In this document: positions 1 to 37,616 of the stretch, piece by piece
Layout: each line of letters begins with the position of its first letter
Position numbering within the stretch: position 1 is the first letter of the stretch
From: Candidatus Gemmiger excrementavium
GTDB taxonomy: Bacteria > Bacillota > Clostridia > Oscillospirales > Ruminococcaceae
Assembly (NCBI GenBank): GCA_019116485.1
Contig: DXBO01000009.1
Location: forward strand, 1-37,616
Direction: 5' to 3'
Length of the DNA stretch: 37,616 nt
Program-made: the position numbers and the translations under genes
The notes under the pieces: model-generated
What the model was told of the DNA's origin: nothing
Database searches by the model: none
Seen by the model: only the letters and a program-made list of their open reading frames with translations

Positions 1-399
1 TTTTTGAGGAATTTTGCAAGGGGGCGCCGCGCAAATCTACGGCTTTCGGGGGGGAAAAAGGCACAAAAAAGCCAAAGCGGCCCGGGCCTGCGCCCGCGCC
101 GCTTCAGCGTCAAAAGAAAAGAGGAGTATGGATGAAAAAACTTGGGGTTCCTGCCCTCGGAGTCGGGTCCCTGCTTCCTTCCCTGAGGACACTTATAGTA
201 TAACGGGGGGATGTGATAAAGTGGTGAAAGAAGTTTCAAGAAATTGCAAAAGAAATAAAAACAAATCGTGTAAAACCGCCGCAAAAAGTCATAAAAAATC
301 CCGGGAACCTGATGCAAAACCACGCCGCATATGCTATGATGATGGTGAATGGTCCCCCGGTGGGGCCGCGCATCCAAACCACACCAGGGGGACGGCCAT
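1..399. other. Left-edge stretch without a supported gene
   Basis: No convincing gene is seen. The long ORF track entry here (14-550) is lysine- and arginine-rich low-complexity translation that runs out of frame into queH, so I treat it as noise. A GC-rich hairpin with arms AAGCGGC / GCCGCTT lies at 75-104, and read on the minus strand it is followed after a few bases by a T-run. A weak -10-like TATGAT lies at 335-340, about 60 bases before queH, with only a poor -35. A short ORF at 132-203 is listed separately. Confidence 0.5.
132..203 (+). CDS. Possible 23-residue hydrophobic peptide (doubtful)
   Basis: ATG at 132 follows GAGGAG at a 5-base spacing and reads MKKLGVPALGVGSLLPSLRT then three more residues before TAA. 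It resembles the start of a signal peptide (two lysines, then a hydrophobic run) with no mature part after it. It may be a leader peptide, the remnant of a broken secreted-protein gene, or chance. No family is recognised and the upstream edge of the window hides its context. Confidence 0.2.
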   Translation: MKKLGVPALGVGSLLPSLRTLIV

Positions 400-1017
400 A
401 TGTCGAATCGGATCAATTACCAGCGCGAAATGGAACAGGTGCTGCAGCAGCTGGCGGCGCAGGGGCAGCGCCCGCGGCTTCTGCTCCATGCCTGCTGTGC
501 GCCTTGTTCCAGCGCCACGCTGGAACGGCTGGCGGAACATTTTGAACTGACGATCTTGTATTATAACCCCAACATTGACCCGCCGGCGGAATATCACCGC
601 CGCGAGGCCGAACTGGAGCGATTTGTGGAAGAGGCCGGGTATCGGTTCCCGGTGGTGGAACTGCCCTATGAACCCAGGGAATTTTACGATGCTGTGAAAG
701 GCCTGGAACAGGAGCCGGAAAAGGGGGCGCGCTGCACCATATGTTATCGCCTTCGTCTGGAACAAACGGCCCGGTACGCGGCAGAACATGGGTTTGACTG
801 GTTCTGTACCACCCTGTCTATCTCACCCCTGAAGGACCCGGTACGCATCAATGACCTGGGGGCGCAACTGGGGGCGCAGTACGGCGTGCGCTTTTTGCCC
901 AGTGAATTCCGCAAAAAGGATGGCTACAAGCGCAGCCTGCAGCTCAGCGCCGAGTATGGGCTCTACCGGCAGGAATACTGCGGCTGTGTGTTCAGCAGGC
1001 GGCAGCGGGGGCTTTGA
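400..1017 (+). CDS. queH: Epoxyqueuosine reductase QueH
   Basis: QueH (DUF208) reduces epoxyqueuosine to queuosine in tRNA, the last step of Q synthesis, replacing the cobalamin-dependent QueG. The 205-residue product shows the family's cysteine pattern: CCAPC near residues 32-36, RCTICY near 111-116 and YCGC near 193-196, which bind the iron-sulfur cluster and a second metal. I start at ATG 400 rather than the track's 349 because AGGGGGA lies just upstream and the first conserved block follows directly; the extra 17 codons look non-coding. It is followed at 54 bases by a dehydrogenase gene with no obvious link. The window also holds queT under a preQ1 riboswitch, so the cell both imports precursor and finishes Q. 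Confidence 0.93.
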   Translation: MSNRINYQREMEQVLQQLAAQGQRPRLLLHACCAPCSSATLERLAEHFELTILYYNPNIDPPAEYHRREAELERFVEEAGYRFPVVELPYEPREFYDAVKGLEQEPEKGARCTICYRLRLEQTARYAAEHGFDWFCTTLSISPLKDPVRINDLGAQLGAQYGVRFLPSEFRKKDGYKRSLQLSAEYGLYRQEYCGCVFSRRQRGL

Positions 1018-1071
1018 TACGCCGTTTCTGCATTTTGCAGAAAGTACAGAGGATAGAGGTTAGGGATAGCC

Positions 1072-2067
1072 ATGGAAAAACACATTCTGGTGGCGCTGCC
1101 GCTGTCGGCGGCTCAGCGCGACACCATCAGGCAGGCGGTGCCCGGGTTTCAGTACCGGTTCACCACCCAGGAGGCCGCCACCCGGGAGGAAATCCTCTGG
1201 GCGGATGCCATCCTGGGCAATGTGCCGGTGGAACTGATCCGGCAGAATCGGAAACTGGCCTGGTTTCAGTCCAACTTTGCGGGGCCGGACCCTTATCTGG
1301 AACCCGGCGTTTTGCCGCCGGACTGCATTGTCACCAACGCCACCGGGGCCTATGGGCTGGCTATCAGCGAGTGGATGCTGGGCATGTGGCTGGCTCTGGC
1401 CAAGGATTTGCAGCTTTACCGGGACCGTCAACACCGCCATCAATGGGATGTCATCCAGCGCCCGGTGCGCTCCGTTGCAGGGGCACGGGTACTCTGCGTA
1501 GGGCTGGGGGACATCGGTTCCAGCTTCGCCCGGCGGGCGCATGCCCTGGGCGCCCAGGTGGTGGGGGTGCGCCGGCGCGCTGCCCCGGCCCCTGACTACT
1601 GCCTGCGGGTGGTGGGCATTGACCACCTGGACGAAGAACTGCCCCAGGCGGACCTGGTGGCGCTGAGCCTGCCGGGAACGCCCGAGACTGCCGGCCTGTT
1701 TGATGCGGCGCGGCTGGCCCGGTGCAAGCCGGGCGCCATCCTGCTCAACGTGGGCCGCGGTTCGGCGGTGGATTGTGACGCCCTGGCCGAAGCGGTGAAC
1801 AGCGGCGCCCTGTACGGCGCAGCGCTGGATGTCACCGAGCCCGAGCCGCTGCCGCCGGAACATCCCCTGTGGGACCTGGACACGGTACTCATCACCCCCC
1901 ACATCTCGGGCCGGTTCAGCCTGCCCCGCACCCTGGAAAACATCGTGGGCATTTTTGCCCATAACCTGCGGCTGTACGCCGCGGGCCAACCGCTGGATAA
2001 CCAGATCAGCCGCCGTACCCGCTATGTCAGTGACGATGTGCCGGGTTGCCGCCTGACCTGTGAATAA
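1072..2067 (+). CDS. D-2-hydroxyacid dehydrogenase, NAD-binding
   Basis: This is a member of the D-isomer specific 2-hydroxyacid dehydrogenases, which interconvert 2-keto and D-2-hydroxy acids. The 331-residue protein has the Rossmann motif GLGDIG at 144-149. The catalytic triad is readable as Arg229 (NVGRGSAVD), Glu256 (DVTEPEPLP) and His277 (TPHISG). The substrate cannot be told from sequence. The catalytic N-terminal segment (WFQSNFAGPDPYLEPGVLPP) resembles glyoxylate/phosphoglycerate-dehydrogenase-like paralogues rather than SerA, and no ACT domain is present; the real serA lies at 35299. A modest ribosome site AGGGA precedes ATG 1072. CmpB-like gene follows after 12 bases, so the two are probably co-transcribed. 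Confidence 0.88.
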   Translation: MEKHILVALPLSAAQRDTIRQAVPGFQYRFTTQEAATREEILWADAILGNVPVELIRQNRKLAWFQSNFAGPDPYLEPGVLPPDCIVTNATGAYGLAISEWMLGMWLALAKDLQLYRDRQHRHQWDVIQRPVRSVAGARVLCVGLGDIGSSFARRAHALGAQVVGVRRRAAPAPDYCLRVVGIDHLDEELPQADLVALSLPGTPETAGLFDAARLARCKPGAILLNVGRGSAVDCDALAEAVNSGALYGAALDVTEPEPLPPEHPLWDLDTVLITPHISGRFSLPRTLENIVGIFAHNLRLYAAGQPLDNQISRRTRYVSDDVPGCRLTCE

Positions 2068-2079
2068 GAGGATACGATT

Positions 2080-3384
2080 ATGACATTTTACTCTATGCTC
2101 TATCTGTTTTTTGTCTACTCCTTCCTGGGGTGGCTGGGCGAGGTAGTCACCACCGCCGTGCGCAAACGCCGCTACCAGGACCGCGGCGTACTCAACGGGC
2201 CGCTTTGTATCCTGTATGGTATCGGTGCAATCGTCATCACCTTCGCCCTGCGGGACCTGCACGAGCGCTGGTTCTTCTTGTTTATTTTCAGTGCTGTGTA
2301 CGCTACCGTCATTGAATGGGTGGCCGGCCATGTGCTGGAACGCTTTACCAATACCCGCTGGTGGGATTACAGCGATCACCGTTTCCACCTGGACGGCTAC
2401 ATCTGCCTGAGCGCCTCCCTGTTGTGGGGCCTGTTGGGCGTGGTGGTGCTGCGGTGGGGCAATCCGCTGCTGCTGGCCCTCTATCACCTGATCCCCGTGG
2501 GGGTGCGGGTGGCTGTGCTGTGGGTGCTGCTGGTACTGCTTCTTATTGACGTAGCCGGTACGCTGCTGACGCTGCTGGGCCTGCGGTATACCTGGCCCCC
2601 GGCCGAGGCTGTGAGCAACCGCCTGGCTAACCTGACGCTGCGGGCCGGCATGTGGATTCTGGACCGTGTGGAACGCCGCATGACCCGCAGCTACCCTGTG
2701 CGCACCTTTGTGCACGAAAAACAGGCCCGGTCCACCACTTTTGCCGAAGGCTGCAGCCCGTACAAGATCATTTTGTTGTTTTTCATCGGTGCTTTCCTGG
2801 GGGATGTGACCGAAACCATTTACTGCCGCCTTACCGCCGGGTACTGGATGAGCCGTTCCAGTGTGGTGTGGGGGCCCTTCTCCATCGTGTGGGGGCTGGC
2901 CATCGCGCTGGTCACGCTGCTGCTCTATCGGTATAAGGATAAATCCACCAGCTGGCTGTTCGTGGCAGGCACCTTGCTGGGCGGTGCCTATGAATACCTG
3001 TGCAGCGTCTTTACCGAGGTGGTGTTCGGCACGGTCTTCTGGGATTACAGCAAAATCCCCTTCAACCTGGGCGGGCGCATCAACCTGCTGTACTGCTTTT
3101 TCTGGGGATTTGCGGCGGTTGCCTGGTTCAAACTTTTTTACCCGCCCATTTCCGCCCTCATTGAACGCATTCCCCGCCGCGCCGGCACCGTGCTGACCTG
3201 GGGGCTGTGCCTGTTCATGATCGCCAACGTGGCGGTCAGTTCCCTGGCGCTGGCCCGGTACACTGCCCGTGTGGCGGGCACACCGCCCCAGAACCAGCTG
3301 CAGGTCTATCTGGACGAACACTACGACGATGCCCGCATGAAGAAAATCTACCCCATGGCTGTACACACCGGCCAAAAGGACTGA
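2080..3384 (+). CDS. CmpB-type membrane protein with duplicated domain
   Basis: The 434-residue polytopic membrane protein belongs to the family labelled putative ABC-transporter type IV / CmpB (PF06541), common in clostridia and of unproven function. Two copies of the domain are visible. The first runs from the N-terminus and includes FLGWLGEVV, then RWWDYSDHRFHLDGYICLSA. The second, from about residue 228, includes FIGAFLGDVTETIY, then VFWDYSKIPFNLGGRINLLY. Both copies place WDYS about seven residues before a G-R/Y-I-x-L segment and a Trp-Gly membrane helix. A basic linker (about 195-225) separates them. Despite the database name there is no ABC ATPase nearby. Start ATG 2080 has AGAGGAT upstream. 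Confidence 0.8.
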   Translation: MTFYSMLYLFFVYSFLGWLGEVVTTAVRKRRYQDRGVLNGPLCILYGIGAIVITFALRDLHERWFFLFIFSAVYATVIEWVAGHVLERFTNTRWWDYSDHRFHLDGYICLSASLLWGLLGVVVLRWGNPLLLALYHLIPVGVRVAVLWVLLVLLLIDVAGTLLTLLGLRYTWPPAEAVSNRLANLTLRAGMWILDRVERRMTRSYPVRTFVHEKQARSTTFAEGCSPYKIILLFFIGAFLGDVTETIYCRLTAGYWMSRSSVVWGPFSIVWGLAIALVTLLLYRYKDKSTSWLFVAGTLLGGAYEYLCSVFTEVVFGTVFWDYSKIPFNLGGRINLLYCFFWGFAAVAWFKLFYPPISALIERIPRRAGTVLTWGLCLFMIANVAVSSLALARYTARVAGTPPQNQLQVYLDEHYDDARMKKIYPMAVHTGQKD

Positions 3385-3397
3385 CCCAGAAATTGTT

Positions 3398-3426
3398 TTG
3401 TATCTTGGGCTGCGGTGTGCTATAAT
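3398..3426 (+). promoter_or_regulatory. Sigma-A type promoter for the ParB/BMP gene
   Basis: TTGTAT, a 17-base spacer and a perfect TATAAT lie about 70 bases before the ATG at 3495. This starts a new transcription unit after the CmpB gene. Confidence 0.65.
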
Positions 3427-3494
3427 CATTTTGTATAAAGTTTTGGATGTAAATTTGTGGAACATGTCGCCCAAAAGGCGAGAAGGAGACCGCT

Positions 3495-5462
3495 ATGACC
3501 CGTGCAGAGGCAATGGAATACTATGTCAAGGCACAACGGATGGGACAGCGCAACTACCGTGAAAAGACGGCGGCCGGCCAGTCGCCCTATCTGCCCGTGC
3601 TGGATGATATCCTGCAAAATGTGGATGTGGAGAGCCAGATCCCCCTGGGCCTGATCGAAGTGCCGCTGGAACTGCTGGTAGGCACCAAGACCGCCGGGCG
3701 CACGATGGCCTTTGCCAGCGACTTTATGCCGCTGCTGGACCTTAAGACCGAGTTTGGCACCAAGTGGACCAGCCTGTGCATCGCCCATGTGGAAGAGGGC
3801 ATCCGCGACCCCGTCCGCTGCTTTGAATACCTGGGTCGGTTCTATGTGCAGGAGGGCAACAAGCGGGTCAGCGTACTCAAGTATTTTGGCGCCAGCAGTA
3901 TCCCGGCCAACGTGACCCGGGTGGTGCCCCGCTACAGCGACGTGCCCGAAGTGCGCCTGTACTATGAGTTCATGAACTACTACCCCCTCATCAAGACCTA
4001 CACCCTGCGCTTTACCAAGCCGGGCAGCTTTGCCCGCCTGCAGAAACTTATGGGCAAGGCCCCCGAAGAGGCATGGACCGACGATGACCGCGCCGATATC
4101 CTCTCGCTGTACAACTGGGTGAAAAAGGCATTTCTGGCCCACGGCGGCGGACATCTGCGCTGCACCACCGGCGACGCCCTGCTGCTGCTGCTGCGTGTGT
4201 ACCCCCGCAAGGAACTGGCCGAAAGTTCCCCCACGGAACTGAGCCAGAAGCTGGACGCCCTGTGGGATGATGTGCTGGCCCTGCAGAACGACGACCCGGT
4301 GACGGTGAGCGTCAAACCGGCGGAACCTGCCAAGGAAAAACTCATCGACAAGCTGCTGCCCAGCATGCGCACGGCGCCCACCCACCTGAAGGTGGCCTTT
4401 GTGCATGAGCGCAACCCCGAGACCAGTGCCTGGACCAGCCAGCACGAGTTTGGCCGCACCCAGCTGGATACCGTGTTTGCCGGCAAGGTGGAAACGGCGG
4501 TCTACTGCGACGCCGTGCCGGGCGAGAATGCCGACGAACTGGTGGAAAAAGCCATCGCCGATGGTGCTGATATCGTATTCACCACCAGTCCCAAACTGGT
4601 GGGGGCTTCGCTGCGGGCCGCAGTCAAGCATCCCACGGTGCGCATCCTCAACTGTTCTATGGAGATGCCCTACGCCAGCATCCGTACCTATTACACCCGC
4701 GTGTACGAAGCCAAGTTCATCACCGGCGCCATCGCCGGAGCCATGGCGGCAGGGGACCGGGTGGGCTATGTGGCGGATTATCCCAGCTTCGGCGTACCCG
4801 CCAACATCAACGCCTTTGCCCTGGGCGCCCGCATGGTCAACCCCCGGGTCAAAGTAGACCTGTTCTGGACCTGCCTGCCCCAGCATGAGGACCCGCTGAC
4901 TGTCTTTGCCCGCAAAGGGATCAGCGTGGTGTCGGGGCGGGATGCGCCGGTGCCGGGTCGTCCCCGGCGGGAATTCGGCACCTTCCTGATCCGGCCGGGC
5001 GGCATGCTGCAGGACCTGGCCACCCCCTTCTGGCATTGGGGTCAGTTCTATGAAAACGTGGTGCGCAGCGTGCTGGACGGCGGCTGGACCCGGGACAAAT
5101 CCGGTACTGACGGCCGGGCCGTCAACTACTGGTGGGGCATGAACAGCGGTGTTATGGATGTGCTGCTCAGTCGGGAATTGCCCGCGGGCGTACAGCAGAT
5201 GGCCAAAATTTTGCGCGCCGGCATCACCAGCGGTATGATCGACCCCTTTGCCTGCCGTATCACCGCCCAGGACGGCACACTGAAAAACAGCGGCCGCAGC
5301 GGGTTGGAACTGGAGCAGATCGTGCACATGGACTGGCTGTGCGACGCAGTGGAGGGCTGTGTGCCGGAGTATGACGATCTGGCGGAGGAATCCCGCGCCA
5401 TGTACCGCATGCAGGGCATCCACCGTGACCGTCTGCCCGCCGAGAAGGAGGCCGAACTATGA
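3495..5462 (+). CDS. Cytosolic ParB-like + BMP/PnrA-domain fusion protein
   Basis: The 655-residue protein has no signal peptide or lipobox. The N-terminal part (to about residue 280) contains a ParB-like stretch, FYVQEGNKRVSVLKYFGASS followed by IP and V, matching the G-x-R-x-x-A...IP...V pattern of ParB/sulfiredoxin-type domains. From about residue 297 a BMP (PnrA/Med-type basic membrane lipoprotein) domain begins with LKVAFVHERNPE. It contains GADIVFTTSP, AKFITGAIAGAM and VGYVADYP, the pattern of nucleoside-binding proteins. BMP proteins normally sit outside the cell and feed ABC importers, so this one probably senses a nucleoside-like ligand in the cytosol; that is inference. Its last codons overlap the metallophosphoesterase by ATGA, so the two products are likely made together. 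Confidence 0.78.
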   Translation: MTRAEAMEYYVKAQRMGQRNYREKTAAGQSPYLPVLDDILQNVDVESQIPLGLIEVPLELLVGTKTAGRTMAFASDFMPLLDLKTEFGTKWTSLCIAHVEEGIRDPVRCFEYLGRFYVQEGNKRVSVLKYFGASSIPANVTRVVPRYSDVPEVRLYYEFMNYYPLIKTYTLRFTKPGSFARLQKLMGKAPEEAWTDDDRADILSLYNWVKKAFLAHGGGHLRCTTGDALLLLLRVYPRKELAESSPTELSQKLDALWDDVLALQNDDPVTVSVKPAEPAKEKLIDKLLPSMRTAPTHLKVAFVHERNPETSAWTSQHEFGRTQLDTVFAGKVETAVYCDAVPGENADELVEKAIADGADIVFTTSPKLVGASLRAAVKHPTVRILNCSMEMPYASIRTYYTRVYEAKFITGAIAGAMAAGDRVGYVADYPSFGVPANINAFALGARMVNPRVKVDLFWTCLPQHEDPLTVFARKGISVVSGRDAPVPGRPRREFGTFLIRPGGMLQDLATPFWHWGQFYENVVRSVLDGGWTRDKSGTDGRAVNYWWGMNSGVMDVLLSRELPAGVQQMAKILRAGITSGMIDPFACRITAQDGTLKNSGRSGLELEQIVHMDWLCDAVEGCVPEYDDLAEESRAMYRMQGIHRDRLPAEKEAEL

Positions 5463-6103
5463 AACTGCTGGCCATTGCGGACGAGGAGTGCAAAGCTCTG
5501 TGGGACTATTATACCCCCGACAAGCTGCAGGACGTGGAACTGATAATCGCCTGCGGCGATCTCAACCGCAATTACCTGGAATACCTGACCACTATGGCCC
5601 CTGTGCCGGTGGTCTATGTCCACGGCAATCACGATGAGAAGTATGATATCCGCCCGCCGGAAGGGGCGCTTTGCATCGACGACGATGTGCTGCTCTATCG
5701 GGGGCTGCGCATTGCCGGGTTGGGGGGCTCCTGCCGTTACCGCACCGGCCCCTGGCAGTTTACCGAAGCCGAAATGAAAAAACGGGTGCGCCGTCTGCGC
5801 AGCAAGATCGAGCGGTATCGCGGCCTGGATATCCTGGTCACCCATGCGCCGCTGCACGGGTACGGGGACCTGAATGATCTGGCGCACCGCGGATTTAACG
5901 TGTTCCGTGAGTTGCTGGACCGCTACCGCCCCCAGCTGATGCTGCACGGGCATGTACATATGAATTATGGCGCCAATATCCCGCGGGAGCATCAGTACGG
6001 CCCTACCCGGATCGTCAACTGCTTTGAGCGGGTCTACCTGGAAGCGGAGCCTGCGCTGCTGCAGCCGCAGCGCGGGCTGTTCCAGAGCCTGTGGCGCCGA
6101 TAA
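5459..6103 (+). CDS. Metallophosphoesterase, ADEE variant
   Basis: A 214-residue calcineurin-type phosphoesterase. Visible metal motifs are CGDLNRN (about 31-37), GNHDE (about 56-60), VTHAP and HGHVH near residue 160. The usual first motif D-x-H is replaced by IADEEC (residues 6-11), so Glu stands where His is expected. I recall the same ADEE start in clostridial homologues that also sit beside a BMP-domain gene, so it is probably a family trait rather than damage. The gene overlaps the ParB/BMP gene by 4 bases, giving translational coupling. The substrate is unknown; a nucleotide or cyclic nucleotide is plausible from the neighbour but unproven. The conserved gpsA follows after 45 bases. Confidence 0.82.
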   Translation: MKLLAIADEECKALWDYYTPDKLQDVELIIACGDLNRNYLEYLTTMAPVPVVYVHGNHDEKYDIRPPEGALCIDDDVLLYRGLRIAGLGGSCRYRTGPWQFTEAEMKKRVRRLRSKIERYRGLDILVTHAPLHGYGDLNDLAHRGFNVFRELLDRYRPQLMLHGHVHMNYGANIPREHQYGPTRIVNCFERVYLEAEPALLQPQRGLFQSLWRR

Positions 6104-6148
6104 CCCCGGCCGCCCCGGCGGCCCGATGATCGAAGAAGGAGAGCAGCT

Positions 6149-7147
6149 ATGTTGAAAATTGCAGTATTCGGCGCAGGCACCTGGGGGATTGCCCTGGCCC
6201 GCTTGCTGGCGGCCAATGGACGCGATGTGACGGTGTGGAGCGCCATTCCCGCCGAACTCAAGGCGCTGAGCACCACCCGCCGCCACCCCAATCTGCCCGG
6301 TATGGAGCTCCCCTCGTCGATGCACTACACCGCCGACATTGCGGAGGCCTGCACCGGCAAGGATATCCTGCTGTTTGCGGTGCCGTCCCCCTTTGTGCGC
6401 GCCACCGCCAAAAAGGCGGCACCTCATATCCCCGATGGCCAGCTTATTGTGGAAGTGGCCAAGGGTATTGAGGAAAAGACCCTGATGACCATGAGCGAGA
6501 TCATTGAGGATGAACTGGCCCGCCAGAAGCGCACCGCCCGCGTGGTAGCGCTGTCCGGCCCCACCCACGCCGAGGAGGTGGCCCGGGATATGCCCACCCT
6601 CATCGTGGCGGCCAGCGAAGACGAAGCCGCCGCCAAACAGGTGCAGAAAGCCTTCTCCACCCCCACCTTCCGGGTCTACACCAACACTGACCGCCGGGGC
6701 ACCGAGCTGGGCGGTGCGGTGAAGAATGTCATCGCCCTGGCGGTGGGCATTGCCCTGGGCCTTGGCTACGGTGACAACGCCAAGGCTGCCCTCATCACCC
6801 GCGGCAATGCCGAACTGGCCCGTCTGGGCGCCGCCATGGGCTGCAAGCCGGAGACGTTCTCCGGTCTGTCCGGCATGGGGGACCTGATCGTTACCTGTAC
6901 CAGCATGCACAGCCGGAACCTGCACGCCGGCATGCTGCTGGGCCGCGGCCAGAGCGCCGAGCAGGCCCGGGCCGAGGTGGGGCAGGTGGTGGAAGGCATG
7001 AACGCCCTGCCTGCTGCCAGCAAGCTGGCCAAAAAGTACAAGGTGGACATGCCCATCGTCCAGAGTGTGGAGGCAATCCTGAATGGCCGTTTGCCTGCCG
7101 CCGGGGCCCTGGCCGCCTTGATGGGCCGCGACCTTAAACGGGAGTGA
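6149..7147 (+). CDS. gpsA: Glycerol-3-phosphate dehydrogenase (NAD(P)+)
   Basis: GpsA reduces dihydroxyacetone phosphate to sn-glycerol-3-phosphate, the backbone for phospholipid synthesis. The 332-residue length is typical. The nucleotide-binding motif GAGTWG is at 8-13, followed by conserved blocks FAVPSPFVR and LSGPTHAEEVA. The catalytic lysine is in GGAVKNVIALAVG (Lys192), and FSGLSGMGDLIVTCTS is the usual C-terminal signature. AAGGAG precedes ATG 6149. A short GGCCGCC/GGCGGCC hairpin (6108-6123) lies in the gap after the phosphoesterase gene. The next gene begins within 11 bases of the stop. Confidence 0.97.
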   Translation: MLKIAVFGAGTWGIALARLLAANGRDVTVWSAIPAELKALSTTRRHPNLPGMELPSSMHYTADIAEACTGKDILLFAVPSPFVRATAKKAAPHIPDGQLIVEVAKGIEEKTLMTMSEIIEDELARQKRTARVVALSGPTHAEEVARDMPTLIVAASEDEAAAKQVQKAFSTPTFRVYTNTDRRGTELGGAVKNVIALAVGIALGLGYGDNAKAALITRGNAELARLGAAMGCKPETFSGLSGMGDLIVTCTSMHSRNLHAGMLLGRGQSAEQARAEVGQVVEGMNALPAASKLAKKYKVDMPIVQSVEAILNGRLPAAGALAALMGRDLKRE

Positions 7148-7157
7148 GGTGACCCCC

Positions 7158-7952
7158 GTGAGCGAGACCATCCGCGCCGCCTTTTTTGACATCGACGGTA
7201 CGCTGCTGCCTTTCCGGGCTACGCAGATCCCCGCCTCCACCCGGGCGGCCCTGGCGGCACTGCGACGTCGGGGCGTGCGCATTTTCATCGCCACCGGCCG
7301 CCCACCCATCCATCTGCCCCGGCTGCATGCGCTGGACGGTGTGCCTTTTGACGGATATGTGACCATGAACGGCCAGTACTGTTTTCTGGCCGACGGAACC
7401 GAGTTGTACCGCCACGCCATCGAACCGGCGGCGTTGCGCACGCTGCTGCCCTACATCGAAAAAAATCGGCTCTCGGTGGGATTCATAGAAAAGGACCGTT
7501 CCACCTTTAACCTGATCGACAGCCGCAGCGAAGCCCACTGCCGCGCTATGGGCTTTACCACGGGGAATGTGGCGGCCCGCATTGAGGCGGCGCCCATCTA
7601 CCAGCTCAGTGCCTTTTTCCCGGCGGAACAGCAGGCGGAATTTTTAGCCCATTGTCCCGGCTGCACGGCGGTGCGCTGGAACGATGATTTTGTGGATATC
7701 CTGCCGTCCGGCGGCGGCAAACCCCAGGGACTTGCCCATGTGCTGCAGGCACTGGGGCTGCACCGGGAACAATCCATTGCTTTCGGCGATGGCGGCAACG
7801 ATGTGGAGATGCTGCGCTACGCCGGCATTGGGGTGGCCATGGGCAATGCCTGCCCTGAGGCCAAGGCGGCGGCGGACTACGTCACCGGTGACTGTGACGC
7901 TGACGGCCTGGCCGACGCCCTGCGCCATTTCGGTCTGATCGGGGCGGAATAA
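7158..7952 (+). CDS. Cof-type HAD family phosphatase
   Basis: A 264-residue haloacid dehalogenase-type phosphatase with motif I FFDIDGTLLP, motif II ATGRP and the C-terminal AFGDGGNDVEML, which together mark the Cof/class IIB group acting on sugar phosphates or cofactor phosphates. The substrate is not predictable. The track starts at GTG 7149. I prefer GTG 7158 because GAGGTGA (7146-7152), an exact match to the anti-Shine-Dalgarno complement, stands 5 bases before it and would be overlapped by the earlier start. It lies downstream of gpsA and probably shares its transcript. A strong hairpin with a T-run follows the stop and may end that transcript. Confidence 0.9.
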   Translation: MSETIRAAFFDIDGTLLPFRATQIPASTRAALAALRRRGVRIFIATGRPPIHLPRLHALDGVPFDGYVTMNGQYCFLADGTELYRHAIEPAALRTLLPYIEKNRLSVGFIEKDRSTFNLIDSRSEAHCRAMGFTTGNVAARIEAAPIYQLSAFFPAEQQAEFLAHCPGCTAVRWNDDFVDILPSGGGKPQGLAHVLQALGLHREQSIAFGDGGNDVEMLRYAGIGVAMGNACPEAKAAADYVTGDCDADGLADALRHFGLIGAE

Positions 7953-7969
7953 CTGCATAGCCTGCCCAT

Positions 7970-8001
7970 CCCCCGCGTATACTGGACGCGGGGGGATTTT
8001 T
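7970..8001 (+). terminator. Terminator-like hairpin overlapping the ftsW ribosome site
   Basis: CCCCCGCGT and ACGCGGGGG form a 9-bp stem with a 7-base loop, followed by GATTTTT that runs straight into the ATG at 8002. The 3' arm supplies the purine-rich ribosome site of the next gene. It can act as a terminator for the upstream operon, as a cover for the ftsW ribosome site, or both. Confidence 0.7.
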
Positions 8002-9141
8002 ATGTTGTCCGGTCTGCAACGGCTGCGGGGGCGTCTGGGGGCCCGCCCCGCACTGGATGTGCCCTTTCTGGCCCTGCTGCTGATCCTGCTGTGCTACGGG
8101 CTGCTCATGCTGTTCTCGGCGGGGTATGCGGTGGCACTGTACCGCCGGGGGGATGCCTATACCTACATCCGCCCGCAGCTGCTTTTTGCGGCGCTGGGGG
8201 TGGTTGCCATGTATGGGGCCAGCCTGATCGATTACCACGTCTGGCACAAACTGGCCTGGCCCATGCTGGGCCTTTCCCTGGTGTTGCTCACCGTGGTACT
8301 TTTTATGCCGGAATATAACGGCTGCAAGCGGTGGATCGTATTACCGGGGTTGGGCACCCTGCAGCCCAGCGAGATCGCCAAATTCTCGGTGGTGCTGGTG
8401 TTTGCCCATATCATCTCGCTGAATCATGACCGCATGAAAACCTTTTCCACCGGCGTGCTGCCCTTTGGGGTGATCCTGGGCACCGTGGCGGTGCTTATGC
8501 TGCTGGAACCTCACCTGTCCGGTACGCTGCTGATCCTGTCCATCGGGGCGGTGCTTATGTTTGTGGGGGGCACCGGGCTCAAATGGTTTGGCATTGCAGG
8601 TGGTTTGGGGGTGGGGGCCATTGCGGCGGCGGTCATTGCCCTGCCCGAACTGGTGCCCTACGCTACCGACCGTCTGGTTTCCTGGCGGGACCCTTTCGCC
8701 GACCCGCTGGGGGAGGGGCACCAGACCATTCAGAGCCTGTACGCTATCGCTTCGGGAGGCATAGCCGGGCTGGGGTTGGGCAACAGCCGCCAGAAATACC
8801 TCTATGTGCCGGAACCCCAGAACGATTTCATCTTCTCCATCCTGTGTGAGGAACTGGGCTTCATCGGCGCGGCGCTGGTGGTGGTGCTGTTTTTGCTGTT
8901 GCTGTTGCGGGGCATTTCCATCGCCGTGCGCGCCCGGGATAAATTCGGTGCGCTGCTGGTGGTGGGATTCGTGGTGCAGGTGGTACTGCAGGCGGTCCTT
9001 AACATCGCCGTGGTCACCAACACCATCCCCAATACCGGCATCAGTCTGCCGTTTTTTTCCTCGGGCGGCACCAGTTTACTGATGCTGCTGGGGGAGATGG
9101 GCATTGTGCTGTCGGTTTCCCGCCAGACCGATCTGGTCTGA
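8002..9141 (+). CDS. ftsW: FtsW/SpoVE-family SEDS peptidoglycan polymerase
   Basis: SEDS proteins polymerise glycan strands from lipid II with a partner class B PBP, here probably for division or spore cortex. The 379-residue protein has about ten membrane helices and the family signatures GCKRWIVLPGLGTLQPSEIAK and, in the large extracytoplasmic loop, GNSRQKYLYVPEPQNDFIFS (with the catalytic Asp) then EELGF. It ends SSGGTSLLMLLGEMGIVLSV. The loop pattern with PExxxDFIFS fits FtsW/SpoVE better than RodA; a separate RodA-like gene lies at 24812. Its ATG is immediately after a T-run and the ribosome site GGGGGA is inside the preceding hairpin. FtsW and SpoVE cannot be separated confidently. Confidence 0.88.
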   Translation: MLSGLQRLRGRLGARPALDVPFLALLLILLCYGLLMLFSAGYAVALYRRGDAYTYIRPQLLFAALGVVAMYGASLIDYHVWHKLAWPMLGLSLVLLTVVLFMPEYNGCKRWIVLPGLGTLQPSEIAKFSVVLVFAHIISLNHDRMKTFSTGVLPFGVILGTVAVLMLLEPHLSGTLLILSIGAVLMFVGGTGLKWFGIAGGLGVGAIAAAVIALPELVPYATDRLVSWRDPFADPLGEGHQTIQSLYAIASGGIAGLGLGNSRQKYLYVPEPQNDFIFSILCEELGFIGAALVVVLFLLLLLRGISIAVRARDKFGALLVVGFVVQVVLQAVLNIAVVTNTIPNTGISLPFFSSGGTSLLMLLGEMGIVLSVSRQTDLV

Positions 9142-9171
9142 AGCGGTGCAAAAAGGGACAAAATTTCACAA

Positions 9172-9208
9172 GGCCGCGGTTGAAACCCGCGGCCATTTGC
9201 CGTATAAT
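9172..9208 (+). promoter_or_regulatory. Promoter with -35 in a hairpin loop
   Basis: TTGAAA (9180-9185), a 17-base spacer and TATAAT (9203-9208) form a strong promoter. The -35 lies in the loop of a perfect 8-bp GGCCGCGG/CCGCGGCC stem directly after ftsW; the 3' arm is part of the spacer. It starts the unknown membrane gene and the LCP gene. Confidence 0.78.
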
Positions 9209-9241
9209 AGCTCTGTATTTTGTGGAAAGCGGGGTGACGCG

Positions 9242-10555
9242 ATGCAGCCAAAACCAAACCGGAAACCGCCCTTTGCGCTGCGGGCCCTGGCGGCTTTCGG
9301 CGTTACCCTTTGTCTGTTGTTCCTGCTGCTGTTGGGGGCTTACGCGCTGCCCGGCGGCCCGGTACGGGCGCAGCTGGTGTCTTCTGCCGCCGCTGTGCAG
9401 GAGGAAGGGCTGTACCCCGCCTTTTTCGGGTGTAAGTTGTTCCAGATGGACAACTATACCGATACCCTGATGCTGTTCGAGGCCGCCACCGCCGACGAGA
9501 CAGACCCGCTGACGGCCATGATGACCAACACGGCCTACAGCGTGGACAATTTTGAGACCCTGGCCGACGATCTGCAGACCTACCTGGCGGCCCGGGAAAC
9601 CGGTGCCGATCCGGGGTTGGAGCCTTTCTCCTACGCACGGTACTGGCACGGGTATCTGATCTGGCTGCGGCCACTGCTTTGCCTTATGGACTACCCCGGT
9701 GTGCGGCTGGTGCAGTACGCTGTGCTGGCGGCGCTGTTTGCTGCCGTGCTGGTACTGCTGCGCCGCCGCTGCGGCCTGTGGGCCGCCGTGTGGTTTGCCG
9801 TCAGTCAGCTGCTGGTCACGGTGTTCTGGGCGCCCCACCAGGTCCAGTATTTTACCTGTTTTGCTGTGGCCTACGGCGGCTGTGCCTGGGTGTTGGCCCG
9901 GCCCCGCCGCAGCGACAGTTTCTGCCTGGCCCTTGTGGTGCTGGGCGTGGTGACCGCTTTCTGCGATCTGCTGGTCACACCGGTGCTGACTCTGGGGCTG
10001 CCGTTGACCTGCTGGCTGCTGGAACCCCAGCAACGCTTGCGGGCCGGGGGGCGCCAGTGTGCCCTGGTTCTGGGCGGCTGCTTGTGCTGGGGTACGGGGT
10101 ATGGCCTGTGTTGGGCTGCCAAGTGGGTGCTGGCCGCCCTGGTCACGGGCAACAACGTCATTGCCGACGCTTTGCATCAGATCGGCGTGCGCACGGCAGC
10201 CGATACCTGGCACGGTATGGAATTAACATGGAGTAATATATTCCAGTTTGTATATTCCACGCTGCAGAGCCGGGGGCTGTTCTGGCCGCTGGTGGCGGCG
10301 GCGCTGCTGGCAGTGGCGGCTTTCGCCCTCACGGTACGCAGCCGGGCTGCGCTGGTCCGGGCCGCGCCGCTGGCATTTGCGGCGGTGTTGCCGCTGGTGT
10401 GGTTCGCTGTGCTGCGCACCCACAGCATCCAGCACGGCTGGTTTACCTGGCGCGCCCTGGGGGTAACACTGTTTGCCGGGGCCGCTTTTCTCTACTACGC
10501 CTGCAGCCCGCGGGACGCGGTGCGGCGGCTGCATCAAAAAAAGGAACGTTTATGA
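9242..10555 (+). CDS. Unknown polytopic membrane protein
   Basis: I do not recognise this 437-residue protein. It has an N-terminal helix (about 11-32), an extracytoplasmic region of about 100 residues (about 33-145), then a series of hydrophobic helices to the end and a basic tail (RRLHQKKERL). The layout (first helix, large outside loop, many helices) is like GT-C fold glycosyltransferases, but no diagnostic catalytic motif is certain. The true start is ATG 9242 (GGGGTGA upstream and the -10 at 9203), not the track's 9104, which lies inside ftsW. It overlaps the LCP gene by ATGA, so a cell-envelope role is likely, for instance making or moving the polymer that the LCP enzyme attaches. Confidence 0.75.
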   Translation: MQPKPNRKPPFALRALAAFGVTLCLLFLLLLGAYALPGGPVRAQLVSSAAAVQEEGLYPAFFGCKLFQMDNYTDTLMLFEAATADETDPLTAMMTNTAYSVDNFETLADDLQTYLAARETGADPGLEPFSYARYWHGYLIWLRPLLCLMDYPGVRLVQYAVLAALFAAVLVLLRRRCGLWAAVWFAVSQLLVTVFWAPHQVQYFTCFAVAYGGCAWVLARPRRSDSFCLALVVLGVVTAFCDLLVTPVLTLGLPLTCWLLEPQQRLRAGGRQCALVLGGCLCWGTGYGLCWAAKWVLAALVTGNNVIADALHQIGVRTAADTWHGMELTWSNIFQFVYSTLQSRGLFWPLVAAALLAVAAFALTVRSRAALVRAAPLAFAAVLPLVWFAVLRTHSIQHGWFTWRALGVTLFAGAAFLYYACSPRDAVRRLHQKKERL

Positions 10556-12918
10556 ACACAACGGAAGAACAGAAAAAGAAAGGTATTTTTACTGTCCTGG
10601 GGGACCGGTTTGGCAAATTGCCCCGGTGGGGCAAGGTGCTTTCGGTACTGGGGGTGCTGGTGGTGGTTCTGGCGGTGGCGGGCTTTGCCTATGTCAACGG
10701 CAAACTGGACCTGCTGCGCTACAGCGACGGTACCATCGACGGCATAGGCACCATCGATGCCGATGAGGACCAGGACCTGGATGGCACCGGCCTGGTACAT
10801 AACAACGGCGAGATGGAAATGCCGGAAGGCAGCCCTTTCTCGGATGAGGACGTGCTGAACATCCTGCTCATCGGCACCGATGAGCGCACCGAGGCTGTCA
10901 ACGATGCCGACGCTTTCACCCACCTGAATCAGCTGGACGGTACCGAGGATACCACCGAATTCAGTGAGGACGCCCGTGCCGACACGTTGATCCTGGTGTC
11001 GCTGAATATCCGGGATCACACCATCCGGCTGGTCTCCATCGAGCGCGGCACCGGCGTGCCCATCCTGCTGGACGGCTACGAGGGTGAGTACGACTGGATC
11101 ACCCACACCTTCCGTTATGGCGGAGCCAAGCTGGCCATGGACACGGTGGAGGACTGTTTCAACGTGCAGGTGGACCACTACGTCCGGGTCAATTTCAACT
11201 CTTTTGTGCAGATCGTGGATGCTGTGGGCGGTGTGGATATCGAGATCACTGAGCTGGAGGCCAAGGCCCTGAACTGGGAGGTGCCCTCCAACTCCATGCT
11301 CATCGTCAACAAGGTGGAACCCGGCCTCAATCACTTTGACGGTTACACGGCGCTGCAGTACGCCCGTCTGCGCAAGATCGACAATGACTGGAAACGCATC
11401 GAGCGCCAGCGCACCGTCATCAAAGCGGTTCTGGACCAAGTCAAGAACGCCAGTGTGGTGGAACTGGACAACCTGCTCAACACGGTGCTGCCCCTGGTGC
11501 AGACCAACTTTACCAAATCTGAGATCACGGCTCTGCTGGTACAGCTGCCCGGGTTCCTGGGGGCGGAGGTGGAGCAGATGTCCATGCCGCTGCAGGGCAC
11601 CTACGGTGTGCGCACCGGCATGGATAACCGCCTGATGTACGACCCCGACTGGGCCGTGAACATCAAAGCGCTGCAGGATTTCCTGTATAACGGCAAAACC
11701 GCCGAGGAAGTCATTGCCGCCACGCCGGAAACCGCGGCAGCCGCCACGGCGGAGACCGCCGAACCGGCAGTGGATGCCTGGGACCGGGAGATCGACCCTA
11801 CAGATCAGTATTTCATGCAGAACCTCCACAGCGTGGACCTGGAATACCCCCTCAGCGTCAGCGACTTCGGCAGCAGCGACTACCAGTTGTTTATGGTGGG
11901 GCAGGGCGGCAGCCGGGATGCTGATGTGCAGCAGGCCATGGTGCAGTACCTGGCCGCCCAGGGGGTGCGTACGGTAGCGCTGCCCTGCGGGGCGGCGGCG
12001 GGCATCCTGCTGGATGATTACCTGCAGACCGGCCATACCGCCAGTCTGGAGCAGTATCTGGACACCCTGCCTGCCGACGGGCGGGCTGATCAGCGGGATG
12101 TGTGGCAAAGCCTCTATGCCGTCTACCCCGGCGCACTGCACGTGGTCGGTCTGGGGGCCGATGATACCCAGGCCGTGACGGCCCATGCCATGTCGGTATT
12201 GCTGCGCAGCTGTTATACTTATCCTGAAGAAGAAATCATTGCAGCGGTGGAGGGGATGAACTCCGGCAATGTGCGCAACGCGGTGTATTGGTTCCGTGCC
12301 GCCATGCAGCAGTATCCCCGCCAGATGCAGCGGTATCTGGGCGACGGCTACACCGTGGCGCTGCGGCTCTATCAGGGGCTGCAGGGCAGCGTGAACACCG
12401 GCGCGGGGGAGGACCTGGCCGCCTATGACCTGCGCCGCGCGGTGGAAGAAAACCCCGATACCCGTATGATCGTCTTTGCCGATACCGATGCTGTGCTGCG
12501 GACCGGCGATTCCCTGGCAGACGCTATGGAGCAGCTGCTGCGGGAGAACGCCGAACCGGCGCAGGAGACCGGGGAACCGCAGATGGCTGAATCGGCCGCC
12601 GCCGAGACGGAACGCCCGCTGGTCTGTTCCATTGCAGTAGCTTACGGCGAATGGGGCTACGACGGCACCTACACGCCGGAAGAAGGGGATACCCGCTGGA
12701 ACGCCGACACGATGGCAGCCCGGCTGGGTGAGTATGCCACCCCCGGCAAGGACCTGCTGCTGGCCCTGGACGGTGAGGACAGCCCGCTGACGGAAGGAAA
12801 AGCCCTGCTGCAGGGCAGCGACACCGCCCCCGCTGGAACGGTGCAGAAGCTGTTGGTGCTCAGCACCGACAACAAGGTCCAGCACTCCACGCCGGAGAGC
12901 GGCATGGAAGCCGAGTGA
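10552..12918 (+). CDS. LytR-CpsA-Psr protein with esterase-like C-terminal half
   Basis: LCP proteins transfer lipid-linked glycopolymers to peptidoglycan outside the membrane. The 788-residue protein has one membrane anchor (about 27-48) and an LCP domain (about 103-355) with ILLIGTDER, ARADTLILVS, SIERGTGVPI and ALQYARLRKIDNDWKRIERQ. The usual SIPRDT is SIERGT, so an active-site Asp is replaced by Gly. After an Ala/Thr-rich linker (about 385-408), residues 415-788 follow the layout of erythromycin-esterase-like proteins. YQLFMVGQGG aligns with the GE-x-H-G block, DDYLQTG with the YLxTGD block, and HVVGLGADD and MIVFADTDAV with later strands. The catalytic Glu and His residues are missing. 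Start ATG 10552 overlaps the upstream gene by 4 bases; the track start 10399 is inside it. Confidence 0.87.
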   Translation: MNTTEEQKKKGIFTVLGDRFGKLPRWGKVLSVLGVLVVVLAVAGFAYVNGKLDLLRYSDGTIDGIGTIDADEDQDLDGTGLVHNNGEMEMPEGSPFSDEDVLNILLIGTDERTEAVNDADAFTHLNQLDGTEDTTEFSEDARADTLILVSLNIRDHTIRLVSIERGTGVPILLDGYEGEYDWITHTFRYGGAKLAMDTVEDCFNVQVDHYVRVNFNSFVQIVDAVGGVDIEITELEAKALNWEVPSNSMLIVNKVEPGLNHFDGYTALQYARLRKIDNDWKRIERQRTVIKAVLDQVKNASVVELDNLLNTVLPLVQTNFTKSEITALLVQLPGFLGAEVEQMSMPLQGTYGVRTGMDNRLMYDPDWAVNIKALQDFLYNGKTAEEVIAATPETAAAATAETAEPAVDAWDREIDPTDQYFMQNLHSVDLEYPLSVSDFGSSDYQLFMVGQGGSRDADVQQAMVQYLAAQGVRTVALPCGAAAGILLDDYLQTGHTASLEQYLDTLPADGRADQRDVWQSLYAVYPGALHVVGLGADDTQAVTAHAMSVLLRSCYTYPEEEIIAAVEGMNSGNVRNAVYWFRAAMQQYPRQMQRYLGDGYTVALRLYQGLQGSVNTGAGEDLAAYDLRRAVEENPDTRMIVFADTDAVLRTGDSLADAMEQLLRENAEPAQETGEPQMAESAAAETERPLVCSIAVAYGEWGYDGTYTPEEGDTRWNADTMAARLGEYATPGKDLLLALDGEDSPLTEGKALLQGSDTAPAGTVQKLLVLSTDNKVQHSTPESGMEAE

Positions 12919-12928
12919 AACTTTTTTG

Positions 12929-12967
12929 CCCCGGGGCGTTGACAAACGCCCCGGGGTGTGGTATAAA
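12929..12967 (+). promoter_or_regulatory. T-box operon promoter with -35 in a hairpin loop
   Basis: A perfect 12-bp stem CCCCGGGGCGTT / AACGCCCCGGGG with loop GACA holds the consensus -35 TTGACA (12939-12944). After a 17-base spacer comes TATAAA (12962-12967). It lies 10 bases after the LCP stop codon. Confidence 0.8.
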
Positions 12968-12971
12968 AGCT

Positions 12972-13255
12972 GTAAACCAATGAAGCGAAGGTAAAACTGC
13001 AAGCGCAGCCACAGAGAGCCCCCGATGCTGGAAACGGGGCGCAGAGCGGTGCAGCACAATGGTTCGCTGAGGGCACGGGGAAAGGGCAAGGCCCAAGTAT
13101 CCGCTGACGGGCAGCTCCCGTTACAGGGCAGGGGAATGTTGGTTCCCTACAGAGTGGCCGCGCTGCAGAAATACAACGCGCGGCAAGCAAGGTGGCACCA
13201 CAGATCGAAGTATCTGCCCTTGCACAGAAGAGCATTCTGTGCAGGGGCAGTTTTT
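12972..13255 (+). promoter_or_regulatory. T-box riboswitch leader, probably tRNA-Trp
   Basis: Stem I is closed by AGCGAA (12984-12989) with TTCGCT (13063-13068). The AGAGAG motif (13013-13018) and a distal GATGCTGGAAAC loop on a CCCC/GGGG stem follow. The specifier loop is CACAATGG (13055-13062), which can be read as UGG (Trp) or AUG (Met). The antiterminator T-box AAGGTGGCACCACAG is at 13189-13203. Its bulge UGGC should pair with tRNA ending G73-CCA, which suits tRNA-Trp and not tRNA-Met. A 16-bp terminator CTGCCCTTGCACAGAA / TTCTGTGCAGGGGCAG plus TTTTT ends it at 13255. Uncharged tRNA would favour read-through into the trpX-like gene. Confidence 0.93.
13214..13255 (+). terminator. T-box regulated terminator
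   Basis: A 16-bp stem with one G-U pair, a GAGCA loop and a five-T tract. Its strong stem competes with the T-box antiterminator just upstream. Confidence 0.92.
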
Positions 13256-13286
13256 GTTACCCGCGCACACAAGGGGGAGGGCAACC

Positions 13287-13328
13287 ATGAAATACATCCT
13301 GCTGAAAGAGCGATGGCGGCGCTCATGA
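13287..13328 (+). CDS. Possible 13-residue leader peptide with one Trp codon
   Basis: ATG 13287 follows AGGGGGAGG and encodes MKYILLKERWRRS before TGA, between the T-box terminator and the trpX-like gene. The ribosome site is as good as that of the real genes. It has a single TGG codon near its end. It may be a translated leader that adds a second tryptophan check, or chance. Confidence 0.3.
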   Translation: MKYILLKERWRRS

Positions 13329-13382
13329 GATCGCAAGACCGGCCATGACTCACTATATCAGTACAAAAAGGAGCGTTTACCC

Positions 13383-14408
13383 ATGAAAAAGTTTGTTGCC
13401 ATTCTGTCCGCTGCCGCCATGCTGTCCACCCTTGCTGCCTGCGGCGCTACCGCTGATATCACCGGCACCTCCGCAGCCGCCTCTTCTGCTGCCACGGCAG
13501 AAGCCACCGGCGCCGGAAGCTACCGCATCGCCATCGTCCAGCAGCTGGACCATGCCAGCCTGGACGAGATTCGCACCGCCATTGAGGCGGAGTTGGACGC
13601 CAAGGCCGCCGAGAAAGGCATCACCATTGAGTACAAGGACTTCAACGGCCAGAACGACGCCACCACCCTGAACCAGATCGGTACGCAGATCATGGCGGAC
13701 GGCTACGATGCTGTGATTCCCATCGCCACCCTGGCGGCCCAGGTCATGACCACTGTCAGCGAGGACAGCAAGACCCCGGTGATCTACGCGGCCATCTCGG
13801 ACCCTGAGAGCGTGGGCCTGACCGGTATCGACTACGTTACCGGCACCTCCGACGCGCTGAACACCGCCTCCATCCTGGATATGATGCTGGCGGTGCAGCC
13901 GGATGTCAAGACGGTGGGGCTGCTCTACTCCAACTCGGAAGCCAACTCCACCACCCCCATCGCCGAAGCCAAGGAGTACCTGGAGTCCAAGGGCATCGCC
14001 TACCTTGAAAAGACCGGCAACACCAACGATGAGATCATGACCGCTGCCGCCAGCATGGTGGGCCAGGTGGACGCTGTCTTTACCCCCACCGACAACGTGG
14101 TCATGAACGCCGCTGCCGCTGTCTCTGAGACACTGACCGACGCCGGCATTCCCTTCTACACTGGGGCAGACAGCTTTGTGCAGGCCGGTGCGTTTACTAC
14201 CAATGGGGTGGATTATACCGAGCTGGGCACCTACACCGCCGACATGGCCCTGGAAGTGCTGGAGACCGGTGTGGTGCCGGAATACCATGTGATGGACGGC
14301 GGCATCATCACCGTCAACACCGAGACCGCCCAGGCCCTGGGGCTGGATGTGAGCACCCTGAAGGACCTGGCCGCCAAAGTGGTGGAGGTCACCACCGCCG
14401 CTGAATAA
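13383..14408 (+). CDS. trpX: TrpX-like ABC importer substrate-binding lipoprotein
   Basis: The protein belongs to the ABC_sub_bind family (PF04392), the TrpX group. The signal peptide ends in a lipobox LAAC with Cys20 as lipidation site, followed by a Ser/Ala/Thr-rich linker and the periplasmic-binding fold starting YRIAIVQQLDHASLDEIR. Conserved blocks are DGYDAVIPIATLAAQ, TPVIYAAISDPESVGL and VDAVFTPTDNVVMNA. The T-box leader in front predicts an amino acid substrate, most likely tryptophan, as proposed for streptococcal trpXYZ. The permease and ATPase genes follow. Start ATG 13383 has AAAAGGAG 11 bases upstream. Gene symbol is by similarity; substrate specificity is not proven by sequence. 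Confidence 0.85.
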   Translation: MKKFVAILSAAAMLSTLAACGATADITGTSAAASSAATAEATGAGSYRIAIVQQLDHASLDEIRTAIEAELDAKAAEKGITIEYKDFNGQNDATTLNQIGTQIMADGYDAVIPIATLAAQVMTTVSEDSKTPVIYAAISDPESVGLTGIDYVTGTSDALNTASILDMMLAVQPDVKTVGLLYSNSEANSTTPIAEAKEYLESKGIAYLEKTGNTNDEIMTAAASMVGQVDAVFTPTDNVVMNAAAAVSETLTDAGIPFYTGADSFVQAGAFTTNGVDYTELGTYTADMALEVLETGVVPEYHVMDGGIITVNTETAQALGLDVSTLKDLAAKVVEVTTAAE

Positions 14409-14426
14409 CTTACGCAGCTGCAAAGG

Positions 14427-14456
14427 GGAAAAGGGCCGCGGGTCCTTTTCTCTTTT
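14427..14456 (+). terminator. Attenuator hairpin between trpX-like and permease genes
   Basis: GAAAAGGGCC and GGTCCTTTTC pair around a GCG loop with one G-U pair, followed by TCTTTTG. The T-tract is broken, so it may be a partial terminator or an mRNA stabiliser that lets the binding lipoprotein be made in excess of the membrane components. Confidence 0.6.
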
Positions 14457-14491
14457 GTGTGCCCATTCCAACAAAAGGAGCGTTTTGTCCC

Positions 14492-15409
14492 ATGTTTACC
14501 GCTGCCACTGTGCTCAGCGCACTGGAACTTGGCTTTATCTACGCCCTGGTGGCTATGGCGCTGTTTCTGAGTTTCCGGGTACTCAATATCGCCGATATGA
14601 CAACCGACGGCGCCTTTACCCTGGGCTGTGCGGTGTCCGCCACCGCCGCCGTGGCGGGCCACCCTTTCCTGGGTCTGCCTTTGGCCATGCTGGCGGGGGC
14701 GGCTGCCGGGTTCATCACGGCCTTTTTGCAGACCCGGTTGGCGGTGCCTTCCATCCTGGCGGGCATCATCACCAACACCGGGCTGTACACCATCAACCTG
14801 GCGGTCATGGGCTTTTCCTCCAATGTGCCCATGCTCAAGACCGAAACGGTCTTTACTGCCGCCCAGGCCCTGCTGGGGGAGGGGGCGCCCTATAAACTCC
14901 TGGTAGCCGTGCTGGTCACGGTTGTGGTCTGCGTGCTGCTGATCCTGTTCCTGGGTACCCGGCTGGGTCTGTCCATCCGGGCCACCGGCAACAATCCAGA
15001 CATGGTGCGTGCTTCCTCCATCAATACCACTTTCACTATCACGGTGGGTCTGTGCATTGCCAACGCCATGACGGCGCTGTCCGGTGCGGTGCTGGCCCAG
15101 TACCAGAAATCCGCCGATATCAACCTGGGCACCGGCATGGTGGTCATCGGGCTGGCGTCGCTTATCATCGGCGAAACGCTGTTCGGCCGGGGCGGTTTGT
15201 GGACCAAGGCCGTGGCCGCCGTGGCGGGCAGTGTCATCTACCGTTTCATCATCGCCCTGGCATTGCGGGCCAACGTCCCCGCCGAAAGCCTTAAACTGAT
15301 CTCTGCCGTCATCGTGGCTTTGGCGATTGCGGCTCCTGCCCTGCGGGACCGGGCGGCTTTCCGCCGGCGCCGCGCCCATGCCGAGAAAGAAGGTGCCCGT
15401 CATGCTTGA
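14492..15409 (+). CDS. trpY: TrpY-like ABC importer permease
   Basis: A 305-residue permease of the branched-chain amino acid/ribose type (BPD_transp_2) with eight or more membrane helices. FRVLNIADMTTDGAFTLG near the N-terminus and GLRIRATGNN-like GLSIRATGNNPDMVRASSIN in the middle are typical of permeases paired with ABC_sub_bind lipoproteins. Start ATG 14492 is preferred over the track's 14459 because AAAGGAG sits 11 bases before it and the first helix follows at once. It overlaps the ATPase gene by 8 bases. It forms the membrane channel of the T-box controlled importer. Confidence 0.85.
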   Translation: MFTAATVLSALELGFIYALVAMALFLSFRVLNIADMTTDGAFTLGCAVSATAAVAGHPFLGLPLAMLAGAAAGFITAFLQTRLAVPSILAGIITNTGLYTINLAVMGFSSNVPMLKTETVFTAAQALLGEGAPYKLLVAVLVTVVVCVLLILFLGTRLGLSIRATGNNPDMVRASSINTTFTITVGLCIANAMTALSGAVLAQYQKSADINLGTGMVVIGLASLIIGETLFGRGGLWTKAVAAVAGSVIYRFIIALALRANVPAESLKLISAVIVALAIAAPALRDRAAFRRRRAHAEKEGARHA

Positions 15410-16208
15410 TCTGAAAAACCTGAGCAAGACTTTCAACCCTGGCACCGTCAACGAAAAGGTGGCCCTGCAGGGGGTCAGCCTGCATCTGGAGGAAGGGGAC
15501 TTTGCCACCATTGTGGGGTCCAACGGCGCGGGCAAATCCACCCTGTTCAACGCCATTGCGGGTGGTTTTATCCCCGATACCGGCACCATCACCCTGGACG
15601 GGAAGGACATCACCTTCCAGCCGGATTACCGCCGCTCCAAGGTCATTGGCCGCATGTTCCAGGACCCCCTCAAAGGCACCGCGCCCCATATGACCATCGA
15701 GGAAAACCTGGCGCTGGCGTTCCTGCGGGCCTCCCGGCAGACCTCGCCGTTTTCCCGCATCACCAAGGCAGACCGGGCCCTTTTTGCCGAAAAGTTGTCC
15801 GCCCTGGGCCTGGGGCTGGAGGAACGCATGAAACAGCCGGTGGGGCTTTTGTCCGGCGGCCAGCGCCAGGCCCTGACGCTGCTGATGGCGACGCTGGTTA
15901 CCCCCAAGCTGCTGCTGCTGGACGAACACACAGCGGCTCTGGACCCTGCCACTGCCGACAAGGTGCTGGAACTGACCAAGCAGATCGTGGCGGAACACCA
16001 TATCACCTGCCTGATGATCACCCACAACATGCACGATGCCCTGACCCTGGGCAACCGCACCCTGATGATGGACGGTGGCCGCATCGTGCTGGACATTGGT
16101 GGGGCAGAGCGCGCCCACATGACGGTGCCGGAATTGCTGGAACGGTTTGCGGCCAATGCGGGCCATGCCCTGGACAATGACCGTATCCTGTTGAGCAAGG
16201 GCAAGTAA
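15402..16208 (+). CDS. trpZ: TrpZ-like ABC importer ATPase
   Basis: A 268-residue ABC ATPase that powers the importer. Visible motifs are Walker A GSNGAGKST (about 38-46), the signature LSGGQRQAL, Walker B LLLLDEHTAALDP and the switch histidine in ITHNMHDAL. The DEHTAALDP form, with His in place of the usual Pro, is common in ATPases that accompany ABC_sub_bind lipoproteins, which supports assignment to this system. The start at ATG 15402 (AAGAAGGTG upstream) is preferred over the track's 15327, which lies inside the permease gene. The 8-base overlap indicates coupled translation. A bidirectional terminator follows. Confidence 0.87.
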   Translation: MLDLKNLSKTFNPGTVNEKVALQGVSLHLEEGDFATIVGSNGAGKSTLFNAIAGGFIPDTGTITLDGKDITFQPDYRRSKVIGRMFQDPLKGTAPHMTIEENLALAFLRASRQTSPFSRITKADRALFAEKLSALGLGLEERMKQPVGLLSGGQRQALTLLMATLVTPKLLLLDEHTAALDPATADKVLELTKQIVAEHHITCLMITHNMHDALTLGNRTLMMDGGRIVLDIGGAERAHMTVPELLERFAANAGHALDNDRILLSKGK

Positions 16209-16215
16209 GAAATGC

Positions 16216-16256
16216 AAAAAGGACCATCCCTCTGCATGGGGGATGGTCCTTTTTTG
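16216..16256. terminator. Bidirectional terminator, trpZ-like / apbE
   Basis: AAAAAGGACCATCCC and GGGATGGTCCTTTTTT (with one extra G) form a long stem with A- and T-tracts at both sides, between the convergent ATPase gene and apbE. Confidence 0.92.
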
Positions 16257-16257
16257 G

Positions 16258-17298
16258 TTATTGTACAGGCTGTCCCGGCCAGCCGTCGGTGGCAGAGGTG
16301 CTGCCGTCTGGGTACATCCACAGCGCCTCGTAGCCTTCGGGCAGCAGGGCGCGTCCCTCGGCCTCCGGCAGACAGAACAGGGCGGTGGAAAGGGCGTCTC
16401 CGTCGCCGCCGCCCTGGCGGGGTGTCAGCACGGCCACGCTGCTGCAATACCGGGCCGGATACCCGGTGGTCAGGTCGATCAGGTGAGAGTAGCGCATACC
16501 CTCGTACTCAAAATACCGCTGGTAGTCGCCGCTGACGATCAGGCTGCACCCGTCGGGCAGCTCCAGCGCCTGAATGTAGGTCGGGTCGCTGCCCCAGGGG
16601 TTCTCCACTCCGACGGTCCAGGGTCCGTCGGGTTTTTCTCCAATGGCCCGCAGGTTGCCCCCGATATTCAAAAGGGCGCTGTCCAGTCCCCGCTTTTCGG
16701 CAGCTTCGGCGGCCATTTCCACGGCGTACCCCTTGGCCACGGCTCCCACGTCCAGCGTCATTTCGGGGTCGGCAAAATGCAGCGTCCCGCCGTCAGTGTC
16801 CAGCAAAAGATCCTCCGGGGCAATATGGGTCAGAGCCTGCCGGATCAAGGCAGCCGCCGGCGGGGCAGGGGAGGCGCTCTCCCGGGCGTCGTGCCAAAGA
16901 GAGAGCAGGGCCCCGGCGGCAATGTTCACCGCACCGCCGGTCTCCTGCCGGGCCCCGGTGATGTACCACTGGAAAAAGGCCAGCAGGTCATCCCCCAGCG
17001 CCACCGGGCTCGCGGAAGCCTGTGCGTTCACGTCATACAGGTTCACCATGCCGTCGTAAGGGTGGTAGATATCGAACAGCTGGTGGTAGTACAGCAGGTC
17101 GGCGTGCAGGGCATCCATCTGCCTGTCCCATTCTTCCTGGCTGGTGGCATAGCCCTTTACTACCGCTACGGTGTCGAACAAGTCAAACCAGGTGGAGGTG
17201 TACAGCGTCCGGCGGTGGCGCTGGGCTACCAGCAGCACCAGGGTCAGCGCCATGGCCGCCACCAGGGCCAGCCCCAGGCGGCGCAGTTTGGGCATCAT
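16258..17298 (-). CDS. apbE: FAD:protein FMN transferase ApbE
   Basis: ApbE attaches FMN covalently to threonine of target proteins such as Rnf/Nqr subunits and extracytoplasmic flavoproteins. The 346-residue protein has an N-terminal anchor (about 5-24, no lipobox cysteine). The family blocks follow: MTLDVGAVAKGYAVEMA, LLNIGGNLRAIG, SGDYQRYF...YSHLIDLTTGYPA and GDALSTALF. The catalytic domain is therefore outside the membrane. The start at 17298 overlaps the DUF3783 stop codon as ATGA. No target flavoprotein is in the window. Confidence 0.92.
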   Translation of the reverse strand: MMPKLRRLGLALVAAMALTLVLLVAQRHRRTLYTSTWFDLFDTVAVVKGYATSQEEWDRQMDALHADLLYYHQLFDIYHPYDGMVNLYDVNAQASASPVALGDDLLAFFQWYITGARQETGGAVNIAAGALLSLWHDARESASPAPPAAALIRQALTHIAPEDLLLDTDGGTLHFADPEMTLDVGAVAKGYAVEMAAEAAEKRGLDSALLNIGGNLRAIGEKPDGPWTVGVENPWGSDPTYIQALELPDGCSLIVSGDYQRYFEYEGMRYSHLIDLTTGYPARYCSSVAVLTPRQGGGDGDALSTALFCLPEAEGRALLPEGYEALWMYPDGSTSATDGWPGQPVQ

Positions 17299-17696
17299 GC
17301 CTTGTCACCCTGCACGGCGTCATGTTCGCTGTTCAGTTCCAGCAGCAGTTGGGCCAATGTCCAGCCTTTGCTGGTGGGGGTCACCATGGCCCGCAGCGGC
17401 AGGGTGACGCCTGCTGCCTGCAGCTGGTCCAGAAATGCCCCCAATTCCCCGGTCTGGTGGCTCAACCCGCTGAGGATCAGCGCCGGACGATCCGGCACGG
17501 CGATCAGCGGTGCGGCGGCAGGCGTGGGCTTACCCGCGCACAAATCGCCTACCGTGGCGCCCAGGTCTCCGTTGCCCACCGGGCGCAGTGTCAGGTGGGC
17601 GTCGCCGGCGGCGCGGCGCAGGGCGGCCAGGCCGGATTCGTCGTGGTAGTTCCAGACCAGGGCGCAGCGTGGTTCGCGTACAATGTGTGCTTTCAT
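17295..17696 (-). CDS. DUF3783-domain protein
   Basis: A 133-residue protein whose C-terminal half, ALILSGLSHQTGELGAFLDQ followed by LPLRAMVTPTSKGWTLAQLL, matches DUF3783, a clostridial family without known function. The N-terminal half (about 1-70) is poorly conserved and has no clear motif. It is soluble by appearance. It overlaps apbE by 4 bases and lies 61 bases after secA, from which it is separated by a terminator-like hairpin. The association with apbE suggests co-expression only. Confidence 0.75.
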   Translation of the reverse strand: MKAHIVREPRCALVWNYHDESGLAALRRAAGDAHLTLRPVGNGDLGATVGDLCAGKPTPAAAPLIAVPDRPALILSGLSHQTGELGAFLDQLQAAGVTLPLRAMVTPTSKGWTLAQLLLELNSEHDAVQGDKA

Positions 17697-17712
17697 GGCG
17701 TATACCTCGTTA

Positions 17713-17745
17713 CAAAAAGGCGCGCCGTCGGGTGGGCGGCGCGCT
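17713..17745 (-). terminator. Terminator after secA (minus strand)
   Basis: On the minus strand GCGCGCCG and CGGCGCGC form an 8-bp stem followed by CTTTTTG, between the secA stop and the DUF3783 start. Read-through would supply the two downstream genes, for which I see no separate promoter. Confidence 0.72.
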
Positions 17746-17757
17746 GAAAAATTGAGA

Positions 17758-20628
17758 TTACAGGTCGGGATGATATTCCTTGCAGGTGCACTTCTTCCAC
17801 TTCAACCCGCTGCCGCAGGGACAGGGATCGTTGCGGCCAATCTTGGTTACCCGCACCGGGGCGGCGCCCTTGGTGCCGGGCCGGGTGGGCGCACCTTCGC
17901 CGGTGGGCTTGGCAACCTGTTCCCGCTTGGGCTCAGGGCTCTGCTGGCGGATTTCGATGGTCAGCAGCATGTGGACGGCGTCCTCCCGGATGGAAGCGAT
18001 CATTTCGTCGAACATGGCAAAACCTTCGATGCGGTACTCCACCACGGGGTCATGCTGCCCATAGCCGCGCAGGCCCATGCCCTGCTTGAGCTGGTCCATG
18101 TTGTCAATGTGTTCCATCCACTTGGAGTCCACATTGCGCAGCAGGCAGATACGCTCCAGTTCCCGCATGGTCTTGGCGCCGTACTTGGCCTCTTTGGCGG
18201 TCAGGATGTCCATGCCCCGCTTGTACAACTCGTCGGCAATGCCTTCCCGGGTCACATCATTGAGCTGGGCGGTGGTGTAGTTGAAATCGGTGGGCAGGCA
18301 CAGCCAGTTCATGAAATGACGGCGCAGACCGGCAAAATCCCAGTCGTCGGCGGTTTCGCCGCTCAGGTAGTTGTTGCAGGCGTCGTCAATGCTCTGGCGC
18401 ATCATCTCGTGCAGCTTGCCGGAGATATCCTCCCCGTCCAGCACCATCTGGCGCTGCTTGTAAATGATCTCACGCTGCTGGTTCATCACGTCGTCGTACT
18501 GCAGCACCTGTTTGCGGATGGCAAAGTTGGAGGCTTCCAGCTTTTTCTGGGCGCTCTCGATGGTGTTGGTGATGAGCTTGTTCTCGATGGGCATGTCTTC
18601 TTCCAGGCCCAGGGAGTCCATCAGGCTCTGCACCCGCTCGCCGCCGAAAATACGCATCAGGTCGTCTTCCAGGCTCAGGAAGAACCGGGAGGCGCCGGGG
18701 TCGCCCTGGCGGCCCGCGCGGCCGCGCAGCTGGTTGTCGATACGGCGGCTCTCGTGCCGCTCGGTGCCGATGATGAACAGACCGCCGGCTTCCCGCACGG
18801 CTTCGGCTTCCCGCTTGATCTCGGGCTCAAACTCGGCGCACAGTTCGTCAAACCGCTTGCGGGCGGCCAGCACCTCGGCGTTGTCGGTGTCGGCGTGGCC
18901 GTCGCACTCGGTCAGCAGAAATTCCAGTTTCTCGTCGATATCCGCTTCCGGCGGGGTAGGCAGTTCGGTGCCGGTGGCTTTGGCCCGGGCCTTGGCGTGC
19001 TCGTACTCGTCCTTGCGGGCGTCCAGGTCCTTGGTCAGCTCTTTGGCCAGTTCCTTTTTCAGGGCGGCTTTGGCCATGTAGGTCACGTTGCCGCCCAGCA
19101 TGATGTCGGTGCCGCGGCCCGCCATGTTGGTGGCGATGGTCACGGCGCCCTGCTTGCCGGCCTGGGCTACGATCTCGGCCTCACGCTCGTGCTGCTTGGC
19201 GTTCAGCACATTGTGTTCGATGCCGCGCTTTTTCAGCAGTTTGGACAGCGCCTCGCTCTTTTCCACGCTGACGGTGCCCACCAGCACCGGCTGACCCTTG
19301 GCGTGGCATTCCGCCACCTGCTCAATAACGGCGTTGTACTTGCCGTTGACGGTCTTGTACACGCTGTCCGGCAGGTCCTTGCGGGCCCGGGGCTTGTTGG
19401 TGGGGATGCTCACGATCTGCAGACCGTAGATCTCGCTGAATTCGTCCGCCTCGGTGGAAGCCGTACCGGTCATGCCGGCCAGCTTGTCGTACATGCGGAA
19501 GTAGTTCTGGAAGGTGACGGTGGCCAGCGTCTTGCTCTCGGCAGCCACGGTGACCCCTTCTTTGGCTTCGATGGCCTGGTGCAGACCCTCATTGAAGCGG
19601 CGGCCGTACATCAAGCGGCCGGTGAATTCGTCCACGATGATGACTTCGCCGTCTTTGACGATGTAGTCGGTGTCCCGGTGCATGACGCCCCGGGCCTTGA
19701 TGGCACCGTCGATGTAATGGCGCAGGGCCATGTTGTCGGCATCGGCCAGGTTCTCCACGTTGAAGTAGGCTTCGGCCTTCTGCACGCCGGACTCGGTCAG
19801 GGTGGCGGTCTTGCGCTTTTCGTCCACCACGTAGTCGCCGTCCACCTGTTCTTCGGCTTCCACCTTGTCGTCCAGCTCCACGATCACGCTCTTTTTCAGC
19901 GTCTTGGCAAAGTCGTCGGCGCGTTTGTACATCACGCTGGAATCCTCGCCCTTGCCGCTGATGATCAGCGGGGTACGGGCCTCGTCCACCAGGATGGAGT
20001 CCACCTCGTCCACAATGGCATAGGCGTGGCCGCGCTGCACCATGTTGGCCTTGTACACCACCATGTTGTCGCGCAGGTAATCAAAGCCGAACTCATTGTT
20101 GGTGCCGTAGGTCACGTCGGCGGCGTAGGCTTTTTTGCGCTCGGCGGGTTCCACGCTGTGCACCACCAGGCCCACAGTCAGCCCCAGGAAGCGGTACACC
20201 TTGCCCATCCACTCGCTGTCGCGGCGGGCCAGATAGTCGTTGACGGTGACCACATGGACGCCGCGCCCGGTCAGGGCGTTCAGATAAACGGGCATGGTGG
20301 CCACCAGGGTCTTGCCTTCACCGGTCTGCATCTCGGCAATGCAGGCGCGGTGCAGCACAATGCCGCCGATGATCTGTACCGGGTAGGGTTTCAGGCCCAG
20401 TACGCGCCAGTCAGCCTCCCGGCAGACGGCGAAAGCCTCGGGCAGCAGGTCGTCCAGGGTCTCACCCTTGGCCAGCCGCTCCTTGAACTGGGCGGTCTTG
20501 CCCCGCAGTTCATCGTCGGTCAGCTGCTGCATTTCCGGCTCCAGGGCCAGCACCTTGTCGGCCAGCGGCTGGATGCGCTTGAGCTCTTTGTCGGAGAAAG
20601 TGCCGAACAGTTTTTCAAAAAAAGACAT
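17758..20628 (-). CDS. secA: Preprotein translocase ATPase SecA
   Basis: SecA drives proteins through SecYEG. The 956-residue protein has the full set of landmarks: N-terminal [12 protein letters not shown], Walker A region [23 protein letters not shown], the [19 protein letters not shown] block, [20 protein letters not shown], the NMAGRGTDI motif and the [11 protein letters not shown] motif. The C-terminal zinc-binding tail is [16 protein letters not shown]. It is longer than many SecA proteins because of an insertion around residues 520-590 ([20 protein letters not shown]...). The start ATG 20628 has AGGAG upstream. It is transcribed from its own promoter at 20690-20719. Confidence 0.98.
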
Positions 20629-20649
20629 AGGAAAACTCCTGTATTTTCC

Positions 20650-20667
20650 GCCGCCGGGCCCGGCGGC
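20650..20667 (-). repeat. Perfect 18-bp GC palindrome in the secA leader
   Basis: GCCGCCGGGCCCGGCGGC is a perfect palindrome between the secA promoter and ribosome site. It could form a cruciform, an operator or a leader hairpin of 7-8 bp. Confidence 0.6.
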
Positions 20668-20689
20668 AGACTATTTTACACACTATACT

Positions 20690-20719
20690 ATAATACACCC
20701 GCGCAGGGCTTGCTGTCAA
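20690..20719 (-). promoter_or_regulatory. secA promoter with -35 in a hairpin loop
   Basis: On the minus strand TTGACA (20714-20719), 18 bases and TATTAT (20690-20695) lie about 60 bases before the secA ATG. The -35 is in the loop of the EamA terminator-like hairpin. Confidence 0.72.
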
Positions 20720-20732
20720 ACCTGCGCGGGTG
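20696..20732 (-). terminator. Terminator-like hairpin after the EamA gene
   Basis: CACCCGCGCAGG and CCTGCGCGGGTG form a 12-bp stem with a 13-base loop, starting 4 bases after the EamA stop codon. The following TGTATTATAG is a poor U-tract because it doubles as the secA -10 region. Confidence 0.62.
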
Positions 20733-20736
20733 CATT

Positions 20737-21654
20737 TTAGAATTTATTTACGGGTTTCGGGTGGGCGGGCAGGCTCAGCAAAACCAGCATCACAAAGATG
20801 CAGCCAAAGCCCAAAGCATCCCACAGGGTAAAGGGGGAACCCAGCACCAGCGTGCTGATAATGGCGGCGGTGACCGGTTCGGCAAAGCTGTACAGGCTGG
20901 CCCGCTGGGGGCCGATGAGCGGCACGCCGGACATATACAGGCTGAACGCCAGCACGTTGCCCACGATGACCACTACCGCGATGCCCAGCACCCCCACCGG
21001 GCCGGGCAGATAGCCCATCTCCCAGGGGCGGAACACCAGGTGGAACAACGCCCCGCCCATCAGGAACGCCCAGCCCTGCAGCATGGGGGTAGGGTACTGC
21101 TTTTGCAGGTTTTTGGGCCACATGGTGTAGATCATCACCGCCACGGCAGACAAAAGCCCTGTACCCAGCGCCGCCGGGCTGATGACCAGGCTGGTGAAAC
21201 TGCCGTGGGTGGTCAAAAGAAAGACCCCCACCAGCGCCAGCAGGATAGAGAGCAGTTCAAACACCCGGGGGCTGCGGCGCTGCTGCAGGCAGACCGCCAG
21301 CAGAATCAACACAGGGGAAACGTCCTGCAAGATGGTGGCGATCCCTGCCGAGGACAGCTGGATGGTCAGGAAATAGAGGAACTGGCAGCAGCTCACGCCG
21401 GCCAGGCCGTAGATCAGCAGGTCCAGGGCGTTGCGGGGATTTTTCTTTACGTTCCAGGGGTCGAACAGCAGACGGCGATCCCTGGCACAATAGAAGCCGC
21501 ACAGCAGCAGCCCTGCCAGAAGCAGGCGGATGGGCACCAGCCAGGTGGAGTCCATCCCCTCCCGCGTGAAGAGGTACTGCCCCATACAGCCGGATATGCC
21601 CCAGCAGGCCGCGCCGCCCATGGTCAGGCAGGCGCCCTTTACCCGGTCAGACAT
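20737..21654 (-). CDS. EamA/DMT-family transporter
   Basis: A 305-residue protein of the drug/metabolite transporter superfamily with about ten helices and two EamA repeats. The first repeat starts GACLTMGGAACWGISG and contains ATILQDVSPVLILL. The second contains AVAVMIYTMWPKNL, SLYMSGVPLIGPQRASLYSF and AEPVTAAIISTLVLG. The family moves small molecules such as amino acids, sugars or nucleobase-like compounds; the substrate is not evident. The start at 21654 (GGAGGAA upstream) is preferred over the track's 21717, and it overlaps the HAD gene by 8 bases. It is the last gene of the preQ1-III controlled operon, so a role in moving a queuosine precursor is possible but unproven. Confidence 0.85.
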   Translation of the reverse strand: MSDRVKGACLTMGGAACWGISGCMGQYLFTREGMDSTWLVPIRLLLAGLLLCGFYCARDRRLLFDPWNVKKNPRNALDLLIYGLAGVSCCQFLYFLTIQLSSAGIATILQDVSPVLILLAVCLQQRRSPRVFELLSILLALVGVFLLTTHGSFTSLVISPAALGTGLLSAVAVMIYTMWPKNLQKQYPTPMLQGWAFLMGGALFHLVFRPWEMGYLPGPVGVLGIAVVVIVGNVLAFSLYMSGVPLIGPQRASLYSFAEPVTAAIISTLVLGSPFTLWDALGFGCIFVMLVLLSLPAHPKPVNKF

Positions 21655-22309
21655 GGCAATTTCCTCCTTCCAGTATATACGCGGCGGCTTCCCGCAGGTT
21701 ACGCACCACCGGCGCACCTGTGGTGCGCAGTGCCTCAGGGGACTGGTGACCGCTGCTTTGCAGTACGCAGCCTACGCCCAGGGCCCGGGCCACCTCAAAA
21801 TCATGGGTGGAATCCCCGATCATCACGGTACGGGCCGGGTCCACACCGCCCTCCTGTAAAAAGCGCAGTCCCAGGTCCACTTTGCTCTTGGCGTAAATGT
21901 CGCCCAGGCCCAGCAGCCGGTCAAAGCAAGGGGCCACGCCCCGCTCGGCCACCTGGCGCTCCAGCGTGGTCACGGGGCTGGCCGACAAAATCACCTGGCG
22001 CAGCCCGGCGGCGGCAAAGGCGTCCAGGGCATCCCGGGCGCCGTCGGCCAGGGGACAGGCGACACTGGCGGGGATATAATCTTCCATATAGCTTTGGGCC
22101 AGGTCGGCAAAGGGATGGCGGGCAAAGTCAAAACCCGCCCGCTGGTAGTATTCCTCTACAGGAAAGCCAAAAATCGCCCGGTACTGATCGCGGTCGTACC
22201 GCTGCGGATAACCGTACCGCGCCAGCAGACGGTTGAGCGCGTCCACGCACAGTTGTACATCATCCAGCAGGGTGCCGTTCCAATCCCACAAAATCAGTTC
22301 CGGGCGCAT
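21647..22309 (-). CDS. HAD family hydrolase, phosphoglycolate-phosphatase-like
   Basis: A 220-residue HAD phosphatase with motif I LWDWNGTLLDD, motif II ILSASP, a conserved lysine in YAKSKVDLG and motif IV MIGDSTHDFEVA. A helical cap lies between motifs I and II (about 20-80), the layout of phosphoglycolate/beta-phosphoglucomutase-type enzymes. The WDWNGTLLDD form is common in this subgroup. The start is ATG 22309 with AGAGGT upstream; the track start 22354 lies within queT. It begins 10 bases after the queT stop and overlaps the EamA gene by 8 bases, so all three form one operon. It may act on a phosphorylated precursor linked to queuosine salvage; that is inference from position. Confidence 0.85.
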   Translation of the reverse strand: MRPELILWDWNGTLLDDVQLCVDALNRLLARYGYPQRYDRDQYRAIFGFPVEEYYQRAGFDFARHPFADLAQSYMEDYIPASVACPLADGARDALDAFAAAGLRQVILSASPVTTLERQVAERGVAPCFDRLLGLGDIYAKSKVDLGLRFLQEGGVDPARTVMIGDSTHDFEVARALGVGCVLQSSGHQSPEALRTTGAPVVRNLREAAAYILEGGNCHV

Positions 22310-22319
22310 AGAATACCTC

Positions 22320-22922
22320 TTATTTTTCCACGAAGATGCCGTTGAGTCCCGCATTGGACTCGATGAGTTTTACCAGGGCCACGCCCAGCACGGTGCAGCT
22401 GACCAGTTCCCCGACACCCACCGAAATGCCGTTGCTCAGGCAGAGCAGCCAGAGCGGGGCGCTCATGACATGGTAATCAGTGAAGAAAAGGGTGATCTCG
22501 ATGCCGATGATAACGGCATTGAAGAACACCGGCGGCAGGGACGCCGGGATCGCCAGGCCCTTAAGGCGCAGATGGCGCAGGCGGTAGGTGACCAGGCAGG
22601 CCAGCAAAGTGGCGATGGTGCCGAAGATCACGTCGATGATGGTGGAGCCGAACAGGTTTGCCAGAAAGCAGCCCAGTGTGACGCCGATGATATATTCGGC
22701 GCCAAAAACGGGCAGCAGGCAGAGGGCCTCGGCCACACGGACCTGGACGGCGCCGTAGCTGAAAGGCGCCAGCACCAGGCACAGCACCACATACACGGCG
22801 GCGATGACGGCGCAGCGCACCAGGCGACGCACCGAGGCATGGCTGTCGTTGCGGGGCAGAGCCAGCCGCACAGCGACACAGGCCGCCAGTACGGCGGCCA
22901 CGGAAGCGATAAACAGATACAT
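22320..22922 (-). CDS. queT: Queuosine precursor transporter QueT
   Basis: QueT (formerly DUF988) is the membrane S-component-like protein linked to uptake of preQ1 or related 7-deazaguanines. The 200-residue protein has about six helices and the family blocks FSYGAVQVRVAEALCLLP, EYIIGVTLGCFLANLFGS and a C-terminal VGELVSCTVLG. The track starts at 22976, but its first 18 codons lie inside the riboswitch. The true start is ATG 22922, seven bases after CCGGAG, the ribosome site that the riboswitch controls. No ECF ATPase genes are in the window. The downstream HAD and EamA genes are co-transcribed. Confidence 0.94.
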   Translation of the reverse strand: MYLFIASVAAVLAACVAVRLALPRNDSHASVRRLVRCAVIAAVYVVLCLVLAPFSYGAVQVRVAEALCLLPVFGAEYIIGVTLGCFLANLFGSTIIDVIFGTIATLLACLVTYRLRHLRLKGLAIPASLPPVFFNAVIIGIEITLFFTDYHVMSAPLWLLCLSNGISVGVGELVSCTVLGVALVKLIESNAGLNGIFVEK

Positions 22923-22927
22923 ACAGA

Positions 22928-23026
22928 CACTCCGGCGGATAGATTTTGACCGCATGCCAGACCGCCAGCCTGGCACCGGTTTGCGCCGCGCAAAGCACGG
23001 CGGAGCCTAAAATCCTAAGTTGCTCA
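22928..23026 (-). promoter_or_regulatory. preQ1-III riboswitch
   Basis: On the minus strand the leader reads TGAGCAACTTAGGATTTTAG then GCTCC, a variable GC hairpin, CAAACC, GGCTGGCGGTC, TGCGGTCAAAAT and ATCCGCCGGAG. This matches, block by block, the preQ1-III aptamer I remember from Faecalibacterium prausnitzii. Its last segment contains the ribosome site of queT (CCGGAG), which can pair with TGCGG/GGCGG upstream, and no terminator follows. Control is therefore at translation: ligand should hide the ribosome site and lower uptake. Confidence 0.95.
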
Positions 23027-23036
23027 ACAAAAAATC

Positions 23037-23065
23037 ATTATAGCAAAGCGGCGCAGCGCTTGCAA
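23037..23065 (-). promoter_or_regulatory. Promoter of the queT operon
   Basis: On the minus strand TTGCAA (23060-23065), a 17-base spacer and a perfect TATAAT (23037-23042) lie just upstream of the riboswitch. Confidence 0.8.
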
Positions 23066-23106
23066 GGGGGCCGGGCGGGAATTTTGGCGCAAAAGCGCAA
23101 ACGGTC

Positions 23107-23135
23107 TTGACTTTCCCAGGCAAACAGTTTATAAT
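23107..23135 (+). promoter_or_regulatory. tRNA-Leu promoter
   Basis: TTGACT (23107-23112), a 17-base spacer and TATAAT (23130-23135), 14 bases before the tRNA; it is divergent from the queT promoter. Confidence 0.88.
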
Positions 23136-23148
23136 TCAAGAGTTACAA

Positions 23149-23232
23149 GCCGGTGTGTTGGAATTGGCAGACGAGACGGACTCAAAATCCGTTGGTGGTG
23201 ACACCGTGTGGGTTCGACCCCCACCACCGGCA
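23149..23232 (+). tRNA. tRNA-Leu (anticodon CAA)
   Basis: The acceptor arms GCCGGTG and CACCGGC pair, followed by the unpaired A73. The anticodon loop CTCAAAA on a GGA/TCC-ended stem gives anticodon CAA, which reads UUG. A long variable arm (TGGTGGTGACACCG) marks a class II tRNA, and the T-arm is GTGGG-TTCGACC-CCCAC. CCA is not encoded. The ORFs drawn across it are spurious. Confidence 0.97.
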
Positions 23233-23235
23233 TAC

Positions 23236-23274
23236 AAAAAGCCCCCGGGAACTTAGGTTCCCGGGGGCTTTTCG
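23236..23274 (+). terminator. Terminator after tRNA-Leu
   Basis: AAAAAGCCCCCGGGAAC and GTTCCCGGGGGCTTTT form a very stable stem with a TTAG loop and a T-tract, four bases after the tRNA. Confidence 0.95.
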
Positions 23275-23320
23275 TATAGCCGTGGTGAGGGGGCGAACAG
23301 GGCGGCGCGCCGCAGCGCGC

Positions 23321-23347
23321 AACCAACAGTCCGGTGGACTGTTGGTT
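23321..23347. repeat. Perfect 12-bp hairpin
   Basis: AACCAACAGTCC and GGACTGTTGGTT pair around GGT. There is no T-tract, so it is not a standard terminator; it looks like an intergenic repeat motif. Confidence 0.7.
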
Positions 23348-23434
23348 AGCCAGCGGGAGACCCCATCGGCGGCGAAAGGTACGCGATGATAAGGTGCGGG
23401 GACGAGGCGCGCCGCAGCCCTGGGCCGTTGGGGT

Positions 23435-23593
23435 GTAGGGCGGGGTCTTGACCCCGCCGCGGGGCCCGGCGGCAGCCCGCCGCGCTGCCGTTTTTGCTTG
23501 TGCCGCCGTTGAGCGCCGGGAAAGCCTGCGGGCTGTCCGGGGGGGGCTGTGGCTGGGGCTACACGGTCCGGCGGGGTCAAGACCCCGCCCTAC
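23435..23593. repeat. MITE-like element with perfect 25-bp inverted ends
   Basis: The left end begins GTAGGGCGGGGTCTTGACCC and runs 25 bases; the right end is its exact reverse complement, ending in CCCGCCCTAC. Each end is itself a 9-bp inverted repeat (GGCGGGGTC-TT-GACCCCGCC). The 109-base centre is GC-rich, carries a CGGCAG/CTGCCG stem followed by TTTTTG, and encodes nothing. I see no clear target duplication. It is probably a non-autonomous transposable or REP-type repeat. Confidence 0.75.
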
Positions 23594-23677
23594 GTTTGGC
23601 GGTTTGTAGGCGCTCCTATATGAAAGTCTGGGGAGTTGATTTCATTTTGGAGGCCATATCAATCGCTTAATGGATTA

Positions 23678-24384
23678 TCAATTATTGAGGCTTGCTTTAT
23701 ATTCAAGGAAGTCCTGAATATAAGGATTGTTCGGATCATAAAGATCGTCAAAAGCTTCTTGAGTTTTTTCCTCAGATATTTTTTCTAAATCATCCCAGCT
23801 TACGCCGCCGAGCTCCTTTGCCACAGCATCTGAGTAAGCTCTCTTCTCTTCTATTGTCATATTCTCTACTTCTTCAGGCGTTAACTCTCTAGTAGTACCG
23901 TCGTTATAAACTCCAGGGGAGACTTCGTATTTCTCACCTGTATCTGCGGGGGTCTCGGTAGCGGTGGGGTCCGGTATCTGTTCAAGGTTACGGCCAAGGC
24001 TGTACTGCCTGAACTCCTCAATAAACTCGTGGGTACAACCCTCTTCCTGCTCCTTCGCTGCATCCCAGTGGTCATACCCACTTGAATAAATATCCTCATA
24101 CATCACATACCGGGTATCCTGACTGCTCCGAAGGTCCTCGTAGGTTACACATTATCATATTTGTAGGTCTCAACATATACGTCAAATTCGTAATCCGGGC
24201 TGTCCGCATTCACAGGGGTGGCGGCAGGCGCCGGTTCCGGGGTGGGAGCGGGGGTCGCCGTAGGGGCCGGGGTGGCGGCTGTCTCCGGGGTCTCAACCAC
24301 GGCAGGGGCAGACCCCGCTTTGTACCAGACCGCAGCAGCCAGGACAAGGACAACCACCACTGCCGCAGCGATCCATTTTTTCAT
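23678..24384 (-). pseudogene. Membrane-anchored protein gene split by a frameshift
   Basis: The first part (from ATG 24384, GGAGGAGG upstream) encodes a basic N-terminus, one membrane helix (WIAAAVVVVLVLAAAVWY), a Thr/Pro/Ala linker and then YEFDVYVETYKYDNV before TAA at 24145. The second part, in another frame, reads VTYEDLRSSQDTRYVMYEDI directly after this point and goes on for about 140 acidic residues to 23678. Removing one GT from GTGT at the junction gives an unbroken YKYDNVTYEDLRSS. So one 230-residue anchored protein appears broken by a dinucleotide duplication. No family is recognised. Base composition of the second part is clearly more AT-rich than its neighbours. A good promoter remains, so the break may be recent, or it may be a sequencing error. 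Confidence 0.65.
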
Positions 24385-24420
24385 CTTCTTTTCCTCCTCC
24401 ACCGGATGATCTCACGGGTA

Positions 24421-24449
24421 ATTATAACGCCGGGCGGTTCGCCTGGCAA
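24421..24449 (-). promoter_or_regulatory. Promoter of the frameshifted gene
   Basis: On the minus strand TTGCCA (24444-24449), a 17-base spacer and TATAAT (24421-24426) stand about 37 bases before ATG 24384. Confidence 0.75.
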
Positions 24450-24509
24450 GGGAACGCGCCGACTTTTCTGTACCCGGCGCATGTTTCGGTTGGCAGCGCC
24501 CGCATGTAT

Positions 24510-24558
24510 AAATCCCTCCCCCGGGTGGCATACTGCTACCCAAAGGGAGGGATTTTTT
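24510..24558 (+). promoter_or_regulatory. Terminator-shaped hairpin covering the DUF378 ribosome site
   Basis: AAATCCCTCCC (24510-24520) pairs with GGGAGGGATTT (24545-24555), with an inner GGGTGGC/GCTACCC stem, followed by a T-run that ends at the ATG (24559). The ribosome site GGGAGG is inside the 3' arm. No + strand gene lies upstream that would need a terminator here; the tRNA has its own. Confidence 0.72.
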
Positions 24559-24780
24559 ATGTCCGTATTCAAAAAACTGTTGCTGCTGCTGGCCATTGTG
24601 GGCGGCATCAACTGGGGTATCTACGGCATCTGGGGCTTCAACGCCGTGGGCTGGCTGCTGGGCGGCAGCCTGACCTGGGTGGCCCGCACCGTGTTTATCG
24701 TGGTGGGGGTGGCGGCGCTCTGCCTGGTGCCCAGCCTGTTTATGAGCGATACCCCTCAGGCGCAGCCCGGTTCCCGCTGA
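24559..24780 (+). CDS. DUF378 small membrane protein
   Basis: A 73-residue protein with two membrane helices, matching DUF378 (PF04070): KLLLLLAIVGGINWGIYGIWG, then AVGWLLGG and TVFIVVGVAALCLV. The central GxINWG motif is characteristic. Its function is unknown. It is buried in long track ORF 24082-24780; the real start is ATG 24559, placed directly after a T-run with GGGAGG as ribosome site. It is convergent with rodA. It stands alone, and its hairpin leader suggests expression is controlled by RNA structure. Confidence 0.85.
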   Translation: MSVFKKLLLLLAIVGGINWGIYGIWGFNAVGWLLGGSLTWVARTVFIVVGVAALCLVPSLFMSDTPQAQPGSR

Positions 24781-24784
24781 ACCT

Positions 24785-24807
24785 GGGCGGGCAGCGGCCC
24801 GCCCTAC
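24785..24807. repeat. Hairpin resembling the MITE end, between convergent genes
   Basis: GGGCGGGC and GCCCGCCC pair around AGCG and are followed by TAC, so on the minus strand it reads GTAGGGCGGGC, sharing ten bases with the end of the 23435-23593 element. It may be a solo or degenerate end. It could also serve as a weak terminator between the DUF378 gene and rodA. Confidence 0.5.
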
Positions 24808-24811
24808 ATAG

Positions 24812-25975
24812 TTACAGGATGGGTTCGGCGTCCAGGCGGGGGCCCTGGGCGTGCAGCCCTACGCTGAGCACCAGCCCCACGCACAGGTACATCATGACCA
24901 CGCTGGACCCGCCGGCTGAGAAGAAGGGCAGCGTCACCCCAATGACCGGCAGTACCTGCAGATTCATGCCCAGGTTGATGACGCACTGTACAAACAGCGC
25001 TGCAAAAATGCCCACGCAGATGTTGCGGCCCAGGGCGTCCCGGCTGCGCAGCGCCGTGCGCAGCGTGCGCAGGCACAGCACAAACAGCAGTGTCAGCACT
25101 GCCGCCGCGCCCACAAACCCCAGCACGTTGGCCAGGTAGGCAAAGATAAAATCGTTCCAGGCGTTGGGCACAAAAATATGCTCTCCGCTGAACAGCCCCT
25201 GCCCGGTCAGCCCGCCGGTGCCAATGGCCATGGCGCCCTTGTTCTGCTGGTAGGTAATGTCGGACAGCGCCGGATCTTCCGGCGTCAAAATCGCCATGAT
25301 GCGCTGGAACTGGTAGCCTTTCAGGATATCGGGTTTCAGGACCAGCAGCGCACCGCCGCCTACAATACCCCCGGCCAGCACGCCGCCCACCAGCCAGTGG
25401 GACAGCCCGCCCGCGTACAGCATAATCAGCCCGATGCCCAGAAACACCAGGGCGGTGCCGTCGTCGCCCTGCAGGTGGATCAAGAACGGCGGTACGATCA
25501 CATGGACCAGCAGCGGCAGCAGGTTGCGGGGGCGGTTGACCTGGCCCCGCAGGTGGCTCAGATGCAGCGCCAGCGTCAGGATAAAGCTGATTTTGGCCAG
25601 CTCGGCGGGCTGAAAGGTCATACCCCCCACCCGATACCAGCTGTAGTTGGAGGTGCCGCCCGCGTCGTAACCAACCGTTACCACGCCGAACCGGACGTTG
25701 TGCAAAAACAGGGTGGGCAGCACCAGCCCCCAGGCCACCGTGCCGTGCAGCGGCCAGGCCCGCGCCAGGGCGCGGTAGTCCACGGTGGAAAAAATGATGG
25801 CCAGCATGACCCCCAGCAAACTGGCGATCAACTGTACCGATGCTTTGTTGTTAGACCCCAGCTGGCTTTGCCCCAGCGAGACCAGAACCACCACGCTGAG
25901 CGCCGAACACAGCAGGCAGACCGCCAGATACAGCGCGTCCATGCGGCGCAGGTAGCGGCGGATCAGTGGATACAT
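24812..25975 (-). CDS. rodA: RodA-like SEDS protein
   Basis: A 387-residue SEDS-family protein, probably the elongation-type glycan polymerase. It has about ten helices and the motifs WYRVGGMTFQPAELAKISFI, IAIGTGG-like AMAIGTGGLTGQGLFSGEHI, FVPNAWNDFIFAYLANVLGF and LPFFSAGGSSVVMMYL. The catalytic-loop Asp is kept (NDFIF). The flanking acidic residues differ, with PNAW for the usual PExx and ANVLGF for xEExGF, so the loop is divergent. The start ATG 25975 (GGGAG upstream) is preferred over the track's 26035. No mreBCD or PBP2 gene is adjacent. Confidence 0.87.
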   Translation of the reverse strand: MYPLIRRYLRRMDALYLAVCLLCSALSVVVLVSLGQSQLGSNNKASVQLIASLLGVMLAIIFSTVDYRALARAWPLHGTVAWGLVLPTLFLHNVRFGVVTVGYDAGGTSNYSWYRVGGMTFQPAELAKISFILTLALHLSHLRGQVNRPRNLLPLLVHVIVPPFLIHLQGDDGTALVFLGIGLIMLYAGGLSHWLVGGVLAGGIVGGGALLVLKPDILKGYQFQRIMAILTPEDPALSDITYQQNKGAMAIGTGGLTGQGLFSGEHIFVPNAWNDFIFAYLANVLGFVGAAAVLTLLFVLCLRTLRTALRSRDALGRNICVGIFAALFVQCVINLGMNLQVLPVIGVTLPFFSAGGSSVVMMYLCVGLVLSVGLHAQGPRLDAEPIL

Positions 25976-26050
25976 AGGCAAACTCCCTTCGGGTAGATTA
26001 TCCCTATTATAGCGCATTGGGGGGCGTTTGACCACGGCTGCAAATTAAAT

Positions 26051-26079
26051 TTTACAAATCGCCCGTTGTGTACTATAAT
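26051..26079 (+). promoter_or_regulatory. Promoter of tsaE
   Basis: TTTACA (26051-26056), a 17-base spacer and TATAAT (26074-26079), 32 bases before the tsaE start. Confidence 0.8.
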
Positions 26080-26111
26080 ACATACGACTACGCTGTAAGG
26101 AGTATGCCGCC

Positions 26112-26525
26112 ATGCAGGAATATACCACCCACTCCCGGGATGAGACCGTGGCCCTGGGCCGGGAATTTGCCAAAACGCTGCCTGCCGGGGCACTCATCGC
26201 CTTTACCGGCGGCCTGGGAGCGGGCAAGACCGCGTTCTGCCAGGGCCTGGCCGAGGGCCTGGGCTGCACCGACCCGGTGAGCAGCCCTACCTTTGCCATC
26301 GTCAACTACTACCGGGGCCCCCGGCCGCTGGCCCACTTTGACCTCTACCGCATCCACACCGAAAACGACCTGGCCGCTGCCGGGTTCTATGACTACCTGG
26401 ACATGGGCGCTGTGGTGGCCTGTGAGTGGAGCGAAAACTGTGCCGAATTGCTGGCCCAGGAACAGCCTATCCCCGTGCATATCGAGCGCATTGACGAGAC
26501 AACGCGCAAAATCACCATCGGGTAA
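26112..26525 (+). CDS. tsaE: tRNA t6A synthesis ATPase TsaE
   Basis: TsaE is the small ATPase that helps TsaB-TsaD make N6-threonylcarbamoyladenosine at position 37 of ANN-reading tRNAs. The 137-residue protein has Walker A FTGGLGAGKTAF (about 32-43), the switch sequence VSSPTFAIVNYY and HFDLYRI, then VACEWSEN near residue 100. GGAG lies nine bases before ATG 26112. tsaB follows after 57 bases. tsaD is not in the window. Confidence 0.95.
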   Translation: MQEYTTHSRDETVALGREFAKTLPAGALIAFTGGLGAGKTAFCQGLAEGLGCTDPVSSPTFAIVNYYRGPRPLAHFDLYRIHTENDLAAAGFYDYLDMGAVVACEWSENCAELLAQEQPIPVHIERIDETTRKITIG

Positions 26526-26582
26526 TTTTTTACTACATATCGGACAAAAGAGATAAAATATACATTTTGTACAGGTGATACC

Positions 26583-27296
26583 ATGAATTTACTGGCTGTA
26601 GACACCGCGGGCAAGACCGCCGCTGTGGCGGTGCTGCGGGACGATACACTGCTGTACGAGACCCAGTGCAACAACGGCCTGACCCACAGCGAAACGCTGC
26701 TGCCTATGATCGACACGGCGCTGCGCGCCTGCGGACTGACCGTGAACGACCTGGATGTGCTGGGGGCCACCAACGGTCCCGGCAGCTTTACGGGGCTGCG
26801 CATCGGGCTGTCGGTCATCAAGGGGCTGGCACTGCCCCGGCAGATTCCCTGTGCCCCGGTGTCCACCATGGCGGCACTGGCCTACGGGCTGGCCGGGCAG
26901 GGGACTGTCATCGGTGCCCAGGACGCCCGCCGGGGCCAGGTCTACTGGGCCGCTTTTGACCTGGAAAGCCATGCCCGCCTGACCGAGGATGCCGCCGCGC
27001 CGGTGACTGCACTGCAGGATTTTGTACAGAACTGTAAAAAACCTTTGTTTTTTGTTGGCGACGGCGCCGCTTTGTGTTACAATACCTATGGACAGGTGCC
27101 TGGCGTGGCAGCCTGCCCGCCGGCGCTGCAGGTGTTGCGCGGGGCGGGTGTGGCGCTGGCGGCCAGAGCCCTGTGGGAAAGTGGAGGCTGTGTGCCCCCC
27201 GCCGCGCTGCTGCCGGATTACCACCGGCTGAGCCAGGCGGAGCGGGAACGGGCCGAAAAAGAAAAACAGCAGGGGGAAACGACCAATGCAATTTGA
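26583..27296 (+). CDS. tsaB: tRNA t6A synthesis protein TsaB
   Basis: TsaB is the inactive paralogue of TsaD that scaffolds the t6A complex. The 237-residue protein starts MNLLAVDTAGKTAAVAV. It shows the family blocks HSETLLPMID and GATNGPGSFTGLRIGLSVIKGLA, and then QDARRGQVYWAAF. The C-terminal tail is basic and Gln/Glu-rich (ERERAEKEKQQGE). It overlaps rpiB by 11 bases, so translation is coupled. The usual neighbour rimI is absent here. Confidence 0.95.
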   Translation: MNLLAVDTAGKTAAVAVLRDDTLLYETQCNNGLTHSETLLPMIDTALRACGLTVNDLDVLGATNGPGSFTGLRIGLSVIKGLALPRQIPCAPVSTMAALAYGLAGQGTVIGAQDARRGQVYWAAFDLESHARLTEDAAAPVTALQDFVQNCKKPLFFVGDGAALCYNTYGQVPGVAACPPALQVLRGAGVALAARALWESGGCVPPAALLPDYHRLSQAERERAEKEKQQGETTNAI

Positions 27297-27738
27297 CAAA
27301 CCCATCGCCTTGGCCGCCGATCACGGCGGCTATGAACTGAAAGAGGCCATCAAGGCCCACCTGACCGAGCGCGGCATCGCCTTTGAGGATTTCGGCACCG
27401 ACTCCGCCGCCAGCGTGGACTATCCCGACTACGCTGCCGCCGGCTGTGCGGCTGTGCAGGAGGGACGCTGCACTTTCGCCATTCTGTGCTGCGGCACCGG
27501 TGTGGGCATGTCCATGTGCGCCAACAAGATGCAGGGCATCCGCGCCTGCTGCTGCAGCGACACTTTCAGCGCTGAGTTTACCCGCCGCCACAACGACGCC
27601 AACGCCCTGTGCCTGGGTGGCCGGGTGGTGGGCGCCGGGTTGGGCTGCCAGATCGTGGACGCCTTCCTGAATGCCGAATTTGAGGGCGGGCGCCACCAGA
27701 AACGTATCGACAAAATGATGGCACTGCAGGGCCGCTGA
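27286..27738 (+). CDS. rpiB: Ribose-5-phosphate isomerase B
   Basis: RpiB interconverts ribulose-5-phosphate and ribose-5-phosphate. The 150-residue protein has the N-terminal [19 protein letters not shown], the catalytic cysteine block [16 protein letters not shown] and the late ARRHNDAN-type [18 protein letters not shown]. Members of the wider LacAB/RpiB family are similar, but the length and single gene favour RpiB. It supplies ribose-5-phosphate for PRPP, which the following upp gene uses as substrate; this link is metabolic, not proven as one operon. Confidence 0.94.
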
Positions 27739-27753
27739 ATCCCCGGTTTTCTT

Positions 27754-27783
27754 TTGCCTGTACCGACAGGCTGACGATAAAAT
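27754..27783 (+). promoter_or_regulatory. Possible upp promoter
   Basis: TTGCCT (27754-27759), an 18-base spacer and TAAAAT (27778-27783), with GCCTGT/ACAGGC forming a small dyad from the -35 into the spacer. It is weaker than the other promoters listed. Confidence 0.42.
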
Positions 27784-27806
27784 TCATTCAACAAGGAGAT
27801 TGTACC

Positions 27807-28436
27807 ATGAGCGTTGTCGAAATCGTAGATCATCCCCTGATTCAGCACAAGATCAGCCTGCTGCGGGACCGCAATACCGGCACCAAGGAATTCCGTGACC
27901 TGGTTAGCGAAGTGGCCATGCTGCTGTGCTATGAGGCTACCCGGGACCTGCCTACCGAGGAGGTCGAGGTGGAGACCCCCATTGCGCTGTCCCGCACCAA
28001 GGTCCTGGCCGGGCGTAAACTGGCGCTGGTGCCCATTCTGCGCGCGGGCCTGGGTATGGTGGATGGCATGCTGTCCATGATCCCCGCCGCCAAGGTGGGT
28101 CACATCGGCCTCTACCGCAATGAGGAGACCCTCAAGCCAGTGGAATACTACTGCAAACTGCCCAGCGACATCGACGAGCGCGAAGTGCTGGTACTGGACC
28201 CCATGCTGGCCACCGGCGGCAGCGCCTCCGATGCCATCAGCCAGATCAAGAAGCGCGGCGCCAAGCACATCAAGTTCATCGGCCTCATTGCTGCGCCCGA
28301 AGGTCTGAAAGCCCTGCATGAGAACCACCCCGATGTGGATATCTATGTGGGCGCCCTGGACGAGAAACTCAACGACCTGGGCTACATCGTGCCCGGCCTG
28401 GGCGATGCCGGTGACCGCATTTTCGGCACCAAATAA
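27807..28436 (+). CDS. upp: Uracil phosphoribosyltransferase
   Basis: Upp salvages uracil to UMP with PRPP. The 209-residue protein has normal length. It begins with [14 protein letters not shown] and has [16 protein letters not shown], the PRPP-binding loop [18 protein letters not shown] (about 128-145) and the C-terminal uracil-binding [23 protein letters not shown] precedes ATG 27807. A strong terminator follows 15 bases after the stop. Confidence 0.97.
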
Positions 28437-28451
28437 CAGCGATACCACGCC

Positions 28452-28490
28452 AAAGGGCGCGGGCCTATGGGCCTGCGCCCTTTGCTTTTT
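28452..28490 (+). terminator. Terminator after upp
   Basis: AAAGGGCGCGGGCC and GGCCTGCGCCCTTT form a 14-bp stem with one G-U pair, followed by GCTTTTT. It overlaps the last codon of the convergent Crp/Fnr gene. Confidence 0.92.
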
Positions 28491-29154
28491 ACAGCGCTTC
28501 CGGTTCCGTGTGCAGTTCCACTGTGCGGCGGCCCAGTTCCAGCAGCCCTTCGCGCTGCATCCGGGACAATGTGCTGCTCAGTGCGCTGCGGTCCACCCCC
28601 AGAAAATCCGCCAGCTGCTGCCGGTCAAAGGGCAGTGTGAACCGCAGGCTGCCTTGCTGCACCGCCAGCGCTGAGAAGTAGGCTGTTACCCGCCCGCGGA
28701 TGGTCTTGGGTGCTGTGTACAGATTGCGCCGGGCCAGACCAAGATTTTTGCGCGCCGCGATCTGCAGCAGGTTGCGGGCCATCTGCTGGCGCCAGCGTTC
28801 TGTGCCGGGGGCCAGCAGCCGCCCGGCCGCCAGAAACAGCACTTCACCGTCACAGGCGGCTGTTACATTCACCAGCAGCGGCTCCCCGGGCAGGCAGGCG
28901 TAGGTTTCGGCAAACAGGTCGCCCTCCCCGGCCTGGCCCAGCAGGGTGGTGCTGCCCCATACATCCAGGTGTTCAATGTGTACCTGCCCGGCCAGTATCA
29001 ACCCCAGGTGAGTGACCCGTTGCCCGGCCTGCAGCAGCAGTTCATCTTTGACAAAGGGGCGGCGGCGGGTATCCAGGGCCGCCAGTGCGGCCCGGACCTC
29101 CTCTTCTGTTAACCCCAGGAACAGCGGTGTGGCGGGCAAATCGCGGATTTCCAT
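28489..29154 (-). CDS. Crp/Fnr-family transcription regulator
   Basis: A 221-residue regulator with an N-terminal cyclic-nucleotide-binding-like beta roll (about 10-120, with GLILAGQVHIEHLDVWGSTT and GEGDLFAE) and a C-terminal winged helix. The recognition region is FDRQQLADFLGVDRSALSST followed by LSRMQREGLLEL. There is no cysteine cluster of the Fnr type at the N-terminus, so the signal is unknown. It is divergent from a 4Fe-4S protein, and a perfect 18-bp palindrome stands between them as the likely operator. I recall similar regulators beside ferredoxin/hybrid-cluster genes in clostridia that respond to nitrosative or redox stress; no hcp gene is present here. Confidence 0.88.
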   Translation of the reverse strand: MEIRDLPATPLFLGLTEEEVRAALAALDTRRRPFVKDELLLQAGQRVTHLGLILAGQVHIEHLDVWGSTTLLGQAGEGDLFAETYACLPGEPLLVNVTAACDGEVLFLAAGRLLAPGTERWRQQMARNLLQIAARKNLGLARRNLYTAPKTIRGRVTAYFSALAVQQGSLRFTLPFDRQQLADFLGVDRSALSSTLSRMQREGLLELGRRTVELHTEPEAL

Positions 29155-29169
29155 GGCTTTCCTCCCGAA

Positions 29170-29187
29170 ATGTTGTAGCTACAACAT
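29170..29187. promoter_or_regulatory. Perfect 18-bp palindrome, likely Crp/Fnr operator
   Basis: ATGTTGTAGCTACAACAT lies between the divergent regulator and 4Fe-4S genes. It is just downstream of the regulator's own predicted transcription start, and is centred about 41.5 bases upstream of a possible start for the 4Fe-4S gene. Confidence 0.8.
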
Positions 29188-29200
29188 ACAATCTGCCTGT

Positions 29201-29229
29201 ATTGTAGTAAACTGGCGGTACAAAGTCAA
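29201..29229 (-). promoter_or_regulatory. Promoter of the Crp/Fnr gene
   Basis: On the minus strand TTGACT (29224-29229), a 17-base spacer and TACAAT (29201-29206). The palindromic operator begins about 13 bases downstream of the -10, where a bound regulator would block its own gene. Confidence 0.7.
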
Positions 29230-29246
29230 TACGGAGGCAATTCTTC

Positions 29247-29936
29247 ATGAAAAGACGCATCATTGAGATCGATCAGGAAAAATGCAACGGCTGCGGCGCC
29301 TGTGCCGCGGCCTGCCACGAGGGCGCCATCGGTATGGTAGGGGGCAAGGCTCGCCTGCTGCGGGACGACTACTGCGACGGCCTGGGCGACTGTCTGCCCA
29401 CTTGCCCCACCGGGGCGATCACCTTTGTGGAGCGGGAGGCCGCCCCCTACGACGAGGCCGCCGTCCAGGCCGCCAAGGCTGCCCAAGCACCCCTGGCCTG
29501 CGGCTGCCCCGGCAGCATGGCCAAGGCCATCCACCGGCAGAACGATGCCCCGGCGGCCCCCACAGCGGCGCCCAGCCGCCTGACCCAGTGGCCGGTGCAG
29601 ATCAAGCTGGTGCCGGTGGAGGCCCCCTACTTCGATGGCGCCAAGCTGCTGGTGGCAGCAGACTGCTCGGCCTACGCCTATGCGGCGTTCCATGAACGGT
29701 TCATCCGCGGGCATATTACCCTGGTGGGCTGCCCCAAGCTGGACGGGGTGGACTACAGCGAAAAGCTCGCCGAGATTTTGCGCCGCAACGACATCCGGGA
29801 ACTGACCGTGGTGCGCATGGAGGTGCCCTGCTGCGGCGGGTTGGAAAACGCTGCCAAGCGGGCGCTGCAGGTCAGCGGTAAGTTCATCCCCTGGCAGGTG
29901 GTGACCGTCTCCACCGACGGACGGATTCTGGACTGA
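29247..29936 (+). CDS. 4Fe-4S dicluster-type protein
   Basis: A 229-residue iron-sulfur protein. The first cluster motif CNGCGACAAACHEGAI (about 13-28) is a full CxxCxxCxxxC. The second, CDGLGDCLPTCPTGAI (about 43-58), has the family form with one cysteine spacing unlike a standard ferredoxin. Further cysteines occur in LACGCPGSM (about 86-94), VGCPK and VPCCGG (near 190). The C-terminal region is shared with clostridial proteins annotated as 4Fe-4S binding proteins beside Crp-type regulators. It probably passes electrons in a redox stress response. GGAGG lies nine bases before ATG 29247. It is cytosolic. Confidence 0.85.
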   Translation: MKRRIIEIDQEKCNGCGACAAACHEGAIGMVGGKARLLRDDYCDGLGDCLPTCPTGAITFVEREAAPYDEAAVQAAKAAQAPLACGCPGSMAKAIHRQNDAPAAPTAAPSRLTQWPVQIKLVPVEAPYFDGAKLLVAADCSAYAYAAFHERFIRGHITLVGCPKLDGVDYSEKLAEILRRNDIRELTVVRMEVPCCGGLENAAKRALQVSGKFIPWQVVTVSTDGRILD

Positions 29937-29951
29937 TTTTGACAAAACCTC

Positions 29952-29982
29952 TTGACTTCAAGTGCGCTTTAAGTGCTACCAT
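29952..29982 (+). promoter_or_regulatory. MerR-type promoter with 19-bp spacer
   Basis: TTGACT (29952-29957) and TACCAT (29977-29982) are separated by 19 bases, two more than normal. The dyad ACTTCAAGTGCGCTTTAAGT (29955-29974) fills the spacer. This is the layout that MerR-family activators untwist. No merR gene is in the window. Confidence 0.8.
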
Positions 29983-30016
29983 GTAGACAAAGCAAAGATG
30001 TCAGGAGGTTTTCTTT

Positions 30017-30778
30017 ATGGAAGATCGTATTCAGCGCTGCACCGAAAAGTTCGGCATGCTGTTCGGCTGCGCCCCGGCAGGGGACGAGGGGACCGACCCC
30101 GAGTTTATGCAGATTTTGCAGCGGTTTATCTTTGGGGAAGTGTGTTATACCGGCGAGCTCAGCGACGCTGACCGGGAACTGGTCACGGTCACGGTGCTGG
30201 CTGTCAATCAGACACTGCCTCAGCTGAAATCCCACGTGGGGGCGGCCCTTAATGTGGGCTGCACACCGGTGGAAATCCGGGAGGCAATTTATCAGTGCGC
30301 ACCGTTTATCGGGTTCCCCAAGACCCTCAACGCCATTGCCGCTATGAACGAGGCGTTCACCGCTGCGGGTATTGCGCTGCCGCTGCCCGCCCAGCGCACG
30401 GTGGCCGATGAAGACCGCTACGAGGCGGGACTGGCCTTGCAGAAGCCCCTCTACGGCACCGAGATTGCTGACCGCTATGCTGATTTGCCGCCTGTCTATG
30501 CCGAAGCGGTCCCACGGCTGCTGACCGAGTTCTGCTTTGGCGACTTCGCCACCCGTACCGGCCTGGATGCTGCCCGGCGGGAACTGCTCACCGTGGTGAT
30601 GCTGGCCGCTCTGGGCGGGGCGGAACCCCAGGTACAGGCCCATGTGCTGGGGGCCGAAAAGGCGGGCAATTCCCGTGACCTCATCCTGGCGGCACTGGTA
30701 CACGCCATGCCCTACATGGGGGTGCCGCGGCTGTTCAACGCCCTCAACGCCGCCCGCACGGCTTGGGATCAGGCGTAA
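30017..30778 (+). CDS. Carboxymuconolactone decarboxylase-like protein, two domains
   Basis: A 253-residue protein made of two CMD/AhpD-type helical domains. The first (about 35-115) contains FGEVCYTGELSDADRELVTV and VGCTPVEIREAIYQCAPFIG. The second (about 165-250) contains FCFGDFATRTGLDAARRELL and LILAALVHAMPYMGVPRLFN. Neither has the AhpD CxxC pair, so it is not a classic peroxidase partner. Double-domain CMD proteins are often linked to MerR-regulated aldo-keto reductase or quinone/electrophile responses, and the promoter in front is MerR-type. The reaction is unknown. AGGAGG lies seven bases before ATG 30017. Confidence 0.87.
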   Translation: MEDRIQRCTEKFGMLFGCAPAGDEGTDPEFMQILQRFIFGEVCYTGELSDADRELVTVTVLAVNQTLPQLKSHVGAALNVGCTPVEIREAIYQCAPFIGFPKTLNAIAAMNEAFTAAGIALPLPAQRTVADEDRYEAGLALQKPLYGTEIADRYADLPPVYAEAVPRLLTEFCFGDFATRTGLDAARRELLTVVMLAALGGAEPQVQAHVLGAEKAGNSRDLILAALVHAMPYMGVPRLFNALNAARTAWDQA

Positions 30779-30787
30779 ATCCACAAC

Positions 30788-30824
30788 GAAAAAGAACCGT
30801 TCCCAACCGGGGACGGTTCTTTTG
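30788..30824. terminator. Bidirectional terminator, CMD gene / PFL gene
   Basis: AAAAAGAACCGTTCCC and GGGGACGGTTCTTTT pair with a short AACC loop, with A- and T-tracts on both sides, between two convergent genes. Confidence 0.9.
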
Positions 30825-30836
30825 TTTGCAGCAAAC

Positions 30837-32204
30837 TCAGTTTTTCAGCGCCTGCATGGGGGCAGGGATGCGCCCGCCCCGGTGGATCATTACAGCGGGG
30901 CTGTATTTGCTGATGGGCATGATGGGGGCGTGGCCCAGCAGACCGCCGAAGTCCAGCACGTCGCCGGCCTGGTGGCCGATGGCGGGGATCACGCGGACCG
31001 CCGTGGTTTTGCTGTTCACCATGCCGATGGCCGCTTCGTCGGCGATCAGCGCACTGATGACCTCGGCACTGGTATCACCGGGGATGACCACCATGTCGAT
31101 GCCCACCGAGCAGACAGCGGTCATGGCTTCCAGTTTTTCCAGCGTCAGGCTGCCGCACTCAGCGGCTTGGATCATGCCGTCGTCCTCCGACACCGGGATG
31201 AAGGCGCCGGACAGACCGCCTACATGGTTGGAGGCCATGACACCACCCTTTTTCACGGCGTCGTTGAGCAGGGCCAGGCAGGCGGTGGTGCCGCAGCAGC
31301 CGCAGCTTTCCAGGCCCATCTCCTCCAGGATGTTGGCCACGCTGTCGCCGATGGCCGGGGTAGGCGCCAGGGACAGGTCGATGATACCCGCGGGCACACC
31401 CAGCCGTTCACTGGCCAGGTTGGCCACCAGCTGGCCCAGCCGGGTGATCTTGAACGCCGTGCGTTTGACCAGTTCGGCTACCTCGTCCATGGGGGCATCC
31501 TTGGGCAGTTTGGCCAGGGCGGCGCGTACCGCACCGGGGCCGGAGACACCCACATGAATCTCACAGTCCGGTTCGCCGGGGCCGTGGAACGCGCCCGCCA
31601 TAAAGGGGTTGTCCTCCGGCGCGTTGCAGAATACCACCAACTTGGCGTCGCCCATGCACATGTTGTCTTTGGTCAGTTCGGCGGTCTCGCGCACCACCTG
31701 GCCCATCAGCTTGACGGCGTCCATATTGATGCCGGACTTGGTGGAACCTACGTTGACGCTGGAACAGACGATGTCGGTTTCGGCCAGTGCCCGGGGAATG
31801 GCTTGGATGAGCCGCTTGTCCCCGGCAGAAAAACCTTTGTGTACCAGCGCGCCGAAACCGCCGATGAAGTTGACCCCCACGGCTTTGGCGGCACGGTCCA
31901 GCGCCTTGGCGTAGGCCACGGGGTCGGCGTCGGGGGCGGCGCCCAGCAGCATGGCGATGGGGGTCACGCTGATGCGCTTGTTGACGATGGGCACACCGTA
32001 TTCGGCGCTGATACCGTCCACCACCGGCACCAGGTTGCCGGCCAGCCGCACGATTTTGTTATAAATCTTCTCACAGGCCTTGTCACCGTCCGGGTCGATG
32101 CAGTCCAGCAGGCTGATGCCCATGGTAACGGTACGCACGTCCAGATTTTCGGCGGTGAGCATCTCGATGGTTTCCAGGATGTCGCCGCTGTTCAAAATTC
32201 TCAT
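30837..32204 (-). CDS. PFL family protein (DUF711/UPF0210)
   Basis: A 455-residue member of the DUF711 family, whose fold is related to pyruvate formate-lyase but which lacks the radical glycine function. Recognisable blocks are [50 protein letters not shown] and [20 protein letters not shown], plus a Cys-Gly-Cys-Cys segment ([17 protein letters not shown]). Its reaction is not known. It is nearly always downstream of a small ACT-domain gene, as here (18-base gap), so the ACT protein likely regulates or binds it. GGGAGGAG precedes the ATG. Confidence 0.92.
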
Positions 32205-32222
32205 GGCTCGCAGCTCCTCCCG

Positions 32223-32492
32223 TCAGATGGTGTGCATGGCATCAAAGACTTCCTGACGGGTCATGGTGACCTGCATCTTCATCTCGTCGCCCAGGGCGGT
32301 GAAGCGGTCACGCACGGCGGCAGAGTCCACAGTGCATTGGTTCAGGCTGACCAGCATAATCATGCAGAACATTTCCTGCATGATGGACTGGGAGATGTCC
32401 TCGATGTTGATGTTCAGCTCGGCGCAAACGGCGCTGACTTTGGCCACGACGCCCACGGTGTCGCGCCCGATGACGGTAATGACGGCTTTCAT
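32223..32492 (-). CDS. ACT-domain protein (UPF0237)
   Basis: An 89-residue single ACT domain starting MKAVITVIGRDTVGVVAKVS and containing NINIEDISQSIM, the form of UPF0237/GcvR-like small proteins. ACT domains bind amino acids or related ligands. It precedes the PFL/DUF711 gene by 18 bases in what is a widely conserved pair. A promoter stands about 35 bases upstream. Confidence 0.93.
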   Translation of the reverse strand: MKAVITVIGRDTVGVVAKVSAVCAELNINIEDISQSIMQEMFCMIMLVSLNQCTVDSAAVRDRFTALGDEMKMQVTMTRQEVFDAMHTI

Positions 32493-32524
32493 AACAATAC
32501 CAACCCCTTCTATGGAATGTCTGT

Positions 32525-32553
32525 ATTATAGCAGAATTTGCCGGTCTGCGCAA
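32525..32553 (-). promoter_or_regulatory. Promoter of the ACT-PFL operon
   Basis: On the minus strand TTGCGC (32548-32553), a 17-base spacer and TATAAT (32525-32530), directly after the degV terminator. Confidence 0.68.
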
Positions 32554-32564
32554 CCAAACCCACC

Positions 32565-32602
32565 ACAAAACCGGGCGAAGGGGAGAACCCTTCGCCCGGT
32601 TG
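32565..32602 (-). terminator. Terminator after degV
   Basis: AACCGGGCGAAGGG and CCCTTCGCCCGGTT form a perfect 14-bp stem with a 5-base loop; on the minus strand TTTTG follows. Confidence 0.88.
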
Positions 32603-32613
32603 AAACAGGTCTG

Positions 32614-33516
32614 TTACGGCAGTTCGGGGGCGTAGTCCTCCAGTCGGCGGGGGCTGCCCTCAAAAGCAATGGCGATGGCGTCGGGGCCGGTGTTGGCACT
32701 GACCACGCCGCCCAGCTGGAAGAAAGTCACCGGCGCATGCCCGAATGCCTTCTTGCACAGCTTGGCCAATTCATCCCGCTTGGCGGTGCTGGAAGAATAG
32801 CCGATCATGTAGGGTACATCCCGCATGTTTTCCACACGGCCCTGTACCCACTTTACCATGGCGGGGGGCACGGCGGCATCACCGCGCACTTTGGCCTCCA
32901 CCTTGGAGATACCATCGTTCAGGCTGATGATGGGCCGGATGCCCAGCAGGTCGCCGACCACGGCAGCCGCGGCGCTGACGCGGCCGGATTTTTTCATCTG
33001 CTTCAGGCTGTAGGCAGCCAGGCAAATTTCCACACAGTCCAGCTTGCGCATCATCTCATCCACGCAGGTGCCCAGCTCACCGCCGTTGCGTACCTTGCGG
33101 GCACACTCGCACAGATACCAGCCAAACGGCATGGAATAGGTATGGCTGTCCAGCACACGGATGCGCAGCGAATGACCGGGACGTTCCTCAGCCAGCATCT
33201 CCACAGCTTTCAGGGCATTGTTGTAGGTGCTGGACCCGCCGCTGTTGATGGACAGGTGCACCAGGTCGGTGTAGCCCTCATCCACATAACGGCCGTAGAT
33301 TTCGCACCACTGCAGCTGGGTGATGGCGGCGGTGGTGGGTACACCCTGGGCGTCGCGCATCATCTGGTAGAACTGTTCATTGGTGAAATCCTTGCGCTCC
33401 ATGTATTCCACGCCGTCCAGGTTGATAGGGAATCCCACCACCTCGATGCCGTACTTGTCGGCCAGCTCCTGGGGAATATCGGAAGAAGAATCTGTAATAA
33501 ATCCGATCTTGCTCAT
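32614..33516 (-). CDS. DegV family fatty-acid-binding protein
   Basis: DegV/FakB-type proteins bind a fatty acid that FakA phosphorylates for membrane lipid synthesis. The 300-residue protein has the N-terminal IGFITDSSSDIP, the conserved VPTTAAITQLQW, LSINSGGSSTYNNA, VLDSHTYSMPFG and KKSGRVSAAAAVVGDLLGIR. The start overlaps the trmL stop by 4 bases. Several DegV paralogues are common in Firmicutes, so the exact ligand is uncertain. No fakA gene is nearby. Confidence 0.92.
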   Translation of the reverse strand: MSKIGFITDSSSDIPQELADKYGIEVVGFPINLDGVEYMERKDFTNEQFYQMMRDAQGVPTTAAITQLQWCEIYGRYVDEGYTDLVHLSINSGGSSTYNNALKAVEMLAEERPGHSLRIRVLDSHTYSMPFGWYLCECARKVRNGGELGTCVDEMMRKLDCVEICLAAYSLKQMKKSGRVSAAAAVVGDLLGIRPIISLNDGISKVEAKVRGDAAVPPAMVKWVQGRVENMRDVPYMIGYSSSTAKRDELAKLCKKAFGHAPVTFFQLGGVVSANTGPDAIAIAFEGSPRRLEDYAPELP

Positions 33517-34022
33517 TGTACATCCTCACTCCATGTGTAACGGGTCAACTGCCCATGGGTCTCCAGCCCGGCAAAATCCCATTGCCGCAGCGCTTCGTAT
33601 ACACCCACAGCCACCGCGTTGGACAGGTTCAGGCAGCGCTCTCCGCGGCGCATGGGCATACGCACGCAGTCAGCTTCGTGGGCGGCCAGCAGATCTTCCG
33701 GCAGGCCGGCGTCCTCCCGGCCAAATACCAGGTAGGCACCGTCCGGGTACTGTACATCCACATGGCGGCGAGGCCCCTTGGAGGTGAAGTAAAAAAACGG
33801 TCCGGCATTCCTGGCAAAAAAGTCTGCAAGGTCTTTATAATATGTTATATCAAGCTGGTGCCAATAGTCAAGACCGGCACGTTTTAATTTTTTGTCGTCG
33901 ATGGTAAAACCCATGGGCCCCACCATGTGCAGCCGGGCACCGGTTACAGCGCAGGTGCGTGCTACGTTGCCGGAATTCTGCGGAATCTGGGGCTCCACCA
34001 GTACAATGTTCAAAGTCGGCAT
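33513..34022 (-). CDS. trmL: tRNA (cytidine(34)-2'-O)-methyltransferase TrmL
   Basis: A SPOUT methyltransferase that 2'-O-methylates the wobble base of tRNA-Leu(CAA) and tRNA-Leu(UAA). The 169-residue protein starts with LNIVLVEPQIPQNSGNVART and has LVFGREDAGLPEDLL and the knot segment LNLSNAVAVGVYEALRQ. Its likely substrate tRNA-Leu(CAA) is also in this window, though far away. It lies between the pyridoxamine kinase gene (27-base gap) and degV (4-base overlap). Confidence 0.93.
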   Translation of the reverse strand: MPTLNIVLVEPQIPQNSGNVARTCAVTGARLHMVGPMGFTIDDKKLKRAGLDYWHQLDITYYKDLADFFARNAGPFFYFTSKGPRRHVDVQYPDGAYLVFGREDAGLPEDLLAAHEADCVRMPMRRGERCLNLSNAVAVGVYEALRQWDFAGLETHGQLTRYTWSEDVQ

Positions 34023-34049
34023 GGTTCCACTTCCTGTATATTCCTTTTC

Positions 34050-34880
34050 TTACGGGGTCATCAGCCGGGGCAGGGTGGGCTCCAGCCACACGCCCAACCG
34101 TTCATCGGCGCCTTCCGGTGTGGCGCGGATGCAGTCTGCCACAAAGGCGGCGGCCGCCTGCACGGCAGCCTGGGGCACATTTCCCTGCAGGATGCGTCCC
34201 ACCAGCACGGCGCCGAAGATGTCCCCGGTGCCGTGGTACATCCGGGGAATCAGGGGCGTTTTTACAAAATAGCCCTGACCGCCCCGGGCAGCGCCTACGC
34301 AGCCGATGCTTCGGCTGTCGGCCGGGCCCATCACGCCGGTGACTACTATCTGAGGGGCGATGCGGGTCAGACGGGCAGCTTGCTCGGCGGCTTGTTCGGC
34401 ACTGCCTACCCCGGGCAGCGCGTCGCCCAACAGCAGGGCGGCTTCGGTCACATTGGGGGTGATAAGGTCGGCCTTGCTGCACAGGTTGTACATGGCGGGC
34501 ACCATCTCGGCACCCAGGCCTTTGTACAGGCGGCCACCGTCGCCCAGCACAGGGTCCACCACTTTCAACGCCCCGGGCCACAGGGTGAAAGCCTGTTCCA
34601 CCAGCTTGGCCTGGGCGGGATCGGACAGATAACCGGAGTAGATGCAGTCGAACCGCAGCCCCAGCCGCTGGTAGTGGGCCAGCGCGGCGGGGCCGTACCC
34701 GGGATTGGAGAGTTTGGCCGGGGTACCCAGCCCTCCAGTGTGGGAGGACAGCACCGCTGTGGGCAGTGCTACGGCCTGTACCCCCAGGCAGGAGAGGACC
34801 GGGACAATGACCGACAGGGCGGCCCGGCCAAATCCGGGCAGGTCGTGAATGGCTAATACGGTTTTGGGTGCGTTGGACAT
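34050..34880 (-). CDS. pdxY: Pyridoxamine/pyridoxal kinase
   Basis: A 276-residue ribokinase-type kinase that phosphorylates B6 vitamers. It has AIHDLPGFGRAALSVIVPVL near the N-terminus, ALPTAVLSSHTGG, VVDPVLGDGGRLYKG, LITPNVTEAALLLG and the anion-hole motif GTGDIFGAVLVG near residue 218. The family includes PdxY and pyridoxamine kinases of clostridia; I cannot choose between B6 vitamers from sequence, so the symbol is by similarity. It heads the operon with trmL and degV. A possible -10 TAGAAT lies about 55 bases upstream on the minus strand, with no good -35. Confidence 0.87.
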   Translation of the reverse strand: MSNAPKTVLAIHDLPGFGRAALSVIVPVLSCLGVQAVALPTAVLSSHTGGLGTPAKLSNPGYGPAALAHYQRLGLRFDCIYSGYLSDPAQAKLVEQAFTLWPGALKVVDPVLGDGGRLYKGLGAEMVPAMYNLCSKADLITPNVTEAALLLGDALPGVGSAEQAAEQAARLTRIAPQIVVTGVMGPADSRSIGCVGAARGGQGYFVKTPLIPRMYHGTGDIFGAVLVGRILQGNVPQAAVQAAAAFVADCIRATPEGADERLGVWLEPTLPRLMTP

Positions 34881-35079
34881 AGGATCAGGTTCCTTTTGTT
34901 ATGGTGTTGGGCGGTATTTCCTAACGATTCTACCACAAACCGACCTACAAAAAAAGGCACTTTGGGGCGAAAGAAAACTTTTCTGCGGTTTTTTTTCGGC
35001 GTATTTCGTATATTCCTGCCCGTTGGTGGCAAGCTAAGGGCGTACCTCAATCCAAAAGGAAAAAAGGAGCGTGGCATCT

Positions 35080-35253
35080 ATGAATCTTTCTACCATGGCA
35101 ACGGCGGCGGTCGGTATGGCGGTGGGGGCTGCTGTGGTCGGTCTGGCTACTCAGGACCAGCGCCAGATGCGCAAAACAGTGCACAAATTGGCCAAAGGGG
35201 CCGAAAAGACCCTCGATGATCTGGACAAGACAATGCGCCAGATGCACTGGTAA
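35080..35253 (+). CDS. Small membrane-anchored protein, 57 residues
   Basis: A short ORF starting at ATG 35080 with AAAAGGAG ten bases upstream; the track's GTG at 35071 is one base from that site and cannot be used. One helix rich in Ala/Gly/Val (MATAAVGMAVGAAVVGLATQ) is followed by a charged amphipathic tail (KTVHKLAKGAEKTLDDLDKTM). I recognise no named family, though small proteins of this plan are common in clostridia. The upstream 200 bases are AT-rich with no firm promoter. A strong terminator follows. Confidence 0.72.
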   Translation: MNLSTMATAAVGMAVGAAVVGLATQDQRQMRKTVHKLAKGAEKTLDDLDKTMRQMHW

Positions 35254-35255
35254 GG

Positions 35256-35298
35256 CAAAAGGCTCCCGGCGAAAACGCCGGGAGCCTGAGCTTTTATA
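35256..35298. terminator. Bidirectional terminator, small gene / serA
   Basis: AGGCTCCCGGCG and CGCCGGGAGCCT form a perfect 12-bp stem with an AAAA loop (35260-35287), with TTTT tracts in both directions, between convergent genes. Confidence 0.92.
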
Positions 35299-36459
35299 TC
35301 ACAGGATGCGCACACGGATGGCGGCTTCGATACCGCTCAACTGAGAGGCCAGGGCCTCGTTCACATCGCCGGTCACGTCCAGCAGGGTGTAGGCTACGTC
35401 CTTTTTGCTTTTGTTGACCATGTTTTCGATGTTCAGGTGGGCGGCAGTCAGAATGCCGGTGATGGCCGAAATGGCGCCCGGCGTATTCTTGTGGATCATG
35501 CAGATGCGCCGCCCGCCTACGCGGGGCTGGCTCACATCGGGCAGGTTGACGCTGTGGGTGATATTGCCGTTTTTCAGGTAGTCGCTCAGCTCGGCGGCGG
35601 CCATCACAGCGCAGTTGGTCTCGCTCTCAGGGGTGCTGGCACCCAGGTGAGGGGTGCACTCCACTCCTTTGACACCCAGCAGTTCCTCGGTGGGGAAGTC
35701 GCAGAAGTAGTGGGCAACCTTGCCGCTGTCCAGCGCATCCAGCAGGGCGGCATTGTCTACCAGCTCGCCCCGGGCAAAGTTCAGCACCCGCACGCCGTCC
35801 TTGCACATGGCCAGGGTCTGGGCGTTGATGGTGTGGCGTGTAGTGGGCAGGTAGGGGACATGGATGGTCAGGTAATCGCAGCGGGGCAGCATGTCACCCA
35901 GGCTGACGCAGTGCTGTACGCTGCGGGACAGGCTCCAGGCGGCATCGATGGAGATGTAGGGGTCGTAGCCCAGCACCTCCATACCCAGAGAGACGGCGGC
36001 ATTGGCCACACGGGCGCCGATGGCTCCCAGACCGATGACGCCCAGCGTCTTGCCCCGGAGTTCGGGGCCCACAAACTGCTTTTTGCCTTTTTCCACGTCC
36101 TTGGCAATGGTGTCCCGCCCTTTCAGGCTCTGGGCCCATTGCACGGCGCTGACAATGTTGCGGCTGCCTGCCACCATCGTGCCGATGACCAGTTCCGCCA
36201 CGGCGTTGGCATTGGCGCCCGGCGTGTTGAACACCACGATGCCGGCGGCGGTGCATTCCTCAATGGGGATGTTGTTGGTGCCGGCGCCGGCCCGGGCGAT
36301 GGCCAGCAGGCTTTCGGGCAGCGGTGCGCCGTGCATGTCGGCACTGCGCACCAGAATGCCCTGGGGGGCAGCGGCTTCGTTGTCGATCTCAAACTGGCTG
36401 GCGGGCAGTTTGGCCAGACCCACCGGCGAAATGGCATTCAGTGTCTTGATGGTATACAT
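35299..36459 (-). CDS. serA: D-3-phosphoglycerate dehydrogenase
   Basis: SerA oxidises 3-phosphoglycerate to 3-phosphohydroxypyruvate, the first step of serine synthesis. The 386-residue protein has the short clostridial form. The NAD motif is GVIGLGAIGARVA (about 138-150). The catalytic residues lie in NFARGELVD (Arg) and TPHLGAST (His). A C-terminal ACT domain (about 315-386, ICMIHKNTPGAISAITGIL) probably gives serine feedback. GAGGGA precedes ATG 36459. It follows serC by 21 bases and both end at a shared terminator. Confidence 0.95.
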   Translation of the reverse strand: MYTIKTLNAISPVGLAKLPASQFEIDNEAAAPQGILVRSADMHGAPLPESLLAIARAGAGTNNIPIEECTAAGIVVFNTPGANANAVAELVIGTMVAGSRNIVSAVQWAQSLKGRDTIAKDVEKGKKQFVGPELRGKTLGVIGLGAIGARVANAAVSLGMEVLGYDPYISIDAAWSLSRSVQHCVSLGDMLPRCDYLTIHVPYLPTTRHTINAQTLAMCKDGVRVLNFARGELVDNAALLDALDSGKVAHYFCDFPTEELLGVKGVECTPHLGASTPESETNCAVMAAAELSDYLKNGNITHSVNLPDVSQPRVGGRRICMIHKNTPGAISAITGILTAAHLNIENMVNKSKKDVAYTLLDVTGDVNEALASQLSGIEAAIRVRIL

Positions 36460-36480
36460 AATGATCGTCCCTCTTCCGCG

Positions 36481-37578
36481 TTATTGATGTTCCCGGCGGA
36501 ATTTTTCCATAAAGTCCACCAGTTTGTCCACACCCTCGGCGGGCATGGCGTTGTAGATGGAAGCGCGCATACCGCCCACCAGGCGGTGCCCCTTCAGGTT
36601 GACGAAACCGGCCTCGGCGGCAGCGGCGCAGAACGCCTTGTCGGTGTCGGCGTCGGGGCTGGTAAAGGTCACGTTCATCAGGCTGCGGTATTCTTTTTGT
36701 ACAGGGTTGTGGTAGAAATCCTGGCTGTCCAGATAATCGTACAGCACTTTGGCTTTGGCTTCGTTACGTTTCTTCATTTCCGCCAGGCCGCCCACTTCCT
36801 GCTCCAGGTAGCTCATCACCAGCCCGGTCATATAGATGCACCAGCAGGGCGGGGTGTTGTACATGCTGTCGGCGTTCAGCAGCGTGGTGTAGTTCATCAT
36901 GGTGGGAATCTGTTCAGGGGTGATGCCCTTGGCACTCTTGCCCAGCAGGTCCTCCCGCACGATGGCAACCGCCATACCGGCGGGGGCGATGTTTTTCTGT
37001 ACGCCGAAGTAGATGGCACCGTACTTGCTCACGTCGATGGGTTCGGAGCAGATCATGGAACTCATATCGGCCACCAGGGGAATGCCCTCCACCTGGGGAA
37101 CCTCCACAAACTTGGTTCCGAAGATGGTGTTGTTCTGGCAGATGTGGATATAGCTGGCATTGGGATCGTAGTCGATGGCCTTCACATCGGGGATATAGGT
37201 GAAGTTTTTGTCCTTGCTGCTGGCGGCGATGCGGGCCTTGCCGAATTTGGCGGCCTCCTCGGCAGCCTTTTTGCTGAAGTTGCCGGTCACCAGGTAATCG
37301 GCTGTGCCGGTGGTCATGAAATTCAGCGGCACCATGGCGAACTGCTGGGTGGCGCCGCCCTGGAAAAAGCCAATTTTATAATTGTCGGGGATGTTGAGTA
37401 CCCGGCGCATAGAGGCTTCGGTGTTCTGGATGATTTCGTCGAACCACTTGCTGCGGTGGCTCATTTCCATTACGCTCATACCGGAACCATGGTAGTCCAG
37501 CAGTTCTGCCTGAGCGGTTTTCAGAACAGCCTCCGGCAGCATGGAAGGGCCGGCGCTGAAATTGTAAACTCGTGCCAT
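36481..37578 (-). CDS. serC: Phosphoserine aminotransferase
   Basis: SerC transaminates 3-phosphohydroxypyruvate to phosphoserine with glutamate and PLP. The 365-residue protein starts ARVYNFSAGPSMLPEAVL and has FFQGGATQQFAMVPLN, the PLP lysine in YFGVQKNIAPAGMAV, and the late block KGHRLVGGMRASIYNAMP. The start is ATG 37578, eight bases after GGAGGAA; the track start 37602 is upstream of that site. serB is not in the window. Its promoter is probably beyond the right edge. Confidence 0.96.
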   Translation of the reverse strand: MARVYNFSAGPSMLPEAVLKTAQAELLDYHGSGMSVMEMSHRSKWFDEIIQNTEASMRRVLNIPDNYKIGFFQGGATQQFAMVPLNFMTTGTADYLVTGNFSKKAAEEAAKFGKARIAASSKDKNFTYIPDVKAIDYDPNASYIHICQNNTIFGTKFVEVPQVEGIPLVADMSSMICSEPIDVSKYGAIYFGVQKNIAPAGMAVAIVREDLLGKSAKGITPEQIPTMMNYTTLLNADSMYNTPPCWCIYMTGLVMSYLEQEVGGLAEMKKRNEAKAKVLYDYLDSQDFYHNPVQKEYRSLMNVTFTSPDADTDKAFCAAAAEAGFVNLKGHRLVGGMRASIYNAMPAEGVDKLVDFMEKFRREHQ

Positions 37579-37616
37579 AGTACATTCCTCCGTCCTATCC
37601 AAACCCGCCGGTGTCC

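Follow-up and report, generated by a model that had tools for sequence, protein, structure and literature searches.

Background

The preQ1-III class of riboswitches binds preQ1, and in a single cellular test the element of Subdoligranulum variabile gave about 2.6-fold repression in a reporter with an EC50 of 22.5 nM (PMC11625349). The pseudoknot helix P2 is known from the published structure, and in this class the docking helix P5 buries the two leading Shine-Dalgarno bases (PMC11625349). This helix was seen in the preQ1-III crystal only as an intermolecular contact and showed no preQ1-dependent modulation in probing, and its docking is supported by smFRET (PMC11625349, a 2024 review). P5 is thus a helix that is predicted but unseen in its biological form and unmodulated (PMC11625349), and this makes the mechanism of preQ1-III the least settled among the preQ1 switches.

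The preQ1-I class (RF00522) is like the element described here in sensing preQ1 and in often standing before queT, but it is a much smaller H-type pseudoknot. The preQ1-II class (RF01054) shares the HLout pseudoknot, the translational control and the queT target, and differs in burying the whole Shine-Dalgarno beside the ligand. Studied members of the preQ1-III family RF02680 include the Faecalibacterium prausnitzii element of structure 4RZD and the Subdoligranulum variabile element of the reporter.

Here we analyzed a stretch of 37,616 nucleotides of Candidatus Gemmiger excrementavium (the window), in which the element before queT is, by its sequence, a genuine member of this already known class. 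It is best read as a class III riboswitch in the Gemmiger queT leader that would place preQ1 import under translational negative feedback, with a probability of roughly 0.93. The computations made here establish the family to which the element belongs, the identity of the gene and its start codon, the lack of a terminator, the content of the pathway and the covariation of P1, P4 and P5.

Identification of the preQ1-III element

The RF02680 (PreQ1-III) model was matched by cmscan with Rfam 15 at 22930-23025 on the minus strand over its full length (model positions 1-102 of 102), scoring 87.4 bits where the gathering threshold is 63, with an E-value of 3.3e-16 in the whole 37.6-kb window, or 2.7e-18 when a 301-base stretch around the element was scanned alone. 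No Rfam family besides RF02680 was found in this 301-base stretch at E<=1, and neither preQ1-I nor preQ1-II gave a model match at the queT-leader locus at E<=1. A covariance model of our own, built from 46 relatives with the window sequence among them, gave one meaningful match in the window, which was the same element at 103.5 bits, the runner-up having an E-value of 4.8. A first-pass annotation made from the sequence had named this class and strand and proposed the Infernal search with the Rfam preQ1-III model as a check; the full-length match over the threshold bears out both, and the two sequence blocks that it quoted were found on the minus strand. Its span of 22928-23026 was right in place and differs at the ends by 1-2 bases from the model match.

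The block GAGCAACTTAGGATTTTAGG corresponds to the minus strand at 23025-23006, while TGCGGTCAAAAT lies in the 3' half of the element on the same strand and is followed by CCGCCGGAG, which ends at 22930. Membership of the class is indicated by the model score, the P1/P2 pseudoknot core with the conserved C7, U8 and A6/A18 all present, the complementarity of P5 and the position in the queT leader; C7 and U8 are unchanged across the 46 relatives. The element is like the RF02680 members in its full-length match, C7/U8, AUUUU/AAAAU core, P5, downstream queT and bacterial family, and unlike them in its species and in the stem sequences and lengths of P3 and P4. In P5 the window has CCGCCGG against the Rfam consensus CCGCuGG, so that a G-C pair replaces G-U.

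Architecture of the leader

A site resembling a promoter (TTGCAA-17-TATAAT, 10/12 matches, the -10 being preceded by TG) is found at 23037..23065 on the minus strand, and two such sites were found near the element against 0.2 expected in shuffles. This TG-extended sigma-70-like promoter ends 11 nt upstream of the aptamer, a position that puts the RNA start just before it. The riboswitch that follows (22930..23025, minus strand) comprises the aptamer and the expression platform. Helix P1 (23003..23025, minus strand) is formed by GAGC at 23025-23022 and GCTC at 23006-23003 and encloses the pocket junction and the 5' strand of P2, with C7 and U8 of the published numbering at 23019 and 23018; it is 100% paired in 45 distinct relatives, and one of its pairs has 8 compensatory changes. 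The pseudoknot helix P2 (22943..23013, minus strand) joins ATTTT at 23013-23009 with AAAAT at 22947-22943 and is paired in 99.6% of cells, and it is nearly invariant in the relatives, so covariation is uninformative for it.

Two hairpins were placed by the Rfam alignment on the minus strand: P3 (22984..23002), formed by CGCCGUGC and GCGCGGCG, and P4 (22950..22979), whose loop carries the anti-Shine-Dalgarno CUGGCGG and whose stem shows compensatory changes at 7/9 counted pairs in the alignment of relatives. The docking helix P5 (22932..22968, minus strand) would form between CUGGCGG at 22968-22962 and CCGCCGG at 22938-22932, and the queT Shine-Dalgarno GGAG stands at 22930..22933 on the minus strand, 7 nt before the ATG and in the same layout in the relatives. 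A plain non-pseudoknotted minimum free energy fold of the leader was no better than shuffles (z -0.73), which is expected because the fold is a pseudoknot and which still lends it no support. Pairing of GGAG with the P1 3' strand GCUCC was considered and rejected, as relatives with P1 GGGC/GCCC (e.g. L005) keep GGAG and lose this pairing.

A search for a hairpin with a T run found no terminator-like site in 22800-23400, as the first-pass annotation had stated. This result bears on transcriptional control, in which the preQ1-bound form would favour an intrinsic terminator as in the class I switch of B. subtilis; such control is known from another preQ1 class (PMC11625349), but with no such site in this interval and a gap of only 7 nt between the element and the ATG it is very improbable here.

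Covariation of helix P5 and burial of the Shine-Dalgarno

In the alignment of the 46 relatives, P5 is paired in 98.4% of cells, and 4/7 of its pairs show compensatory changes on both sides (13 such cells against 1.8 in shuffles), a covariation score that was reached by none of 500 shuffles. The shuffles keep species relatedness in, but identical compensations are seen again in genera apart from one another. When the partner is shifted by 1-3 columns, pairing falls to 32-75%, and RNAalifold, unprompted, chooses P1 and P5 on this alignment. The variants found in relatives include CUGGCAG/CUGCCGG, CUCGCGG/CCGCGGG and UGACGA/UCGUCG. Since the crystal did not show P5 in its biological form and probing found it unmodulated, this covariation provides independent support for the helix, and it is a more useful yield than one added member of a small riboswitch class.

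The pairs of P5 that reach into GGAG are C-G and U-G, by which the first two Shine-Dalgarno bases (GG) are covered and AG is left free, so the Shine-Dalgarno would be hidden partly and not wholly. The earlier proposal that the element hides the ribosome site is thus supported by the P5 covariation in relatives and falls short for the site as a whole.

Start codon and surroundings of queT

The downstream gene (22320..22922, minus strand, ATG start) encodes the 200-aa S component of a preQ1 ECF transporter, with a Pfam QueT score of 144.6 bits over a cut-off of 33.7, and the target gene is queT as proposed. The mechanical open reading frame begins at GTG 22976, inside the aptamer. In 70/71 readable relatives the queT ATG stands 6-11 nt past the element (22 at 6, 17 at 7, 7 at 8, 22 at 9 and 2 at 11 nt), and in 32/71 an in-frame upstream start is missing. 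These distances differ modulo 3 and these 32 relatives have no upstream in-frame start, which identifies ATG 22922 as the queT start, and the first-pass preference for it over the automatic 22976 is upheld. The frame is open upstream in the window species, as would be expected if queT began at GTG 22976 or ATG 22955 and the region were conserved because it is translated; this is hardly credible, as a spacing of 6, 7, 8, 9 or 11 nt keeps no frame, the upstream start is so often missing, and what is conserved is base pairs and not codons.

A HAD-family hydrolase gene (21647..22309, minus strand, Pfam HAD_2 70.9 bits) lies directly downstream of queT, with its start inferred at 22309, and is probably in the same operon. 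Such a hydrolase (motif WDWNGT) follows queT in 64/72 preQ1-III loci (L001-L072) and in 0/25 loci of this family where queT has a different leader; it may have a role in preQ1/queuosine salvage, and species relatedness could also explain the pattern. On the other side, a tRNA-Leu gene lies across the gap from the element in the opposite direction, and after it a GC-rich inverted repeat (AAGCCCCCGGGAACCTAAGTTCCCGGGGGCTTTTT) at 23240-23280 is probably a bidirectional terminator.

Queuosine pathway of the host and proposed mechanism

The window encodes an epoxyqueuosine reductase, queH (478..1002, plus strand, PF02677 234.5 bits), and the host genome encodes TGT and QueA (contig C31). Neither QueF nor a QueD-like PTPS was found in the host genome (94% completeness), and QueC gave only two partial matches there (the first 60 of 210 positions) in longer open reading frames, as expected from other PP-loop enzymes. 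The Gemmiger host is therefore predicted from its gene content to be a preQ1 salvager, apparently unable to make preQ1, which agrees with the general lack of Q synthesis genes in gut Ruminococcaceae (PMC11130926).

Transcription would start at the promoter just upstream of the aptamer, and the leader would fold into the P1/P2 pseudoknot and bind preQ1. With preQ1 bound, the P4 loop (CUGGCGG) would dock more readily onto CCGCCGG, beside and overlapping the Shine-Dalgarno, to form P5, by which ribosome access and queT translation would be lowered; the downstream HAD gene would probably be affected too. Imported preQ1 would be used via TGT, QueA and QueH, and since the host seems to lack preQ1 synthesis of its own and to depend on this supply, negative feedback on import is proposed. 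Ligand binding, the direction of regulation and the docking dynamics are carried over by analogy from the Faecalibacterium and Subdoligranulum elements. Translational control, also claimed by the first-pass annotation, stands as the best reading given the lack of a terminator, with the hiding of the ribosome site inferred and partial.

Distribution of the element

The preQ1-III element is present in 34/35 Gemmiger genomes. Family-wide, 46/398 genomes have a match, in 13/126 genera, and 34 exceed the cut-off; in the sample of the order, 7/394 genomes have a match, all of them within the family of the window. The description of the class as rare therefore suits bacteria at large, as the order sample indicates, and does not suit Gemmiger. 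QueT over the Pfam cut-off was found in 142/199 genomes and is far commoner than preQ1-III, so the majority of queT genes in the family must have leaders of another kind.

Viral contigs gave no match to the 19-mer. One locus in a Nitrospinota MAG (L109) was rejected as a chance match, as it matches the 19-mer only and has no P1 closure, P4 or Shine-Dalgarno; about 2 matches of this sort are expected in 257 Gb.

Divergent relatives

Matches to RF02680 below the cut-off were found in 12 genomes of the family, all before queT. Position 6 is U in L059 and L062 and position 18 is G in L063 and L069, while C7 and U8 are kept; positions 6 and 18 form the reported A-A ceiling pair (PMC11625349). In other genera of the family, L066 (1981-2110, minus strand), L067, L171, L184, L068 and possibly L172 have the pocket junction J1-2 enlarged by an additional hairpin between CUU and (A)UUUU. 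These inserted hairpins are of unrelated sequence and each is foldable, 1-27 of 500 shuffles folding equally well, and the leaders that carry them are missed by the Rfam model or fall under its cut-off. Our own model matches L184 (28.1 bits, E 2.4e-5) and L171 (27.7 bits, E 2.9e-5), weakly matches L170 (15.4 bits, E 0.045), and also picks up L064, L065, L066 and L068.

In L170 and L068, P5 is kept by compensatory change though its partner no longer touches the Shine-Dalgarno. There is about an even chance that the preQ1-III structural family is wider than the Rfam model and that the docking of P5 itself, beyond Shine-Dalgarno burial, is the selected regulatory event; the divergent relatives are leads towards this reading. 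These two leaders, together with the inclusion of only two Shine-Dalgarno bases in the window P5, speak for docking that acts mainly as a roadblock near the start and not by direct burial of the Shine-Dalgarno. This is rather unlikely, as almost every other relative has P5 immediately next to the Shine-Dalgarno and overlapping it, and L170 is a weak model match; P5 docking that limits ribosome access at the Shine-Dalgarno remains the preferred reading.

Other queT leaders

By eye, many further genera of the family have class I-like leaders in front of queT. Many leaders among L147-L273 (e.g. L226, L239 and L245) carry a strongly conserved class I-like GUCAGUCGCAAGUUCCUGACUUUAAACCACACUACGAAAGGA, and in the tested examples none of the Rfam preQ1 models matched, even with the limit relaxed to E<=10.

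Six leaders (L229, L233, L249, L253, L258 and L265) share a motif about 100 nt before the ATG and have no Rfam match. In this motif a hairpin loop CCGUGCC (or CCGCGCC) can pair with UUGCACGGAGAAA (or AUGCGCGGAGAAA) at the Shine-Dalgarno, with an optional hairpin between them. The topology resembles preQ1-II, and the motif may represent a preQ1 switch that is either divergent or new. The leaders of L224, L242 and L256, also without an Rfam match, have GUUUGGAGGCACCCAUG at the start and a hairpin with the loop UGGUGGCAGC, and two of them have a downstream stretch like (G)CUGCCAUAAA(A/U)UUCAC. An order-wide pattern search for another leader motif gave few inexact matches, and the reversed-pattern control matched too.

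The leaders of L185 and L198 have a preQ1-III-like 3' half (P4 loop GCGGC/GCGGU and UAAAAU..GCCGC) joined to an unalignable 5' half, and each contains a CAGGGC..TTTCCCTCG stretch twice.
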